Shown here in pieces: positions 1 through 64,000 of a stretch of DNA of 64,000 bases (position 1 is its first letter; each line of letters opens with the position of its first letter). This DNA is from Streptomyces kaniharaensis (GTDB taxonomy: Bacteria > Actinomycetota > Actinomycetes > Streptomycetales > Streptomycetaceae). The position numbers and the translations under genes are program-made. The stretch is taken from positions 2,986,001 to 3,050,000 of the forward strand of contig NZ_WBOF01000001.1 of assembly GCF_009569385.1 (NCBI RefSeq), written 5' to 3'. Below the pieces are notes generated by a model that worked only from the letters and a program-made list of their open reading frames with translations, searched no databases and was not told where the DNA came from.

Positions 1-736
1 GGCGCTGTTCTTCACCACCCTGGCCGCGCACGCGCTCGCCCGCGGCAAGCCCACCCAGGTGGCCCTCTTCCTGGCGCTGGCGGTGGACTCCAAGCCCTGG
101 GCGATCGCCTTCGCCCCGCTGATCCTCGCCCTGCCCCGAACCGCCTGGCTGCGCACCGCGCTCTGGTTCGCCGGGCTGGTGGCGATCGCCTGGCTGCCGT
201 TCTACCTCGGCAACCTGGACACCCTCGCCGCCGCCAAGTTCACCATCCCCAACCAGCCCGCCTCCTCGCTGCGCTGGTTCGGCGTGACCGACCCGTCCAC
301 CCCCTGGTGGGACCGGCCGACCCAGTTCGCGCTCGGCATCGGCCTCGGCAGCATCGCGGTCTGGCGGGGCCGCTGGCCGGCCGTCGTGCTGCTCGGCGCG
401 GACGCCCGGGTCCTGCTCGACCCCAGCGTCTACACGTACTACACCGCCTCGATCCTGCTCGGCACCCTGCTCTGGGACGCGGTCGGGCAGAAGCGGCTGG
501 TGCCGTGGTGGAGCTGGATCGCGCTGGCCGCGCTGTACGGCGGCACGCTGTTCATACCGTCCGACGCGGGGCGCGGCTTCGTCCGGCTCGCCTTCGTCGT
601 CATTTCGGCGGCCTACGTGCTGCTCTGGCCCACCCAGCAGACCCGCCGCCCGCGCCCCTCGTCCGACGACCCGGGCAGCGGCCGCGGCCGGCCCCGCCGG
701 CGGCGCGAGCGCGTGCTCGTCGGCACCGGGAACTAG
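1..736 (+). CDS. Polytopic membrane protein, 3' part (GT87-like)
   Basis: The reading frame is open from base 2 to the TAG at 736, so the gene is cut by the window edge; about 245 residues remain. The fragment has several hydrophobic segments in a row (for example LRTALWFAGLVAIAWLPFYL and WWSWIALAALYGGTLF) and ends in an Arg/Pro-rich cytoplasmic-looking tail. The motif around AVDSKPWA and the overall texture recall actinobacterial polyprenol-phosphate-dependent mannosyltransferase-like proteins (GT87/DUF2029), but the catalytic N-terminal part is missing. The family call is therefore weak and the substrate unknown. The next gene has its own promoter 80 bp downstream. Confidence 0.55.
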   Translation, partial: ALFFTTLAAHALARGKPTQVALFLALAVDSKPWAIAFAPLILALPRTAWLRTALWFAGLVAIAWLPFYLGNLDTLAAAKFTIPNQPASSLRWFGVTDPSTPWWDRPTQFALGIGLGSIAVWRGRWPAVVLLGADARVLLDPSVYTYYTASILLGTLLWDAVGQKRLVPWWSWIALAALYGGTLFIPSDAGRGFVRLAFVVISAAYVLLWPTQQTRRPRPSSDDPGSGRGRPRRRRERVLVGTGN

Positions 737-818
737 CGGGCCGAGCGCCGGACGTCGAGCTGGACGCCCGGCTGGGTCACCAGGTCGCGCGCGTCGTGCG
801 GGATTCCTTCGAAGCGGC

Positions 819-849
819 TTGACCCTCACGCGGCGTGAGAGACGAGCGT
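819..849 (+). promoter_or_regulatory. tipA-type MerR promoter/operator
   Basis: A TTGACC box at 819-824 and GAGCGT at 844-849 are separated by 19 bp. That spacer length is typical of MerR-family promoters. Most of the spacer is a perfect inverted repeat, CTCACG-CGG-CGTGAG (825-839). The known tipA promoter of Streptomyces lividans has the same architecture: TTGCAC, a 19-bp spacer starting CTCACGTCACGTGAGG, then CAGCGT. The site should bind the product of the gene just downstream and make it autoactivated. Confidence 0.85.
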
Positions 850-878
850 GGACGTCAGCACGAAGGGAGCACCCCCGC

Positions 879-1649
879 ATGAGCAGCGACGGATACTCGG
901 TCGGCGCCGTGGCGAAGATCGCCAAGGTGACCGTCCGCACCCTGCACCACTACGACGAGATCGGCCTGCTGTCCCCCGCGGGCCGCACCCGGGCCGGCTA
1001 CCGCCGGTACGTGGACGCCGATCTCGACCGGCTGCAGCAGATCCTGTTCTACCGCGAACTCGGGTTCCCCCTGGAAGAGATCGCGGCGATCCTGGACGAC
1101 GACTCGGTCAGCCCGAGCGAGCACCTCCGGCGGCAGCACCGGCTGCTGACCGACCGGATCAAGCACCTCCAGGACCTCGCCACGGCCGTCGAACACGCCA
1201 TGGAGGCACGGAGAATGGGCATTCAGCTGACCCCGGAAGAGAAGTTCGAGATCTTCGGCGAGGACTACAAGGAGGAGTGGGAGCAGGAGGCCGAGCAGCG
1301 CTGGGGCGACACCGAGGCCTGGGCCGAGTCGCAGCGCCGCGCCGGCTCCTACACCAAGGCCGACTGGCAGCGGATCCAGACCGAGATGACCGCCCTCAAC
1401 ACCAGCCTGGTCGAGGCGCTCACCGCCGGCGAGCCCGCCGACGGCGCCGTCGCCATGGACCTCGCCGAGGAGCACCGGCAGCACATCTGCCAGAACTTCT
1501 ACGACTGCACCTACACCATCCACCGCGGCCTGGCCGGGCTGTACGTCTCCGACCCGCGGTGGACGACCACGTACGAGAACCTCACCCCGGGCCTCGCGCA
1601 GTGGCTGCACGACGCCATCCTCGCCAACGCGGACCGGCACGAGGCCTGA
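879..1649 (+). CDS. TipAL-like MerR regulator with TipAS drug-recognition domain
   Basis: This is a 256-residue autoregulator. The start ATG at 879 follows AAGGGAG at 862-868 and sits at the same distance from the promoter as in tipA. Residues 5-75 form a MerR winged helix (YSVGAVAKIAKVTVRTLHHY). A coiled-coil linker follows, and from residue 113 comes a domain matching TipAS (MGIQLTPEEKFEIFGEDYKE), the thiopeptide-binding part of TipAL. An in-frame ATG at 1215 lies exactly where TipAS is translated on its own in S. lividans. By family knowledge the protein would sense thiostrepton-like peptides and activate its own promoter. Of the two pocket cysteines in TipAL (C207, C214), the first aligns with C210 here. 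The second, the covalent drug-attachment residue, aligns with G217. Ligand binding may therefore be non-covalent or the ligand different. Confidence 0.9.
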   Translation: MSSDGYSVGAVAKIAKVTVRTLHHYDEIGLLSPAGRTRAGYRRYVDADLDRLQQILFYRELGFPLEEIAAILDDDSVSPSEHLRRQHRLLTDRIKHLQDLATAVEHAMEARRMGIQLTPEEKFEIFGEDYKEEWEQEAEQRWGDTEAWAESQRRAGSYTKADWQRIQTEMTALNTSLVEALTAGEPADGAVAMDLAEEHRQHICQNFYDCTYTIHRGLAGLYVSDPRWTTTYENLTPGLAQWLHDAILANADRHEA

Positions 1650-1657
1650 CGGAACCG

Positions 1658-2716
1658 CTACGCGACCCCGTGGCCGAAGCCGCGCCGGTAGGCCGTCGGG
1701 GAGGTGCGCATCACGCGGCCGAAGTGGTGACGGAACGTCGCCGCGCTCTCGAAGCCGACCGCGGCGGCGATCTCCTCGACCGTCCCCTCCGGGGACTCCA
1801 GCAACGGGAGACTGGCCGCGATGCGCTGGGTGACGACCCAGCGCATCGGGCTGGTCCCGTTGCGGGCCGTGAAGTGCCGCAGGTACGAGCGGTCGGACAT
1901 CCGCGCGGACCGGGCCAGCGCCGAAATGGTCAGCGGCGACGACAGGTTGGCCATCGCCCACTGCATGCTGCGGGCGATCCCGTCGTCCTCCTCCTCGACC
2001 GGCCGCACCGCCGCCTCGATGAACTGGGCCTGCCCGCCGTCCCGGTGCGGCGGCACCACGAACCGGCGGGCGACGCTGTTGGCCACCTTGGCGCCGTGAT
2101 CCCGGCGCACCAGGTGCAGGCACAGGTCGATCCCGGCCGCGCTGCCAGCGCTGGTGAGCACGTCCCCGTCGTCCACGTACAGCACGTCCGGATTGACCCG
2201 CACCCGCGGGTACCGCTGCTGGAGCAGTTCGGCGTACCGCCAGTGGGTGGTCGCCTCCCGGCCGTCCAGCAGCCCGGCGGCGGCCAGGGCGAAGGCGCCC
2301 CCGCAGATCGAGACGATCCGGGCGCCGCGCTCGTGCGCCGTCCGCAGCGCGGCCACCAGCCCCGGCGAGACCCCCACGCCGCCGAGCGCGTTCGGCACCC
2401 CGGGGACCACCACGGTGTCGGCCGCCGCCAGCTCGTCGAGCCCGTGCCGGGCCACCATCGCGAACCCGCCCACCGCGTCCAGGGCCGTCCCCGGCCGGTC
2501 GGCGCACACCTTCAGGCCGTACCAGGGCGCCGCCAGCAGGCCGGTCAGCTCCGGCCGGGCGAGCCCGAACACCTCCACCACCACCCCGAGTTCGAACGGT
2601 GCCATGCCGGGGAAGGCGTACACCGCCACGTCGTGCACCGGCTCCGGCCGCCGCCCGATGGCGACCGGCACCGGCTCGGGCGTGACGATCCGTCCCTCGG
2701 CGTGCTGCTCGACCAT
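1658..2716 (-). CDS. GlxA-type AraC transcriptional regulator (DJ-1/PfpI + AraC HTH)
   Basis: The protein has 352 residues. It starts at ATG 2716, eight bases after an AGGGGG ribosome-binding site; longer readings extend into non-coding sequence. Residues about 25-195 are a DJ-1/PfpI-like domain with the nucleophile-elbow sequence SICGGAFALAAAGLLDGRE. Residues about 250-350 are a two-helix AraC/XylS DNA-binding region (TISALARSARMSDRSYLRHF and EEIAAAVGFESAATFRHHFG). This is the layout of GlxA/ArgR-type regulators; in Streptomyces the family includes AdpA. The N-terminal extension of about 25 residues is not conserved. The gene is convergent with the tipA-like gene (8 bp apart) and divergent from the sigma factor at 2951. 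The ligand and targets cannot be read from the sequence. Confidence 0.85.
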   Translation of the reverse strand: MVEQHAEGRIVTPEPVPVAIGRRPEPVHDVAVYAFPGMAPFELGVVVEVFGLARPELTGLLAAPWYGLKVCADRPGTALDAVGGFAMVARHGLDELAAADTVVVPGVPNALGGVGVSPGLVAALRTAHERGARIVSICGGAFALAAAGLLDGREATTHWRYAELLQQRYPRVRVNPDVLYVDDGDVLTSAGSAAGIDLCLHLVRRDHGAKVANSVARRFVVPPHRDGGQAQFIEAAVRPVEEEDDGIARSMQWAMANLSSPLTISALARSARMSDRSYLRHFTARNGTSPMRWVVTQRIAASLPLLESPEGTVEEIAAAVGFESAATFRHHFGRVMRTSPTAYRRGFGHGVA

Positions 2717-2950
2717 GCGAACCCCCTGCTCACGGGTGGCGGAACGCCGGTGAGTGTAGCCGCCCCGGCCAGCCCGGAATTTTCTTCGAATCCACCTGCA
2801 ACCTCCGCCCCGGTCGAACGTCCTTTGGTACGGGGCGGAGGGATTCGGGCCGACGGGGGCTGGGAGGATCTCTCCGATCATGATCTTGATCAGGTGATGT
2901 GGCGGTCCGGCACGCGCCGGAACCGTCCCGGGGGAGAGCGGAAAACGCAC

Positions 2951-3628
2951 ATGTCCATGGCCATCGGGCCGCTCGCCGGACCAACACGGGGGCGCGGCTT
3001 CTCCATCCGCGGAGCCGTCGCCGTACTGTTCGGCGCCCAGGAGGCCGGCGAGCCGATCGCCGGCCCCACCGCCGACCAGCAGGCGGCGCAGCGCCGCTCC
3101 GGCTTCCGGCTGCTGCGCGGCGGCCGCAGGCCCGCGGAGGACCGGCCCACCCTCACCGACCTGTACCACGCCCACCGGCTGGGCCTGGTCCGGATGGCCG
3201 TCCTGCTGGTCGACCACCAGGACCTCGCGGAGGACGTCGTCCAGGAGGCCTTCACCCAGCTCTACCAGCGCCACGGCGAGGACCTGGACGACCTCGACAA
3301 CGCGCTCGGCTACCTGCGCACGGCGGTCGTCAACGGCGCCCGCTCGATGCTGCGCCGCCGCAAGACGGCCCGCGAGTACGTGCCGCCGCACGAGGCCGAC
3401 GCGCCGTCGGCCGAGGACCACGCGGTGCTCAACGACGAGCACCGGCGCGTGCTGGTGGCGCTGCAGGAGCTGACCCCCCGCCAGCGCGAGGTGCTGGTGC
3501 TGCGCTACTGGTCCGACATGTCCGAGGCGCAGATAGCCGAGACCCTGGGGCTGTCCCGGGGCGCCGTGAAGTCCACCGCCAGCCGGGCCCTGGACGCTCT
3601 GGAAAAGTACCTGGAGAAGGTTCGATGA
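2951..3628 (+). CDS. ECF-type RNA polymerase sigma factor (SigE-like)
   Basis: The protein has 225 residues. ATG 2951 lies about 14 bp after GGGGGAG; a second ATG two codons on is possible. After a 70-residue non-conserved, basic N-terminal extension there is a sigma-70 region 2 (LYHAHRLGLVRMAVLLVDHQ, then DLAEDVVQEAFTQLYQRH). The region 4 helix-turn-helix follows (LTPRQREVLVLRYWSDMSEA and QIAETLGLSRGAVKSTASRA). Regions 3 and 1.1 are absent, as in ECF sigmas. Its stop overlaps the ATG of the next gene (ATGA at 3625-3628), so the two are translationally coupled. The partner's membrane-anchored layout suggests it controls this sigma. The N-terminal extension is longer than usual for ECF factors. 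Confidence 0.88.
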   Translation: MSMAIGPLAGPTRGRGFSIRGAVAVLFGAQEAGEPIAGPTADQQAAQRRSGFRLLRGGRRPAEDRPTLTDLYHAHRLGLVRMAVLLVDHQDLAEDVVQEAFTQLYQRHGEDLDDLDNALGYLRTAVVNGARSMLRRRKTAREYVPPHEADAPSAEDHAVLNDEHRRVLVALQELTPRQREVLVLRYWSDMSEAQIAETLGLSRGAVKSTASRALDALEKYLEKVR

Positions 3629-5058
3629 CCGAGAAGTTCCCCCGCCGGATCGGCGGCGACGGCGACGGGCCGGCCGAGACACCGACGGAACGGCTGCTGC
3701 GCGAGGCGATGAACGCCCGCACGTCCCTGATCACCGCGCACGACCTGCGCCCGGCCGCACCCCCCAATCGCCGGATCCGCCGCCTGCGGCCGGTCTACGC
3801 CGTCACGGTCCCGCTGCTCGGCCTGGCCGCCGCCATGGCGATCGGCGTGGTCACGCTCCACGGAAGCCCGGTGGCCGACCACGAGGTCCCGCCGGCCGCC
3901 ACCGTGACGGCCTCCCCGAGCCCGACCCCCACGGCGACGCCCACCGAAACCCCCACCCCCACGGCCACCCCGACCGACACCGCCACCCCGTCGAGCACCT
4001 CCGAGACCGTCGCCCCCCTCGGCGACGACATGCCGTCCGCCGACCCGACGCCGAGCAGCACCGGCATCCCCCTGGGCTCGGCGAGACCGTACACGTTCCG
4101 GGGCGTGAAGCTGAAGATCCCCGCGGGCTGGCGGGTCGCGGACCCAGTCGGTTTCCACCTGTGCGTCCTGAGCCCGGGGGCGCCGCAGGACGCCGGCTAC
4201 AGCGACTGCCAGCCCTACGGCGTCGAGTTGTCGGTGTTCGACACGGAGCCGCAGAACTGGCCGTCGACCGCTGATCTCGACGCCGAAGGTGGCTGGGCCC
4301 ACCAGCCCTACTGCCCGGTCTGGGGCAACCCGCACGCGCCCGCGGGCGAGTCGATCAACAGCGTCGGCCCGACGAAGAGCACCCCCACCGTGGCCGGCCG
4401 CTCCGCGCTCAAGTCGCAGTGGAAGGTGACCTGCGGCAAGGACGCCTTCACGGCTCAGATGTGGGCGCTGCCCAAGGACCAGGTGTTCGTCTCGGCGATC
4501 GGTCTCAAGGACGACTACCAGCCGGGCCTGATGTCGATCGTCAACAGCCTGGACGTCAGCGGCCGTCCCGCGCTCGCGGCCTCGTCGACCCCCTCGGGTT
4601 TCCCGAGCGCCCCGCCCGGCGTCAGCGTCACGTTCAGCCAGATCGGTTCGCAGGTGAAGGTGAAGGGTGCGCCTGCCATCTTCTCGGTGATCTACCAGAA
4701 CACCGGCCAGACCAACTACGCCGCCGTCGAGCCGCTGGTCTTCACGGAGACCTACGCGGGTACGCCAAGCAGTCCGGTCCCCATGAATCTGGGAAAGTTG
4801 GAGCGCCAGGACGGTGACACCTGGGTCCAGCTCCCGGTTTCGCCCGGCGGTGGCATGGATTATGCGATGGCGCCCAGGACGGCCTCCTTCCCGCTGGCGC
4901 CGGGCCAGAGCAGGACGGTGACGTACCGGCTGACGCTGGACGGCGACGACGGCCCCGGAGCGATGCCGGTGACGGCCCAAGCGGTGCTGCCGTACGACGG
5001 CACGCAGCGGCTGACCGTGCTCGGGACGCGCTCCGTCGCGGTGGAGGTCGTGAAGTAG
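3625..5058 (+). CDS. Membrane-anchored partner of the upstream sigma factor (putative anti-sigma)
   Basis: This 477-residue protein overlaps the sigma gene by four bases. Residues 1-55 are charged and cytoplasmic-looking (ERLLREAMNARTSLITAHDL). Residues about 58-78 form one transmembrane helix (VYAVTVPLLGLAAAMAIGVV). Residues 85-135 are a Thr/Pro/Ser spacer (PTPTATPTETPTPTATPTDT), as in wall-spanning linkers. The rest is an extracytoplasmic domain with three or four cysteines and a C-terminal beta-rich part (FSVIYQNTGQTNYAAVEPLV) that resembles secreted DUF4232-type modules. The layout fits a sensor that releases the sigma on an external signal. No zinc anti-sigma HxxxCxxC motif is visible, so the anti-sigma role rests on gene position and topology. 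Confidence 0.75.
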   Translation: MTEKFPRRIGGDGDGPAETPTERLLREAMNARTSLITAHDLRPAAPPNRRIRRLRPVYAVTVPLLGLAAAMAIGVVTLHGSPVADHEVPPAATVTASPSPTPTATPTETPTPTATPTDTATPSSTSETVAPLGDDMPSADPTPSSTGIPLGSARPYTFRGVKLKIPAGWRVADPVGFHLCVLSPGAPQDAGYSDCQPYGVELSVFDTEPQNWPSTADLDAEGGWAHQPYCPVWGNPHAPAGESINSVGPTKSTPTVAGRSALKSQWKVTCGKDAFTAQMWALPKDQVFVSAIGLKDDYQPGLMSIVNSLDVSGRPALAASSTPSGFPSAPPGVSVTFSQIGSQVKVKGAPAIFSVIYQNTGQTNYAAVEPLVFTETYAGTPSSPVPMNLGKLERQDGDTWVQLPVSPGGGMDYAMAPRTASFPLAPGQSRTVTYRLTLDGDDGPGAMPVTAQAVLPYDGTQRLTVLGTRSVAVEVVK

Positions 5059-5086
5059 TACCCGTCAGACCGCCGTTGAGGTGTCG

Positions 5087-5110
5087 CGCCCAGGGGATAT
5101 CCCCTGGGCG
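5087..5110. repeat. Perfect 24-bp palindrome
   Basis: The 12 bases CGCCCAGGGGAT are followed directly by their exact reverse complement, with no loop. It lies 29 bp after the stop of the anti-sigma-like gene and 46 bp before a separate strong hairpin. A loopless palindrome is a poor terminator but a good dyad site for a dimeric protein. Its role is unknown. Confidence 0.7.
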
Positions 5111-5155
5111 AAAGGACGCGTCGCTAAGACCCTCCCGTCGCTGAGCCCGCACGCA

Positions 5156-5199
5156 CGAGGGCCCGGCCTCCCCGCTCACCCGGGGAGGCCGGGCCCTCG
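5156..5199. terminator. Bidirectional hairpin terminator
   Basis: An 18-bp perfect stem (CGAGGGCCCGGCCTCCCC and its complement) carries an 8-base loop. It sits between the convergent genes ending at 5058 and 5214 and can serve both. It has no T-run, as is usual in Streptomyces. Confidence 0.85.
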
Positions 5200-5213
5200 G
5201 GCGTTCAGCCGGC

Positions 5214-6713
5214 TCAGGCCAGCGAGGCCATCCAGGCCTCGACGTCCTCGGCGCGGCGCGGCAGGCCGGCCGAGAGGTTCTCGTTGCCGTCGGCGGTGAC
5301 CAGGATGTCGTCCTCGATCCGGACGCCGATGCCGCGGTACTCCTCCGGCACGGTCAGGTCGTCCTGCTGGAAGTACAGGCCGGGCTCGACCGTGAGGACC
5401 ATGCCGGGCACCAGCAGGGCGTCGACGTGCTCCTCGCGGCGGGAGTGGGCGCAGTCGTGGACGTCCAGGCCGAGCATGTGGCCGGTGCCGTGCAGCGTCC
5501 AGCGGCGCTGGAGGCCGAGCTCCAGGACCTTCTCGACGTCGTACACCGAGCCGTCGAGCAGGCCCCAGGCGAGCAGGCGCTCGGCGAGCACGCGCTGGGA
5601 GGCCTCGTGGAAGTCGCGGAAGCGGGCGCCGGGCCTCACCGCGGCGATGCCGGCCTCCTGGGCGTCGTGGACGGCCTGGTAGATCTTCCGCTGCAGGTCG
5701 GTGAACCGGCCGTTGATCGGCAGGGTGCGGGTGACGTCGGCGGTGTAGAGGGTGTGCGTCTCCACGCCGGCGTCGAGCAGCAGCAGCTCGCCGGGGCGGA
5801 CGTCGCCGTCGTTGCGGACCCAGTGCAGGGTGGTGGCGTGCGGGCCGGCGGCGGCGATGGTGCCGTAGCCGACGTCGTTGCCCTCGACCCGGGCGCGGCG
5901 CCAGAAGGTGCCCTCGATCCAGCGCTCGGACGTGGCGACGGCCTGGCCGAGCTCGCGGACGACGTCGGTGAAGCCCTTGACGGTGGCGTCGCAGGCGGCG
6001 CGCAGCTCGCCGATCTCCCACTCGTCCTTGACCAGCCGCAGGCCGCTCAGGAACTCCTTGAGCTCGGCGTCCTTCCCGGCGTCGAGGACGTCGGCGAGGG
6101 CGGCCTCCAGCCCGGCGTCGTAGCCGCGGACCATCCGGGTGGGGGCGGTGGAGTCCTTGGCGCGCGCGGCGAGCTCGTCGGCGGCCTTGCGGACGTCGCG
6201 GACGGGCAGGCCGAGCAGCTGCTCCTGCTCGGTGAGGCTGTGCCGGCGGCCGACCCACAGCTCGCCGTAGCCGTCGAGCCAGAACTCGCCGTTCTCGCGG
6301 TCGGAGCGGGGCAGCAGGTAGAGGCCGAACTCGTGGCCGGCGTCGCCGGTGGGCTCGGCGACGAGGACGGCGTCCTCGGTCTGGTCGCCGGTGAGGTGCA
6401 CGTACTCGCTGGCGGCGCGGAAGCCGTAGTCGGTGTCGTTGGCCCGGACCCGCAGGTTGCCGGCCGGGATCACCAGGCGCTCACCGGGGTGGGCGGCGGA
6501 GAGCTTGGCGCGCCGCTCGGCCGCGTACGGGGCCTGGGCGACGGGGGCGAGGCCGTGCAGCTCGGTGTCGGCCCAGCCGGTCTTCATCGAGGCGGCCAGT
6601 TCGTCGGAGACCTCGGAGTACAGGCCGTTCTTGCGGCCCTTGAACTGCTGGGGCTCCTCGCCGCCGGTGGCCTCGGGGTTCTCGGCCACGGCCGGGGTGC
6701 GGTCCTCGGTCAC
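5214..6713 (-). CDS. Xaa-Pro aminopeptidase (M24 family, aminopeptidase P)
   Basis: The protein has 499 residues and removes N-terminal residues that precede proline. GTG 6713 is preferred as start because AAGGAGG lies eight bases upstream; a TTG two codons earlier sits too close to it. Residues 50-220 are the aminopeptidase P N-terminal domain (PAGNLRVRANDTDYGFRAAS). Residues 240-480 are the pita-bread metallopeptidase fold, with all dinuclear metal ligands visible: Asp in LLLDAGVETHTLYTADVTRT (two aspartates), His in HGTGHMLGLDVHD, Glu in LTVEPGLY and Glu in GVRIEDDILV. It is a cytoplasmic housekeeping enzyme of peptide turnover and is monocistronic, with a terminator just beyond the stop. 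Confidence 0.93.
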   Translation of the reverse strand: MTEDRTPAVAENPEATGGEEPQQFKGRKNGLYSEVSDELAASMKTGWADTELHGLAPVAQAPYAAERRAKLSAAHPGERLVIPAGNLRVRANDTDYGFRAASEYVHLTGDQTEDAVLVAEPTGDAGHEFGLYLLPRSDRENGEFWLDGYGELWVGRRHSLTEQEQLLGLPVRDVRKAADELAARAKDSTAPTRMVRGYDAGLEAALADVLDAGKDAELKEFLSGLRLVKDEWEIGELRAACDATVKGFTDVVRELGQAVATSERWIEGTFWRRARVEGNDVGYGTIAAAGPHATTLHWVRNDGDVRPGELLLLDAGVETHTLYTADVTRTLPINGRFTDLQRKIYQAVHDAQEAGIAAVRPGARFRDFHEASQRVLAERLLAWGLLDGSVYDVEKVLELGLQRRWTLHGTGHMLGLDVHDCAHSRREEHVDALLVPGMVLTVEPGLYFQQDDLTVPEEYRGIGVRIEDDILVTADGNENLSAGLPRRAEDVEAWMASLA

Positions 6714-6837
6714 GTACAACGCCTCCTTGGGGGTGGTGCCGCCCGCCCATGGGGGATGTCGGATCGCGACACGTGTGGGCGGCCGTGCGTTCCATGGTAC
6801 GGACGCCCGGTCGCCCGCTGTTTCGAGGCCGGGGCGG

Positions 6838-8271
6838 CTATTCGAACCGGGCTCCGAGCAGCATCAGGTCGTCGGTGGCGGGAGCGGCGCCGCGGTCGGG
6901 GCAGACGGCGAGCAGGTGGGCGCAGAGCAGGTCGGGGTCGAGCCGCACGTCGCGCGGGGCGTCGGCGGCCGCGCGGCGCAGGTTGGCCTGCCCGGCGTGC
7001 AGGGTGCGGCCGCAGCGGCGGGCGAGGCCCTCGGTGTAGAGCAGCAGGGTGTCGCCGCGTTCGGCGGTGAACTCGACGCCGGGGGCCTCCCAGCAGGCGA
7101 GCATGCCGAGCGGGGCGGAGAGCGAGGTCTCGACGAACTCGGCGCCGTGCCGGTCGACCAGGATCGGCGGGCAGTGCCCGGCGCCGGCCAGGGTGATCCG
7201 GCGCTCGTCGGGTTCGACCCAGGCGTAGACGGCAGTGGCGGTGCGGCTGGGTTCGGTGGTCTTGAGCAGCAGTTCTAGGTCGCCGAGGACGGAGACCGGG
7301 TCCTCGCCCTCCAGCACCGCGTACGCCCGCAGCGCGGCCCGGATCCGGCCCATGGCGGCGGCGGCGCCGGGGGCGGAGCCGGGGCCGGCGCCCGGTCCGT
7401 CGCCGGAGACGGAGCCGACGGTGAGGCCGACGGTGCCGTCGGGCAGCGGGATGGCGTCGTACCAGTCGCTGCCGCACGAGCGGTCGAGGGCGGCGGGGAC
7501 GAGCCGGGCGGCGAGCCGCAGCCCGACGGGCTGGGGAAGCCGGTCGGGCAGCAGGCCGCGGCGCAGGGCCTCGGTGGTGTGCCGGACCTTGTCGGCCTCC
7601 AGTTGCTTGGCGAGCAGCGGCGCGGCGAACCGGCAGTAGTGGTGGGCGAGTTCGCGCTGGCGCTCGGTGGGTTCGGCGGGCCGGTCGAAGAACCAGACGG
7701 CGGCGGCGACCGGGCCGTCCTCCTCGGTGGCGAGCGGCAGGCCGTAGCAGCCGCCGAGGCCGAGGTGGGCGGCGAGTTCGCGCAGCCGGGCGCCGGTGGC
7801 GGGGTCGGCGGCGAGGTCGGGGGAGTGCAGCAGCTCGGGCCGGTCGTGGTCGCGCAGCAGCCGGGCGAGCAGGCTCTGCTCGGGCGGGACGGTCTCCAGG
7901 GCCCCGAGGCTGGCGCGGTCGAGGCCGAGACCGACGGGCTGGCCGGGGCCGCCGCGGGGCCGCCGGGTGACCAGGACGCCGCGGCCGGCGCCGAGCAGGT
8001 CGGCGCCGGAGGCGAGCACGGCGGCGAGGGTGGCGTCGAGGCCGCGGGCGCGGGCGAGCCGTTCGGTGTGTTCGTGCAGGCTGGTGAAATCGGACAGCCG
8101 TCCGACCAAACGGTCCTGCACCCCGGCGGACGGTGCCATGCGGGGGTCCGCCGCGCCGTCCTCGGCGTCGGCGGGGCCGGGCAGGCCCGGCGGGTCGAGG
8201 ACGGAGAGCCCGCCGGCGCAGCCGGGCTCGCCCGGCTCGGAGGGTGTCGACGACGGGTTCGGCTCGGTCAT
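6838..8271 (-). CDS. PP2C-type phosphatase with GAF domain (SpoIIE-like)
   Basis: The protein has 477 residues. ATG 8271 opens a variable Pro/Gly-rich region of about 55 residues. A GAF-like sensor follows (about 70-230, LARARGLDATLAAVLASGAD and WFFDRPAEPTERQRELAHHY). A SpoIIE/RsbU serine phosphatase domain occupies about 250-475. Motifs seen include SDWYDAIPLPDGTVGLTVGS, GDGPGAG, AVYAWVEPDERRITLAGAGH and GDTLLLYTEGLARR. The canonical metal-binding aspartates are partly kept: the GDWYD motif of the family reads SDWYD here, and VGSVSGDG stands where VGDVMGHG is usual, so one metal ligand differs. Such proteins usually dephosphorylate anti-anti-sigma factors in partner-switching cascades. The RsbW-like ATPase at 10785 is a possible relative in the same network. 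Confidence 0.85.
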   Translation of the reverse strand: MTEPNPSSTPSEPGEPGCAGGLSVLDPPGLPGPADAEDGAADPRMAPSAGVQDRLVGRLSDFTSLHEHTERLARARGLDATLAAVLASGADLLGAGRGVLVTRRPRGGPGQPVGLGLDRASLGALETVPPEQSLLARLLRDHDRPELLHSPDLAADPATGARLRELAAHLGLGGCYGLPLATEEDGPVAAAVWFFDRPAEPTERQRELAHHYCRFAAPLLAKQLEADKVRHTTEALRRGLLPDRLPQPVGLRLAARLVPAALDRSCGSDWYDAIPLPDGTVGLTVGSVSGDGPGAGPGSAPGAAAAMGRIRAALRAYAVLEGEDPVSVLGDLELLLKTTEPSRTATAVYAWVEPDERRITLAGAGHCPPILVDRHGAEFVETSLSAPLGMLACWEAPGVEFTAERGDTLLLYTEGLARRCGRTLHAGQANLRRAAADAPRDVRLDPDLLCAHLLAVCPDRGAAPATDDLMLLGARFE

Positions 8272-8889
8272 GCCGCCACTCCTGACGCGGTGCTACGTGT
8301 CATGCGGAACCCCCGGGTACGGCCGGATGTGGAGCGGGCACGGCCAAAGGGCGTGTTTCGTCTGGATTCGCTACTACTCGTCATTGATCGACAGCAATGC
8401 CACCACTTCTACACAGGCCATTTGGGGCATGTCCAGATCCAGGACGGGGCGGTGACCCGTTCCGCGCCCTTTGCGACCCGGACGGACGGCGCGTCCGGTC
8501 CGTGCGCGCGCCGTTCCCTCCGGGAGGTATGGAGCGGCCCGGGAGCGGGCAGAACCGTGAGGACGGACCCGGTGGCCGTCCGGATCGTAGGCGTTCGCCG
8601 TCCGGAAGCCGTGCTGGCCGGATGTCACTCACTCGTACGGTGGAACCAAGCGCTCCCGGGCGGCGTCCATCCGGGCGCATACGCGATTCTCGTTCCAAGG
8701 GCTGTTCCCGTGCGCGGCCCTTCTCATGTCGTGCTCCACACCGTGCTCCACGTCCTCGCCGCGCCGTCCGTTGTACCGCCCACCCGCCCCGCGCCCTCCG
8801 GGCCGTGAGGTCGCGGGTCCGTGCGGTGAGCCCGGCGGACGCGAGCGGCCCCGGAGCGAACCGAGCGGTCAGGGAAAGGAACGAGCGCC
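8272..8889. other. 618-bp intergenic region, no gene supported
   Basis: This stretch lies between the divergent phosphatase and prim-pol-like genes. Open frames cross it, but none has a ribosome-binding site or protein-like composition. Two short direct repeats (CCGTGCTCCAC spacing at 8740-8752) and a locally less GC-rich block at 8370-8430 are the only structure I see. It presumably carries both promoters. Confidence 0.5.
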
Positions 8890-9525
8890 ATGCGTGAGAA
8901 TCCGAGGGGCCGTCCGCCGGCCCGGTCCGCCCGGCTGGCCGCCGCCCTGGAGGCCGCCGTCGACCACCGCTGGCCGGTGGTGCCGGGAGCGGTGCTGCGC
9001 TGCGGGCGGTGCTCCTGCGGCGACCCGGACTGCCCCGTCCCCGGCGCGCACCCGCACGACCCGCCGCTGCTGGCGGCCACCACGGACGCCCGGATGGTGC
9101 GCTGGTGGTGGGAGCGGCAGAGCCCGGACGCGCCGGTGCTGGCGGCCACCGGGCGGGCGGTCTCGGCGGTCAGCCTGCCGGCCGAGGCCGGGGCGCGGGC
9201 GCTGGCGTACCTGGGCGCGCTGCGGCTGCCGCTCGGCCCGGTGCTGGCGACGCCGAGCCGGTACGCGCTGCTGGTCGCCCCGTACTCGCTGGACGCGCTC
9301 GGCGAGATGCTCTCCCAACTCCCTTGGGTGCCGGGCTCGTTGCACTATCACGGGCCGGGCGGCTTCCTGCCGCTGCCGCCCGGCGGCGCGGCGGGGCCGG
9401 TGCGCTGGGTGCTGGCGCCGCGTTCTTCGGTCGACGGCGGGGTGTGGCTGCCGCAGGTCGGGCCGCTGCTGGGCGAGTTGGTGGAGGCGACCGTCCGGCT
9501 GGACAGCGGGCACTCGGCGTACTGA
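8890..9525 (+). CDS. Prim-pol-like protein (bifunctional primase/polymerase N-terminal-like)
   Basis: The protein has 211 residues. ATG 8890 follows GGGAAAGGAACG. The N-terminal half has a short cysteine cluster (LRCGRCSCGDPDCPVPGAHP) followed by DARMVRWWWERQSPDAPVLA. This is the start of the archaeo-eukaryotic-primase-like domain annotated as bifunctional DNA primase/polymerase in plasmid and phage replication proteins. Streptomyces carry a conserved chromosomal single-domain version of about this size. I do not see the acidic DxD metal motif of active prim-pols, nor any helicase domain. Catalysis is doubtful and the role unknown; zinc binding by the CxxC...C cluster is plausible. Confidence 0.75.
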   Translation: MRENPRGRPPARSARLAAALEAAVDHRWPVVPGAVLRCGRCSCGDPDCPVPGAHPHDPPLLAATTDARMVRWWWERQSPDAPVLAATGRAVSAVSLPAEAGARALAYLGALRLPLGPVLATPSRYALLVAPYSLDALGEMLSQLPWVPGSLHYHGPGGFLPLPPGGAAGPVRWVLAPRSSVDGGVWLPQVGPLLGELVEATVRLDSGHSAY

Positions 9526-9540
9526 TCGCCCGGAAAAACA

Positions 9541-9589
9541 AAAGATCCGGCCGCTGGCGACGGGGGATGCACCAGCGACCGGACTCTTT
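9541..9589 (+). terminator. Hairpin terminator after prim-pol-like gene
   Basis: AAAGATCCGGCCGCTGG pairs with CCAGCGACCGGACTCTTT. There is one mismatch and one bulge, the loop is 14 bases, and the 3' end is T-rich (CTTTA). Confidence 0.75.
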
Positions 9590-9617
9590 AGACAGTAACA
9601 AGGATCCGCGCCCGCGC

Positions 9618-9651
9618 CAATTTCCAAGACGCCCTCCACGCCCGGAAATTG
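9618..9651. repeat. AT-rich inverted repeat CAATTTCC/GGAAATTG
   Basis: Eight-base arms at 9618-9625 and 9644-9651 are separated by 18 bases. Low GC arms are rare in this genome. It lies between convergent genes, so it may be a secondary terminator or a protein site. Confidence 0.4.
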
Positions 9652-9678
9652 CGCTTCACGGCGACAATGTGACGCGTA

Positions 9679-9713
9679 TCACCTTGTTGCTGCCGCGCTT
9701 TAGTTCAAGGTGA
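9679..9713 (-). terminator. Weak hairpin at the 3' end of the SEC-C gene
   Basis: TCACCTTG (9679-9686) pairs with CAAGGTGA (9706-9713), which overlaps the last codons of the gene ending at 9700. The 8-bp stem has a 19-base loop and is only a weak terminator candidate. Confidence 0.4.
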
Positions 9714-10683
9714 CCTGACGGTTCACCAGGTTCGCGCGGGCGCGCCGCTCCTCGGCGGTGAGCGGGGTCTCGTCGGCGAGAACGGCGGCGAGCCGCTCGG
9801 CGAACTCGGCGGCCGGCTTCTCGCAGTCGGCGGCCGTCATGGCGAGCGGCAGGTCCCACACCGGGACGGTCAGGCCGTGCGCGCGGAAGGAGCCGACCAG
9901 GCGGGTGTCCGCGCCGAGCGAGGCGTCACCGGCGGCGTTCAGCCGGGCCAGGGCGTCCAGCAGCTGCTCCTCCGGCACGGTCATCACCCAGCGCAGGTGG
10001 TTCTTGTCCGGCGTGCCGCACCAGTAGGCGGCGTCCACGCCGGCGAGCTTCTCGGTCGGGATGGCGGAGGCGTTGGCGCGCTCCAGCGAGGCGGCGACCT
10101 CGCCGGTGGCGGTCTCGGCGTCCTCCAGCCAGAACTCGAAGCCGGTGTGCACGGCGGGCGTGAACGCGGCGGTGACGTCCAGCAGGTCCTGCAGGCGGCG
10201 CCCGCCCGGGACGGTCCGGCGCGCGGGGACCGGGCTGCCCGGCTCGGCGGCCAGGGCCAGCTCCAGGGCGTCGGCGAGGTCGCGGCTCAGGTCGCCGGAG
10301 GCGGACTGGGTCTGCAGGCCGAGCAGGATGGAGCCGTCCTGGCGGCGCAGGGCCGGCCAGGCCAGCGGCAGCACGGTGGCCAGGGTGACCGACGGGACCT
10401 CGCCGTTGGCGGTCTCGGCGACCCCGGCGGCCAGCGTCAGCGGCACGGTGGCGGCGGGCACCAGCTCGCGCAGCGCGACCCAGTCGGCCTCGCCCGGCAG
10501 GCCCTCGAACGGGCGGTGCACCAGCTCCTGCACCGCGTGCGAGGCCTCGCGGCCGTGACAGGCCTTGTACCGGCGGCCCGAGCCGCAGGGGCAGTTCTCG
10601 CGGGCCCCGACCACGGGGACCTCGCCCGTGACGGCGGTGGCGGACTGACGCTGCGGCGCCTTCTTGGCGGCCTTCTTGCCCAT
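9700..10683 (-). CDS. SEC-C motif protein (DUF5926 family)
   Basis: The protein has 327 residues. ATG 10683 has a GGGAGAG site eight to twelve bases upstream and opens a Lys-rich leader (MGKKAAKKAPQRQ). Residues about 30-45 are a SEC-C zinc motif (NCPCGSGRRYKACHG), the metal-binding tail also found in SecA. The remaining 280 residues match the actinobacterial DUF5926 family and have no membrane segment. SEC-C modules bind zinc and often mediate contacts with proteins or nucleic acids; the function of this family is unknown. The gene is single and convergent with the prim-pol-like gene. Confidence 0.85.
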   Translation of the reverse strand: MGKKAAKKAPQRQSATAVTGEVPVVGARENCPCGSGRRYKACHGREASHAVQELVHRPFEGLPGEADWVALRELVPAATVPLTLAAGVAETANGEVPSVTLATVLPLAWPALRRQDGSILLGLQTQSASGDLSRDLADALELALAAEPGSPVPARRTVPGGRRLQDLLDVTAAFTPAVHTGFEFWLEDAETATGEVAASLERANASAIPTEKLAGVDAAYWCGTPDKNHLRWVMTVPEEQLLDALARLNAAGDASLGADTRLVGSFRAHGLTVPVWDLPLAMTAADCEKPAAEFAERLAAVLADETPLTAEERRARANLVNRQVTLN

Positions 10684-10784
10684 GGTGCGGCTCTCCCGGG
10701 GACGATGGTGCTTTTCTCCGGGAAGCCTACTGACGTTCCCCCGGCACGTGGGCACCCGCCGGGGCCTGGGCCGGGTGCCGCGCG

Positions 10785-11369
10785 TCAGGCGCTGCGGGCG
10801 TCACCGCCGGTGCGCCGGGCGTGCCGGGCGCGGGCGGGCAGCGCCGCCCAGACCGTCACCTCGCCGGGCGCGTCGCGCACGCCCCAGTCGCTGGCCAGCT
10901 GGTCGACGATGCTCAGGCCGCGGCCGCCGTGCGAGGTCAGCGACGGGCTGGCCGGCGACGGCCGGGTCGGCGCGCCGCCGTCGGTGACCTCCAGGGTGAG
11001 GACGCCGTCCGCGTGCACCTGCCAGCGGACCAGGACGCCGCCGTCGTCGCTCCCGTACTCCTCGGCGCCCCAGTGGGCCGGCTGTCCGGCGTGCGGCCCG
11101 GAAGGGATGCCGACCAGGACCTGGTCCACGACCTCGGCTCGGGCGCCGCGCCCGAGGGCCGGCAACGGGCCGAGCGGCCGGGCGTACTGACACGCATTGC
11201 TCAAGAGTTCGGAAAGGATCAGTACGGCGTCGTCAATGACCCGTTCCGGTATCTCCTTATCACCGAGATCTCGACGCAGCCTGCGCCGTGCGACCCCGAC
11301 ACTCGCCGGGCCGTGCGGCACTGCCATGGCCGATGAAGTCGGTACTTCACGCACCACCATCAACGCCAC
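10785..11369 (-). CDS. ATP-binding anti-sigma-type protein (RsbW-like HATPase)
   Basis: The protein has 194 residues. GTG 11369 is chosen because a perfect AAGGAGG lies seven bases upstream; starts further up would be out of reach of it. The GHKL ATPase boxes are present: N box DAVLILSELLSNACQYA, G1 LEVTDGGAP and G2 HGGRGLSIVDQLASDWGV. An unusual insert of about 45 residues separates the N box and G1. Streptomyces have many such proteins; a few act as serine kinases of anti-anti-sigma factors, most are uncharacterised. No sigma or anti-anti-sigma gene is adjacent, so the partner is unknown; the SigF-type factors at 47.6-49.5 kb are candidates of the right class. Confidence 0.85.
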   Translation of the reverse strand: MALMVVREVPTSSAMAVPHGPASVGVARRRLRRDLGDKEIPERVIDDAVLILSELLSNACQYARPLGPLPALGRGARAEVVDQVLVGIPSGPHAGQPAHWGAEEYGSDDGGVLVRWQVHADGVLTLEVTDGGAPTRPSPASPSLTSHGGRGLSIVDQLASDWGVRDAPGEVTVWAALPARARHARRTGGDARSA

Positions 11370-11467
11370 CCCCGGACCTCCTTCAGCGTATGCCGAGGGA
11401 TGGATGCCCCTTCGTAATGCGTCGGAAACGACCAGGCGACGATCCCGTGAGCCCATTTCGCGCGGCG

Positions 11468-11511
11468 CGACGGAGGGTGGGCGCGAGGCCATTCCCGCTC
11501 ACCCTCCGTCG
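11468..11511 (-). terminator. Hairpin terminator downstream of the phosphodiesterase gene
   Basis: The 12-bp perfect stem CGACGGAGGGTG/CACCCTCCGTCG has a 20-base loop and lies about 90 bp after the stop at 11600. Confidence 0.6.
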
Positions 11512-11599
11512 TGCCGGACGCCCAATTCTCGGCAATGAACGTATGCGGAAGGTTTGCCTGCCGACCGCGGCGATCGGGGCCGTCCGAGCCCTCCCGGGC

Positions 11600-12433
11600 T
11601 CACCGCCCGAGCTGTCCCAGGACGTCCGAGGGCCGGTTGGTGATGATCGCCGCCACGCCGAGCTCCCGGCAGAGCTCCACGTCGGCCGGCTCGTCGACCG
11701 TCCACACGTGGACCTCGTGGCCCAGCTCGCGCAGCCGCGGCACCAGCTGCGGGCGGGCCCGCACCAGCTCGATGCCGGGCCCGGCGATCCGCGCCCCGCC
11801 CGGCAGCGGCCTGCCCGGGCGCAGCTGCCCGAGGAGGGGCAGCATCCGCTCGAACAGGAACACCCGCGGGTAGTCCGGCGCGGCGGCGGCCACCCGGTTC
11901 AGGGCGATGGAGGAGAAGCTCATGATGCGGGCGGACGGACGGTCGCCGTCCCGGCTGCCGGAGATCTTGAACCGTTCGAGCATCCGCAGCAGCTCGGCCT
12001 CGACCCGGCCGCGGTAGCGCACCGGGTGCTTGGTCTCGATCGCCAGGTCCACCGGGCGCCCGCAGTCCACGACCAGCTCCAGCAGGCGCTCCAGCCGCAG
12101 CACTCCGCGCAGCTCGGGGTCGGTGCTGGGCCGGCCGGTCTTCCAGGCGCCGAAGTCGTACGCCTCCAGCTCGGCGAGCGTCATCGCCGAGACGGTGCCC
12201 TGGCCGTTCGAGACCCGGCCGATCCGGCGGTCGTGCACGCAGACCAGCTCGCCGTCGGCGGTCACCCGGACGTCGCACTCGACCGCGTCCGCGCCTTCGT
12301 CGAGAGCGCGCCGGTAGGCCGCGAGGGTGTGCTCGGGGAGGGCGTCCGAGGAACCGCGGTGGGCGATCACCTGGACGGGCGGCACGGTGCGCGGGGCCGC
12401 CGGGGACAGATCTGGGCTGGTCACACCGCCCAC
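11600..12433 (-). CDS. Glycerophosphodiester phosphodiesterase
   Basis: The protein has 277 residues and hydrolyses glycerophosphodiesters to glycerol 3-phosphate and an alcohol. The catalytic motifs are complete: HRGSSDALPEHTLAAYRRAL (His, Arg, Glu) and AVECDVRVTADGELVCVHDR (Glu, Asp, second His). The TIM barrel ends with VWTVDEPADVELCRELGVAA and IITNRPSD. No signal peptide is seen, so it is cytoplasmic (UgpQ type). GTG 12433 is used; a GTG three codons later is equally possible and neither has a clear ribosome-binding site. The gene is single, bounded by hairpins on both sides. Confidence 0.92.
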   Translation of the reverse strand: MGGVTSPDLSPAAPRTVPPVQVIAHRGSSDALPEHTLAAYRRALDEGADAVECDVRVTADGELVCVHDRRIGRVSNGQGTVSAMTLAELEAYDFGAWKTGRPSTDPELRGVLRLERLLELVVDCGRPVDLAIETKHPVRYRGRVEAELLRMLERFKISGSRDGDRPSARIMSFSSIALNRVAAAAPDYPRVFLFERMLPLLGQLRPGRPLPGGARIAGPGIELVRARPQLVPRLRELGHEVHVWTVDEPADVELCRELGVAAIITNRPSDVLGQLGR

Positions 12434-12453
12434 GATAGGCGGCGGAGGTGAAG

Positions 12454-12498
12454 CGGGAGCGAAGAAGGTCCCAACCTGCGGGGCCGTCTTCGCTCCCG
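12454..12498 (-). terminator. Hairpin terminator after cytX
   Basis: The 12-bp perfect stem CGGGAGCGAAGA/TCTTCGCTCCCG has a 21-base loop. It lies 15 bp after the permease stop. Confidence 0.75.
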
Positions 12499-12512
12499 TC
12501 GCGCTCCCGGGC

Positions 12513-13979
12513 TCAGCCGCGCGCGGGGCGCCGGGTCAGCGGGGTGAGCGCCCAGGTGGCCAGGGCCGGCACCAGGAAGGCGAACAGCGAGGCCGACGTC
12601 CACTCCTGCGGGGTGAAGTGCAGGGTCTCCCGGGCGGAGGTCCAGAAGTCGGTCCACCAGCCGGCCACCGGGGTCGGCGCGATGAACTGGTAGACGGCGA
12701 AGCCCAGCCCCCACGGCAGCAGCATCAGCCAGCGGGACGGCGCGTCGGCGGAGAGGTCCCAGCCGTGCCGGCCGGCGCCGAGGAAGAAGTCCACCGCCAG
12801 CACGGCCAGCAGCGGCACGAACACCGAGCCGATCAGGCCGAGGAAGTTGGTGTAGGTGTCGGTGAACCGGTCGATCCGCAGCGCCAGCACGGTGGTCAGC
12901 ACGCCGATCCCGCCGGTCAGCACCCGGCGGTCCACCTTCGGCAGCAGGTTCTGCACCGACATCGCGGTCGAGTACACGTTGGCGAAGGACTGGTCGGTCT
13001 CGCGCAGCACCAGCACCAGCAGGAACAGCCAGCCGGCGCCGACGCCGAGGAAGGAGTCGAAGATCTTGTCCGGGTCGCCGCCCGACTGCAGCAGCGCGAT
13101 CAGGCCCAGCACGTAGCACCACACCTGGGCGAGCGTGTAGCCGGAGAAGCTGCCCCAGAAGGCGGAGCGCGGGGTGCGCGAGTGGCGGGTGTAGTCGGCG
13201 GCCAGCGGGACGAAGGAGATCGACACCGCGATCATCGCGTCGGTGGCGCCCAGGAAGCCGTGCCAGTTGCCGGCACCCGGGTCGGGCACGCCGTGGCGGC
13301 CCAGCTGGACGGTGAAGTACACCATCGCGACGGCGACGGCGGCGGCCACGAAGCGGCGCAGCACGGCGATCGAGCCGAGCGGCCAGATGGTGAGCACGGT
13401 GGTCAGCGCGCCGGCGAGGAGGACGAACAGCCAGCGGTAGCCGTCGGTGTGGGCGACGGTCTGCGCGCCGGCCGCGATCGTCAGCAGCTCGAACACGCCC
13501 CAGCCGACGCACTGGACGATGTTCAGCACCGTCGGGACGTACGACAGCCGGGTGCCGAACAGCCCGCGCAGGCTCGCCATCGCCGGCGCGCCGGTGCGGG
13601 CGCCGATCAGCGCGGCCACGCCGAGCATCGCCGTGCCGACCACGGTGCCGGCCGTGATCGCGGTGACCGCGGCGGCCAGCGACAGCTCGCTGCCCGGGGC
13701 GCCGAGCACGGTGGCGGCGGTGGAGAAGCCGATCAGGCTGACGCCGAGGTTCATCCAGAGCGCGAAGTGGTCGCGGAAGCGGAGGGTGCGAGGCGGCTCG
13801 GTGTCGAGGACGAGCGGCGCCTCGACCCTCTCCGGGCGGTCCAGGACGGCGGTCGCGCTCGCGCCCGCAGAACCGGGCGCGTCGGTGCCTGCGACCTCGT
13901 GGGGCGGGGTCGTGGACGATTCGGAGAAACCCTTGGACGCGGGCGCGCCCGAAGAAGAGGATGGCGAAGCAGACGGCAT
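12513..13979 (-). CDS. cytX: CytX-like thiamine-precursor (HMP) permease, NCS1 family
   Basis: The protein has 488 residues with about 12 transmembrane helices after a 70-residue Ser/Pro/Ala-rich cytoplasmic leader. Family motifs of nucleobase:cation symporters are visible: HFALWMNLGVSLIGFSTAAT, VGWGVFELLTIAAGAQ and SFVPLAADYTRHSRTPRSAF. General annotation would be cytosine/purine permease. The TPP riboswitch immediately upstream instead points to CytX, the predicted hydroxymethylpyrimidine importer for thiamine salvage. The ribosome-binding site AGGGAG lies in the riboswitch's closing stem eight bases before ATG 13979, so TPP should block translation. The long leader is unusual and may be partly untranslated, although no other start has a comparable site. 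Confidence 0.9.
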   Translation of the reverse strand: MPSASPSSSSGAPASKGFSESSTTPPHEVAGTDAPGSAGASATAVLDRPERVEAPLVLDTEPPRTLRFRDHFALWMNLGVSLIGFSTAATVLGAPGSELSLAAAVTAITAGTVVGTAMLGVAALIGARTGAPAMASLRGLFGTRLSYVPTVLNIVQCVGWGVFELLTIAAGAQTVAHTDGYRWLFVLLAGALTTVLTIWPLGSIAVLRRFVAAAVAVAMVYFTVQLGRHGVPDPGAGNWHGFLGATDAMIAVSISFVPLAADYTRHSRTPRSAFWGSFSGYTLAQVWCYVLGLIALLQSGGDPDKIFDSFLGVGAGWLFLLVLVLRETDQSFANVYSTAMSVQNLLPKVDRRVLTGGIGVLTTVLALRIDRFTDTYTNFLGLIGSVFVPLLAVLAVDFFLGAGRHGWDLSADAPSRWLMLLPWGLGFAVYQFIAPTPVAGWWTDFWTSARETLHFTPQEWTSASLFAFLVPALATWALTPLTRRPARG

Positions 13980-13987
13980 GGCCGATA

Positions 13988-14112
13988 CTCCCTACGCCGG
14001 CATTACCCGGACAGGTTCCGGCGGTCAGCGCCCCCTCGACGGTCCGTCCACGATTCCCGTGGCGTACGGTCGACCAGCGCACTCTCAGCCTGGAAGGTCC
14101 AAGCTCCCGCGT
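13988..14112 (-). promoter_or_regulatory. TPP riboswitch (THI element)
   Basis: Read on the minus strand, the segment contains the conserved pieces in order: GGGAGC, then GGCTGAGAGTGCGC (around 14075-14090), a variable P3 hairpin, GCGCTGACC, GGAACCTGTCCGGGTAATGC and CGGCGTAGGGA. These match the THI-box consensus (CTGAGA; ACCTG-TCCGGGTAATGCCGGCGTAGGGA). The 3' closing strand contains the ribosome-binding site of cytX, which implies control of translation initiation. Confidence 0.96.
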
Positions 14113-14348
14113 GTCAGTTTGGAGCGGACAGGCTAACCGGCTCGTGGGCGAACGCCAACGCGAGGGGTGTGAGGTCCGCATCGCGGGACGGCCGGTGGGG
14201 GTGGGGAGCTTCCGTCGGGAGGTCGTCGAGCGGGTTCGTCGGCCCCGGCTAAGGATTCTTATGAGTTCTTCAGAGGGGTCCTTACGGCAATCGAATCGGC
14301 AGTGCGAAAAACTATGGTCCTTGGTTCTGTCAGCTATGGAGGTCGTCC

Positions 14349-16214
14349 GTGAGCACCGAGCGCGAGGTTGGGCCCGCCGGGCCGCAGGGGGAGCAGCCCT
14401 CGGGCAGCCAGGAGGCGGCCGGCGCCGTCTCCGAAGGCCCGGCTCCGGACGGCCACAAGCCCACGATGGCCTTCCGGCGGGTGCCCGAGCCCGAGGCGGC
14501 GCCGGCGGAGGGCGGGCACAAGCCGACCATGGCGTTCGGCCGGGTCCCCGAGCCGACGGCCGCTCCGGAGGCCCCGGCGGCTCCGGCCACCGAGGCAGCT
14601 CCGGCGGAGGGCGGGCACAAGCCCACCGTGGCCTTCACCAAGGTCCCGGCGCCGGAGGCCGCCCCTGCGGCTGCCCCGGCCGCTGAGGTGCCCGCCGCCG
14701 AGTTGCCCGCCGCGCCTGCCGCTGCCGAGACCGGCTACATCGACGCGCCGCCGCCCGTCCTGCCGCCCGCGCCCGCCGCCCCGGTCGCGCCCGCCCCGAC
14801 CATGGCCCTGCCGCCGGGTGCCAACCCGTACGCGACCCCGACCCACGGCGTCCCGGCCGCCGGCGCCCACGACCCGTACGGCGCCCAGGCCGCCCACGGC
14901 GCGCCCGGCCACCACCCGTTCGGCGCCGGCCAGCCGCTCGGCGGCTGGGGCGCCGCGCACGACGCCACCACCGGCATGCCCGGCGTGCCCGGTGCTCCGG
15001 GCCACCCGGGCGGTCCCGGTGTCCCCGGCGGCCCGTTCGGCTACCCGGCGGACTTCCCCAGCGGCCCGACCGGCCCCGGCGGTCCCCGCAAGAAGCGCGG
15101 CGGCCTGGTCGCCCTGATCGCCGCCGTCACCCTCGTCGCGGGCCTCGCCGGCGGCGCGGTCGGCGTGGTCGTCTCGGGCGACCGGAACCCGGTCGCTGCC
15201 GCCGACGACCACCGCAGCACCACCGTCCAGGCCAGCAACACCCAGAAGAACGAGCCCGCCCCCGGCTCGATCGCCAGCATCGCGCAGAAGGCGCTGCCCA
15301 GCGTCGTCACCATCAAGGCGCAGGGCAACGGCGAGTCGGGCACCGGCACCGGCTTCGTCTTCGACACCGAAGGCCACATCCTCACGAACAACCACGTGGT
15401 GGCGCCCGCCGTCACCGGCAGCGGCGGCAAACTGACCGTCAAGTTCGCCGACGGCACCTCCTACACCGCCTCGGTGCTGGGCCGCGCCGAAGGCTACGAC
15501 GTGGCCGTGGTCAAGCTCGACAACCCGCCCAAGGGCAAGCTGGCCCCGCTCCCGCTGGCCGACTCCGACAAGGTCAACGTCGGCGACGCCACCATCGCGA
15601 TCGGCGCCCCGTACGGCCTGGAGTCCACCGTCACCAGCGGCATCATCAGCGCCAAGGACCGCCCGGTCGCCTCCGGTGACGAGACCGGCGCCCAGGCCTC
15701 GTACATGAACGCCCTTCAGACCGACGCCTCGATCAACCCCGGCAACTCCGGCGGCCCGCTGCTCGACTCCAGCGGCGCCGTGGTCGGCATCAACTCTGCG
15801 ATCCAGTCCAACGCCTCCGCCAACGGCCGGGCCGGCAGCATCGGCCTGGGCTTCGCCATCCCGATCAACCAGGCCAAGTGGGTCGCCGACACCCTGATCA
15901 AGACCGGCAAGCCGGTCTATGCCAAGCTCGACGTGCTGCGCAACGACGACTACAAGGGCGACGGCGCGCAGATCCAGACCCGCGACGTGCAGGGCCAGCC
16001 CGCCGTCACCCCCGGCGGCGCCGCCGACAAGGCCGGCCTCAAGCCCGGCGACGTCATCACCAAGCTCGGCGGTGCCCCGATCGAGAACGGCCCGGCCCTG
16101 GTCAGCCGGATCTGGACGCACAAGCCCGGCGAGACCGTCGACGTCGAGTACCTGCGCAACGGCCAGACCATGACCACCAAGGTCACCCTCGGCCAGCGGG
16201 AAGGCGACAGCTGA
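14349..16214 (+). CDS. Membrane-anchored HtrA-type serine protease with PDZ domain
   Basis: The protein has 621 residues. GTG 14349 lies six bases after GGAGG. Residues 1-250 are a cytoplasmic Pro/Ala/Gly-rich region. It begins with three copies of a motif GHKPTxAFxxVPxPEAAP (about residues 35, 57 and 93), then a collagen-like Gly-Pro stretch. One transmembrane helix follows (about 251-277, GGLVALIAAVTLVAGLAGGA). The extracytoplasmic trypsin-like domain has the triad H349 (NNHVV), D384 (YDVAVVKL) and S467 (GNSGGPLL). Residues about 530-615 form a PDZ domain (AADKAGLKPGDVITKLGGAP). It is an envelope quality-control protease of the PepD/HtrA type. The repeated Thr motif is an extra feature and may be a docking or phosphorylation site. 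Confidence 0.92.
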   Translation: MSTEREVGPAGPQGEQPSGSQEAAGAVSEGPAPDGHKPTMAFRRVPEPEAAPAEGGHKPTMAFGRVPEPTAAPEAPAAPATEAAPAEGGHKPTVAFTKVPAPEAAPAAAPAAEVPAAELPAAPAAAETGYIDAPPPVLPPAPAAPVAPAPTMALPPGANPYATPTHGVPAAGAHDPYGAQAAHGAPGHHPFGAGQPLGGWGAAHDATTGMPGVPGAPGHPGGPGVPGGPFGYPADFPSGPTGPGGPRKKRGGLVALIAAVTLVAGLAGGAVGVVVSGDRNPVAAADDHRSTTVQASNTQKNEPAPGSIASIAQKALPSVVTIKAQGNGESGTGTGFVFDTEGHILTNNHVVAPAVTGSGGKLTVKFADGTSYTASVLGRAEGYDVAVVKLDNPPKGKLAPLPLADSDKVNVGDATIAIGAPYGLESTVTSGIISAKDRPVASGDETGAQASYMNALQTDASINPGNSGGPLLDSSGAVVGINSAIQSNASANGRAGSIGLGFAIPINQAKWVADTLIKTGKPVYAKLDVLRNDDYKGDGAQIQTRDVQGQPAVTPGGAADKAGLKPGDVITKLGGAPIENGPALVSRIWTHKPGETVDVEYLRNGQTMTTKVTLGQREGDS

Positions 16215-16277
16215 CCGGCGCCACCGGGAAACCGTGTGCACCGAACCCCGCCGGACCCGTTAGGCTGACCTCCGCCT

Positions 16278-16366
16278 GGAGAGCTGCCCGAGCGGCCTAA
16301 GGGAACAGTCTTGAAAACTGTCGTGGCGTGACCCGTCACCGTGGGTTCGAATCCCACGCTCTCCGC
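16278..16366 (+). tRNA. tRNA-Ser (anticodon TGA)
   Basis: The acceptor stem GGAGAGC (16278-16284) pairs with GCTCTCC (16359-16365). The anticodon loop CTTGAAA gives TGA. A long variable arm (GTGGCGTGACCCGTCACC) and the T-loop GTTCGAATC are present. Length is 89 nt with no encoded CCA. Confidence 0.97.
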
Positions 16367-16387
16367 CGGTAGGAGAACCACCTGCTC

Positions 16388-16422
16388 AGGGCGGGTGCCG
16401 ATGATCGTTCGGCACCCGCCCT
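16388..16422 (+). terminator. Hairpin terminator of tRNA-Ser
   Basis: The 14-bp perfect stem AGGGCGGGTGCCGA/TCGGCACCCGCCCT has a 7-base loop and is followed by CGGTGTTT. Confidence 0.85.
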
Positions 16423-16455
16423 CGGTGTTTCCCGGGAAGCGGCGGCGGCCCGCGC

Positions 16456-16486
16456 TTGACCCTGACACGGTGAGAGGCCGTGCACT
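16456..16486 (+). promoter_or_regulatory. MerR-type promoter with 19-bp spacer
   Basis: TTGACC (16456-16461), 19 bp, then TGCACT (16481-16486). The spacer holds an imperfect dyad CCTGAC-ACG-GTGAGAG. The layout is the same as that of the promoter at 819 and suggests autoregulation of the MerR gene that follows. Confidence 0.7.
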
Positions 16487-16495
16487 GGGAGCACC

Positions 16496-17323
16496 ATGTT
16501 GACCATCGGAGACTTCGCCAAGCACGGCCGGGTGTCGGTGCGGATGCTGCGCCACTACGACGCGATCGGGCTGCTGCGCCCGGCCCGGGTGGACCCGCTG
16601 AGCGGCTACCGCTTCTACGGGGCGGCCCAACTCGCCCGGCTCAACCGGGTGATCGCGCTGAAGGAGCTGGGCTTCACGCTCCAGCAGGTGCGAGCCGTCC
16701 TGGACGAGGAAGTGGACGCGGCCGAGCTGCGCGGGATGCTGCGACTGCGCCGCGCCGAGCTCGCCGCGGCGATCGCGGCGGACGCCCGGCGGCTGGCCCG
16801 GGTGGAGGCGAGGCTCCGGACGATCGAGAGCGAGGGGACCATGTCCGCACACGATGTCGTGGTGAAGCGGGTGCCGTCCGTCCGGGTGGCCGAACTGACC
16901 GCGGTGGCCGCGAGTTACCAGCCGGAGGACATCGGACCGGTGATCGGCCCGCTGTTCGCCGAGCTGTGCCGCCGGCTGGAGGAGGCCGGGGTGGCGGAGA
17001 CCGGCCCGTCCGTCGCCCGCTACGAGGACGCGCCGGAGGGCGGCGGTGCCGTGCTGATCCGGGTCGGCGTCCCGGTCGGGCCGGGGGTGGCGGCGGGGGC
17101 GTACGACTTCGACGTCGTCGACCTGCCCCCGATCGAGCAGGCGGCGACCGTCGTCCACCGCGGCCCGATGGACGAGGTGATGGGCAGCTCCCAGGAGCTC
17201 GCCCACTTCATCGACGCCAACGGCTACCGCTCCGCCGGCTACGCCCGCGAGCTCTACCTGGAGTGCCCGGACGACCCGGCGCAGTGGGTGACCGAGCTCC
17301 AGGAGCCCGTCGTCCGGCGGTGA
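16496..17323 (+). CDS. MerR-family regulator with GyrI-like ligand domain (BmrR type)
   Basis: The protein has 275 residues, starting at ATG 16496 just after GGGAGC. Residues 1-70 form a MerR DNA-binding domain (MLTIGDFAKHGRVSVRMLRH and LKELGFTLQQVRAVLDE). A coiled-coil linker runs from about 75 to 115, and a GyrI-like effector domain from about 120 to 270 (VKRVPSVRVAELTAVAASYQ; RGPMDEVMGSSQELAHFIDA). Such proteins bind hydrophobic drugs or cations and activate promoters with 19-bp spacers, as here upstream of the gene itself. No exporter is adjacent, and a hairpin follows, so other targets would lie elsewhere. Confidence 0.88.
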   Translation: MLTIGDFAKHGRVSVRMLRHYDAIGLLRPARVDPLSGYRFYGAAQLARLNRVIALKELGFTLQQVRAVLDEEVDAAELRGMLRLRRAELAAAIAADARRLARVEARLRTIESEGTMSAHDVVVKRVPSVRVAELTAVAASYQPEDIGPVIGPLFAELCRRLEEAGVAETGPSVARYEDAPEGGGAVLIRVGVPVGPGVAAGAYDFDVVDLPPIEQAATVVHRGPMDEVMGSSQELAHFIDANGYRSAGYARELYLECPDDPAQWVTELQEPVVRR

Positions 17324-17334
17324 CCGACCGCCTT

Positions 17335-17367
17335 CCTCCTGGGGCCCACTTGCCGGGCCCCAGGAGG
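17335..17367 (+). terminator. Hairpin terminator after merR gene
   Basis: The 13-bp perfect stem CCTCCTGGGGCCC/GGGCCCCAGGAGG has a 7-base loop and starts 11 bp after the stop. Confidence 0.85.
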
Positions 17368-17414
17368 GCGGGCAGAGTGCGGGGGACGGCTGCGGGCGGT
17401 GAGCGGAGGCGGCG

Positions 17415-18779
17415 ATGGGTGATCTGACGGATCGGCTGACGCAGGGGCTCCCGCCAGGGGCGGTCGTCGTCGACGAGGACGTGATGGCCGCCTACCGGCA
17501 CGACATGGCGGGTTTCTGCGCGGCCGGAACGCCCGCCGTGGTGGTCTTCCCGGAGACGGTCGAGCAGGTGCAGCACGTGCTGCGGACGGCCACCGAGCTG
17601 CGCGTCCCGGTGGTGCCGCAGGGGGCGCGGACAGGGCTCTCCGGGGCGGCCAACGCCGTGGACGGGTGCATCGTGCTGTCGCTGGTCAAGCTGAACCGCA
17701 TCCTGGAGCTCGATCCGGTGAACCGGATCGCGGTGGTCGAGCCCGGCGTCGTGAACGCCGAACTCTCGCGCGCCGCAGCCGAGTTGGGCCTGACCTATCC
17801 ACCGGACCCGTCCAGCTGGGAGTCCTGCACCATCGGCGGCAACATCGGCACCGGCGCGGGCGGGCTCTGCTGCGTCAAGTACGGGGTGACCAGCGAGTAC
17901 GTGCTCGGGCTGGACGTGGTGCTGGCGGACGGACGGCTGCTGTCCACCGGGCGCCGGACGGCCAAGGGCGTCGCCGGGTACGACCTGACCCGGCTGCTCG
18001 TCGGCTCGGAGGGCACGCTGGGCGTGGTGGTCCGGGCGGTGCTGGCGCTGCGGCCCGCGCCGCCGCCGCAGCTGGCGCTGGCGGCCGAGTTCCCCAGCGC
18101 GGACGCCGCGGGGACGGCGGTCTGCGAGGTGATGGCGGCCGGCCTGACCCCGTCGCTGATGGAGCTGATGGACGCGGTCAGCGTGCGGGCCGTCAACGCG
18201 ATGGGGCGGATGGGGCTGCCGGAGTCCACCCAGGCGCTGCTGCTGGTGGCCTTCGACGGGCCGGACCGGGCGGCCGAGCTGGCCCGGGTGGCCGAGCTCT
18301 GCCGGGCGGCGGGCGCGACCGAGGTGGTGCCGGCCGACGACGAGACCGAGTCCGAGCTACTGCTGGCGGCCCGGCGGCTGGCGCTGCCCGCGCTGGACAG
18401 GCTCGGGACCACGATGATCGACGACGTGGCGGTGCCCCGCTCGCGGCTGGCCGAGATGCTCGACGGCGTCGCGGCGATCGCCGAGCGGCACGCGCTGACC
18501 ATCGGAGTCGTCAGCCACGCCGGGGACGGCAACACCCACCCGATCGTCATCTTCGACGCCTCGGACGAGGAGCAGACGGCGCGGGCGCAGCGGTCCTTCG
18601 ACGAGATCATGGCGCTGGGGCTGGAGCTGGGCGGCACGATCACCGGCGAGCACGGGGTGGGACTGCTCAAGCGGGACTGGCTGGCGCGGGAGCTGGGGCC
18701 GGTGGCGCTGGATCTCCAGCGGCAGCTGAAGGCGGTCTTCGATCCGCTGGGGATCCTCAATCCGGGCAAGATGGTCTGA
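17415..18779 (+). CDS. FAD-linked oxidase, GlcD/D-lactate dehydrogenase type
   Basis: The protein has 454 residues. ATG 17415 lies six bases after GGAGG. Residues about 40-215 form the FAD-binding (PCMH) domain: PVVPQGARTGLSGAANAVDG, then PDPSSWESCTIGGNIGTGAG and TAKGVAGYDLTRLLVGSEGT. The C-terminal oxidase domain has VVSHAGDGNTHPIVIFDAS and TGEHGVGLLKRDWLARELG, which carry the conserved substrate/metal residues, and ends with FDPLGILNPGKM. The family oxidises 2-hydroxy acids such as glycolate and D-lactate. No GlcE/GlcF genes are adjacent, so it may be a stand-alone D-lactate or D-2-hydroxyacid dehydrogenase; the substrate cannot be fixed from sequence. Confidence 0.92.
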   Translation: MGDLTDRLTQGLPPGAVVVDEDVMAAYRHDMAGFCAAGTPAVVVFPETVEQVQHVLRTATELRVPVVPQGARTGLSGAANAVDGCIVLSLVKLNRILELDPVNRIAVVEPGVVNAELSRAAAELGLTYPPDPSSWESCTIGGNIGTGAGGLCCVKYGVTSEYVLGLDVVLADGRLLSTGRRTAKGVAGYDLTRLLVGSEGTLGVVVRAVLALRPAPPPQLALAAEFPSADAAGTAVCEVMAAGLTPSLMELMDAVSVRAVNAMGRMGLPESTQALLLVAFDGPDRAAELARVAELCRAAGATEVVPADDETESELLLAARRLALPALDRLGTTMIDDVAVPRSRLAEMLDGVAAIAERHALTIGVVSHAGDGNTHPIVIFDASDEEQTARAQRSFDEIMALGLELGGTITGEHGVGLLKRDWLARELGPVALDLQRQLKAVFDPLGILNPGKMV

Positions 18780-18782
18780 CGC

Positions 18783-18833
18783 TTCCGATACTTCTGATAC
18801 TTCGACAGGTCCGACAGGTCTGACAGGTCCGAC
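18783..18833 (+). repeat. 9-bp tandem repeat array (about 5.7 copies)
   Basis: Successive units read TTCCGATAC, TTCTGATAC, TTCGACAGG, TCCGACAGG, TCTGACAGG, TCCGAC. The array begins four bases after the stop of the GlcD-like gene. Confidence 0.85.
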
Positions 18834-18855
18834 GGTATTCCGAATTCCGGGACGT

Positions 18856-18870
18856 TGTCGAATATCGACA
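18856..18870. promoter_or_regulatory. 15-bp dyad TGTCGA-ATA-TCGACA
   Basis: This is a perfect inverted repeat with a three-base AT centre in an otherwise GC-rich region. It is the size of a typical dimer operator. The regulator is unknown; no gene start is within 300 bp on the plus strand. Confidence 0.4.
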
Positions 18871-19198
18871 TTGGCGGGTGATCGAACCTTTTGGGGCGCG
18901 TTTTCGGTGCCCTCGCGCCGGGGGTGGTGAACTGGTTCTTTCGTGCTCGGCGAGGTGTCACGAGCGGCACATGTTTCGGAGAAATGCCAGCTCAGAGGTG
19001 ATGGGTGGGCAGGCTGACCGTCGGCCCGGCCGTTATGCGCGGCCCTGTCGGACATCACGCTATCGGGCGAAAAGTGCCACGTGGGGTGGCGCTTTGTCGA
19101 TTTGTTGCGGAAGTCTGTCCCTCGGCGTCGCAGCCCCAGGTGTTCTGGCCGGCGGACTCCGCACACATTGCGCGATTTACAGCTTTCCGGAGGATCTC

Positions 19199-19309
19199 AT
19201 GGCTCGCATCCACCCCCGCCGGGTGGCCGGCTTACGGCTCGCCGGCCCGCTCGCAGCCGGCCGGTCCGACAACAACACCGACGTCGACGCCGCACCGGTC
19301 CTCCACTGA
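19199..19309 (+). CDS. Small TTA-containing ORF, 36 residues
   Basis: ATG 19199 is preceded by CCGGAGGATCTC, a strong ribosome-binding site with five-base spacing, and the frame runs to TGA 19309. The peptide starts MARIHPRRVAGLRLAGPLAA and ends DAAPVLH. Codon 12 is TTA, the rarest Streptomyces codon, whose translation needs the bldA tRNA. A 9-bp hairpin (19354-19378) follows. I do not recognise the peptide. It could be a regulatory leader or a small developmental peptide; a chance ORF is still possible, though the ribosome-binding site argues against it. Confidence 0.5.
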   Translation: MARIHPRRVAGLRLAGPLAAGRSDNNTDVDAAPVLH

Positions 19310-19353
19310 TCCGAGCGGACACCACTGCCGGCGGGGGCGCCGGAGGTGAGTGG

Positions 19354-19378
19354 CCGCGGGTGAGCTGAGCACCCGCGG
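19354..19378 (+). terminator. Hairpin after the small ORF
   Basis: The 9-bp perfect stem CCGCGGGTG/CACCCGCGG has a 7-base loop and lies 45 bp after the small ORF. There is no T-run. It could be a terminator or attenuator. Confidence 0.5.
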
Positions 19379-19519
19379 TGGGGCTCGAACCAGGCTCCGG
19401 GCGGTACCGCCCGGGTGGACATCGATGCGCATGACCGGCCAGCGGAAAGGGTCGCCGCGAAACCGGCCTCGTGGGCGGTGCCGTCGAAACCGGCACCGCC
19501 CACGGGTGTGTCCGAGCCC

Positions 19520-19585
19520 GGTACGAACTGTCCGTCAGGCCCTGGTGCGAACCGTCCGTCCGGACCTGGCACGAACCGTCCCGAG
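19520..19585 (+). repeat. Three imperfect 24-nt direct repeats
   Basis: Units begin at 19520, 19544 and 19568, with a core of the form GGTRCGAACYGTCCGTC. They lie upstream of pdxH and are not in a supported gene. Confidence 0.7.
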
Positions 19586-19741
19586 AGAGCCGCGCCCGGC
19601 CGGACCCGCCCAGCGAGGGCCCGCGCCCGGAGCCGTCGGTCCGCGGCGGTACATTGCGCTCCGACAGCGCACCGCGCGCCCGGGCCCCGGACGGCCCGGC
19701 CGGCCGGGGCGGCAACCGCGGCAACCGGAAGGAAGGGCGCG

Positions 19742-20524
19742 ATGGCAGCGGAGGAGGAGGGCCTGACCGGCCCGGGCGGGGCCAGGCCTGCGCCGGGATC
19801 GGACTCGCGGCCCGAGTCGCGGCCCGAACCGAGGGACGAGCACCGGCCCGAGCCCAGGTCCGTGCCGGAGCTGCTGCTCGGCCGCCCGCCGATGGCCCGG
19901 CCGCTGCCGACCTTCGACGCCGAGGCCGCCCCCGCCGAACCCGGCCCGCTGTTCGTCGACTGGCTCGCCACCGCGCTCGCCGCCGGCGTGCCGGACCCGC
20001 AGGTGGTCACCCTCTCCACGGTCGACGCGGACGGCATGCCGGACGCCCGGGTGCTGGTGCTGCGGGACGTCGACGCGGCCGGCACCGGCTGGGTCTTCTC
20101 GGCCGCCGCCGACAGCCCGAAGGGCCGTCAGCTCGCCGTCCACCCGGCCGCCGCGCTCACCGTCTACTGGCCGCAGCTGGGCCGCCAGGTGCGGGTCCGC
20201 GGCACCGTCGAGCGGGCCGCCGACCTGGTCGCCGCCGCCGAGTTCGCCACCCGCTCCCCGGCCGCCCGGGTGGGCGCGCTGGTCGGGCGCCAGAGCGAGC
20301 CGCTGGCCTCGCTCGACGAGTACGACGAGGCCGTCGCGGTCGCCCGCCGCCGGCTGGAGGCCACCCCGGACGCCGTCGCGGCCGGGCACGCCGTCTACAC
20401 GCTCTGGGCGCACGAGGTCGAGTTCTGGCAGGGCGACGCCGAGCGCCGCCACATCCGGCTGCGCTACACCCGCACCGGCCCGGTCCGCACCCCGGAGTGG
20501 TCGCGCACCCTCCTCTGGCCGTAA
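19742..20524 (+). CDS. pdxH: Pyridoxamine/pyridoxine 5'-phosphate oxidase
   Basis: The protein has 260 residues. ATG 19742 follows GGAAGGAAGGGCGC. A variable Pro/Glu-rich leader of about 55 residues precedes the split-barrel flavoenzyme domain. Recognisable parts are ADGMPDARVLVLRDVDAAGT (FMN phosphate contact), DSPKGRQLAVHPAAALTVYW, the segment SRSPAARVGALVGRQSEPL-like at about 175-195, and the C-terminal VEFWQGDAERRHIRLRYTRT, which carries the conserved substrate-binding residues. It oxidises PNP or PMP to pyridoxal phosphate in the cytoplasm. The gene is convergent with the exporter at 20539 (14 bp apart). The leader is longer than in typical PdxH. Confidence 0.9.
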   Translation: MAAEEEGLTGPGGARPAPGSDSRPESRPEPRDEHRPEPRSVPELLLGRPPMARPLPTFDAEAAPAEPGPLFVDWLATALAAGVPDPQVVTLSTVDADGMPDARVLVLRDVDAAGTGWVFSAAADSPKGRQLAVHPAAALTVYWPQLGRQVRVRGTVERAADLVAAAEFATRSPAARVGALVGRQSEPLASLDEYDEAVAVARRRLEATPDAVAAGHAVYTLWAHEVEFWQGDAERRHIRLRYTRTGPVRTPEWSRTLLWP

Positions 20525-20538
20525 GGCGCCGGCGGCCG

Positions 20539-21624
20539 CTACCGCCGCCCGGTCAGCGTCGCGCCGACGCTGGCCGCGACCACGCAGCCGATCCCGGCCA
20601 GCTGCACCGCGTTCAGCAGCTGGCCCAGCACCACCAGGCCGACCAGGGCGCTGACCGCCGGCTCCAGGCTGACCAGCACGCTGAACACGCGCTGCGGCAT
20701 CCGCCGCAGCGCGGTCATCTCCAGCGCGTACGGGATCACCGGCACCAGCAGCGACACCCCGGCCACCGAGGCCAGCAGCACCACCGGCGAGGCGCCCGGG
20801 GCGGTCAGCCCGTCCCAGGCCTGGCCGAGCCCGAACGGCGCCAGGCTCAGCGCCCCCACCGTCATCGACACCGCGAGGCCCTGGAAGCCCTGGAACACGG
20901 CGCCGACCCGGTCCGTGAACAGGATGTACGCGGCGTAGCAGGCGGCGGCCCCGAAGGCGTACAGCAGGCCGACCGGGTCCAGCCCGTTCCCGCCTGCGCC
21001 GCCGCCCTCGCCGAGCAGGGTCAGCAGCGCCACCCCGCCCGCCGCGAGCAGTGCCCAGAGCAGATGGCCGGCCCGCCGGGCGAAGACCAGGGCGACCGCG
21101 AGCGGGCCGAGGAACTCGATGGTCGCGGCGGTGCCCATCGGCAGCCGGTCGATCGCCCCGGCGAACAGGAAGGTCATCCCGGCCGAGGCCATCCCGAGCA
21201 GCGCCGCCGCGGCGAGGTCGCGCGGGCGCAGGCCCCGCAGCCGCGGCCGGGTGACGGCGAGCAGGACGACCGCCGCGAAGCCCAGCCGCAGGAAGGTCGT
21301 GCCGCTGACCCCGAGCGGGCCGAAGAGCGGCTTGGAGAGGGCGATCCCGGTCTGCACCAGGACCATCGCGGCCAGACAGAACAGCGGCGCCGGGATCTGC
21401 CCCCGGCGCCGCAGGACCTTCGCCAATCGGCCGGTGGGCCGGTCGAACCGAACGCCGGGGGGTGCCGCGGGGCCGGGCGCCTCGCCTCGTCGCCAGCCGC
21501 CGCGCTCGCCGGCGGGCTCGCCCTTGGGGGCGGGCGGCATGGCAAGGGCCCCTGTGCCGGCTGGGGCCGGCGCCGCGGTGGCCGGCGTCGGGGTGACGGT
21601 TTCGCTGGGGGTGGGCGTGGGCAT
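20539..21624 (-). CDS. EamA-family drug/metabolite exporter (RhtA-like)
   Basis: The protein has 361 residues. ATG 21624 opens a 75-residue Pro/Ala-rich cytoplasmic leader, then ten transmembrane helices in two EamA repeats (about 80-210 and 225-355). Typical parts are FLRLGFAAVVLLAVTRPRLR, AGAIDRLPMGTAATIEFLGP and LVPVIPYALEMTALRRMPQR, followed by VFSVLVSLEPAVSALVGLVV. The second repeat matches the RhtA threonine/homoserine exporter subgroup. It probably exports an amino acid or small metabolite. The leader may be shorter in reality, since internal ATGs exist, for example at the MPPAPKGEP segment. Confidence 0.88.
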   Translation of the reverse strand: MPTPTPSETVTPTPATAAPAPAGTGALAMPPAPKGEPAGERGGWRRGEAPGPAAPPGVRFDRPTGRLAKVLRRRGQIPAPLFCLAAMVLVQTGIALSKPLFGPLGVSGTTFLRLGFAAVVLLAVTRPRLRGLRPRDLAAAALLGMASAGMTFLFAGAIDRLPMGTAATIEFLGPLAVALVFARRAGHLLWALLAAGGVALLTLLGEGGGAGGNGLDPVGLLYAFGAAACYAAYILFTDRVGAVFQGFQGLAVSMTVGALSLAPFGLGQAWDGLTAPGASPVVLLASVAGVSLLVPVIPYALEMTALRRMPQRVFSVLVSLEPAVSALVGLVVLGQLLNAVQLAGIGCVVAASVGATLTGRR

Positions 21625-21776
21625 GCTGGCGAGTTTGCCGTAAGGAGTGCTGAACGGGCAAGCTCGTTACAAATATCGGGACGGATGCGGACGGGTGCGG
21701 CCGAAAGGATGGGCTCGCCCGGCGCACGCGGCGTGGTTGCCGCCGTCATCCGACGGCCCGTCAGTATCAAGGCCGG

Positions 21777-22649
21777 GTGCGCTATCTCCGCCCCGCGGCC
21801 CTCGTCGCCGCCTCCCTCGTGCTCCTGCTGGCCACCGACGGGTCGGGCGTGAGCGCCGAGGCCACCGCCCCGGCCGCCGTCGCCATCCCCCGCATCCGGG
21901 CCGTCACGCTGCCCGACCACGCGGGCCCGCCCAAGGTCCGGGACGGCTACGCCGGCCCCGCCTTCGACGCCTGCACCGCGCCGCCGATCGACACCCTGCG
22001 GGCCTGGCGCGGCGCCTCCCCGTACGGCGCGCTCGGCATCTACACCAGCGGCTCCCAGCGCGGCTGCAGCCAGCCCCGGCTGACCGCCGAGTGGGTCCGC
22101 CAGGCGCGGGCGATGGGCTGGCGGTTCCTGCCGGTGCACGTCGGGCTCCAGGCGCCGTGCAGCGAGCTGACGCGCAAGCCCAGGCGGATCGACCCGGCCC
22201 GCGCGGCCGAGCAGGGCCGGAGCGAGGCCGCCGAGGCGGTCCGCGGGCTGCGGGTGCTCGGGCTCGGCAAGGGCAGCCCGGTCTACCTGGACATCGAGGC
22301 CTACCCCATGCGGGACCCCGCCTGCGGCCAGGCCGTGGTCGACTTCACCCTCGGCTGGACCCAGGAACTGCACGCGCGCGGCTACCGCTCCGGCTTCTAC
22401 TCCAGCCTCGACTCCGGCGTCGCCGACATGGCCGCCGCCGCCCGGGCCGGCAGCTCCCCCATGCCCGACGGGCTCTGGTACGCCCGCTGGGACGACCGGG
22501 CCGACACCGCCGGCTCCGGCGCGCTCGCCCCCGACCTGTGGGTCTACCACCAGCGCGTCCACCAGTACCACGGCAACGTCGAGGAGACCTACGGCGGCGC
22601 CACCCTCACCATCGACCGCGACCACGTCGACGGCCCCACGGCCGACTGA
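21777..22649 (+). CDS. Secreted DUF1906 (Rv2525c-like glycoside-hydrolase-like) protein
   Basis: The protein has 290 residues. GTG 21777 opens a signal peptide (MRYLRPAALVAASLVLLLAT, with cleavage likely after SAEA). The mature part is a TIM-barrel-like DUF1906 domain: GYAGPAFDACTAPPIDTLRA, YGALGIYTSGSQRGCSQPRL, PVYLDIEAYPM with the conserved acidic residues, and WYARWDDRADT. Relatives include Rv2525c of Mycobacterium, a Tat-exported protein linked to wall homeostasis. Hydrolase activity has not been shown for the family. Four cysteines in the mature part could form disulfides. It is divergent from the exporter gene and convergent with the small CxxC protein. Confidence 0.85.
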   Translation: MRYLRPAALVAASLVLLLATDGSGVSAEATAPAAVAIPRIRAVTLPDHAGPPKVRDGYAGPAFDACTAPPIDTLRAWRGASPYGALGIYTSGSQRGCSQPRLTAEWVRQARAMGWRFLPVHVGLQAPCSELTRKPRRIDPARAAEQGRSEAAEAVRGLRVLGLGKGSPVYLDIEAYPMRDPACGQAVVDFTLGWTQELHARGYRSGFYSSLDSGVADMAAAARAGSSPMPDGLWYARWDDRADTAGSGALAPDLWVYHQRVHQYHGNVEETYGGATLTIDRDHVDGPTAD

Positions 22650-22656
22650 CGACTCC

Positions 22657-22839
22657 TCAGCGGCCGAACGGCAGCCAGCCCCGGCCGAAGCAGTCCGGGC
22701 ACGCCTCCGGGATGTGCCCGGTCCCGGTCCGGTCGCCGCGGACGCCCAGCCGGGCCCGCGTCCGCACCCCGCCCGAGCAGTTCGGGCAGGGCACCCGGAA
22801 CCGCACCGGTTCCCGCCGCCCGTCCTGGCTGTCGTCCAT
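22657..22839 (-). CDS. Small two-CxxC zinc-ribbon-like protein
   Basis: The protein has 60 residues, starting at ATG 22839. It has two cysteine pairs, VPCPNCSGG and ACPDCFGRGW, 30 residues apart. This resembles the paired CxxCxGxG repeats of DnaJ-type zinc-binding modules, and single-module actinobacterial proteins of this kind are common. Zinc binding is likely; the function is unknown. Longer starts upstream lack a ribosome-binding site. The gene ends eight bases from the convergent DUF1906 gene. Confidence 0.7.
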   Translation of the reverse strand: MDDSQDGRREPVRFRVPCPNCSGGVRTRARLGVRGDRTGTGHIPEACPDCFGRGWLPFGR

Positions 22840-23009
22840 GCCGCCCAGTATCCCCCGGGCCCCTCTTCGGCCTTTCCGTGATCCGTGCAACGGGGGCGGG
22901 ATGCTGACAGGGGGCGGACGGGGGAGGCAAAATCGGGCACGTCGGCGTGCATTACCGCCCGGTAGGTGCCGCAGGCGCGAGGCCAGTGCCGCCAGGTCAA
23001 GGAGGACCC

Positions 23010-24671
23010 GTGTTCAGCACGATGCAGGACGTACCGCTCACCGTCGCCAGGATCCTCGAGCACGGGTCCACGATCCACGGCCGGTCCACCGTCACCACCT
23101 GGGACGGCAGCGGGCCGGTCGTGCGGACGTACGCCGAGGTGGGGGCGCGGGCCGCCCAGCTCGCGTGCGCGCTGCGCGACGAGCTCGGGGTCAGCGGCGA
23201 CGACCGCGTGGCCACGCTGATGTGGAACAACGCCGAGCACCTGGAGGCCTACCTCGCCGTCCCCGCCATGGGGGCCGTGCTGCACACGCTGAACCTGCGG
23301 CTGCCCGCCCAGCAGCTGTCGTTCATCGTCAACCACGCCGCCGACCGCGTGATCATCGTCAACGGCACCGTCCTCCCGCTGCTCGCCGCCGTCCTCCCGG
23401 ACCTCAACCCCACGCTCCGGCACATCGTGGTGAGCGGCCCCGGCGACCGCTCGCTGCTGGCCGGCTTCGCGGGCACCGTGCACGAGTACGAGGACCTGAT
23501 CGCCGACCGGCCCACCGCCTACCCGTGGTGCAGCGACATCGACGAGCGGCAGGCCGCGGTGCTCTGCTACACCTCCGGCACCACCGGGGACCCGAAGGGC
23601 GTGCTCTACAGCCACCGCTCGGTCTACCTGCACTGCCTCCAGGTCAACACCGGCGACAACTTCGCCTTCACCCCGCGCGACACCGCGCTGCCGGTGGTGC
23701 CCATGTTCCACGTGAACGCCTGGGGCATACCCCACGCCGCCTTCATGTCCGGCGCCAACCTGCTGATGCCGGACCGCTTCCTCCAGCCGAAGCCGATGGC
23801 CGAGATGATCGCCGCCGTCCGACCCACCGTCAGCGCGGCCGTCCCCACCATCTGGAGCGGCCTGCTGGACGAGCTCGACGCCGGCGACTACGACACCTCC
23901 AGCCTGCGCATGGTGGTCATCGGCGGCAGCGCCTGTCCGCCGTCCCTGATGAAGGGCTTCGAGGAGCGTCACGGCATCCGCGTCATCCACGCCTGGGGCA
24001 TGACCGAGACCTCGCCGCTCGGCTGCTTCGCCCAGCCGCCCGGCGGCCTCACCCCCGAGGAGGAGTGGCCCTACCGGATCACCCAGGGCATCTTCCCGGC
24101 CTCCGTCGAGGCCCGGCTGATCGGCCCCGGCGGCGAGCGGATGCCGCACGACGGCGTCGCGGCGGGCGAGTTGGAGGTGCGCGGCCCGTGGATCGCCGGG
24201 GCTTACTACGGTGGCGCCGGCCAGGACCCGGTCCGCCCGGACGACAAGTTCTCCGAGGACGGCTGGCTGCGCACCGGGGACGTCGGCACCATCACCGCGG
24301 ACGGCTACCTGACCCTCACCGACCGGGCCAAGGACGTGATCAAGTCCGGCGGCGAGTGGATCTCCTCGGTCGAGCTGGAGAACCAGCTGATGGCCCACCC
24401 CGAGGTGGCCGAGGCCGCCGTGGTCGCCGTCCCGGACGAGAAGTGGGGCGAGCGCCCGCTGGCCACCGTCGTGCTGCGGCCGGGTGCCACGGTCGGGCTC
24501 AGCGAGCTGCGGGCCTTCCTCGCCGAGCGGGTCGCCTCCTGGCAGCTGCCGGAGCGCTGGTCGATCGTCGAGTCGGTGCCGAAGACCTCGGTCGGCAAGT
24601 TCGACAAGAAGGTGATCCGGGCCAGCTACGCGGCGGGCGAGCTGGACGTCACGGTGCTCGGCAAGGAGTAG
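23010..24671 (+). CDS. Long-chain acyl-CoA synthetase (AMP-forming)
   Basis: The protein has 553 residues. GTG 23010 follows a perfect AAGGAGG by four bases, giving MFSTMQDVPLTV, the usual start of this Streptomyces family. The ANL fold motifs are complete: A3 AVLCYTSGTTGDPKGVLYSH, A5 HAWGMTETSPLG, A8 GWLRTGDVGTITADGYLTLT, and A10 with the catalytic lysine, VPKTSVGKFDKK. The linker DRAKDVIKSGGEWISSVELE is typical of medium- and long-chain fatty-acid CoA ligases (FadD/AlkK type). It activates fatty acids to acyl-CoA for degradation or lipid synthesis. The last codons are followed by a direct repeat of GGCAAGGAGTA, so the stop region looks duplicated. Confidence 0.93.
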   Translation: MFSTMQDVPLTVARILEHGSTIHGRSTVTTWDGSGPVVRTYAEVGARAAQLACALRDELGVSGDDRVATLMWNNAEHLEAYLAVPAMGAVLHTLNLRLPAQQLSFIVNHAADRVIIVNGTVLPLLAAVLPDLNPTLRHIVVSGPGDRSLLAGFAGTVHEYEDLIADRPTAYPWCSDIDERQAAVLCYTSGTTGDPKGVLYSHRSVYLHCLQVNTGDNFAFTPRDTALPVVPMFHVNAWGIPHAAFMSGANLLMPDRFLQPKPMAEMIAAVRPTVSAAVPTIWSGLLDELDAGDYDTSSLRMVVIGGSACPPSLMKGFEERHGIRVIHAWGMTETSPLGCFAQPPGGLTPEEEWPYRITQGIFPASVEARLIGPGGERMPHDGVAAGELEVRGPWIAGAYYGGAGQDPVRPDDKFSEDGWLRTGDVGTITADGYLTLTDRAKDVIKSGGEWISSVELENQLMAHPEVAEAAVVAVPDEKWGERPLATVVLRPGATVGLSELRAFLAERVASWQLPERWSIVESVPKTSVGKFDKKVIRASYAAGELDVTVLGKE

Positions 24672-24694
24672 GCAAGGAGTAACGGCCGTACGAC

Positions 24695-24733
24695 GAGGGC
24701 CGGTCACCCCTGTGGAAGGGGTGACCGGCCCTC
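24695..24733. terminator. Bidirectional hairpin terminator
   Basis: The 16-bp perfect stem GAGGGCCGGTCACCCC/GGGGTGACCGGCCCTC has a 7-base loop and lies between convergent genes ending at 24671 and 24742. Confidence 0.9.
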
Positions 24734-24741
24734 TCGCGTGT

Positions 24742-27700
24742 TCAGCCCGTCGCGGCGACGCCCGCCTCGCCCATCGCGCCGATCCGCCCGAGCAGGTCGA
24801 CGATCCGGGACTGGACGTCCGCGCTGGTCGAGCGCTCGGCGAGGAACAGCACCGTCTCGCCGGTGCGCAGCCGGGGCAGCTCGCGCGGGTCGAGGTCCAC
24901 CGAGGTGTAGACGACCAGTGGGGTCCGGTGCAGCCGGTCGTTGGTGCGCAGCCAGTCCAGCAGGCCGACCCGGCGGCGGCGGATCTGGAACAGGTCCATC
25001 ACCACCAGGTTCGGCTGGACGCTGCTGGCCCGGGCGACCGCGTCGTTCTCGTCCGCCGCGTGTTCGACGTGCATGCCGCGCCGCTCCAGGCTGCTGATCA
25101 TGGCGGCGGCGATGTCCGGGTCGCTCTCGACCAGCAGGACGCGCGGGGCGTGGTGCTCGCCGTCGCGCGGCGCGAGGGCGCGCAGCAGGACGGCCGGGTC
25201 GGCGCCGTACGCGTTCTCCCGGGTGGCCTGGCCGAGGCCTGCGGTGACCAGCACCGGGATCCGGCTGTTGAGCGCGGCGGTGCGCAGCGACTGCAGGGCG
25301 GTGCGGGTGATCGGGCTGGTCAGCGGGTCGACGAAGAGCGCGGCGGGGAAGCCGGACACCTGGGCGTCCACCTCCTCGCGGGAGCGGACGATCACCGGGC
25401 GGTAGCCGCGCTCCTGGAGGGCCTGCCGGGTGGCCGGATCGGGCTCGGGCCACACCAGCAGCCGGCGGGTGCCGGCGTCCTCGGTGTTCCCGGCCGGCGA
25501 CTGGTCGGCGCTGGCCTGGTCGCGGGTTGCGGCGGGCAGCTCGGCCAGCGGGCGCGGAGCGGTACGGGCCTCGGCGGGTGCGAGCGGCTGCGGCGGGGCG
25601 GCCGGCATCGGCGGGACGCCTAGCGGGCGCGGCGGGGCGAGCTCGGCGAGACCGGTGCCGACCGGCCGCGGAGCGGTGTCGGCGGGGTGCTCCGCGGCGG
25701 GCAGCGCGGGGCGGGCGGGCTCCAGCGCGGTGGAGGGGGTGTCCTGGCCGGTGGGGGCGGGCGTTTCCGGGCCGGGGCCGGGCGGGACGGCGAGGCGCCG
25801 GCGGCGGCCGGTCGGCGCGGCGGCCGGCTCGGGCGGCGTGGGCGCCGGACCGGCCGGGAGGGCGTGCTCCAGGCCGGGGTAGACCGGGGTGTCGGGGACG
25901 CCGGGCAGGGCGAAGCCGCCGGAGGAGTCCTCGGCGGAGGGCAGGGCGCGTCGCCGGCGGGGCTTGGCCTCCCCGCCGTCGGCCGGGGCGCCGGGCTCGC
26001 CGACCGGGGTGCCGCCGGCGGGGGTCCCGTCGGCCTGGGCGCTGCTGGGGCCGGGGCCGAGGGCGAGCGGGCCGCGCCCGCCGGTCCGGTCCTGCGCGGG
26101 CTCGCCACCGACCGGCACGGCGTAGGCCGGGCCGGAGCGGCCGTCGTCCTGGCCCCACGGGTCGCGCTGCGCGCCGTCCGCGCCGGGCAGGCCCTGGCGT
26201 CCGTACGCGGGGTCGTTGCCGGTGCCGTGCCACTGCTCGGGGACGGCCCGCTCGATCCGCGCGGGGGCGTTCGGCCACTGGTCGGCGGGGGTTTCGGGGG
26301 CGGTGGGCGCCGGGGTGTCGGCGGCCGGGCGGCCGCGGCGCCCGCGCCGCTCGGCGGGACGTTCGTCGGCGGGTGCGTGCTCCGCCTTCGGCTCCTCGGC
26401 CTCGGGCCGCTCGTCCGGCGTCTCGGTGATCTCCACGACGGGGTCATGGGCGCGGTCGGTGGTGGGCAGCTGCGGGATGCCCGGCAGTTCGGGCAGGACG
26501 GCGCTGTCGCTCTCCTTGGGCCGGTCCGACCGGCCCTCGGCGCCGGCGCGCTCGGCGGCGGCCTTCGCGGCGGCCGGGTCCAGCGGCAGCTCTACGACGT
26601 ACGTGGTGCCGGCCTTGCCGGGCAGCTCGTGCGGCTGGAGCACGCCGCCGTGGCGCTCGACCACCGCGCGGGCTATCGGCAGGTGGACGGGGCTGCCGCC
26701 GCGCCCGGGGCCGCGGATCTCGACCCGGGCGACGTCCCCGCGCTGGGCCGCCGCGAGGACGACCGTCGGCGGCTCGTCCGCGGACGGGAGAGCCGTCCCG
26801 CCGCTGCCGTTCAGTCCGGGGGCCAGGCCGGGGGAGGGGGTGGTCGGGGCGTCCAGCGAGAGGCCGATGCCGCTGACGTCGGCGACCAGGTGGGCCAGCG
26901 CCTGGGCGAGCCGCCGTTCGTCGGCGATCACCTCGACGCCGGCGGCGTGCACCGAGAAGCGCACCCGGCCCGCGCCGACGAGCTCGTCGGCGTCCTCGAC
27001 GGCCCGTCGCACGATCTTGTCCAGGGCGACCGGCACCCGCTCGGCCTTCTTGTCACCCTTGTCGCCCTTGCCGTCCGCCCCGCCCTTGCCTTCGGACGGT
27101 GCGGCCTCGCCGGCCTCGGAGCGCTGGTGGGCGAGCACGCCGTCGATCAGCCGGCCGAACCGGCGGCACTCGTCGGCGAGCCGGCGCAGCGTCCAGTTGG
27201 CCTCCGGCCACAACTGCCCGGCCGGGTCGGCGGCGAGCGCGTCCAGCCGGCGGTTCAGCGCGGTCAGCGCGCTGCCCAGTTCGTTCTCCAGGACGGCGGT
27301 GAGGTGCTCGTTGCGGGCGACCAGGGCGAGTTCGCGGCTGCGGTCGGTGAAGGTCATCACCGCGCCGACCAGCTGGTCGCCGTCCCGGACCGGGGCGGTG
27401 GTGAGGTCGACGGTGACCGGGCGGCCGTCCTTGCGCCACAGCACGGTGCCGCGCACCCGGTGCTTGCGTCCCGAGGCCAGGGTGTCCAGCAGCGCGGACT
27501 CCTCCAGCGCCAGCGGGGTGCCGTCGGCCCGGGAGTGCTGGATCAGCGGGTGCAGCTCGCGCCCGCCCAGCTCGCTCGCCCGGTACTCCAGGATGTGCGC
27601 GGCGGCGGGGTTGACCAGCACGCAGCGGCCTTCGAGGTCCACCCCGAGGACGCCCTCGGCGGCGGCCCGCAGGATCATCTCGGTCTGCTTGTGCTGGCGG

Positions 27701-28176
27701 CGCAGCTCCGCCTCGACGCCGAGCCGGCCGGACAGGTCGCGGACCAGCAGCAGGAGCAGGTCGCTCGCGGACGGCGAGTTGGAGCCCTCGCGGTACGGGT
27801 CGTACGGCACGAGCGGGGAGAGCGCGTAGCCGCGGCCCTCGCCGGCGCCGTCGTCGGCGAAGTCGTTGCCGGAGACCTCGACGGGGAAGGTGGTGCCGTC
27901 GGTGCGGCGGGCGGTCATCCGGACCGGGCGGTCGAGCGCCTCGTCCTCGCGGGCGGCCGGCCGCATCGAGCCGGGGATCCGGCTGGGGTCGAACTCGGGC
28001 AGGAGGCCCAGCACGCCCATGCCGACCAGCGAGGTGCCCGGCGCCTGCAGCGCTTGGACCGCCGCGCTGTTGGCGTCGACGACGGTGCCGTTGCTGTTCA
28101 CCAGCAACAACGCGTCGGGTAGGGCGTCGAGTATGGCGGCGAGGCGAGCAGCGCCTCGGATCGGCCTGCTGCTCAC
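24742..28176 (-). CDS. Large PAS / degenerate histidine kinase / double receiver protein
   Basis: The protein has 1144 residues. GTG 28176 lies nine bases after GAGGAGA. In order it has PAS 1 (about 5-130, ILDALPDALLLVNSNGTVVD), PAS 2 (about 165-285, TEMILRAAAEGVLGVDLEGR) and a DHp-like helix (about 290-340). An ATPase-like part follows at about 390-540, then a 350-residue Pro/Ala-rich linker and two receiver-like domains (about 900-1005 and 1010-1135). The DHp-like helix reads ENELGSALTALNRRLDAL where HELRTPL is expected, so the phospho-acceptor His is absent. The N-box position reads LAQALAHLVADVS with no Asn. The last receiver keeps an Asp (LVVMDLF) but lacks the conserved Lys. It probably signals by conformation or scaffolding rather than phosphorelay. 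It has no transmembrane segment. Confidence 0.85.
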   Translation of the reverse strand: MSSRPIRGAARLAAILDALPDALLLVNSNGTVVDANSAAVQALQAPGTSLVGMGVLGLLPEFDPSRIPGSMRPAAREDEALDRPVRMTARRTDGTTFPVEVSGNDFADDGAGEGRGYALSPLVPYDPYREGSNSPSASDLLLLLVRDLSGRLGVEAELRRQHKQTEMILRAAAEGVLGVDLEGRCVLVNPAAAHILEYRASELGGRELHPLIQHSRADGTPLALEESALLDTLASGRKHRVRGTVLWRKDGRPVTVDLTTAPVRDGDQLVGAVMTFTDRSRELALVARNEHLTAVLENELGSALTALNRRLDALAADPAGQLWPEANWTLRRLADECRRFGRLIDGVLAHQRSEAGEAAPSEGKGGADGKGDKGDKKAERVPVALDKIVRRAVEDADELVGAGRVRFSVHAAGVEVIADERRLAQALAHLVADVSGIGLSLDAPTTPSPGLAPGLNGSGGTALPSADEPPTVVLAAAQRGDVARVEIRGPGRGGSPVHLPIARAVVERHGGVLQPHELPGKAGTTYVVELPLDPAAAKAAAERAGAEGRSDRPKESDSAVLPELPGIPQLPTTDRAHDPVVEITETPDERPEAEEPKAEHAPADERPAERRGRRGRPAADTPAPTAPETPADQWPNAPARIERAVPEQWHGTGNDPAYGRQGLPGADGAQRDPWGQDDGRSGPAYAVPVGGEPAQDRTGGRGPLALGPGPSSAQADGTPAGGTPVGEPGAPADGGEAKPRRRRALPSAEDSSGGFALPGVPDTPVYPGLEHALPAGPAPTPPEPAAAPTGRRRRLAVPPGPGPETPAPTGQDTPSTALEPARPALPAAEHPADTAPRPVGTGLAELAPPRPLGVPPMPAAPPQPLAPAEARTAPRPLAELPAATRDQASADQSPAGNTEDAGTRRLLVWPEPDPATRQALQERGYRPVIVRSREEVDAQVSGFPAALFVDPLTSPITRTALQSLRTAALNSRIPVLVTAGLGQATRENAYGADPAVLLRALAPRDGEHHAPRVLLVESDPDIAAAMISSLERRGMHVEHAADENDAVARASSVQPNLVVMDLFQIRRRRVGLLDWLRTNDRLHRTPLVVYTSVDLDPRELPRLRTGETVLFLAERSTSADVQSRIVDLLGRIGAMGEAGVAATG

Positions 28177-28352
28177 GTCGACAGGTCTCCTCGGGTCAGG
28201 GCAGCTCCTCCGGAATCGGCAGTATCTCATTCTTCTTTGCGGCCGGGACGACCCGCCTAGTAACGTTGGCGGTGGTTGGTGCCGGACCCCACGGGTGTGG
28301 CATCATCTCAGGCACACGGAACGCGTCCGCCCTGCGGGAGCGTCCCTGTGGA

Positions 28353-28443
28353 GGAGGCTTCGCCTAGTCCGGTCTATGGCGCCGCACTGCTAATGCGGTT
28401 TCGGGGTTATTCCTGATCGAGGGTTCAAATCCCTCAGCCTCCG
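28353..28443 (+). tRNA. tRNA-Ser (anticodon GCT)
   Basis: The acceptor GGAGGCT (28353-28359) pairs with AGCCTCC (28436-28442). The anticodon stem-loop CCGCA-CTGCTAA-TGCGG gives GCT. A long variable arm and T-loop GTTCAAATC are present. Length is 91 nt with no encoded CCA. Confidence 0.97.
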
Positions 28444-28451
28444 CCAGCCGG

Positions 28452-28483
28452 GAGCCCCGTCGACGATCTTGTCGGCGGGGCTC
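28452..28483 (+). terminator. Hairpin terminator of tRNA-Ser(GCT)
   Basis: GAGCCCCGTCGAC pairs with GTCGGCGGGGCTC (13 bp with one G-T pair, 6-base loop) and is followed by TTCG. Confidence 0.8.
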
Positions 28484-28640
28484 TTCGCATGTCCGGGGCC
28501 GGGCCCGAGGCCGGTGAGGGGGCACCTCGGGGCCGGTCCGGCGGCCACGGGGCAGGGGCCGGATCAATGGATTTCGTCCCACGTCGCAGGTCATGTAATG
28601 TTGTCCCCGCACCGCCCCGGTGGCACGTTCACCAGGGCGA

Positions 28641-28716
28641 GCGCTCATAGCTCAACGGATAGAGCACTTGACTACGGATCAAGAGGTTGCAGGTTCGAAT
28701 CCTGCTGAGCGCACCA
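28641..28716 (+). tRNA. tRNA-Arg (anticodon ACG), copy 1
   Basis: The acceptor GCGCTCA pairs with TGAGCGC, and the anticodon stem-loop CTTGA-CTACGGA-TCAAG gives ACG. The CCA end is encoded and the length is 76 nt. The A34 of this tRNA is the substrate of TadA, whose gene is at 50953. Confidence 0.97.
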
Positions 28717-28747
28717 ACCTCCGCAAGATCGGGTTCGCCCGTTCCTT

Positions 28748-28823
28748 GCGCTCATAGCTCAACGGATAGAGCACTTGACTACGGATCAAGAGGTTGCAGG
28801 TTCGAATCCTGCTGAGCGCACCA
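28748..28823 (+). tRNA. tRNA-Arg (anticodon ACG), copy 2
   Basis: This is base-for-base identical to the copy at 28641-28716, including the encoded CCA, and lies 31 bp downstream. The pair is probably co-transcribed, with the shared terminator following. Confidence 0.97.
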
Positions 28824-28825
28824 GT

Positions 28826-28858
28826 AAGAAGCCCCCGGCCGTCGGCCGGGGGCTTCTT
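28826..28858 (+). terminator. Hairpin terminator of the tRNA-Arg pair
   Basis: The 15-bp perfect stem AAGAAGCCCCCGGCC/GGCCGGGGGCTTCTT has a 3-base loop and is followed by a pyrimidine-rich tract (CCGTTTCTCTCC). Confidence 0.93.
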
Positions 28859-28959
28859 CCGTTTCTCTCCGGAGTGATCTTCCGGCCCGCCCGGTTCTCC
28901 GACGGATGGAATCCGCCGTTTCGGGTACATCCGGTCCGCCGACCGCGAAGGAGAGCCGG

Positions 28960-31401
28960 ATGAGGCGACAGGTCCCCCGCACAGCTGCCGCCGTGGCCGC
29001 CCTTGCGACCGGGCTGATCATCGGATGGAACCCACCACCCTCGGCGGCCCAGCAGTCCCCCGACGCCTGGACCGGGGGCCACCGCGCGGTCATGCCCTCC
29101 GGCCTCTCCGTCCAGCTCGACTTCGCCGCCTCCTCCGGCTTCGGTGCCGCCGCCGAGCCGGGCGACCTGGCTGACCGCGCCGGCGGGGGGCGCGCGGCCG
29201 CGTTGTACGCCGACGGCGTGCACCCGGGAGACCCCGCCCAGGCCTTCCGGATCTCCGACGAGCGCCCCCGGGCCGACGGGTCCTGGCGTACGGCCGGCAC
29301 CCTCCGGCTGAGCTTCTCGCGGCCCGTCCGCAATCCCCGGCTGCACGTCAGCGGGCTCGCCGCCGTCGCCACCGGCAGGACCGGGGCCACCGGCACCGCC
29401 GCCCGGCTTACCCTCACCGGCGGGACCCCGAGCGTCCCCGCCCTGGTCAACCGCACCGAATGGCCCGGCTGGAAGACCGACGCCACCACCCTCGCGCCCG
29501 CCGGGGCCGACGGCACCACCGACGGCTCGGGTGGCGCCGCCGCCGAGGGCAGCCTGGAGCTCACCGGCACCGTCCGCACCGCCGTGTTCCGGGTCGAACA
29601 GCGCACCACCGCCCGGGCCGGCACCACCACCGCCCCGCCCGCCCTGCGCCAGGCCTACACCGTCACCGTCGACGAGGACCTCGGCACCGCGCCGCAGGGC
29701 TACGGCAACGCCTCGCACGTGATCTCCGACCTCTTCCTCGGCGCGGACGCCGACCCGGCCCATCGCGGCGTGCGAAGCGTGGCCGTCGGCCGCAGTGGCG
29801 CCGACCGGCGCAGCGTCTGGGCAAACCCGGTGCCGCCGGCGCGCCAGCCCGGCCGCGGCGAGTACCAGGGCGCCGACCCGTCGATCGGCTATCCGGCCGA
29901 GGCCGCGATCGGCCGCTCCTACCGGATCACCGTCCCGGTCGCGGTCGGCGACCAGCCCGCGACCCTGGCCGGCTGGATCGACTTCGACCGCAACGGGCGG
30001 TTCGACCCGGCCGAGCGGGTGCAGACCGAGATCCCGCCCGGTGCCGGCACGGCGACCCTGGAGTGGACCGTCCCGCCCGGCGCCGCCTCCGGCGAGACCT
30101 GGGCCCGGCTGCGGATCGCCCGCAACCCCGCCCAGCTGATCGCCTCCGGCGGCTTCGCCGACTCCGGGCAGGTCTCCGACCAGCGGCTCAAACTGACCGT
30201 CGGGGCCGCTCGGCCCGAGATCGCCGAACCGGTCGACGGCACCGTGCTGGCCGACGTCCGCCCGCAGATCCGCGGTGAGGGGGCGGTCGCCGGTGCCTCG
30301 GTCGAGGTCCGGGACGGGGACGCGGTGCTCTGTCGGGCCCAGGTCGAGCGCAGCGGCGACTGGTCCTGCCGCCCCGACAGGGCGCTGGCCGCCGGCCCGC
30401 ACGGCCTCACCCCGGTCGAGACCACCGGCGGCGGTGTGGTGCTGCGCGGCGAGGCCGTCCGGATCACCGTGAAGACGGCGCCGCCCGCCGCGCCCGTGCT
30501 CACCCTGCCCGAGTACACCGACGACCCCGGCGTCCGCCTCAGCGGGACCGGCGAGGCGGGCAGCACCGTCTCGGTCGCCGACCAGCCGGGCGGGGCGCGG
30601 GACGCGGCCGCGGGCGAGGTCTGCAGCACCACCGTGCGGGCGGACGGCGAGTGGTCCTGCCTGCCGGTGGAGAACCTGCCGGACGGACATCACCAGCTGA
30701 CGCCCGTGGCGGTGGACGCGGCCGGGAACCGGACGAGCGGGAAGGCCGTGGTGCTGGTCGTCGACACCGTCCCGCCGGACAAGCCGGTGCTCACCGCGCC
30801 CGCCGCCGGGCAGACCGTCCGGACCGCCCGGCCGAGGCTCGCCGGACGGGCGGAGCCTGGGGCGCGGGTGCTCGTCACCGCCGCATCCGGCCCGGGACCG
30901 GCCGCGGCCGAGCGGACCGTGCTCTGCGGGGCGACGGCGGCCTTCGACGGGAGCTGGACCTGCACCGGCAACCGGGACCTGACGGATGGTGAGCAGTGGC
31001 TGACCGCCCGGGCGAACGACCTGACCGGGAGCGCGACGGCGGGGGACGCGGTGCGGGTCTGCGTCGCGGCGGCACCGGCCCCGGCGGCGGCCGCGCCGTC
31101 CGTCCCCGTTCCCACCAATTCCGTCCCGCCGTCCCGGGCCGGTGGCCCGTCCGGAGCCGTCGTCGCTCCCCCGCTCCCCGCGGGCGGTGTGACGGCGCCC
31201 GCCGAAGGCGTCCGGGCGCAGGCGGTGCCGCCGACCACTTCGCCCGTCGGGGTGTCGGCGGAGTCGTCGCACGCGGCGGCCGAACGTCCCGAGGCCGAGG
31301 GCTGGCGCAGCGGGCTCGCCGGGGGCCTGCTGCTCCTCGCCGCGGTCGGGCTGATCACCCGTCGGGTGTTCGGTCGGGGGCCCGGGGCCCGGCGGCGCTG
31401 A
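28960..31401 (+). CDS. Secreted, membrane-anchored Ig-like surface protein (GEVED domain)
   Basis: The protein has 813 residues. ATG 28960 lies six bases after AAGGAGAG. A signal peptide is followed by cleavage near PPPSAAQQ. The N-terminal half is a beta-rich adhesin-like region (residues about 35-270). A GEVED-type module follows (about 300-400, TLAGWIDFDRNGRFDPAERV). Then come three tandem Ig-like modules of about 90-100 residues (about 420-690), each with a Cys pair spaced alike: LCRAQVERSGDWSC, VCSTTVRADGEWSC and LCGATAAFDGSWTC. A Pro/Ala linker and one C-terminal transmembrane helix with an Arg tail (GGLLLLAAVGLITRRVFGRG) anchor it. It is a stalk-like cell-surface protein, possibly an adhesin. 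No LPXTG motif is seen. It may be transcribed from its own promoter, since a terminator precedes it. Confidence 0.85.
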   Translation: MRRQVPRTAAAVAALATGLIIGWNPPPSAAQQSPDAWTGGHRAVMPSGLSVQLDFAASSGFGAAAEPGDLADRAGGGRAAALYADGVHPGDPAQAFRISDERPRADGSWRTAGTLRLSFSRPVRNPRLHVSGLAAVATGRTGATGTAARLTLTGGTPSVPALVNRTEWPGWKTDATTLAPAGADGTTDGSGGAAAEGSLELTGTVRTAVFRVEQRTTARAGTTTAPPALRQAYTVTVDEDLGTAPQGYGNASHVISDLFLGADADPAHRGVRSVAVGRSGADRRSVWANPVPPARQPGRGEYQGADPSIGYPAEAAIGRSYRITVPVAVGDQPATLAGWIDFDRNGRFDPAERVQTEIPPGAGTATLEWTVPPGAASGETWARLRIARNPAQLIASGGFADSGQVSDQRLKLTVGAARPEIAEPVDGTVLADVRPQIRGEGAVAGASVEVRDGDAVLCRAQVERSGDWSCRPDRALAAGPHGLTPVETTGGGVVLRGEAVRITVKTAPPAAPVLTLPEYTDDPGVRLSGTGEAGSTVSVADQPGGARDAAAGEVCSTTVRADGEWSCLPVENLPDGHHQLTPVAVDAAGNRTSGKAVVLVVDTVPPDKPVLTAPAAGQTVRTARPRLAGRAEPGARVLVTAASGPGPAAAERTVLCGATAAFDGSWTCTGNRDLTDGEQWLTARANDLTGSATAGDAVRVCVAAAPAPAAAAPSVPVPTNSVPPSRAGGPSGAVVAPPLPAGGVTAPAEGVRAQAVPPTTSPVGVSAESSHAAAERPEAEGWRSGLAGGLLLLAAVGLITRRVFGRGPGARRR

Positions 31402-31570
31402 CCCGGGCCGGCTCGGGCGGCCGTCGGGCGATTCGGACGATTCGTCAGTGAATATCGACACGCGACGTCCTAAATGTCGCATTTGATGACGTATGACTTA
31501 GCCTGACCTGGCACCGCCCGTCAGACCCGGGCCGCTCGTTGCGCGACACACCGACCCCGAGGATCCGTGC

Positions 31571-32839
31571 ATGGACGTCACCCGCGATTCTTCGCAGCGA
31601 CCCGACCACCTGCCCAGGGCGTTCCCGCCGGCACTGCCGGAACGGTCCGCCGGCGGCGCCAGCGCGCTGACCAGGCCGTCCGCCGTGGCGCCGGCCAGGC
31701 GCGACAGGTCGGCCGGCCCTGCCGACGGCCCGCCCGCCGTCGTCCCCGGCCCGACCGTGGCCGACCCGGCGGACCTGTGCGACCCGCTGGAGTCGGCCGC
31801 CCCGGAGACCATCGAGCTCCCCGTCGTCACCCCGTCCGGTCGCATCGTGGCCGTCACCTCCCGCCGCCCCCCGCGCGCCGACCACGCGCTGCGCGAGCAC
31901 CGCGCCGTCGCCCTGCCGGGCTGGATCGCCCTGTTCGCGGTGCTGGTCGGCCTGGCCGCCATCCTGCTGGTGCTCCTGCACGACGGCGTCATCCCGTACT
32001 GGGACGCCCTGCCCGACCTGCGCGGCGCCGCCGTACGGGCACATCGTCGGGCCGCGATGGATGCGACGTCGATCGCAGCCCTCGGCACCGCCGGGCTGCT
32101 CGTGCTCCACGCCCTCGCCGGGCTGCTGGCCAACGCGGGCGGCGAGACCCGGGTGCTCACCCGCTGGGGCCGCTACCGGGGCACCGTCCGCCGCACCGGC
32201 CTGGTCTGGGTCAACCCCCTGCTGCGCCGCCGCCGGGTGGACGTGCGGCTGCGGCACTGGCGCAGCGAGCCGGTCAAGGTGGTCGACCGCACCGGGACGC
32301 CGATCGTGGTCCGGCTGCTGATCGTGTGGCGGGTCAAGGACACCGCGCGGGCGCTGCTGGCGATCGAGGACCACGAGAGCTACCTGCGCGAGCAGGTCCA
32401 GGCGGTGCTCACCCGGACCGCGTCCATCCTGCCGTGCGACAGCGACGCGGGGGTCGGGCCCGCGCTGCGCGACGGACAGTGGTTCGCCGACGAGCTGACC
32501 CGCGCGCTGGCCGCCGAGGCCGCCCCGGCAGGTCTGGAGGTGTACTCGGTGCAGCCGCTGGCGCTGGACTACGCGCCCGAGGTCGCCGAGTCGATGCGTC
32601 GCCGCCGGCTGGCCGACCTGGACGCGGGTCTGCGGACGGTGCTGGTGGACGACGCGGTCGAGGCGGCGGCGCTCGCCGTCCGCCGGCTGGAACGGGCGAC
32701 CGCGCACGAGCTGGACGAGGCCGCTCGCAGCGCGCTGATGGAGCAGCTGCTGGTCGCCTTCGTCGCCCCGGCCGGAGTGACGGCCTCGGTGCCGCCCCCG
32801 GCCGCCCGGGCCGGACGGAAGGAACGACGGCCTGCGTAG
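31571..32839 (+). CDS. SPFH/band 7 domain membrane protein
   Basis: The protein has 422 residues. ATG 31571 lies 5-6 bases after GAGGATC. Residues 1-115 are variable and Pro/Ala-rich. Two transmembrane helices follow (about 117-140, PGWIALFAVLVGLAAILLVL; about 160-182, TSIAALGTAGLLVLHALAGL). Residues about 190-400 match the SPFH (stomatin/prohibitin/flotillin) fold: ETRVLTRWGRYRGTVRRTGL, VWVNPLLRRRRVDVRLRHWR and VVRLLIVWRVKDTARALLAI. Such proteins oligomerise at the membrane as scaffolds, often with proteases. The downstream gene is convergent. The upstream 150 bp is unusually AT-rich and probably the promoter. Confidence 0.88.
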   Translation: MDVTRDSSQRPDHLPRAFPPALPERSAGGASALTRPSAVAPARRDRSAGPADGPPAVVPGPTVADPADLCDPLESAAPETIELPVVTPSGRIVAVTSRRPPRADHALREHRAVALPGWIALFAVLVGLAAILLVLLHDGVIPYWDALPDLRGAAVRAHRRAAMDATSIAALGTAGLLVLHALAGLLANAGGETRVLTRWGRYRGTVRRTGLVWVNPLLRRRRVDVRLRHWRSEPVKVVDRTGTPIVVRLLIVWRVKDTARALLAIEDHESYLREQVQAVLTRTASILPCDSDAGVGPALRDGQWFADELTRALAAEAAPAGLEVYSVQPLALDYAPEVAESMRRRRLADLDAGLRTVLVDDAVEAAALAVRRLERATAHELDEAARSALMEQLLVAFVAPAGVTASVPPPAARAGRKERRPA

Positions 32840-32857
32840 GAAGGCCCCCGGCCTGCT

Positions 32858-32893
32858 CCGGGCCCCCGGCGGCGTGCTGCTGCCGGGGCCCGG
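32858..32893. terminator. Hairpin terminator between convergent genes
   Basis: CCGGGCCCCCGGC pairs with GCCGGGGCCCGG with one bulged C and an 11-base loop. It serves the band 7 gene and, on the other strand, the DUF6571 gene. Confidence 0.7.
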
Positions 32894-32900
32894 TCCGTGC

Positions 32901-35099
32901 TCAGCCGCCGGTCCGGCCGAGGGCCGCGGCGGCGTCGGTGCGACCGGTGTTGTAGATGCTCCGCAGCTGCTGCTTGTCCCAGTCGGCGGCGAGGCCGTCC
33001 GCGTCCGGGTGGCCGTGCTCGCGCCGCCACTGCTCGACCATGGCGGCCACACCCTCGTGGCCGCTGCGGCCGTCGGCGCCGGTGAGGGTGTTCCGCTCGA
33101 TCCGGCCGGCCGCGGCGGCGTCGATCGCGTCGAGGGCGCCGCCCTGCCACTCGGCGATCCCGGCGGCGAGGATCCGCTGGGTCAGCTCGCCGAGTCCGGG
33201 GACGGGGACGAGCTTCAGCGGGGCGCCGACCCCGGTGTACAGGCCCTTGGCCTTCCAGGCGGCGATCTTGGCGGCGTCGTCGCGCTGGTCGAGCACCGCG
33301 TCGGCCTGGACGGCGTCGAGCACGCCGAGGACGACGGCGGAGTCGGCCATCAGGCCCTTCCACTCCGCGGCGGGGGCGTTGGCCGGGAGTGCGCCGAGCC
33401 GTTCCGCGATGTACGTCAACTCGGCCTGCTGGAGCCGGTGGTGGGCGTCGGGAAGGTCGGCGAGGCCGCGTAGGACGCGGATCAGCGGGCCCTTCTCGAC
33501 GGCCGTCCGGACCTCGCCGGTGCGGTCGTCGGTCCACACCCCGGCGGCGGCCGCGGCGGCGTGCTCCCGGACGGCGCGGCTGACGCCGGAGAGGACGGCG
33601 TGGGTGTCGGCGGCGTAGTCGGCGAGCGCCGCGGCGACGGGGACGTGCAGGCCGGTCGGGAGGTGCTCGCGGCCGATGCCGCGGTCCAGCAGGGTGACGG
33701 TGTCGCGCAGCACCCGGGCCTGGGCGGGGGTGTGGTGGTGCGGGTCGGGGCAGCCGCCCGTGGCGGCGGCCTGGATCGCGAGGCCGAGGGCGTGGTGGCC
33801 CCGGACGTGGGCACCGGCCACCAGCTCGTCGGGCCAGCGGCGGTCGTGCAGGAGGTAGGCGAGGTGGTCGCCGCGCCGAGGGTCGCCCGGGTCCAGGAAG
33901 GCGGTGGCGGCTCGCGGGTTGTGGCCGAGGGCGGCCAGGAGACCGGCCACCGGGTCGCCGCCGCGGCCCTCGCCGAGGTGGTCCCAGGCGGGCTGGGTGG
34001 CGTCCGGTGCCCAGACGAGCTGCGGAGGCACCCTGGCGGCGCGTTCGGCGGCCAGCAGGCTCTCGCCGTAGGCGGTGAGGAAGCCGGGCGCGTACCGGCC
34101 GCCGCGCAGCAGGGCGCTCATCAGGTGGTAGCCGGTGGGCATCGGGCCGCTGCCGGGGCGGGTCAGCTGCCGTGGGCCGAGGCGGATGACCTCCTGCTCC
34201 CAGGCGCGCATGGCCGGGTCGGCGCCGTGGGTGGCGGTGCCGAGAACGGCGCCGAGCGAGGCCTGGAGGCGGCGGAGGGCATCGGTGCGCGGGCGGCCGG
34301 AGCGGCCGGACAGCGCGGGGTCATTGAGGTCGCGCCAGAGCTCCAGGACGGGCTGCGCGCCGAGCGTGGTCGCGAACCTGGTGGCGAAGGCGGGGTCGTC
34401 GGCGTGGGCGGCGAGCAGGGCGTCGAGCCGGGCCAGTTCGTCGGCGGTGAGCGCGTCGCGCCTCGCGGCCAGGGCGAGGGCGGCGCCGAGGTCCGCGCGG
34501 GCCTGCCGGGCCTCGGCGAGGGTGTGGCAGCCGTCCGGGCCGAAGGGGCTGTCGGCCGGGGCGGGCGGGGCGGAGCGCAGCGCCCAGGCGGCGGCCTCGT
34601 CGGCCTCGGTGGCGCTACGCAGGACGGACTCGATGCGCCCGGCCAGCTCGGCGACGGTCCGGCGCCGTTCGGGCAGGAAGACGGCTCGGTACTCGGGCTG
34701 GTGGCGGGCGGACTCGTCGTCGTGCAGCGGGTGGACGTCGGTGACGCCGCCGGTGGGGGAGATCCGCAGGTGGGCGGCGGGTGCGTCCTCGTCGGCGAGC
34801 CGGACGAGCTGCCGCTGGGCGTCGGCGAACTGGCGGGCGGCGTCGGCCAGCAGGGCACCGAGGTCGGCGGACTCCCGGCCAGCGGCCGTGAACTGCCCGG
34901 CCACCTCGGCGATCAGCGCACGGGCCGCGGCCGCCGCCTCGCCCTCCCAGCCCGCGGCCAGCGGGCCGGCGACGTCGGCGGAGAGCCGGTCGCGCAGGCC
35001 CAGGTACCGGCTGCGCAGGGCGGTCCACTCCTCGGCGGCGCTGGTCAGGCCGTCGAGGCGGGTGGCGCGGACGGTTTCGTAGCTCAGCACCGAGGTCAC
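32901..35099 (-). CDS. DUF6571 family protein (WXG100-linked, putative secreted effector)
   Basis: The protein has 732 residues. GTG 35099 overlaps the stop of the upstream WXG100-like gene (GTGA), so translation is coupled. Residues 1-120 form a helical N-terminus with heptad character (AAEEWTALRSRYLGLRDRLS; LLADAARQFADAQRQLVRLA), like the WXG100/LXG leaders of type VII substrates. The rest is the large, mostly helical DUF6571 region ending LDAVQADAVLDQRDDAAKIA, then AWKAKGLYTGVGAPLKLVPV. No signal peptide or membrane helix is seen. In actinobacteria DUF6571 proteins sit beside small ESX-type genes, which suggests ESX secretion. The activity is unknown and no immunity gene is obvious. Confidence 0.8.
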   Translation of the reverse strand: MTSVLSYETVRATRLDGLTSAAEEWTALRSRYLGLRDRLSADVAGPLAAGWEGEAAAAARALIAEVAGQFTAAGRESADLGALLADAARQFADAQRQLVRLADEDAPAAHLRISPTGGVTDVHPLHDDESARHQPEYRAVFLPERRRTVAELAGRIESVLRSATEADEAAAWALRSAPPAPADSPFGPDGCHTLAEARQARADLGAALALAARRDALTADELARLDALLAAHADDPAFATRFATTLGAQPVLELWRDLNDPALSGRSGRPRTDALRRLQASLGAVLGTATHGADPAMRAWEQEVIRLGPRQLTRPGSGPMPTGYHLMSALLRGGRYAPGFLTAYGESLLAAERAARVPPQLVWAPDATQPAWDHLGEGRGGDPVAGLLAALGHNPRAATAFLDPGDPRRGDHLAYLLHDRRWPDELVAGAHVRGHHALGLAIQAAATGGCPDPHHHTPAQARVLRDTVTLLDRGIGREHLPTGLHVPVAAALADYAADTHAVLSGVSRAVREHAAAAAAGVWTDDRTGEVRTAVEKGPLIRVLRGLADLPDAHHRLQQAELTYIAERLGALPANAPAAEWKGLMADSAVVLGVLDAVQADAVLDQRDDAAKIAAWKAKGLYTGVGAPLKLVPVPGLGELTQRILAAGIAEWQGGALDAIDAAAAGRIERNTLTGADGRSGHEGVAAMVEQWRREHGHPDADGLAADWDKQQLRSIYNTGRTDAAAALGRTGG

Positions 35100-35422
35100 T
35101 CCTCGCCGGTCAGGGCGCTCTCGGTGGCGGCGTAGCGGGCGCCGGTGGTGCGCAGGCGGTGGGCGAGTTCGTGCAGGATGCCGCCGAGGGCGGCCACCTG
35201 GTCCTCCCAGCGGGCGGCACGGGTGCGTAGCTCGGGGCCGGTGCGCCAGCCGTCCAGGGCGGCGCGGGCGGCGGTGGTGTGCTCGCGGGCGGTGCCGTCG
35301 GCGGCGGTGAACCCGGCGTGGAGTTCGTCGACCGTCCCGGCGTGCGCGAAGAGGTCGGCGGGGGAGACGGCGAGGGTCCCGGTGGCGGGCAACAGGCCGT
35401 CCCGGGCGGGGTTTTCGGGCAT
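35096..35422 (-). CDS. WXG100-like small protein (type VII secretion-associated)
   Basis: The protein has 108 residues, starting at ATG 35422. It is mostly two long helices (FAHAGTVDELHAGFTAADGT and EDQVAALGGILHELAHRLRT) around a WRTG turn, close to the W-x-G hairpin of ESAT-6/WXG100 proteins. The four-base overlap with the DUF6571 gene means they are made together and may form a helical complex for ESX export. Longer starts upstream read into Pro/Arg-rich non-coding sequence. Confidence 0.75.
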   Translation of the reverse strand: MPENPARDGLLPATGTLAVSPADLFAHAGTVDELHAGFTAADGTAREHTTAARAALDGWRTGPELRTRAARWEDQVAALGGILHELAHRLRTTGARYAATESALTGEE

Positions 35423-35755
35423 CGGGCCCCCGGTGCTGCGGGTGGGTCGCTCGGGCACGACCCATGGTGGCCCGGGAGCGCCCGCAGGGCGTGCGCACGC
35501 CACCCGGACGGGCGGCGCGTGTGGTGCCTGCGGGGCGTGCGGCAGTTCGTCACGCGGACGCTTCGTCCGGCAGCGCCGTCCGTTCCGGGTGGTGTCCGGT
35601 CATGATCGCCGCCAACCGGGCTGCGCCGGGCGCTACTCCGTGCTTCGCAAGGACTTCACGAGCCCGTCGCGCCGCCGTTGCAAGCGAGGGCGGCCGGGTG
35701 CCGGAGGAGGGTCCGGGGTGTCGGGCGGGCGGCCGGATTCGTTAGAGTCCGTGCC
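35423..35755. other. 333-bp intergenic region between divergent genes
   Basis: No gene is supported. On the plus side, TAGAGT at 35743-35748 seven bases before ATG 35756 looks like a -10 box of a leaderless transcript. The minus-strand promoter for the WXG100 pair must also lie here but I cannot place it. Confidence 0.5.
35743..35748 (+). promoter_or_regulatory. -10 box of a probable leaderless promoter
   Basis: TAGAGT ends seven bases before the ATG at 35756. Transcription would start at or next to the A of the start codon, and no ribosome-binding site precedes that ATG. Confidence 0.5.
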
Positions 35756-35959
35756 ATGGCTGACAACGACTACGACTCCGCCGGAAGCACCCAGATGTTC
35801 CGGGCGTTCGTCGACGAGGCCCCGGCGGCTCCGGCACCGGGCTCCGTCTCCACCTACGGCAGCAGCAGCAGTAGCGGCAGCCGCACCGGCGTCATCGCGC
35901 TGGTCGCCGTGCTCGGTCTCGCCGTGCTGGCCGGCGTCATCTGGCTGGCGGTCAAGTGA
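35756..35959 (+). CDS. Small tail-anchored membrane protein, 67 residues
   Basis: The N-terminal 40 residues are acidic, then Ser/Gly-rich (GSTQMFRAFVDEAPAAP, YGSSSSSGS). Residues about 45-66 are a single hydrophobic helix ending in a lysine (GVIALVAVLGLAVLAGVIWL). The layout is of a small membrane-associated protein with an exposed N-terminus. I do not recognise the family by function; similar small proteins are common in Streptomyces. A terminator follows four bases after the stop. Confidence 0.75.
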   Translation: MADNDYDSAGSTQMFRAFVDEAPAAPAPGSVSTYGSSSSSGSRTGVIALVAVLGLAVLAGVIWLAVK

Positions 35960-35962
35960 CCC

Positions 35963-35998
35963 TCGCGCGGGTGGCCCTCGTCCGGGTCACCCGCGCGA
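35963..35998. terminator. Hairpin terminator between convergent genes
   Basis: The 11-bp perfect stem TCGCGCGGGTG/CACCCGCGCGA has a 14-base loop. It ends both the small membrane protein gene and the exopolysaccharide operon. Confidence 0.8.
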
Positions 35999-36019
35999 CG
36001 GGAGGCCGCGGTGCGCGGC

Positions 36020-37024
36020 TCAGCAGGGCTTGCGCCAGGCGTTCAGTTCGAGCTTCTTCTGCATCGAGCTGAAGCCGAGCGACTTGGCCTTCGCGCAGAA
36101 CTGGTCCGTGTCGACCTTGTACTCGACGTGGAACACCGCCTTGCCCGCCCTGACGAAGGGCGCGACCCGGTCGCACTCGTCGAACTGCGAGCACTCCTCG
36201 TTGACCGCGAAGTCGAAGTCGTTGATCAGCGCGGGGATCTGGTCGAGGTCGTTCTTCAGGCCGATCGCCAGTCCGCGCTCGTGCGCCAGCTCGGCGAGCA
36301 TGCGGTTGTACCTGATCTGGTCGTCACCGGTGAGCGGGAAGCCGCTGTTCTGGTTGTAGGCCTCGATGGTGTCGGGCTCGATGGCGTCGAAGCCCTTGCT
36401 CCTGCACATGTCGAAGCGGGCGGCCATCAGCGGCCTGAGCTCGTTGATCTTCCGGATGTCGAACCACTTCTCGCCCTTCCAGCCGGTGTCGGACCCCTGG
36501 AGGGCCTTGGCGAAGGTGGCCGAGTCGGGGCGGAAGTTCTCCCAGGAACCGGCGTTGATGTAGCAGATCACCTTGCGGCCCTTGGCGTGCAGCGAGGCGA
36601 CCACCGACGCGTCGTTCTCGAAGCCGTCGATGTCGTAGACCGGGACGTCCACCGACTGGTCCACGCCGCCGCCGAGTTGCCACTGCCAGGCGAGGCCCGG
36701 GGTGGGCTGCCAGCGGGCGCCGGCCGGCTGCTGGGCGGGGGTGCTGCCGCCGGGAGTGCCCGGGGCGGAGGACGGGGCCGGGGCGGACGGCGTGCCGGTC
36801 GCGGTGGGCGTGCTCGGCGCGCTCGGAGTGGCCGGGGTGCTCGGGGCGCCGGTGGCACTCGGCGTTCCGGGAGTGCCGGGGGCGGTCGCCGCGGGCGGAT
36901 TGCTCGGGGTGTCCTCGGCCGAGGGGTCCTTGTCGTCCTCCGAGCCGGAGCTGCTGCACGAGGTGGCTAACAGGGCTGTGGTGAGGGCGACGGCGGCCAG
37001 GAGGGGCCGGGTACGGCGGTTCAC
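36020..37024 (-). CDS. GH114 endo-alpha-1,4-polygalactosaminidase-like lipoprotein
   Basis: The protein has 334 residues. GTG 37024 opens a lipoprotein signal with lipobox LATSC (Cys23). A Pro/Thr/Ser/Ala spacer of about 80 residues follows. Residues about 105-334 match the GH114 barrel: WQWQLGGGVDQSVDVPVYDI, KVICYINAGSWENFRPDSAT, KWFDIRKINELRPLMAARFD and KGFDAIEPDTIEAYN, where the catalytic acids lie. The fold is that of fungal Ega3 and bacterial polygalactosaminidases, which cut alpha-1,4-linked galactosamine chains. It is the last gene of the minus-strand operon, 22 bp after the spherulin-4 gene. A membrane-tethered hydrolase in an exopolysaccharide operon usually trims or clears polymer during export. 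Confidence 0.88.
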   Translation of the reverse strand: MNRRTRPLLAAVALTTALLATSCSSSGSEDDKDPSAEDTPSNPPAATAPGTPGTPSATGAPSTPATPSAPSTPTATGTPSAPAPSSAPGTPGGSTPAQQPAGARWQPTPGLAWQWQLGGGVDQSVDVPVYDIDGFENDASVVASLHAKGRKVICYINAGSWENFRPDSATFAKALQGSDTGWKGEKWFDIRKINELRPLMAARFDMCRSKGFDAIEPDTIEAYNQNSGFPLTGDDQIRYNRMLAELAHERGLAIGLKNDLDQIPALINDFDFAVNEECSQFDECDRVAPFVRAGKAVFHVEYKVDTDQFCAKAKSLGFSSMQKKLELNAWRKPC

Positions 37025-37046
37025 GGTTGTCGAACTCCGGATCTGG

Positions 37047-37739
37047 TCAGGTCAGTTCAGCGGCGGTCAGACCGTGGGGAAGGGTGCTCCAGGGGTTCTC
37101 CCCGGAGCCCGGGACGGCGCAGCCGACGCCGGCCCGGCGGGCGGCGATCAGCGCGGTGACGTCCGACGCGTGGTCGGCCGGGACGTCGTACACCAGGTGG
37201 CAGAAGCGGGAGGGCGCGTGGCGGGCGGTCCACAGCGGGAGGGTCATCTCGCGGTAGGCCTGCCAGGTGCCCTCGAAGGTGACGAGGAGGTCGGCCAGGC
37301 CGACCTCGGCGTACCCGGGGTCCGGGTGCTTGCCGTGGCCGAACACGACGGTGCCGCAGCCCGCGGCCCGCGCCGCGGTGGCCAGCCGCCGGTAGTGCGC
37401 CAACGCGCCCGGGTGGCAGGCGACTTGGTCGAGATAGACGCCGGTGATGCCATGACGCTGACGATACGTCAAAATGTCGGCCACCACTGCCGCATGGGGC
37501 CGACGGCCGTAGTCGGTGTCCGTGTAGCCGACCAACGGCAGGCCGGCGGCCCGCAGTTCTTCCGCGGCCTCGGTGAAGACGTGGTCCGGGGTGTCGCCCG
37601 GGCCGTCGGCGAGGTTGAGCACGACGGCGGCGATCCGGCTCGGGTCGGCGGCGGCGACCGCCCGCCAGGCCGCCGGGTCCACCGCGGGGTGGACGTACAG
37701 CGGCACCAGCAGGCGGCCGTCGGGGGTGGTCCCGGTCAT
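37047..37739 (-). CDS. Spherulation-specific family 4 protein (Sph3/GH135-like)
   Basis: The protein has 230 residues. ATG 37739 overlaps the stop of the preceding SDR gene by four bases. The whole length matches the spherulin-4 family: LLVPLYVHPAVDPAAWRAVA, IAAVVLNLADGPGDTPDHVF, GYTDTDYGRRPHAAVVADIL, TYRQRHGITGVYLDQVACHP, and a C-terminal VYDVPADHASDVTALIAARR. The fungal member Sph3 (GH135) hydrolyses galactosaminogalactan and is needed to make it. The acidic residues of LPLVGYTDTDYG and GVYLDQVA are candidates for catalysis. No signal peptide is visible, so it would act inside the cell or leave by another route. That is odd for a polymer hydrolase. Confidence 0.88.
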   Translation of the reverse strand: MTGTTPDGRLLVPLYVHPAVDPAAWRAVAAADPSRIAAVVLNLADGPGDTPDHVFTEAAEELRAAGLPLVGYTDTDYGRRPHAAVVADILTYRQRHGITGVYLDQVACHPGALAHYRRLATAARAAGCGTVVFGHGKHPDPGYAEVGLADLLVTFEGTWQAYREMTLPLWTARHAPSRFCHLVYDVPADHASDVTALIAARRAGVGCAVPGSGENPWSTLPHGLTAAELT

Positions 37740-38650
37740 CCGGCGACCGGGGCGGAGTCGGGCTCGGTGCTGAGCCAGAGGTCGCGCAGGGTGTCGGCGA
37801 GGTCGGTCTCCGGGTGCCAGCCGAGCTCCCGGGCGGCGGCCGACACGTCGGCCTGCTGCCAGGAGACCGCGGCCGAGCGCTCGGAGCCCGCCCCGCTCTC
37901 GTCGATCCGGCCGGTGAAGCCGGCCGCCGCGACCAGGCCGTCGGCGATCGCCCGGACCGGCTTGGCCCGCCCGGAGGCGAGGTTGAGCACCCGGGGGAGC
38001 GGACGGTCCGCGGCGGCGGCCAGGCCGACCGCGCGGGCGATGTCCCGGGCGTCGACGAAGTCGCGGTAGGCGGAGAGGTCCCCGACCTCGACCACGCCGT
38101 CGGCGCCCTCCGGGGCCACCCGGCGCAGCTCGGCGGCCAGCCGGCCGGGCAGCGAGCCCGCCGGTGCCCCCGGGCCGACCGGGTTGAACACCCGCAGCAC
38201 CACCGCGTCCAGCGGCGAGCCAGCCACCGCGAGGGAGCCGGCCAGCTTGGTCGCGCCGTACACGCCGACCGGGCGGGCGTCGGACTCCTCGGACAGCGAG
38301 CTGCCCGCCTCGCAGACGCCGTACTCGCCGGCCGAACCGATGTGCACCAGCCGGGCCTTCGGGGCGCCGAGCTGCAGCGCCTCGCAGAGCACGGCCGGAC
38401 CGCGCGCGTTCACCTCGGCGAGCTTGACCGCGCTGCCGGCCACCGCGCCGGCGAAGTTGACCACCACGTCGGGGGCCAGCGCGGCCAGTTCCTCGCCGAG
38501 CGGGCCGGCCTGGGCGGTGGCCAGGTCCAGCCGGAGGTCGTGAGCGGGCCGCCGGCCCGCGGTCAGCACGGTGGCACCGGGCAGCGACCGCAGGACGGCG
38601 GTGGCGTGGCGGCCGAGGAAGCCGTCCCCACCGAGAAGCAGGATCCTCAC
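37736..38650 (-). CDS. Extended SDR sugar-nucleotide epimerase/dehydratase
   Basis: The protein has 304 residues. GTG 38650 overlaps the stop of the nucleotidyltransferase gene (GTGA). The Rossmann motif GGDGFLG is at residues 7-13. The catalytic YxxxK is YGATK, after HIGSAGEYGV, and DFVDARDIARAVGLAA is a typical cofactor/substrate loop. The shape is that of NAD-dependent nucleotide-sugar epimerases or reductases. The exact reaction cannot be told; 4-epimerisation to a galacto-configured sugar would fit the GH114/Sph3 neighbours. Overlaps on both sides show tight coupling with the nucleotidyltransferase and spherulin-4 genes. Confidence 0.85.
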   Translation of the reverse strand: MRILLLGGDGFLGRHATAVLRSLPGATVLTAGRRPAHDLRLDLATAQAGPLGEELAALAPDVVVNFAGAVAGSAVKLAEVNARGPAVLCEALQLGAPKARLVHIGSAGEYGVCEAGSSLSEESDARPVGVYGATKLAGSLAVAGSPLDAVVLRVFNPVGPGAPAGSLPGRLAAELRRVAPEGADGVVEVGDLSAYRDFVDARDIARAVGLAAAADRPLPRVLNLASGRAKPVRAIADGLVAAAGFTGRIDESGAGSERSAAVSWQQADVSAAARELGWHPETDLADTLRDLWLSTEPDSAPVAG

Positions 38651-39474
38651 GCGGCCCGTCCGTCACTCTCGCTGCCCGCGGCGGCGGGCTCGTCGACGGC
38701 GTTCGGCGCGGTGCGGGCGGCCGGGATCGGCAGCTCGGCGACGCCCGGCGCGGCGCCGGTGGTCTCGAAGGGCATCAGGACCGAGCGGATGTCGGCGAAC
38801 TCGGCGTTGGCCCGGTCGTAGTCGTCCGGGCGGCCGATGTCGAGCCAGTAGCCGCCGAAGTCGTAGGAGGACGGCGGGGTGTCGGCGGCCAGCAGGTCGA
38901 GCACCAGCTCGTCGAAGCCCAGCGGCAGGCCCGGGGTGTACTTGGCGAGCGCGGAGCGGGACACGCCGTACACGCCCATCGAGACGCGGTAGTCGATGCT
39001 CGGCTTCTCCTGGAATCCGGTGATGCTGCCGGACTCGGTGGTGAGCACGCCGAAGTCGATCTTGACCTGGCGGGCGTAGGTGGCGATGGTCAGCGGCGAG
39101 CCGGACGCCTCGTGGTGCTTGAGCACCCCGGCGAAGTCCAGGTCGGTGAGGATGTCGCCGTTCATCACCAGGAAGTGCTCGGGCAGCCGGTCCTGCATGG
39201 TGAGCAGCGGGCCCATGGTGCCGAGCGGGCTGTCCTCGACGGCGTAGCCCACGCGCAGGCCCCACTGGGAGCCGTTGCCGACGTACGCGCGGATGATGTG
39301 GCCGAGGTGGCCGATGGCCAGGGTGACGGTCTTGAAGCCCGCGGCGGCGAGCTGGCGCATCACGATCTCCAGGATCGCGTGCTGGTCGCCGATCGGAACG
39401 AGCGGCTTGGGAAGCGCGGTGGTGTACGGGCGGAGACGGACGCCCTTACCGCCGGCCAGGATCACTGCATGCAT
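38647..39474 (-). CDS. Sugar-phosphate nucleotidyltransferase
   Basis: The protein has 275 residues. ATG 39474 follows GGGGGAAAAA; a GTG four codons earlier has no good site. The signature AVILAGGKGVRLRPYTTALP with KPLVPIGD binds the nucleotide. NGDILTDLD holds a metal-binding aspartate, and VSMGVYGVSRSALAKYTPG and YWLDIGRPDDYDRANAEF follow. This is the NTP_transferase family (GlmU/RmlA/ManC-like N-terminal domain) without a hexapeptide tail; a variable 35-residue C-terminus ends it. It makes the activated sugar for the operon's polymer; the sugar and nucleotide are not determined by sequence. Confidence 0.9.
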   Translation of the reverse strand: MHAVILAGGKGVRLRPYTTALPKPLVPIGDQHAILEIVMRQLAAAGFKTVTLAIGHLGHIIRAYVGNGSQWGLRVGYAVEDSPLGTMGPLLTMQDRLPEHFLVMNGDILTDLDFAGVLKHHEASGSPLTIATYARQVKIDFGVLTTESGSITGFQEKPSIDYRVSMGVYGVSRSALAKYTPGLPLGFDELVLDLLAADTPPSSYDFGGYWLDIGRPDDYDRANAEFADIRSVLMPFETTGAAPGVAELPIPAARTAPNAVDEPAAAGSESDGRAA

Positions 39475-39543
39475 TTTTTCCCCCACGGAAGGATGTGCAG
39501 GACACGAACCTTGACAACGAGGCTGGCTGGGTCGGTGCGGCGG

Positions 39544-40536
39544 TCAGACGTTGTAGATGTCGGTCTTGTAGCGGGCCAGGTTGGCCGGGTCCCGGAAGAA
39601 CTCGATGGTCTGCTCCAGGCCCTGCTCCAGCGTGAACTCGGGCGCCCAGCCGGTGGCCTTGCGCAGCCGGGTGGCGTCCGCGACCAGGCGCATGACCTCG
39701 GAGTTGGCCGGACGGATGCGCTGCTCGTCCTCCTTGACCACCAGGTCGACGCCCATCAGCTTGCCGACCAGGGTGACCAGGTCGCCGACCGAGATCTCGC
39801 CGCCGGTGCCGGCGTTGAAGGTCTTGCCGACCACGGTGTCGGCGGGCGCGGTGCCGACCGTGCGGAAGGCGTTAGCGGTGTCCTTGACGAACGTGAAGTC
39901 GCGGGTCGGGCGCAGGTCGCCGAGGGTGATCTCGGTCTCGCCGGCCGCGACCTGGGCGATCACGGTCGGGATGACGGCGCGCATCGACTGGCGCGGGCCG
40001 AAGGTGTTGAACGGGCGCAGGGTGACGACCGGGGTCTCGAAGCTGGCGTGGTAGCTGTCGGCCAGCCGGTCCCCGCCGGCCTTGGAGGCGGCGTACGGGG
40101 ACTGGGTGTTGATCGGGTGGTCCTCGGTGATCGGCACGGTCTGCGCGGTGCCGTACGTCTCGCTGGTCGAGGTGTGCACCAGGCGCGGGATGTCCAGGTG
40201 GCGCACCGCCTCCAGCACGTTCAGGGTGCCGGTGACGTTGGTGTCGACGTACGAGTGCGGGGCCCGGTAGGAGTAGGGGATGGCGATCAGCGCGGCCAGG
40301 TGGTACACCGCCTCGGTGCCCTTGACCAGGCCGTTGACCGAGCCCGGGTCCCGGACGTCGCCGAGGACGATCTCGACCGAGTCCAGCACCTCCCGGGGCA
40401 GGGTCTCCAGCCAGCCGAAGGAGGAGAAGGAGTTGTACTGGACCATCGCGCGGACGTGGTGACCGTCGGAGACCAGGGTCTCGACGAGGTGGGAGCCGAT
40501 GAAGCCCTCGGCTCCGGTAACCGCGACGCTGCTCAT
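39544..40536 (-). CDS. NAD-dependent nucleotide-sugar 4,6-dehydratase/epimerase (LegB-like)
   Basis: The protein has 330 residues, starting at ATG 40536. The cofactor motif is TGAEGFIGSHLVE. The catalytic region is HTSTSETYGTAQTVPI with the tetrad Tyr/Lys in SPYAASKAGGDRLA. The segment MVQYNSFSSFGWLETLPREV and HLAALIAIPYSYRAPHSYVD closely resembles LegB-type UDP-GlcNAc 4,6-dehydratases of legionaminic acid pathways. It could therefore supply a 6-deoxy or otherwise modified amino sugar. A plain epimerase role is the alternative. It lies 129 bp after the membrane protein gene and 69 bp before the nucleotidyltransferase, in the same operon. Confidence 0.87.
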   Translation of the reverse strand: MSSVAVTGAEGFIGSHLVETLVSDGHHVRAMVQYNSFSSFGWLETLPREVLDSVEIVLGDVRDPGSVNGLVKGTEAVYHLAALIAIPYSYRAPHSYVDTNVTGTLNVLEAVRHLDIPRLVHTSTSETYGTAQTVPITEDHPINTQSPYAASKAGGDRLADSYHASFETPVVTLRPFNTFGPRQSMRAVIPTVIAQVAAGETEITLGDLRPTRDFTFVKDTANAFRTVGTAPADTVVGKTFNAGTGGEISVGDLVTLVGKLMGVDLVVKEDEQRIRPANSEVMRLVADATRLRKATGWAPEFTLEQGLEQTIEFFRDPANLARYKTDIYNV

Positions 40537-40665
40537 GCGTGATTCGCTTTCTCGTTCTCGGATGTGACCGGGCGCTCTGTGGTGGCCCGGCCGTGGTGAC
40601 TCAGCTGTGACCGGTGATGCGGGTCCAGCTGTGCACGTGGTTGGGTCGTGCGGGTGTTTCGGTGT

Positions 40666-42189
40666 TCAGCGATGCTGGGTGGTGCGGCCGAGCACGGGCC
40701 CGGCGATGGCGGTGAGGACGAAGGCGGCCGTCCCGCAGCCGATCAGCTGCAGGAGGGTCGGATCCACACCGGTCAGCAGCCCGGCGCTCTCGGCACCCGC
40801 GGCGGCCAGACAGATGAGGGCGGTGCTCCAGCTGAGCCCGAAGGCGTTCAGCAGCAGCGCCAGCCAGAGCGAGCCGCCGAGGAGCAGCAGCGCGCCGAGC
40901 TGCGGGACGCCGAGCGCGGGGGCGCCGGGCCACAGCACGGTCGCGGCGGCGTCCAGCGCGGCCACGGTGGTGAGGTAGATGAAGAGGCAGCCGAGCAGCA
41001 CCCCGCCGGTCCGCCGGGTGAACTCGGCCGAGGTGTGGCTGGTCCGCAGCGCGGCGACGGCCATCGCCCGGTAGCGGAAGAGCAGCCACTCGGCGAGCCC
41101 GAGGCTGAGCGTCAGCGCGATCATGGCCGGGCCGGTCGGCGTGGTGCTCGCGCCGTGCGCGGCACCGGTCCTGACGGCCTGGTGGATGGTCACACCGAGA
41201 CCGGCGATCAGGGTGAGCGTGCCGCAGGCCAGGCCGAACAGCAGGTGCGGGATCTCCTGGCGGATCTGCAGCTTCAGCGCGACGGCGTCCTTGCCGTCCT
41301 TGTCGCGGCGGATGCAGAACAGCAGCTCCCGGGCGGCCAGTCCGACCGCGAGGAGCAGCGAGGCCAGCAGGACGACGGTCCGGACGACCTGCGGGACGTC
41401 CACCGCGAGCACCACGCCCGCGCCGACCGAGGCCGGCGCCAGTGCCACCAGCAGGAACTTCTCCCGCCCGAGCACCAGCAGCACGGTCGCCGCGCCCAGG
41501 TAGGCGGACTGCCCGGCGGCGAAGCACAGCGAGCTGAACGGACCTCCGACCACGTACGCGACCGTCGCGGCGATCAGCGCGCCGACCGGCGCCCCGATCG
41601 CCAGGCAGACCGCGGCGTCGCGACGCCGGAGCCGGCTGAGCCAGCGGTACGCGCGGTGCGCGAGCGCCTGGTTGAAGGCCCAGCTGGTGAGCGTCGCGAG
41701 GGTGAGCGCGAGCATGCCGGAGGGCAGGCCGAAGCGCATCCGGGTGGCCGCGAACAGGTTGGTGCCGAGCAGGTAGCCGAGCCCAGGCAGGGCGAACACC
41801 AGGCCGCGCACGACGCAGCGCCAGGGGTCGGCCCGCCAGGGGTTGGCGAACTCGGAGCTCGGGCCGGGGTAGCGCCGCTCGACCTTCTCGAACAGCTCCT
41901 CGGCGAGGGTGAAAGCGTCGGGCCGGCCGTACAGGAGCGCGGCCTGCTCGTCGGAGAGGCCGTCGGACTCCAGGATGGCCGCGATCTCGAAGGGGTGGAC
42001 GGCGTCGGCGCAGATGTCCTGCAGCCGCTCGGCGAGCTCGTCCAGCGGGTCCGCGGAGAGGCCCAGCTCCTCCGCGGGCGCCGGCTGGGCGGGCAGCGAC
42101 GGACGGCGGCGCTTGAGCGGCAGGGTGCGCAGCTGCACCGTCCGCTCGGAGCCGCCCTCGTCGGGCACCAGACGGATCGGACCACTCAT
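40666..42189 (-). CDS. Polytopic membrane protein of the exopolysaccharide operon
   Basis: The protein has 507 residues. ATG 42189 overlaps the stop of the 33-residue ORF. Residues 1-135 are cytoplasmic with an acidic helical part (LAERLQDICADAVHPFEIAA, DEQAALLYGRPDAFTLAEEL). The remainder has about ten to twelve transmembrane helices (for example VVRGLVFALPGLGYLLGTNL and GVPQLGALLLLGGSLWLALL). I do not recognise a named family. Its place directly after a PelF-type glycosyltransferase is that of PelG, the predicted membrane partner of PelF. It may be the polymer conduit or flippase, but this is inference from position and topology. Confidence 0.78.
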   Translation of the reverse strand: MSGPIRLVPDEGGSERTVQLRTLPLKRRRPSLPAQPAPAEELGLSADPLDELAERLQDICADAVHPFEIAAILESDGLSDEQAALLYGRPDAFTLAEELFEKVERRYPGPSSEFANPWRADPWRCVVRGLVFALPGLGYLLGTNLFAATRMRFGLPSGMLALTLATLTSWAFNQALAHRAYRWLSRLRRRDAAVCLAIGAPVGALIAATVAYVVGGPFSSLCFAAGQSAYLGAATVLLVLGREKFLLVALAPASVGAGVVLAVDVPQVVRTVVLLASLLLAVGLAARELLFCIRRDKDGKDAVALKLQIRQEIPHLLFGLACGTLTLIAGLGVTIHQAVRTGAAHGASTTPTGPAMIALTLSLGLAEWLLFRYRAMAVAALRTSHTSAEFTRRTGGVLLGCLFIYLTTVAALDAAATVLWPGAPALGVPQLGALLLLGGSLWLALLLNAFGLSWSTALICLAAAGAESAGLLTGVDPTLLQLIGCGTAAFVLTAIAGPVLGRTTQHR

Positions 42190-42287
42190 GCGCCCACCTC
42201 TCCCCCGGCCAGGGCGGCCGGGAGGTGCCCCCACCGCTCGGTAGCCGCTTCGCGGTACACGCACCTCCTGATGATTCGCTCGCTCAT
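42186..42287 (-). CDS. 33-residue ORF overlapping both neighbours
   Basis: ATG 42287 overlaps the stop of the PelF-type gene (ATGA), and its TGA overlaps the ATG of the membrane protein gene (ATGA again). The predicted peptide starts MSERIIRRCVYREAATERWG and ends GGEVGA. The internal AGGAGGTGCGTG provides one ribosome-binding-like site and GGGGGAGAGGTGG another, so the frame may mainly relay ribosomes between the two large genes. Whether the basic, single-Cys peptide itself has a role is unknown. Confidence 0.55.
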   Translation of the reverse strand: MSERIIRRCVYREAATERWGHLPAALAGGEVGA

Positions 42288-43789
42288 GCCCCCACCTCGC
42301 TCGGCTGGGCTCGGGCGACGAGCTGCTGGTCCCAGTCGGCGGGGACGTTCTCGGCGGCGACGACGCCGCTCGGCATCCAGCGGGCGGTGCCGAGGAGTTC
42401 GGTGTAGATGCCGCGGAAGCCGTCGATGTTCTGGCGGAGCGTGAACTGCTCGATGACCCGCAGCCGGGCCTGCTCGCCGAGCCTGCCGCGCCGTTCGGGG
42501 TCGCGCAGCAGCTCGATCGCGGCGGCGGCCATCGGCTCGGGCTCGCGCGGCGGGACGACCAGCCCGGTGTCGCCGACGGCCTCGCGCACGCCGCCCACGT
42601 CGGTCGAGACGGTCGCGCGTCCGCAGGACATCGCCTCGATCAGGGTGAACGGGAAGCCCTCGCTGATGCTGGAGAGCATGACCACGTTGCCCGCCGCGTA
42701 GGCGTCGGTGATGTCGGCGACGCGGCCCTCGAAGGCCACCGAGTCGGCTATGCCGAGCTCGGCGGCCAGGGCTATGCAGCCGTCCCGGTACGCCTCGCCG
42801 CCCTTGGGGGTGCCGCCGAAGAGCCGCAGTCGCGCCTCGGGGATCTCGCGTCGGACGATGGCGAAGGCCCGGATCAGGGTCTCCAGGTCCTTGATCGGGT
42901 CGACCCGGCCGGCCCAGCTGAGGGTCGGGGTCTGCGGCTCCGGGCCGGCGGGCGGGAAGGCCGTCGGGTCCACGCCGTTGTAGACGGTCCGGATGTTCGC
43001 GGACGGGGTGCCGCCGCGCTCCTCCCAGCGCCGGTTGTACCGGTTGCCGGGGGTGACCAGCGCGGCCTGACGGTAGCTCTCCTCGGCGAGCATCCGGTAG
43101 AAGCCGAGCAGCAGCGCCTTGACCGGCCACCGGTACGGACCGGTGCGGTAGCCGAGGTAGCGCTCGCGCAGGTAGATGCCGTGCTCGGTGAGCAGAAACG
43201 GTACGCCGTACTGCTGAGCGGCGATCAGCCCGGGCAGGGTGGCGAGGCCGCCACTGGCCGCGTGGGCGACACCGTTCGTCGGCGGCTCGACCGAGAGCGG
43301 GCGGAGCGCGTGCTCCAGCAGGTCGGTGGCGTTCAGGGCGTCGTGGAGGGTGGGCCGGGAGACGGCCGTGGGGAGGTAGTCGCGGGTCCAGACGTGCTGG
43401 AGGGTGCGCAGGGCGCGCTCGCTGCGCAGCGCGGGGCTGAGCAGCCCGCGCCGGGCGAGGTCGGCGAAGCCGTACAGCTCGGTGCCGAAGTGCGTGGTGT
43501 AGACGGGGTCGAGGATGGAGTGGAGGAAGCGCTCGTACGCGTTGAGGAAGCGCCGCATCTCGCGGCCGCGCGGCGCCCTCGCCTCGGCGGCGGGGCCCCA
43601 CAGCGGTGCGGTGGTGACGGACCGCACGTTGGCGGGCAACTCCCAGGCCAGTGGTTCGTGACCGGTTCCGGTGACGGCGATGATGTCGAAGTCGACGTCG
43701 GGCATGCCTTGAACGAGCTGGTCGCACCAGACGCTCACGCCGCCGTGCTGGTGCGGATACGTCCCCTCGGTGAGCAGGGTGACGCGCAT
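42284..43789 (-). CDS. pelF: PelF-type family 4 glycosyltransferase
   Basis: The protein has 501 residues, starting at ATG 43789. The N-terminus MRVTLLTEGTYPHQHGGVSV followed by WCDQLVQGMPDVDFDIIAVT is the PelF hallmark (GT4 with the extended N-terminal insert, residues 1-270). The acceptor/donor half has TLSWAGRVDPIKDLETLIRA. The E-x7-E motif that binds the nucleotide-sugar phosphate is in SISEGFPFTLIEAMSCGRAT. PelF polymerises the Pel exopolysaccharide from UDP-GalNAc-type donors in the cytoplasm; the GT4 half of fungal Gtb3 is related in idea. It sits 116 bp after the deacetylase-like gene and is translationally coupled downstream. Confidence 0.92.
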   Translation of the reverse strand: MRVTLLTEGTYPHQHGGVSVWCDQLVQGMPDVDFDIIAVTGTGHEPLAWELPANVRSVTTAPLWGPAAEARAPRGREMRRFLNAYERFLHSILDPVYTTHFGTELYGFADLARRGLLSPALRSERALRTLQHVWTRDYLPTAVSRPTLHDALNATDLLEHALRPLSVEPPTNGVAHAASGGLATLPGLIAAQQYGVPFLLTEHGIYLRERYLGYRTGPYRWPVKALLLGFYRMLAEESYRQAALVTPGNRYNRRWEERGGTPSANIRTVYNGVDPTAFPPAGPEPQTPTLSWAGRVDPIKDLETLIRAFAIVRREIPEARLRLFGGTPKGGEAYRDGCIALAAELGIADSVAFEGRVADITDAYAAGNVVMLSSISEGFPFTLIEAMSCGRATVSTDVGGVREAVGDTGLVVPPREPEPMAAAAIELLRDPERRGRLGEQARLRVIEQFTLRQNIDGFRGIYTELLGTARWMPSGVVAAENVPADWDQQLVARAQPSEVGA

Positions 43790-43905
43790 TCCTGTCCCCC
43801 CTCCTGTTCTTGCGTCGGGCGTCCGTTCCGGGTGGCCGGAACGGGAGCCGTGGCAGGGCCGGGCCGGGGTTCGCCCGGCCAGGCCCCGCCAGCGGGTGTT
43901 ACGTG

Positions 43906-46257
43906 TTACCGGTTGCCGGACTGTCCGGCGTGCTTGCGATCGCGCTCGGCCGTCCCCCCGGAGGCCTTGGCGTTCTTCGCGGCATCGGCGGCGTTGCCGT
44001 TGCCGTTCTTCACGACGCCCTTGCCGGGCACCGGGGTTCCGCTGCCGGGGACCAGGGACGGAGCCTTGGTCCGGGTGGTGTCGCTGGGACCGACGGGGAC
44101 CGGGGTGGCGACACCCTGCGGCACCGTCTTGTCGGTCGTCGCCGGGGCCGTGACGGACTTGGCCGCGACGTTCGGAGCGACGGCGGCCGGGGCCGCCGGG
44201 GCGGAGCCCGAGGACAGCTGCAGCGTGACGCTGCTCTGCAGGGAACCGGGTGCCACCCAGCCGGACAGCGTACCGGCGTAGGCGGAACCGAAGGCGGTCG
44301 AACCGATGGCCAGCTTCTGAGTAGTTCCCGTCGGCATGGTGGCCTGGACCTGAACACCGGACGGCGCGTTGACCGTGACGGTGTTGCCCACCTTGTAGGC
44401 GGTGACCTGGCCGGAGGCCAGGGCCGCGTTCCAGGCCGCGCGCTTCTGGAACTCCTGGCCGATCTCGCCCTCACCGAGGTTCATGATCGGGGTGTTGTCG
44501 GTGTAGAGCGAGCGGTAGGTGCCGAGGATCTTCTCCAGCACCGGGTACAGGATCCGGCCCTCGGAGAGGTTCGACTGGTGGATGAAGTGCGGCCGCGGGT
44601 CGTTGTTCATCACGTGGCCGAGGTCGATCCGGGCCTCCAGCGGCACGATGTACGACTGGTAGCCGGTCGCGGTGTCCAGCGGCTTGGGCAGGCAGGTCGA
44701 GTTCGCGTTGTTCTCGCAGATCCCGCTGCCGCCGTTGGCCTTGCTGGTGTAGATCCAGTTGTACTCGTCGGCCTCCTCCACCGCCGAGCCGGCGTTGTAG
44801 AAGACGTTCATCGGGTAGCGCGGCACGGTCAGCGTCGACGAGCCGACGGCCCGCTGGGCGGGCTCGCGGGAGGCGTCGCTGCCGGTGAACTTGATGCCGT
44901 TGGCGGCCAGCGCCGGCGCCAGGTTCGGGTTGTCGCTGGTCTCCTGCGGGGCGGTCAGCAGACCGGAGTGCTCGCCGGTGACCAGGACGTTCGGGTCGAC
45001 GTGGAGACCGTTCTTCGTGGCCCAGTCGAAGTTGTTCTTGATCTGGGTGTTGATCGTGTTCTGGTCGACCCAGACCACGTTGCCCGTGGCGTCCTTGGTG
45101 CAGCGCCACGGCACCACGCTGACGTCCTGGACGCAGCCCAGGTACGGGTGGGTGTAGGTGTGGTTGACCCAGCGGTAGCTGGTCTGGTCGGCGATCATCT
45201 GGCTCGACGTCGGGTCGACCGTGGCGCTGTGGTCGGCCTTCCAGTCCTCGCTGCCGCCACCGTTGAACACCATGTCCATGGTGAAGTTGTTGGCGGCCTG
45301 CCACTGCTTGGCGTACTGCGCGTCGGCGGCCGTCATCCGGATCGGGTTTCCGGTGTCCGGCGTGCCGGGCGGGCAGGTGACGTCACCGGGGGTGCACTTC
45401 AGCGTGGTGGACCAGCGGTCGTCCGCCAGGAAGACGTCGTCCACGTGGGCCGCGAAGTAGTTGCGGTCGTAGCCGAGGTGGACACCCTGGGTGATCCAGT
45501 CGACCATGCCGCGGGCCAGCAGCCGGTACTGCTGCTGGTACTGGTTGTAGACGAACGTGACGACCAGTTCCTTGCGGCCGTCGTGGGTGTACTCGCCGAC
45601 CAGCGAGCCGCGCGCGGTGCTGTTCGGGATCGGGGCGTCGACCAGCGGCGTGAACGAGGCGCCGGCCGGCAGGCCGGCCATCGGGGTGGCCAGGTAGCCG
45701 TAGCTCTCGCTGACGTTCGGGTCGTTGTCCTCGAACGGGACGCTGCCCTTCAGGTAGCCGAACGGGCCCGAAGTGCCGGCCGCGGTGGTGGCTCCCTGGA
45801 AACCGTCCAAGGTGCCTATGTAACCGGGATTCTGGGCCCAGTTCAGACCCACCGCCGGGCTGGCGAGCGTGTACGCGTCGATCTGGCGGACGTTGAAAGC
45901 CGCCTCGTACGTCGCGATCGCCGTCATCTCGGCCGGCGAGTTGGTGAAGGGGTTTTCGTTGGGCAGCACGATGCCCTGGTACTTACCCCGGGGGGTCCCG
46001 TTGACCGTGTCGCTGAGGAAAGCGGCGTTGATCACCGGACGGTTGGGGTCGCTCAGGCTGACGACCTTGTACGGGGTGCCCTGGCTCTTGAGCTCGGCGG
46101 TGATCGCCGCGACGGACGGGCCGCCGTCGTCGATGACCAGGACGGTGAGATCGATCCTGACGGGCGTGGTGTCGCCGTGAGCCAGGGTGGTCTGCAGGCC
46201 GCTGGCCAGCAGAACTGCCGCCGCGCAGGCGGCAACTCTTCGGGTCGCTCGACCCAT
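43906..46257 (-). CDS. Secreted polysaccharide-deacetylase-like protein (Agd3/PelA-like)
   Basis: The protein has 783 residues. ATG 46257 is preceded by GGGGAGGATCACC. A signal peptide (MGRATRRVAACAAAVLLASG, cleavage after TLAHG) leads to an N-terminal flavodoxin-like part (about 30-160, LTVLVIDDGGPSVAAITAEL). A beta-rich part and a deacetylase-like barrel follow. Metal-site motifs of CE4 type are visible: H271-V-D273-D274 (AHVDDVFLADDRW) and H366-T-Y-T-H370 (WVNHTYTHPYLG). GEHSGL and FIHQSNLSEGRILYPVLEKI lie further on. Residues about 640-783 are a beta domain plus a Pro/Ala/Lys-rich tail. The multi-domain layout resembles Agd3 (CE18) of Aspergillus and the deacetylase of PelA. It is the first gene of the operon and would deacetylate the exported amino-sugar polymer. 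Confidence 0.82.
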   Translation of the reverse strand: MGRATRRVAACAAAVLLASGLQTTLAHGDTTPVRIDLTVLVIDDGGPSVAAITAELKSQGTPYKVVSLSDPNRPVINAAFLSDTVNGTPRGKYQGIVLPNENPFTNSPAEMTAIATYEAAFNVRQIDAYTLASPAVGLNWAQNPGYIGTLDGFQGATTAAGTSGPFGYLKGSVPFEDNDPNVSESYGYLATPMAGLPAGASFTPLVDAPIPNSTARGSLVGEYTHDGRKELVVTFVYNQYQQQYRLLARGMVDWITQGVHLGYDRNYFAAHVDDVFLADDRWSTTLKCTPGDVTCPPGTPDTGNPIRMTAADAQYAKQWQAANNFTMDMVFNGGGSEDWKADHSATVDPTSSQMIADQTSYRWVNHTYTHPYLGCVQDVSVVPWRCTKDATGNVVWVDQNTINTQIKNNFDWATKNGLHVDPNVLVTGEHSGLLTAPQETSDNPNLAPALAANGIKFTGSDASREPAQRAVGSSTLTVPRYPMNVFYNAGSAVEEADEYNWIYTSKANGGSGICENNANSTCLPKPLDTATGYQSYIVPLEARIDLGHVMNNDPRPHFIHQSNLSEGRILYPVLEKILGTYRSLYTDNTPIMNLGEGEIGQEFQKRAAWNAALASGQVTAYKVGNTVTVNAPSGVQVQATMPTGTTQKLAIGSTAFGSAYAGTLSGWVAPGSLQSSVTLQLSSGSAPAAPAAVAPNVAAKSVTAPATTDKTVPQGVATPVPVGPSDTTRTKAPSLVPGSGTPVPGKGVVKNGNGNAADAAKNAKASGGTAERDRKHAGQSGNR

Positions 46258-46412
46258 GGTGATCCTCCCCTTGGGACAGGCGCTTCCGCGGCTCGGCGCT
46301 CGCCTGCCCTGTAGCTGTTCGCGGGCAGCAGGCTGCCCGGCGCCCATCCTGGTCGAGGGTCGGCTCGGCAAGGGACCAATTGGGCGAGAGTGCAGCAAAC
46401 CTGTTACCAACG

Positions 46413-46431
46413 TTCATGGCGATGCCATGAA
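46413..46431. promoter_or_regulatory. 19-bp dyad TTCATGGC-GAT-GCCATGAA
   Basis: Perfect 8-bp arms with a three-base centre lie about 155 bp upstream of the deacetylase-like gene, in the AT-rich part of the divergent region. This is a good size for an operator of the operon. Confidence 0.55.
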
Positions 46432-46514
46432 GGCGCTGATTGTGACCGGAACGGGACCGGCCATGCAAATGATGAATTGAAAATGAAAAAACGGAGCCTG
46501 AGCGCTACGCGTCG

Positions 46515-46530
46515 TTACCAACCGTGGTTA
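46515..46530. promoter_or_regulatory. Dyad TTACCA-ACCG-TGGTTA
   Basis: Near-perfect arms (5 of 6 bases) flank a four-base centre. The half-site GTTACCAAC also occurs at 46403-46411 next to the first dyad, so one regulator may bind both places. Confidence 0.4.
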
Positions 46531-46684
46531 CCAGCCGGGGACATGGGTGGGTCGGCGGGACACCTACACTGTGGTCGTTGCGCATGACACTCTTGCACAT
46601 CTTGCCGATCCAATGGGCAGGTTCATGCAATATCGGGCACCGGTGTGGCATGTGACGGTCCGAATATGCAATGGAGGCGCCGGC

Positions 46685-47665
46685 GTGACCGATCAGCGGA
46701 CCGAGGTGGGGGCAATCGGCGGTGGGCGGAATGCGTCGCCGGAGCCGGACGGAATGCCCCAGGTAGGGCGCAGTCTCGGGCTGCGCGGCGCGCTCAACGC
46801 CCGGGACCTGGGCGGCTATCGGACCGCGGACGGAAGGGTCCTTCGACCCGGTACGGTCCTGCGCAGCGATGGCCTGAACCATGTCACCGCGGACGACCTG
46901 GACACGCTTCAGGCCCTGGGGCTGCGCCACGTCGTCGACCTCCGCAGCCTCGACGAGGTCCGCGAGGCGGGGCCGGACCGGCTTCCCGGCCTCCCGCCCG
47001 CCGAGCTCGCCGGGGACCTCCCCGCGGGCACCACGATGACCGTCGAGTCGGCCTCGGGCGACGGCGTGACCTTGCACCATCTCCCGGTGTTCGCCGAGGA
47101 ATTCGACATCTACGTAACACTTCGCGACGCCCTGGCCGACCGCAGCCCGGAGCGGCAGCGCGCGCTGCTCGGCGACGGCCGGGCCGCCGCGATGATGACC
47201 GGCCTCTACCGCTGGTTCGTCACCGACCCGGTGGCCCGGGAGCGCTTCGGCACCGTGCTGCGCCTCCTCGCCGCCCCGGACGGGCCGCCGCTGCTGTTCC
47301 ACTGCTCGGCCGGCAAGGACCGCACCGGCTGGGTGGCGGCACTGCTGCTGACCGCCCTCGGGGTCGACCGCGAGACCGTCCTCGCCGACTACCTGCTCAC
47401 CAACGAGCGGTCCGCCCCGATCGTCGGCCGGGTGATGGACGACTTCGGCACCCGCGGCCTGATGCGCGAGCCGGAGCTGCTGCTCCCGGTGTTCCGGGCC
47501 GACCCCGGCTACCTGGCGGCGGCCTTCGCCGAGGTCGAGGCCGGCTGGCCCGACTTCGGGGCGTTCTGGCGGGACGGTCTCGGGCTGGACGACGACGTGC
47601 TGGCGGGCCTTCGGGCCAACCTGCTGGACGGCGACGAGCCCGGGGCCCGGCTCAGCCCTCGCTGA
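46685..47665 (+). CDS. Tyrosine-protein phosphatase (Y_phosphatase3, MptpB-like)
   Basis: The protein has 326 residues. GTG 46685 lies seven bases after GGAGG. The opening [20 protein letters not shown], then [20 protein letters not shown], and the P-loop [20 protein letters not shown] (Cys-x5-Arg with Lys/Asp) define the family to which MptpB belongs. The lipid-phosphatase-like KDRTG form lets such enzymes act on phosphotyrosine and sometimes phosphoinositides. It is cytoplasmic. It is divergent from the exopolysaccharide operon; tyrosine phosphatases often tune polysaccharide export, but no tyrosine kinase is adjacent. Its 3' end overlaps the convergent sigma gene by 14 bases. Confidence 0.9.
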
Positions 47666-48557
47666 TCAGGCCCTCACGGAGCTGGGTGAGGGTCTTGGTG
47701 AGCAGCCGGGAGACGTGCATCTGGGAGATGCCGATCTCCTCGCCTATCTGCGACTGCGTCAGGTTGCCGAAGAACCGCAGCATGATGATCCGGCGCTCGC
47801 GCGGCGGCAGCTTGGCCAGTAGCGGCTTGAGCGACTCCCGGTACTCCACGCCCTCCAGCGCCAGGTCCTCGTAGCCGAGCCGCTCGGCCAGCGGCCCGTC
47901 GCCGTCCTCCTCGCCGGGGCTGGAGTCGAGCGAGCTCGCGGTGTACGCGTTGCCCACCGCGAGGCCCTCGACCACGTCCTCCTCGCTGACGCCGAGGCAG
48001 GCGGCCAGCTCGGCGACGGTGGGGGAGCGGTCCAGCCGCTGGGCCAGGTCGTCGCCCGCCTTGGTGAGCGCCAGCCGCAGCTCCTGGAGCCGCCGCGGCA
48101 CCCGGACCGACCAGCTGGTGTCCCGGAAGAACCGCTTGATCTCGCCGACCACGGTGGGCATCGCGAAGGTCGGGAACTCCACCCCGCGCTCCGGGTCGAA
48201 CCGGTCGATCGCCTTGATCAGGCCGATGGTGCCGACCTGGACGATGTCCTCCATCGGCTCGTTGCGGCTGCGGAAGCGCGCGGAGGCGTACCGGACCAGC
48301 GGCAGGTTGAGCTCGATCAGGGTGTCGCGCACGTAGGTGTGCTCCGCGCTGCCCGGCGCCAGGTCGGCCAGTCGCAGGAAGAGCGAGCGGGAGAGCGTGC
48401 GGGTGTCCAGCCCGGCGCCGGGTTGTGCCTGCGCGGGCGCCTCGGGGACGGGCGGCGCTTCGGATGGCCCCCGCTGCAGCGGGACCCGGTCCTCGGCGAC
48501 CGCGGTGCCGTTGGCCTGACCAGCGTGGATCTCCGCAGTGCCCAGCTCTCCGGACAT
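47652..48557 (-). CDS. SigF/SigB-family sigma factor (first of two)
   Basis: The protein has 301 residues. ATG 48557 follows GGGGGTG. After a variable 75-residue N-terminus come region 2 ([40 protein letters not shown]), region 3 and region 4 ([20 protein letters not shown] with [20 protein letters not shown]). This is the stress/sporulation sigma group that includes SigB, SigF and SigN of Streptomyces. In S. coelicolor sigF and sigN are adjacent near upp and tadA, so this pair is probably the same locus; I cannot assign which is which. No anti-sigma gene is adjacent. Confidence 0.93.
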
Positions 48558-48632
48558 GCACCCACCCCCTTGTGACTGACGGATGAACGGGCGCCGACGC
48601 GCGGACGTTCCCGGCGACGGCCTTCCCCCTCC

Positions 48633-48658
48633 ATACCGGCACACGATCGTCGGCAAAC
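48633..48658 (-). promoter_or_regulatory. Possible SigB/SigF-type promoter of the first sigma gene
   Basis: On the minus strand, GTTT (48658-48655) and GGTAT (48637-48633) are 17 bp apart. This is close to the GNTT-N14-17-GGGTAT pattern of SigB-family promoters. It would allow autoregulation or control by a related sigma. Confidence 0.35.
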
Positions 48659-48701
48659 CCGAAGGTCGCAAGATGTCACTTGGTGGTAACGCGGAGCGAC
48701 C

Positions 48702-49541
48702 TCATTCTTCCCAGGAGTTGCCGGTCCGAAGCCTCGTCAGGATGCGCGAGAGCAACCGGGAGACGTGCATCTGGGACATCCCCAGCTCGGTGCTGATCTG
48801 GGACTGGGTCAGGTTGGCGAAGAACCGCAGCATGACGATCCGGCGCTCCCGTTCGGGCAGCTGGACCAGCAGGTGACGGACCATGTCGCGGTGTTCGACC
48901 TCGGCCAGCGCGGAGTCCTCGTAGCCGAGCCGGTCGAGCAGGGCGAGCCCGCCCTCGTGCTCCTGCGCCGCCTCCAGGGAGGCCGCGTTGTAGGCCCGCC
49001 CGGCGTCCAGGCAGGCCCGGACGTCCTCCTCGGGGATGCGCAGGCTGGCGGCGATCTCGGGCACCTTGGGGGCCCGCCCGTGGAGCACCGTCAGCTCCTC
49101 CATCGCGCCGCTGACCTGCACCCACAGCTCCTGCAGCCGGCGCGGGACGTGCATGGTGCGGACGTTGTCGCGGAAGTAGCGCTTGATCTCGCCGAGGATG
49201 GTCGGCAGGGCGTAGGTGGGGAACTGCACCCCGCGGCTGGGGTCGAACCGGTCGATCGCGTTGATCAGGCCGATGGTGCCGACCTGGACGACGTCCTCCA
49301 TCGGCTCGCTGCGGCTGCGGAAGCGGGTGGCCGCGTAGCGCACCAGCGGGATGTTGATCTCGATCAGCGCGGCCCGGACCCGCTCCCGCTCGGGGGCGTC
49401 CGGGGGCAGTTCCGCCAGCCGCTCGAACAGCACCCGGGTCAGCGTCCGGACGTCCACCGCCGGACGGCCGCCGGGGCCGCGCAGACGGTCCGGCCGAAGC
49501 TCGCCGGCCGGGCTGATGATCCCCGCCAGCACCTCGTCCAC
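48702..49541 (-). CDS. SigF/SigB-family sigma factor (second of two)
   Basis: The protein has about 279 residues. A GTG at 49541 lies ten bases after GGGAGG; GTG 49547 or TTG 49559 are alternatives. Region 2 reads [20 protein letters not shown] and [20 protein letters not shown], and region 4 [20 protein letters not shown] with [20 protein letters not shown]. It is a close paralogue of the sigma gene downstream on the same strand (145 bp away), with a much shorter N-terminus. The two may recognise overlapping promoters. The region between has no terminator-like hairpin, so read-through is possible. Confidence 0.92.
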
Positions 49542-49755
49542 GGGCACCACCCCTCCCAAAGTCGACTACGGCGGGACCTGCGGATCGGGTGTCGCGGCTG
49601 GTTCACCACCTCGCCACGTCCGGCAAAACCGGTCATAGCATCACAAGGTGGGCGCAGGTCGGGCAAGCACCCGACGGAGGTGTGTTGGTTGCGGTGCCGG
49701 TCCTTCGCCGGGCCCGCCGGCGGGGCGCCGTGAGGGCCGTTCCGGTGTCGGGAGG

Positions 49756-49786
49756 GGCGCCCCGCCCGGGGCCCGGGCGGGGCGCC
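49756..49786 (-). terminator. GC-rich hairpin after the Dabb gene
   Basis: GGCGCCCCGCCCGGG and its exact complement are separated by a single base, so a 31-bp near-continuous dyad forms. It is followed on the minus strand by CCTCCCG. It serves the gene ending at 49824. Confidence 0.75.
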
Positions 49787-49823
49787 GTGGTTCGTCCGGG
49801 GACAAGCCCGGGCGGACGGGGGC

Positions 49824-50117
49824 TCAGACCTCGATGTCGGCGATCACCCAGGTGGCGAACTCGCGCCAGAGGCCGGCCGCGGCCTGGTGGGCCGGGTGGG
49901 TCAGGTAGGCCTGGAGCGCGTCGCGGTCCTCGACCAGGCTGTTGATCGCGTAGTCGTACGCGATGTCGCGCTCGGTGGTGTTCCAGCCGCACTCCCACTC
50001 GCGCAGCTCGGGGATCAGCGAGCCGAGCTCGGCGAACGCCTTGGCGCCGGCGAGCGCGCGCTCGTCGTCCTTGCTGACGCCTTCGTTGAGCTTGAACAGG
50101 ACCAGGTGCCGAATCAC
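49824..50117 (-). CDS. Dabb (stress-responsive alpha/beta barrel) protein
   Basis: The protein has 97 residues. GTG 50117 lies seven bases after GAGGAG. The sequence MIRHLVLFKLNEGVSKDDER starts the dimeric alpha/beta-barrel fold, and the segment from AYDYAINSLVEDRDALQAYL through THPAHQAAAGLWREF ends it, with the conserved HP-HQ motif. Dabb proteins form small ferredoxin-like dimers; some bind ligands or act on polyketides, most are uncharacterised. It is not linked to a biosynthetic cluster here. Confidence 0.9.
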   Translation of the reverse strand: MIRHLVLFKLNEGVSKDDERALAGAKAFAELGSLIPELREWECGWNTTERDIAYDYAINSLVEDRDALQAYLTHPAHQAAAGLWREFATWVIADIEV

Positions 50118-50195
50118 GATGCCGCTCCTCGCGGACGGGGGTGGAAAGTCCCGCCCACCGTAACGGGTGCGCCGGGCACGGATCACCGCCGCCCG

Positions 50196-50360
50196 CTACT
50201 TGATCAGCCCGGTCATGAAGGTGCCGACCGCCTTGGCGGCGTTCGAGATGCCCTCGAAGCCCAGTTGGACGAGTTCGGCGGAGCGGGCGGGTGAGGTGAT
50301 GATCGAGTAGAGGACGAAGATGAGCAGGAGGACCATGCCGATCTTCTTCGCCTGCGCCAT
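50196..50360 (-). CDS. Small conserved membrane protein, 54 residues
   Basis: ATG 50360 follows GGGAGGAAGG. The peptide starts MAQAKKIGMVLLLIFVLYSI and continues ITSPARSAELVQLGFEGISN before ending TGLIK. One N-terminal hydrophobic helix with a basic start suggests membrane insertion with the rest outside, or an uncleaved signal; the C-terminal helix is amphipathic. Codon usage is that of the genome and the ribosome-binding site is strong, so I regard it as real. The function is unknown. Confidence 0.75.
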   Translation of the reverse strand: MAQAKKIGMVLLLIFVLYSIITSPARSAELVQLGFEGISNAAKAVGTFMTGLIK

Positions 50361-50767
50361 CGGGTGACCTTCCTCCCTGCTTTGGCCGCCGTCATCCGGT
50401 CCCCGAGCGGCCGTGCAGGGGCAGCTTATCCACCGGACGGGCTATCAAGTGTGCGACGCGTTGGCCCGGCGGGACGAAGGTCCCCGCGGGTGGGGCCTTT
50501 CTCCGGATGCCCGCGTGCGACCTCGGCGGCAGGATGGTCGATGTGCCGAGGACCTGGCAGGAGTCCCCGGTGCGTGGATCCGGAGCTCCCCGCTGTGGGA
50601 CCGGGTGTCGCGGCTTCCCCCGATGCGGCACCGGTTGTGGGACTCCGCCGGGGGAGCGGCCGGCCCCCCGAACCGCTCCCCCTCCAGGCTCCGTACTCGT
50701 TGAGGGTGTTGGTGGTCATCGGCCCGGAGAGCGGAGCCGTTTCCGCGTTCGAGGGTGCGTGGAAACG
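50361..50767. other. Intergenic region (407 bp), no gene supported
   Basis: I looked for an SRP RNA, which is often near a tRNA-Ser in actinobacteria, but saw no conserved GGAAGCAGC-type loop. Frames crossing the region are Pro/Arg-rich and lack ribosome-binding sites. It probably holds the promoter of the 54-residue protein gene. Confidence 0.45.
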
Positions 50768-50800
50768 CCGAGGGCCCGTCCGGATCGGACGGGCCCTCGG
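50768..50800 (-). terminator. Hairpin terminator of tRNA-Ser(CGA)
   Basis: The 15-bp perfect stem CCGAGGGCCCGTCCG/CGGACGGGCCCTCGG has a three-base loop and lies nine bases beyond the tRNA 3' end. Confidence 0.92.
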
Positions 50801-50809
50801 GATTCGTGG

Positions 50810-50896
50810 CGGTAGCGGTGGGATTCGAACCCACGGTGGAGTTGCCCCCACACACGCTTTCGAGGCGTGCTCCTTTGGCCGCTCGGACACGCTACC
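50810..50896 (-). tRNA. tRNA-Ser (anticodon CGA)
   Basis: On the minus strand, the acceptor GGTAGCG pairs with CGCTACC. The anticodon stem-loop CACGC-CTCGAAA-GCGTG gives CGA. A long variable arm and T-loop GTTCGAATC are present. Length is 87 nt with no encoded CCA. Confidence 0.97.
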
Positions 50897-50952
50897 GAGG
50901 GGAACTCTACCGGACGGGTGGCGCGGTCACGAAATCCGTATCCCGACCGACC

Positions 50953-51474
50953 TCAGCGGTGGGTGTCGAAGAACTCGCGCAGCTGCTCGCCGCATTCCTC
51001 GGCGAGCACGCCCCAGATCACCTCGGGCCGGTGGTTGAGCCGGCGGTCGCGCATCACGTCGAAGAGCGAGCCGGCCGCGCCGGCCTTCTCGTCGAGGGCG
51101 CCGTAGACCACCCGGTCGATCCGGGACAGCACGATGGCGCCCGCGCACATGGTGCAGGGCTCCAGGGTGACGACCAGCGTGCAGCCGCTGAGCCGCCATT
51201 CTCCGGTCTTCTCGGCGGCCTGCCGGATCGCGACCACCTCGGCGTGCGCGGTCGGGTCGCCGACGGCCTCGCGCTCGTTGTGGCCGCGCCCGATCACCTC
51301 GCCGTCCGGGCCCAGGACGAGCGCCCCGACCGGGACGTCCCCGGTGGCCGGCGCCAGAGCGGCCTCGGCGATGGCCAGGCGCATCGGCGCCGCCCAGCGG
51401 TCGCGGACCGGGTCGGGGCGGACGGGGGCGGGCAGCGGGGCGATCAGGGGGGCTGCGGGGGATGCGGACTGCAT
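50953..51474 (-). CDS. tadA: tRNA-specific adenosine deaminase
   Basis: The protein has about 173 residues and deaminates A34 to inosine in tRNA-Arg(ACG), two copies of which are at 28.6-28.8 kb. The zinc-site motifs are present: DPTAHAEVVAIRQAAEK (His and the proton-shuttle Glu) and LEPCTMCAGAIVLSRIDRVV (two Cys). The conserved domain begins at MRLAIAEAALAPATGDVPVG. ATG 51474 has only a weak ribosome-binding site and GTG 51507 is an alternative, so the first 40 residues are uncertain. It lies 41 bp after its associated-protein gene on the same strand. Confidence 0.95.
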   Translation of the reverse strand: MQSASPAAPLIAPLPAPVRPDPVRDRWAAPMRLAIAEAALAPATGDVPVGALVLGPDGEVIGRGHNEREAVGDPTAHAEVVAIRQAAEKTGEWRLSGCTLVVTLEPCTMCAGAIVLSRIDRVVYGALDEKAGAAGSLFDVMRDRRLNHRPEVIWGVLAEECGEQLREFFDTHR

Positions 51475-51514
51475 GGCATCCAGTGTCGGGTATCCGGCGG
51501 AGGACACCCGCCAC

Positions 51515-52069
51515 CTACCGGACCGCCTCCAGGACCTCGCCGCAGCCCAGGGCCTCGGCGATCTCCTCCAGGGCGTCGCCCGGCACCGCGCCCTCGCCGC
51601 TGAGGGCGAGCAGCTCGTCGGAGGGCAGGCCGAACTCGGTGAGCAGGTGGGAGTCGCCGAGCGGTCCGACCGGGACGCCGCCGTGCGGGCCGGCGTCCTC
51701 GTTGGCCTCCTCGTCCAGGCTCTCCGCGGCCTCGCCGTCCTCCAGCTCGACGACCAGGTGGTCCAGGTCGCCGAACTCGCTCTCGCCGGCCTGGTCGACC
51801 AGCTCGTCGGTGAGGACGGAGCCGTAGGAGCTGCGGGCGGCGGTGGCGCCGTCCGACACGAAGATCCGCGGATCCTCCTCGCCGTCCACCCGGACGATGG
51901 CGAACCAGGCGTCCTCCTGTTCGATGAAGATCAGGACGCTGTCGTCGTCCTGCGCGGCGTCGCGGGCCAGGTCGGTCAGATCGGCCAGGGTTTCGACGTC
52001 GTCGAGCTCCGTCTCGCTCACATCCCACCCGTCCTCGGTGCGAGCAAGCACTGCAGCGAAGTACGCCAC
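51515..52069 (-). CDS. tRNA adenosine deaminase-associated protein
   Basis: The protein has 184 residues. GTG 52069 lies eight bases after GGGAG and gives the conserved start MAYFAAVLARTEDGWDVSET. It is very acidic (LADLTDLARDAAQDDDSVLI; AAESLDEEANEDAGPHGG) and ends SGEGAVPGDALEEIAEALGC. It is always next to tadA in actinobacteria, hence the family name. A physical or functional link to TadA is assumed but its role is unknown. Confidence 0.88.
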   Translation of the reverse strand: MAYFAAVLARTEDGWDVSETELDDVETLADLTDLARDAAQDDDSVLIFIEQEDAWFAIVRVDGEEDPRIFVSDGATAARSSYGSVLTDELVDQAGESEFGDLDHLVVELEDGEAAESLDEEANEDAGPHGGVPVGPLGDSHLLTEFGLPSDELLALSGEGAVPGDALEEIAEALGCGEVLEAVR

Positions 52070-52315
52070 CAGGGACACTCCCAAGATCATCGGTCTCGGT
52101 TGTCGGCACGCACGGCGACTCGAACATCTGGCCGCCCCCGCGCCAGAGGCGGTCCGCTGTTCGGACCGTCCCATCGGAATCGTGACAGAAAGCCCGCCCT
52201 TGCGGGGGGTGTTCGGCAGCGCGTCTTTGCAGGTCGTGTCGGAAGGGTTGGCCGGCGGCCGGTGTGGCGCGACCGGGGCCGTCCCAAGCCCGCCGGGAGC
52301 CCGCCGGACCCCGTG

Positions 52316-52552
52316 TCAGATCCGGAAGGTTCGCATCCGCATCGCCTCGCGCATCCGCCGCTCCTTGGTCCGGCGGGGCTGGACCCGCTCCCGCAGCTCC
52401 CGCGCCTCGGCGAGTTCGCGGAGGAAGAGGGCCCGCCGTTTGCGGCGCTCCGACTCGGTCTCCGGGGGGTCCTGCGGCGGGCCCGGACGGCTGCCCGACG
52501 GGCCTCTGGGCTGCTCCGTCGAGCCGTCCCCGGCCTTCGGGTTGCTCGTCAT
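52316..52552 (-). CDS. Small charged hypothetical protein, 78 residues
   Basis: ATG 52552 begins MTSNPKAGDGSTEQPRGPSG. The C-terminal half is a strongly charged helix (SERRKRRALFLRELAEAREL, RERVQPRRTKERRMREAMRM) ending RTFRI. A conserved RxxMRxAMRMRTF-type end is seen in small Streptomyces proteins at this position between tadA and upp. There are no cysteines or membrane segments. It could bind nucleic acid by charge; the function is unknown. A longer start upstream is less likely. Confidence 0.65.
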   Translation of the reverse strand: MTSNPKAGDGSTEQPRGPSGSRPGPPQDPPETESERRKRRALFLRELAEARELRERVQPRRTKERRMREAMRMRTFRI

Positions 52553-52723
52553 AAGACGTGACATTCCCAGAACGGTCCGGTTGATACCACAGCACCCGGT
52601 TCCGTCCGGACATTCGCGGTGCGTCACGGCGTGTCACGCCCGAGTGAGACCGGACCCCCTCCGGTAGGCCGTTCCGGGGGGCGGCGGGCCCGCGGCGAGT
52701 CGTACGGGCGTCCGGGACCGGGC

Positions 52724-52729
52724 TAACCT
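52724..52729 (+). promoter_or_regulatory. -10 box of a leaderless upp promoter
   Basis: TAACCT ends six bases before the upp ATG at 52736, so the transcript should start at the start codon. No ribosome-binding site is present. Confidence 0.65.
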
Positions 52730-52735
52730 CGGTAC

Positions 52736-53371
52736 ATGCGTCTCCACGTCGTCGACCACCCCCTGGTCGCCCACAAACTCTCCACCCTGCGCGACGAGCG
52801 CACCGACTCGCCGACCTTCCGTCGCCTGACCGACGAGCTGGTGACCCTCCTCGCCTATGAGGCCACCCGGGACGTCCGCACCGACGCGGTGGAGATCACC
52901 ACGCCCGTGGCGGTCACCACCGGCACCCGGCTGAGCTACCCGCGCCCGCTGGTGGTGCCGATCCTGCGGGCCGGTCTCGGCATGCTGGACGGGATGACCC
53001 GCCTGCTGCCGACCGCCGAGGTGGGCTTCCTCGGCATGGTGCGCAACGAGGAGACCCTGGAGGCCTCCACGTACGCCACCCGGATGCCGGACGACCTCTC
53101 CGGCCGCCAGGTCTACGTGCTCGACCCGATGCTGGCCACCGGCGGCACCCTGGTCGCGGCGATCAGGATGCTGATCGAGCGCGGCGCCACCGACGTCACC
53201 GCGGTGGTGCTGCTGGCCGCGCCCGAGGGCGTCGAGGTGATGAAGCGGGAGCTGGCGGACCTGCCGGTCACCGTGGTCACCGCCGCGATGGACGAGCGGC
53301 TCAACGAGAACGGCTACATCGTCCCCGGCCTCGGCGACGCGGGCGACCGCCTGTACGGCACCGCCGGCTGA
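52736..53371 (+). CDS. upp: Uracil phosphoribosyltransferase
   Basis: The protein has 211 residues and makes UMP from uracil and PRPP in pyrimidine salvage. Motifs seen: [20 protein letters not shown] (start), [18 protein letters not shown], and the PRPP-binding loop [20 protein letters not shown]. The uracil-binding C-terminal [16 protein letters not shown] is complete. ATG 52736 is six bases after a -10 box, pointing to leaderless translation. A terminator follows 23 bp after the stop. The gene is monocistronic. Confidence 0.97.
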
Positions 53372-53393
53372 GCCGGATCCCCCGAACGGACGA

Positions 53394-53422
53394 GAGCCCC
53401 CCGGCGGATCGCCGGGGGGCTC
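53394..53422. terminator. Hairpin terminator between upp and the LytR_C gene
   Basis: The 13-bp perfect stem GAGCCCCCCGGCG/CGCCGGGGGGCTC has a 3-base loop, followed by CCTTGTT on the plus side. Confidence 0.9.
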
Positions 53423-53452
53423 CCTTGTTCGTCCGCGAGGTCCGGCGGAGGG

Positions 53453-54142
53453 TCAGCAGGTGCCGGTGGCGCTCGGCGTGGGGGACGGCTTGGTGGCCAG
53501 CGCGAGAGCGGCGGCGGCCTGGGTCTCGTCCAGCAGGGCGTTGTAGCTGTCGCCGATGACGAAGTCCACGCTGGCGTCGGTCCGGGCGTCGGCGGTGGCG
53601 GTGGCCCCGGCGATCTGCGAGGTGAGCAGGGTGGAGGCGCCGGCGCCGGCGGGGCCGGCGATCACCTGGGCGGTGCCGGGCACCTTCTTGTCCAGCTCGG
53701 CGGGGGCGTTGCCGACCTTGCCGATGGCGAAGCCGCGCTTCTTGAGCTCCTCGGCGGTCCGCCCGGCCAGGCCGGACTTGGTGGTGGCGTTGTAGACGTT
53801 CACCGTGACGGCGGCCGGCTGAGGGATCGCGTGCGGGTCGCCGGGGGCGGCCGCGGGGGCGCCGGAGGCGGCGGGCGCGCCCGGCGAGGCGGCCGGGGTG
53901 GGGGCGGCCAGCGCCTTGCCGGACGGCGTGGCGCAGGCCTGGGCGCTGCTGTGCCTGTTCTTGCCGGTGAAGATGTCGTAGAGCTGCACGCCGCCGAGGC
54001 CGATCAGAGCCAGCGCGAGCAGTGCCGCGAGCCCGGCGATCACCTTGCGGCTCTTCCTCGGCGGCCGGCCGAGGCGCGGATAGGCGTTGCCGGTGATGCG
54101 GTACTGCTTCCCCTTGAGCCCTTGGGGAGTCAACATGCTCAC
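53453..54142 (-). CDS. LytR C-terminal domain membrane protein
   Basis: The protein has 229 residues. GTG 54142 lies seven bases after GGGGGAG. A short cytoplasmic N-terminus (MSMLTPQGLKGKQYRITGNA) precedes one transmembrane helix (about 35-55, IAGLAALLALALIGLGGVQL). A Pro/Ala linker follows, then the LytR_C fold (about 110-215, VTVNVYNATTKSGLAGRTAE, ELKKRGFAIGKVGNAPAELD). The LytR-CpsA-Psr catalytic domain is absent, so the protein is an accessory, not a wall-polymer ligase. Function at the envelope is inferred from topology. Confidence 0.88.
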   Translation of the reverse strand: MSMLTPQGLKGKQYRITGNAYPRLGRPPRKSRKVIAGLAALLALALIGLGGVQLYDIFTGKNRHSSAQACATPSGKALAAPTPAASPGAPAASGAPAAAPGDPHAIPQPAAVTVNVYNATTKSGLAGRTAEELKKRGFAIGKVGNAPAELDKKVPGTAQVIAGPAGAGASTLLTSQIAGATATADARTDASVDFVIGDSYNALLDETQAAAALALATKPSPTPSATGTC

Positions 54143-54311
54143 GGTTTGTCTCCCCCTTGTGCCGGGGCGGGGTCGGGATGACGGTGGGTCGGCCGGTGAC
54201 GGGAGCGCCTCCCGCCCGAAGGCTGGGGGAGGATCCCCTGGTCGCGGCCGTAGTCAGCAGATTAGTGCCGGATGCCCGTGAAGGTACTAAATGATCATCG
54301 ACTGGAGTACC

Positions 54312-54335
54312 CCGGTACCCGAAAGGAGGTACCGG
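54312..54335. repeat. Inverted repeat CCGGTACC-N8-GGTACCGG
   Basis: Perfect 8-bp arms flank the loop CCGAAAGG-like octamer (CGAAAGGA). It is located upstream of the LytR_C gene and downstream of the convergent side of the gene at 54423. It could be an operator or RNA hairpin. Confidence 0.5.
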
Positions 54336-54363
54336 AGGGGTGCCCGGACGCCCGGGTACGACG

Positions 54364-54400
54364 GGACCGCCCTTCGCCGGGGTCGGCGAGGGGGCGGTCC
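54364..54400 (-). terminator. Hairpin terminator
   Basis: GGACCGCCC pairs with GGGCGGTCC, and an inner TCGCC/GGCGA pair extends the structure. It lies 23 bp beyond the stop of the gene at 54423. Confidence 0.7.
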
Positions 54401-54422
54401 GGAAGCAGGCTGACGGAGCCCG

Positions 54423-54719
54423 TCACTCCATTTCGAGGACGCGGGCGTGCAGCACCTGGCGCTGCTGCAGCGCGGCCCGTACGGCCCGGTGCAGCCCGTC
54501 CTCCAGGTAGAGGTCGCCGTGCCACTTCACCACGTGGGCGAAGAGGTCCCCGTAGAAGGTCGAGTCCTCGGCCAGCAGGGTTTCGAGGTCGAGTTGTCCC
54601 TTGGTGGTCACCAGCTGGTCGAGCCGCACCGGACGCGGGGCGACGTCAGCCCACTGGCGGGTGCTGGTACGGCCGTGATCCGGGTACGGCCGCCCGTTGC
54701 CGATGCGCTTGAAGATCAC
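54423..54719 (-). CDS. Conserved small actinobacterial protein (annotated VapB-like)
   Basis: The protein has 98 residues, starting at GTG 54719. The sequence MIFKRIGNGRPYPDHGRTST continues RQWADVAPRPVRLDQLVTTK and ends YLEDGLHRAVRAALQQRQVL. Near-identical proteins occur throughout Streptomyces, some labelled type II antitoxin VapB. I see no AbrB/SpoVT or ribbon-helix-helix motif and no toxin gene adjacent. The segment DGLHRAVRA resembles the DGxHR motif of ParB-type nucleases, which is a better lead. Strong conservation suggests an important but unknown role. Confidence 0.85.
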   Translation of the reverse strand: MIFKRIGNGRPYPDHGRTSTRQWADVAPRPVRLDQLVTTKGQLDLETLLAEDSTFYGDLFAHVVKWHGDLYLEDGLHRAVRAALQQRQVLHARVLEME

Positions 54720-54854
54720 ACGGAAAGCCTACCGTTTGGGCGGCGGATGGCGCAGCAGCCGCGTCGCCGCCGCGCGCGTCGCCGTGAACCGCGGGTGGAC
54801 GTTTGTGGCTGTTTTGCAGGAAATGTCGCGAACATTCGCTGTGCCCCGGGTGGC

Positions 54855-55511
54855 CTAGAGGCCCAGGTCGTCCAGCTCCTTGAGCAGGGCGGCGTTCGGG
54901 CTGCTGCTGCTCGGCGCGGGTACGGGCGCGGGCTTCGGGGCGCCGCCGCGGAGCAGCCAGGCGGCGGAAAGCCCACCGATCAGCCCGCCCAGGTGGCCCA
55001 GCCAGCTGACGCCCGGGGAGCCCGGAAGGATGCCGATCAGCAGGTACGAGTAGATCGCGGCGACGACCACACCGATCGCCGCGTCCAGCAGGTTGCGGTC
55101 GAGGACCCCGCGCAGCACCACGTAGCCGAAGTAGCCGTAGACCATGCCGCTCGCCCCGGCCGTGACCGTGCCCGGGCTCTCCAGCAGCCAGACCGTCAGG
55201 CCGCCGGACACCGCGATCACCAGGCTGGCCAGCAGGAACCTGCGCATGCCCCGGTAGGCGGCGAGGAAGCCGAACACGAACAGGGGCCAGGAGTTGGCCT
55301 CGATGTGGCCCCAACTGTTGTGCAGGAGGTGCATGGTGAACATCTCCGGCAGCTCGTCCAGCCGCTGCGGGCGCAGCCCGAAGTCCCGGGAGAGCCGGTA
55401 GTCGTCCAGCCAGTTCACCAGCTGCACCGACCATATGACGGCCTGGATGCCGAGCATCGTGAACAGCGCGCGGCGGGAATCGGAGAGCAGACGGGCGAGG
55501 TTGGAGGCCAT
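54855..55511 (-). CDS. Rhomboid family intramembrane serine protease
   Basis: The protein has 218 residues, starting at ATG 55511. About six transmembrane helices are present. The catalytic Ser lies in TVTAGASGMVYGYFGYVVLR (GxSG form). The His is in VSWLGHLGGLIGGLSAAWLL, and MHLLHNSWGHIEANSWPLFV carries the His/Asn-rich oxyanion region. The Ala/Pro/Ser tail is cytoplasmic. Rhomboids cut membrane proteins within the bilayer; the substrates are unknown. TACAGT about nine bases upstream hints at a leaderless start. Confidence 0.9.
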   Translation of the reverse strand: MASNLARLLSDSRRALFTMLGIQAVIWSVQLVNWLDDYRLSRDFGLRPQRLDELPEMFTMHLLHNSWGHIEANSWPLFVFGFLAAYRGMRRFLLASLVIAVSGGLTVWLLESPGTVTAGASGMVYGYFGYVVLRGVLDRNLLDAAIGVVVAAIYSYLLIGILPGSPGVSWLGHLGGLIGGLSAAWLLRGGAPKPAPVPAPSSSSPNAALLKELDDLGL

Positions 55512-55630
55512 GACCCGACTGTAGGGGCCGCGGATCGGGAGGTGCACCCCATGGGACGTGCACCCCATTACATTGAGTCGGTCAGTTCAGCCCGAGGCCG
55601 TCCGCGGCCCACGTCGAGAGGTGACCCCGC

Positions 55631-56149
55631 ATGAGCGCTCGCCCGCCGCTGCCGTACGAGTTCCTGCCCCAGGTGCCGTCCTTCCCGCTGACCAGCGAGG
55701 ACATCGCCGAAGGCGGCACGCTGGCCCGGGAGTTCACCCACTCCGGCGGCAACCTCTCGCCGCAGCTGGCCTGGTCGGGCCTGCCCGCGGGCACCCGTGG
55801 CATCGCCGTCACCTGCTACGACCCGGACGCGCCGACCGGCTCCGGCTGGTGGCACTGGCTCGCCCTCAACCTGCCCGCCGACACCACCTCCCTGCCGCGC
55901 GGCGCCGGCTCCTCGGACCGCGACCTGCCCGGCGCGGCCTCCTTCCACGGGCGCAACGACTTCCCGGGCAACAAGTACGACGGCGCCGCCCCGCCGCCCG
56001 GTGCCCCGCACCGCTACGTCTTCGCCGTCCACGCGCTCGACGTGGAGAAGCTGGACGTCTCGGCCGACACCCCGCCGGCCCAGGTGGGCTTCCACCTCAC
56101 CTTCCACACCCTCGGCCGCGCCCTGCTCACCGCCGAGTACGGGGTCTGA
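55631..56149 (+). CDS. YbhB/YbcL (PEBP, Raf-kinase-inhibitor-like) protein
   Basis: The protein has 172 residues, starting at ATG 55631 after GAGAGGTGA. Ligand-site motifs: FTHSGGNLSPQLAWSGLPAG, YDPDAPTGSGWWHWLALNLP, and GRNDFPGNKYDGAAPPPGAP with HRYVFAVHALDVEKL. The PEBP fold binds phosphate-type ligands. Bacterial members are cytoplasmic and of unclear function, and this one has no signal peptide. Confidence 0.93.
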   Translation: MSARPPLPYEFLPQVPSFPLTSEDIAEGGTLAREFTHSGGNLSPQLAWSGLPAGTRGIAVTCYDPDAPTGSGWWHWLALNLPADTTSLPRGAGSSDRDLPGAASFHGRNDFPGNKYDGAAPPPGAPHRYVFAVHALDVEKLDVSADTPPAQVGFHLTFHTLGRALLTAEYGV

Positions 56150-56185
56150 GGTTCCGTCGTACGCCCGCGCCGGCCGCGCCGGGGT

Positions 56186-57154
56186 TCAACCCGCCTGGTC
56201 GGCGGCGCGGTTGGCGCGGGCGGCGAGGGTGCGCAGGTGGGCGATCAGCTCCGGGGGCTCGTGCACCTCGAAGTCGCAGTCGAGGAGCAGCAGTCCCGTC
56301 GCCAGCCACTTCAGGGAATCCGCCCGGGAGCGCAGACGGCAGCTGTGGTCGTCGATCGGTTCGACCTGGTAGTCCCCGGTCCAGGGCATCCAGCTGTCGA
56401 CCTCCGCGGCGGGGCGGTGCACGGTGGCGACCATGGTGTGCGTCATCGACCGGTGGCGCAGTTTGCTCGCCACGTACACGGCGGCGTTCTCGGCGGGGAG
56501 CGGGCGCGGGGTGAAACGGGCGCCGGTGGCGAAGGGCTCGCTGAGGCGGTCGACCCGGAAGAGCCGCCAGTCCTCCCGGTCCAGGTCGTAGCCGACCAGG
56601 TACCAGCGGCGGCCGGCCGAGACCAGGCGCTCGGGTTCGACGTTGCGCCGGGTCTCGGCGCCGTCGCGGGCCCGGTAGGCGAAGCGCAGGCGCTCGTGGT
56701 TGGCGACGGCGCCCGCGAGCACGGTGAGGTCGTCCGGGTCGACGGTCGGGCCGTCCCCGGCGAGCAGCGGCACGGTGGCCGTGTTGAGCGCGCCCACCCG
56801 GTGCCTCAGCCGGCCGGGCAGCACCTGGAGCAGCTTGCCGAGCGCCCGGACGGACGCCTCCTCGATGCCGACCACCGCGTGTCCGGCCGCCGCCCGCAGT
56901 CCGACCGCGATGGCGACGGCCTCCTCGTCGTCCAGCAGCAGCGGCGGCATCGCCGTCCCGGCCACCAGCCGGTAGCCGCCGACGGCGCCCATGGTCGCCT
57001 GCACCGGGTAGCCGAGGTCCCGCAGCCGGTCGATGTCGCGCCGGATCGTCCGGGGGCTGACACCGAGCCGTTCGGCGAGTTCGCTGCCGGGCCACTCGCG
57101 CGGCGTCTGGAGGAGGGACAGCAGGTTCAGCAGCCGGGCCGGGGTGTCGGTCAT
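56186..57154 (-). CDS. WYL-domain transcriptional regulator
   Basis: The protein has 322 residues, starting at ATG 57154. Residues 5-55 form a DeoR/HTH_11 winged helix (LSLLQTPREWPGSELAERLG, VSPRTIRRDIDRLRDLGYPV). Residues about 140-215 are the WYL domain (RRWYLVGYDLDREDWRLFRV) with a C-terminal WCX-like extension. WYL proteins sense ligands or nucleic acid. The gene is divergent from the MFS exporter across 96 bp, the usual place for a regulator of the exporter, probably binding the shared intergenic region. Confidence 0.92.
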   Translation of the reverse strand: MTDTPARLLNLLSLLQTPREWPGSELAERLGVSPRTIRRDIDRLRDLGYPVQATMGAVGGYRLVAGTAMPPLLLDDEEAVAIAVGLRAAAGHAVVGIEEASVRALGKLLQVLPGRLRHRVGALNTATVPLLAGDGPTVDPDDLTVLAGAVANHERLRFAYRARDGAETRRNVEPERLVSAGRRWYLVGYDLDREDWRLFRVDRLSEPFATGARFTPRPLPAENAAVYVASKLRHRSMTHTMVATVHRPAAEVDSWMPWTGDYQVEPIDDHSCRLRSRADSLKWLATGLLLLDCDFEVHEPPELIAHLRTLAARANRAADQAG

Positions 57155-57250
57155 GCCGTCCAGAATGCCGGAGAAGTGGGACAGGATCTGGCCTACATCC
57201 CCTCTACCGTCGCAGACGTGCCGACGAGCGAGACGAACGAGGAGCATCGG

Positions 57251-58744
57251 ATGAAGACCGTGGACACCGACCGGCGGAGGTGGATCGCGCTGGCGATCGT
57301 GATGGTCGCCTCCTTCATGGACCTGGTGGACGTGACGATCGTCAACATCGCCATCCCCAGCATCCAGCAGGACACCGGCGCCTCCTTCAGCGCCGTCCAG
57401 TGGGTGACCGGCGGATACGCGCTGGCCTTCGCGATCGGGCTGATCACCGGCGGCCGGCTGGGCGACATCCACGGCCGCAAGCGGCTCTTCCTGATCGGGA
57501 TCGGCGGGTTCACCATCGCCTCCGCGCTGTGCGGCCTGGCCTCCGGCCCGGAGATGCTGGTTGCGATGCGGGTGCTGCAGGGCGGGACGGCGGCGTTGAT
57601 GGTGCCGCAGGTGCTCTCGATCATCCACGCGACCTTCCCCGCGGAGGAGCGCGGCAAGGTGTTCGGGATGTTCGGCGCGGTGGTCGGACTGGGAGCCGTC
57701 TCCGGCCCGATGATCGGCGCGCTGCTCACCGAGTGGGACGCGTTCGGCCTGGCCTGGCGGCCGATCTTCCTGATCAACCTGCCCGTGGGCCTCGCCGGCC
57801 TGCTGCTCGGAGCCCGCTTCATCGGTGAGTCGAAGGCCGAGCGGGCGCTGAAGCTGGACCTGGTCGGCGTGGCCCTGGCGAGCCTCGGCCTGCTGATGCT
57901 GATCTACCCGCTGACGCACGGGCGGGAGGCCGGCTGGCCGCTCTGGGGGTACCTGTCGATGGCCGGCAGCCTGATGGTGTTCGCGCTGTTCGTGGCGTAC
58001 GAGAAGGTCAAGACGCGGCGGGACGGCTCGCCGCTGGTCGAGCTGTCGCTGTTCCGGGTCAAGTCCTTCGCGGCGGGCATCGGTGTCCAGCTCACCTTCG
58101 GCGTGGTCTGCGGGATCTTCTTCCTGGTGTGGACCCTCTACATGCAGGTGGGCCTGGGCTGGAGCCCGCTGAAGGCCGGGTCCACCGGCATCCCGTTCTC
58201 GCTCGCGGTCTCCACGGCGGCCGGGCTCTCCGTGCAGAAGCTGGTGCCGCGGTTCGGGCGCAAGGTGCTCCAGGCGGGCGCGCTGGTGATGGCGGCGGGC
58301 GTGCTCACGTACATCTGGGAGGCGGACCGCTACGGGACGGCGATCGCGCCGTGGCAGATGGCGCTGCCGCTGGTGGTGATGGGCCTCGGGATGGGGCTGA
58401 TCGTCGCGCCGATCACGGACGCGATCCTGGCGGAGGTGCCGCGCGAGCACGCCGGGTCGGCCTCGGGCCTGATCAACACCGTCCAGCAGGTCGGGAACGC
58501 GCTCGGGCTCGGGCTGGTGTCGGTGGCCTTCTTCGGCGCGATGGACGACGTGGTCGCGCCGGAGGCCGTGGGCGACGCGTTCGGCGGGGCCTTCGTCCAC
58601 GCGATGTGGTGGGTGGCGGGGGTGCTGCTGGTGGTGTTCCTGCTGATGTTCGCGCTGCCGCGGCGGAAGGCGGCCCCGCCGGCCGCGGCTGCCGCGGAGG
58701 CGGGCTCCGAGCCGGCGGACGAGCGCGAGCCGGTGCTCGCCTGA
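57251..58744 (+). CDS. MFS multidrug exporter, DHA2 (EmrB/QacA) family
   Basis: The protein has 497 residues. ATG 57251 lies six bases after GAGGAG. Fourteen transmembrane helices are predicted. Family motifs: DLVDVTIVNIAIPSIQQDTG (motif D1), GRLGDIHGRKRLFLIGIGGF (motif A), VLQGGTAALMVPQVLSIIHA (motif B) and GAVVGLGAVSGPMIGALLTE (motif C of drug antiporters). It exports drugs or secondary metabolites using the proton gradient. It is controlled, by position, through the divergent WYL regulator. Confidence 0.93.
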   Translation: MKTVDTDRRRWIALAIVMVASFMDLVDVTIVNIAIPSIQQDTGASFSAVQWVTGGYALAFAIGLITGGRLGDIHGRKRLFLIGIGGFTIASALCGLASGPEMLVAMRVLQGGTAALMVPQVLSIIHATFPAEERGKVFGMFGAVVGLGAVSGPMIGALLTEWDAFGLAWRPIFLINLPVGLAGLLLGARFIGESKAERALKLDLVGVALASLGLLMLIYPLTHGREAGWPLWGYLSMAGSLMVFALFVAYEKVKTRRDGSPLVELSLFRVKSFAAGIGVQLTFGVVCGIFFLVWTLYMQVGLGWSPLKAGSTGIPFSLAVSTAAGLSVQKLVPRFGRKVLQAGALVMAAGVLTYIWEADRYGTAIAPWQMALPLVVMGLGMGLIVAPITDAILAEVPREHAGSASGLINTVQQVGNALGLGLVSVAFFGAMDDVVAPEAVGDAFGGAFVHAMWWVAGVLLVVFLLMFALPRRKAAPPAAAAAEAGSEPADEREPVLA

Positions 58745-58748
58745 CACA

Positions 58749-58793
58749 TGCCCGTGGGCCCCGGTCGCGATGCGCGACCGGGGCCCACGGGCA
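58749..58793 (+). terminator. Strong hairpin terminator after MFS gene
   Basis: A 20-bp perfect stem (TGCCCGTGGGCCCCGGTCGC and complement) has a five-base loop. It starts five bases after the stop. Confidence 0.93.
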
Positions 58794-58808
58794 CACACTG
58801 GGTACGTC

Positions 58809-59021
58809 ATGGACCGTACGGCGGTGGACTCCTCGGCGCTGCGCTCGGTCGGCTACGACCGGCCGGCGCGGCTGCTGGAGCTGGAGTTCCGCAGCGGGGG
58901 GCTGTACGAGTACGCGGCCGTGCCCGCCCGGGTGCACCGGGAGTTGATGGCGGCGGAGAGCCACGGCCGGTACTTCGTCCGCGAGATCCGGGGGCGGTAC
59001 GCGTACCGGCGGCTCGGGTAG
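58809..59021 (+). CDS. KTSC domain protein, 70 residues
   Basis: ATG 58809 gives MDRTAVDSSALRSVGYDRPA, then RLLELEFRSGGLYEYAAVPA and a C-terminal ESHGRYFVREIRGRYAYRRL. The conserved pattern (S-S-x-L-x-S-V-G-Y-D then L-E-L-E-F and Y-x-Y) is the KTSC domain, first seen at the C-terminus of some lysyl-tRNA synthetases and as stand-alone small proteins. The role is unknown. It lacks a ribosome-binding site and sits just after a terminator, so it may be leaderless. Confidence 0.85.
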   Translation: MDRTAVDSSALRSVGYDRPARLLELEFRSGGLYEYAAVPARVHRELMAAESHGRYFVREIRGRYAYRRLG

Positions 59022-59033
59022 GCCCGGGCTCCG

Positions 59034-59306
59034 TCAGGCGACGCGGCGGTAGCTGCTGCCGTCCTTGGGACGGGCGAGGTGGCCGGCCTCGACCAGGTAG
59101 CGGCGCAGCGCGGGGGCGTCGTCGTGAACGGTGTGCAGGACGTCGTTCACCTCGGCCTCGGTGTAGCTGCGACCCGGCTCGAACAGGGTGGCCGTGAGGT
59201 GGGTCAGCAGCTGCTCCCGGCGAGCCGCCTTGCGCGGGATCGCGACGAGGCGGCCGTCGGGAGCGAACAGGGCGGACACGCCGGAGGCGTGGGCTGTGTC
59301 GGTCAT
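59034..59306 (-). CDS. DUF2087 domain protein
   Basis: The protein has 90 residues, starting at ATG 59306. FAPDGRLVAIPRKAARREQL, then FEPGRSYTEAEVNDVLHTVH and DDAPALRRYLVEAGHLARPK is the DUF2087 helical module, often found fused to HTH or acetyltransferase domains. It may bind DNA or act as a regulator, but stand-alone members are uncharacterised. It is convergent with the KTSC gene (12 bp apart). Confidence 0.88.
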   Translation of the reverse strand: MTDTAHASGVSALFAPDGRLVAIPRKAARREQLLTHLTATLFEPGRSYTEAEVNDVLHTVHDDAPALRRYLVEAGHLARPKDGSSYRRVA

Positions 59307-59384
59307 ACCTCGCAGGTTCGCCCCGGGGGCGGTGCGGCGGCAATCGGTTTTCCGCGGGCTCCGCGATCGGCGGTCGGTGACCCC

Positions 59385-59984
59385 TCAGCGGGCCTTGGCG
59401 GTGGCCTTGGCCTCCTTGGCGGCACGCTTCATCTCCTGCTTGAACGCCCGTACCCGGTCCAGGGATTCGGGGCCGGTGATGTCGGCGACCGAGCGGTGCG
59501 AGCCCTCGTCGCCGTAGGCGCCCGCCGCCTCGCGCCAGCCCTCGGGGCGCACGCCGTACTGCTTGCCGAGGAGCGCCAGGAAGATCTGGGACTTCTGCTT
59601 GCCGAAGCCGGGCAGGGCGTTGAGCCGGCTCAGCAGTTCCTTGCCGGTCCGGGCGTCCTTCCACAGCGCGGTGGCGTCGCCGTCGTACTGCGCCACGAGG
59701 AACTGGCAGAGCTGCTGCACGCGCTTGGCCATCGCGGCCGGGTAGCGGTGCACGGCGGGCTTCGCGGAGAGCAGGGCGACGAACTCCTCGGGGTTGTACG
59801 TGGCGATCTCGTGGGCGTCGAGGTCGTCGCGTCCGAGGCGTTGAGCGATCGTCAGCGGCCCGGTGAACGCCCATTCCATGGGCACCTGTTGGTCCAGCAG
59901 TATGCCGACGAGCGCGGCGAGCGCACTGCGTCCGAGCAGCTCGTCCGCCTCGGGCTGCTGCGCTAGCCGGACCGTGACGTTCAT
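59385..59984 (-). CDS. HhH-GPD-type base-excision repair protein
   Basis: The protein has 199 residues. ATG 59984 follows GAGGAG. A conserved N-terminal part (LAALVGILLDQQVPMEWAFT) precedes the helix-hairpin-helix region LLSRLNALPGFGKQKSQIFL with the loop LPGFGKQKS. The next segment, ALLGKQYGVRPEGWREAAGA, replaces the catalytic Asp/Lys region of Nth/MutY glycosylases, and no FeS cysteines exist. The catalytic Asp is not evident, so it may bind DNA or act as an unusual glycosylase. The C-terminus is Lys/Ala-rich. Confidence 0.87.
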   Translation of the reverse strand: MNVTVRLAQQPEADELLGRSALAALVGILLDQQVPMEWAFTGPLTIAQRLGRDDLDAHEIATYNPEEFVALLSAKPAVHRYPAAMAKRVQQLCQFLVAQYDGDATALWKDARTGKELLSRLNALPGFGKQKSQIFLALLGKQYGVRPEGWREAAGAYGDEGSHRSVADITGPESLDRVRAFKQEMKRAAKEAKATAKAR

Positions 59985-62820
<2,836 letters not shown>

Positions 62821-63013
62821 CGGCCGGATGAGTGGCACACGGCCCGCGCGGGCCCGCCGGGGCGAACCGGCAGCTCGCGCGGGCCGTAGGCGTGTACCGG
62901 CGTGCTCATAAGGGTGCTCCTGAGCGTGCTCACGAGCGGCGGGACGGTAGCGGACTGGCTAGGGTGGCCGACGGGGACGAATCGTACATATCGCCACGCG
63001 AGAGGGCGGAGAG

Positions 63014-63823
63014 ATGGCAGCAACACCTGAGGGAACACCCTGCTGGGCCGATGCGATGTTCACCGACCTGGAAGGCGCCAAGACCTTCTACGGCGATGTC
63101 CTGGGCTGGACGTTCGGCGAGGCCTCGTCGGAGTACGGCAACTACACGCAGGCATTTTCGGGCGGCAAGGCGGTCGCCGCCATCGTGCCGCCGATGCCCG
63201 GCTCCAACGGCGCAGGGCAGGCCCCGTCCGCCTGGTGCCTGTACTTCGCCTCGCCGGACGCCGCCGCCACCGCCGAGCGGATCCGCGGCAACGGCGGCGA
63301 GGTGGTCATGGGGCCGATGCAGGTCGGCGAGTTCGGCACGATGGTGATCGCCAAGGACCCGGCCGGCGTCGTGTTCGGCGTCTGGCAGGGCGGGACGCAC
63401 AAGGGCTTCGAGAAGCAGGGCGAGCCCGGCTCGTACACCTGGGCCGAGGTGCTGACCCGCGACGCGGCCAAGGCGGACGCGTTCTACCCGGCGGTCTTCC
63501 CCTACGGTGTGCAGCGGATGGACACCGAGCAGGTCGACTACAAGGTCTTCCGGCTCGGCGAGCAGCCGGTGCTCGGCCGGATGGCGATGGGCCCGGCAGA
63601 CCTGCCGCCCGAGGCGCCCTCGTACGTGAGCGTGTACTTCGCGGTGGACGACACCGACGCGGCGATCGAGCGGGTGCGGGCAGGCGGCGGCACGGTGCAC
63701 TTCGGGCCGATGGACAGCCCGTTCGGCCGGTTCGCGGCGGTCGGCGACCCGCAGGGCGCGGCCTTCGGGATGATCGACCTCGGCACGACCTCCGGCGACA
63801 TGCCCCCGATGGCGGACGCCTGA
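63014..63823 (+). CDS. VOC-family protein with two glyoxalase-like domains
   Basis: The protein has 269 residues. ATG 63014 follows GGGCGGAGAG. Two vicinal-oxygen-chelate modules are present: residues 8-130 (PCWADAMFTDLEGAKTFYGD, VLGWTF, KDPAGVVFGVWQGG) and 140-262 (YTWAEVLTRDAAKADAFYPA, FGRFAAVGDPQGAAFGMIDL). The His/Glu metal ligands of glyoxalase I are not all present. The duplicated form matches hydroxylase-like (CFP30B/Rv0577-type) proteins of actinobacteria, which may detoxify reactive carbonyls. The substrate is unknown. Confidence 0.9.
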   Translation: MAATPEGTPCWADAMFTDLEGAKTFYGDVLGWTFGEASSEYGNYTQAFSGGKAVAAIVPPMPGSNGAGQAPSAWCLYFASPDAAATAERIRGNGGEVVMGPMQVGEFGTMVIAKDPAGVVFGVWQGGTHKGFEKQGEPGSYTWAEVLTRDAAKADAFYPAVFPYGVQRMDTEQVDYKVFRLGEQPVLGRMAMGPADLPPEAPSYVSVYFAVDDTDAAIERVRAGGGTVHFGPMDSPFGRFAAVGDPQGAAFGMIDLGTTSGDMPPMADA

Positions 63824-64000
63824 GAGGCTTGCGCAGCACCCAACTAGGTTCTGGACAGAGGAGTTGGCACAGCACTCCGGTGGTCGACGGCCGTGGGGCC
63901 GGCCGCCGGCCACGCCTCACCGAACTCCCGTGCGGGCCCGGCTGCTTCAGGCAGTCGGGCCGTCCGCCCGTCAGGCCGCTCAGGCCGCTCAGGCCGCGGC
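63824..64000. other. Window end, no gene supported
   Basis: After the VOC gene no start or stop with a ribosome-binding site is seen. The last 30 bases hold a 9-bp tandem repeat, which could lie in the next gene or its 3' end. Confidence 0.4.
63971..63997 (+). repeat. 9-bp tandem repeat TCAGGCCGC x3
   Basis: Three exact copies lie at 63971, 63980 and 63989. They are cut close to the window edge, so the full array length is not known. Confidence 0.8.

Follow-up and report, generated by a model that had tools for sequence, protein, structure and literature searches.

The window analysed here, a 64,000-nucleotide stretch of Streptomyces kaniharaensis DNA, carries on its minus strand an agd3-like gene (43906..46257) that raises the question of whether this Kitasatospora-like soil actinobacterium possesses a counterpart of the fungal deacetylase Agd3 and, if so, on which polymer it acts. 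Agd3 is the enzyme by which a mould makes its sticky biofilm sugar coat, and the bacterial enzyme appears, on the evidence of its predicted model and of sequence alignment, to be close to it in fold and active site. The product of the agd3-like gene is very probably a polysaccharide N-deacetylase of CE18 type, secreted and dependent on a metal; it would be a bacterial Agd3 that works within an operon-encoded exopolysaccharide pathway.

Domain build and predicted fold

The reading frame starts with an ATG at 46257, downstream of a GGAGG, and runs through 783 codons to a stop. Together with an N-terminal signal peptide at residues 1–29 (46171..46257), recognised in the sequence by a hydrophobic segment at 8–26, these features confirm the frame as a real gene, and the earlier note's comparison of its 783-residue product with Agd3 in length proves fair. 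Promoter and terminator scans yield no convincing element, and a search for BldD-box-like patterns gives nothing above chance and none at the promoter. The predicted secreted protein is built from three domains. An N-terminal CBM87-like domain (45487..46158) is placed by the model, by its match to the Agd3 crystal structure 6NWZ, and by a CBM87_Agd3 (PF25116) match over residues 36–139 that lies below the curated cut-off (E 5e-4; 20.3 bits vs 27.6). It is followed by a CE18-like (beta/alpha)-barrel deacetylase domain at about residues 265–611 (44425..45465), delineated by the model and by structural and profile matches, and by a beta-rich C-terminal domain at about residues 619–680 (44218..44403), delineated by the secondary structure of the model, from which a Pro/Ala-rich tail extends. 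The Agd3_CE Pfam family gives no match with the Streptomyces kaniharaensis protein alone, and that the single protein stays below the Agd3 family cut-offs is a point against the bacterial-Agd3 reading.

An AlphaFold model of residues 30–692, computed from an alignment of 37 streptomycete homologues, reaches a pLDDT of 82.9 and a pTM of 0.85; the single-sequence prediction, at a pLDDT of 34, is useless. The top Foldseek match of the model is Agd3 6NWZ (E 1.2e-27, TM 0.70 over both chains), and VIA superposes the two with a Z of 27.2 and 549 residues aligned at 2.8 A, so that the three-domain build of CBM87, deacetylase and C-terminal beta domain is matched across model residues 3–658. The comparison proposed in the earlier note, of a predicted structure with the Agd3 crystal structure, thus returns 6NWZ as the best match over nearly the whole length, and it is this agreement in fold that speaks for the predicted metal ligands coming together in space. 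Foldseek additionally matches GMP synthase amidotransferase domains, a result attributed to the N-terminal domain having a common alpha/beta fold. Among the VIA matches listed, NDST1 stands second with a Z of 23.2 and CE4-type deacetylases reach at most 16.5.

The CE4 scores, together with the Agd3-like, three-domain build of Bacillus cereus PelADA (PMC13254593), are what could be said for an enzyme of CE4 or CE26 (PelADA) type whose likeness to Agd3 stops at the general fold, since CE4 enzymes do match the barrel. This is highly improbable: over its full length the protein agrees with Agd3 far more closely than with the CE4 enzymes, and the third and fourth catalytic motifs of Agd3 are present in register. 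The VIA rows behind this comparison include CE4 enzymes but not PelADA. Moreover, the agd3-like protein has no match to Polysacc_deac_1, the Pfam family sought as a sign of a CE4 (NodB) enzyme, and its arginine and acid motifs follow the Agd3 order.

Kinship with Agd3 can also be traced by sequence, because distant members of the family, such as that of Deinococcus, bridge the gap. Searches of PDB sequences with the agd3-like protein, or with the streptomycete alignment or profile alone, do not find Agd3, and the miss by the streptomycete profile also counts against the bacterial-Agd3 reading. A tblastn search of plasmids with the agd3-like protein as query recovers a Deinococcus homologue (27% identity, 2e-29) and further homologues in Burkholderia, Thermus and Kocuria; viral contigs hold no relatives of the protein. 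The Deinococcus homologue matches Agd3 itself at 1.3e-10 and exceeds the curated Pfam cut-offs for both Agd3_CE and CBM87_Agd3. A profile of eight family members, the agd3-like protein included, matches 6NWZ end to end (26–660) at 2.3e-41, a score of which the deep-branching members probably supply much, and the alignment keeps each of the four catalytic motifs in line with its Agd3 counterpart. The whole-length fold match, this profile match and the GAG/Pel-like operon described below all speak for the earlier suggestion of a bacterial CE18-like enzyme.

The predicted catalytic centre

Alignment to the 6NWZ chain, converted to Agd3 numbering by an offset of 122 that was fixed by D377/D378 and is consistent at the other sites, matches all six Agd3 catalytic positions (D377, D378, H510, H514, R613 and H668) with D273, D274, H366, H370, R480 and H560, respectively. 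The roles of these residues in the Agd3 active site, like the activity of Agd3, are taken from PMC7229062. All six are invariant in 56 homologue rows, a set that overlaps in part because some genomes are present twice, from two collections. Specifically, the first motif comprises D273 and D274 (45436..45441), the second H366-x3-H370 (45148..45162), the third R480 (44818..44820) and the fourth H560 (44578..44580), all on the minus strand.

The short signatures H271-V-D-D and H366-TYT-H370, first pointed out in the earlier note, lie where they were reported, and H271 itself is not invariant (52/56 homologue rows). A DD pair followed 60–140 residues on by HxxxH arises in about 2.5% of shuffles of the agd3-like protein, and the motif alone is therefore weak; the invariance of D273, D274, H366 and H370 across the 56 rows is what lifts the metal-motif signal above chance. 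The metal site that the earlier note had drawn from D273, H366 and H370 holds in part. The two histidines align with metal ligands, whereas the aspartates pair with Agd3 D377/D378, and D273 is therefore the predicted base and D274 the predicted metal ligand. By analogy with Agd3, D274, H366 and H370 would hold the metal, D273, positioned by the predicted base-coordinating R480, would activate a water molecule, and H560, the predicted catalytic acid, would protonate the leaving amine. One position near the acid departs from the fungal enzyme: F558 occupies the place of Agd3 M666, and homologues carry F or Y there, which counts against a bacterial Agd3. The replacement of M666 by alanine abolished Agd3 activity in an adhesion assay (PMC7229062).

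The operon and its probable polymer

The agd3-like gene is the first in an operon (36020–46257) whose genes all lie on the minus strand, some of them overlapping or almost touching, in the order agd3, pelF, membrane protein, three sugar-nucleotide genes, spherulin-4 and GH114. The pelF gene (42284..43789) encodes a GT4 glycosyltransferase and putative polymer synthase that scores 168.7 bits against the PelF model NF038011 (cut-off 100). The next gene (40666..42264, start uncertain) encodes a multi-spanning membrane protein, a putative export partner without a family match, which occupies the place of PelG. Pel-like through PelF, the operon nevertheless lacks a recognisable PelG, as PF16933 has no match anywhere in the genome in an HMM search with a positive control, and this too weighs against the bacterial-Agd3 reading. 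PF16963, the PelD c-di-GMP receptor family, gives no match, in a search in which the control genomes were silent too. Elsewhere in the genome, a second PelF-like glycosyltransferase with 45% identity (L074:8543-10162; G000:C1:3726542-3727993) has an epimerase nearby and no adjoining Agd3 gene.

At the distal end of the operon, the GH114 endo-alpha-1,4-polygalactosaminidase (36020..37024; PF03537, 8e-85) bears a lipobox and has fungal Ega3 as its closest solved structure (6OJ1, 3e-58). Two more GH114 genes are located away from the operon (G000:C3:498001-498639 and G000:C3:148362-149003). The spherulin-4 family protein of GH135 type (37047..37739; PF12138, 4.7e-30) is closest among solved structures to fungal Sph3 (5C5G, 3.4e-10). 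Sph3, its fungal counterpart, acts as a membrane-bound hydrolase; a signal peptide is evident neither in the protein described here nor in those of the other loci examined.

These genes are best accommodated by a biosynthetic pathway in which the agd3-like enzyme most likely deacetylates, in part, an exopolysaccharide of alpha-1,4-GalNAc type. In the cytoplasm PelF would join amino-sugar units, probably GalNAc, into a chain, which the multi-spanning protein would pass out of the cell. With this chain bound along its CBM87-like domain, the Agd3-like enzyme could then remove some of the N-acetyl groups, a partial deacetylation that would render the polymer cationic and adhesive, after which the GH114 lipoprotein may trim the deacetylated stretches. 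Such a product might serve in adhesion or mycelial aggregation. The gene, its domains, the conserved residues of the active site and the operon are observed directly, whereas substrate, metal, polymer chemistry and biological role are inferred. The two hydrolases, both of fungal type, could alternatively belong to a degradative system, in which the enzyme, acting outside the cell, strips acetyl groups from the GAG or Pel of fungi and bacteria nearby and so opens it to digestion by GH114 and spherulin-4 as food. A galactosaminidase activity of Streptomyces griseus is on record (PMC7229062, PMC12054363). The proposal is nonetheless improbable, as the pelF, membrane protein and sugar-nucleotide genes that lie in between constitute a synthesis layout and the spherulin-4 protein carries no signal peptide.

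The three sugar-nucleotide genes (37736–40536), likely a GDP-6-deoxy-sugar trio, are less readily anticipated, as is the spherulin-4 protein without a signal peptide, and the trio is the part of the operon least explained by existing accounts. It comprises a LegB-like NAD-dependent 4,6-dehydratase (39544..40536), which scores 457.9 bits against TIGR04180, below the cut-off of 475; a sugar-1-phosphate nucleotidyltransferase (38647..39486; PF00483), whose best NCBIfam resemblance, below cut-off, is to mannose-1-phosphate guanylyltransferase; and an SDR, a putative 4-keto-6-deoxy-sugar reductase (37736..38650), whose closest solved structures are GDP-6-deoxy-4-hexulose reductases. Because the reductase is nearest to these enzymes and the dehydratase is LegB-like, the trio suggests that the polymer may contain a further amino sugar of the 6-deoxy kind, a lead rather than a result.

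Comparison of 36 loci from species-level genomes, two of which end at a contig edge, shows which parts of the operon travel together. Downstream of agd3, pelF is present in 35/36 loci, GH114 in 34/36, spherulin-4 in 29/36 and the trio in 28/36, and plasmids of Deinococcus, Thermus, Kocuria and Streptomyces carry comparable sets of genes. Deinococcus keeps the trio, whereas loci of Streptacidiphilus, Kocuria and Thermus have the agd3-pelF-GH114 core without it. This distribution bears on a further reading, namely a CE18-fold deacetylase of another polymer, either a 6-deoxy-amino-sugar hetero-polysaccharide built through the trio or GlcNAc-type chains such as those of NDST1. The position of the trio inside the operon, its retention in most loci and in Deinococcus, the affinities of its dehydratase and reductase, and the rank of NDST1 as second structural match all lend weight to it. 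Against it, PelF and the two partner hydrolases, GH114 and spherulin-4, speak for GalNAc/GalN chains, and the core persists without the trio in three genera; the reading is possible but rather unlikely. A related and still more tentative proposal is a GAG/Pel-like polymer of new composition, in which a GDP-linked 6-deoxy-N-acetylhexosamine built by the trio would be deacetylated by the Agd3-like enzyme, and spherulin-4, lacking a signal peptide, would work inside the cell on the nascent chain.

Several loci depart from the common arrangement. Kitasatospora sp. A2-31 (L031; L014 is probably the same genome) retains agd3, the trio, spherulin-4 and GH114 and is missing pelF and the membrane protein at this site, a natural loss of the synthase. 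Two congeners (L070:1771-5373 and L071:1674-5390) encode Agd3-like proteins of about 1200 residues, in which an insertion separates the two halves of the match and Ig-like repeats lie at the C-terminus, and another actinobacterial Agd3-like protein (L072:7985-11032) ends in three fibronectin type III domains. Deinococcus aquaticus (L057:9755-14317) carries two tandem Agd3-like genes in a plasmid-borne pelF operon.

Comparison with known systems

Aspergillus fumigatus Agd3 (CE18 and CBM87; 6NWZ) shares with the agd3-like protein the three-domain build, the whole-chain fold, the four catalytic motifs in order and secretion, and in both organisms GH114, spherulin-4 and glycosyltransferase genes adjoin. 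The two proteins differ in that identity in structural alignments is about 16–18%, the spacing between the first and second motifs is 92 residues in the agd3-like protein versus 132 in Agd3, and the bacterial protein has F558 for M666, a long Pro/Ala-rich tail and extra cysteine-bearing loops (invariant C288, C375, C386, C514 and C522). The pelDEADAFG operon of B. cereus shares the PelF synthase, and its PelADA (CE26, a family since set up for it, and CBM114; PMC13254593, PMC7112168) is a three-domain deacetylase that acts on alpha-1,4-GalNAc; in contrast, the catalytic motifs described here follow Agd3, and the genome has no recognisable PelG. The deacetylase domain of human NDST1 (8CCY, 9F6Z) has related N-terminal and deacetylase domains, but NDST1 acts on heparan sulfate and its sulfotransferase domain is absent from the agd3-like protein.

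The operon itself offers a way to find out whether a galactosaminogalactan-like coat is produced by streptomycetes, and could bear on hyphal adhesion, on pellet formation and on the proposed fungal acquisition of the GAG cluster from bacteria. Its closest precedents are the exopolysaccharide operons with Agd3 homologues described in Actinobacteria, Deinococcus-Thermus and Burkholderia (Bamford et al. 2020, PMC7229062), which combine GH114 with a glycosyltransferase of the cytoplasm and a membrane protein of many spans, and in some Actinobacteria include spherulin-4. The same kinds of gene are found here, together with a LegB-type trio that the available text does not discuss. Since bacterial Agd3 homologues, including those of Actinobacteria with GH114 and spherulin-4, have been known since 2020 from that account, the Streptomyces kaniharaensis enzyme adds to a described class, as a well-supported actinobacterial member of a family of deacetylases for which a fungal virulence factor has been the main source of knowledge.
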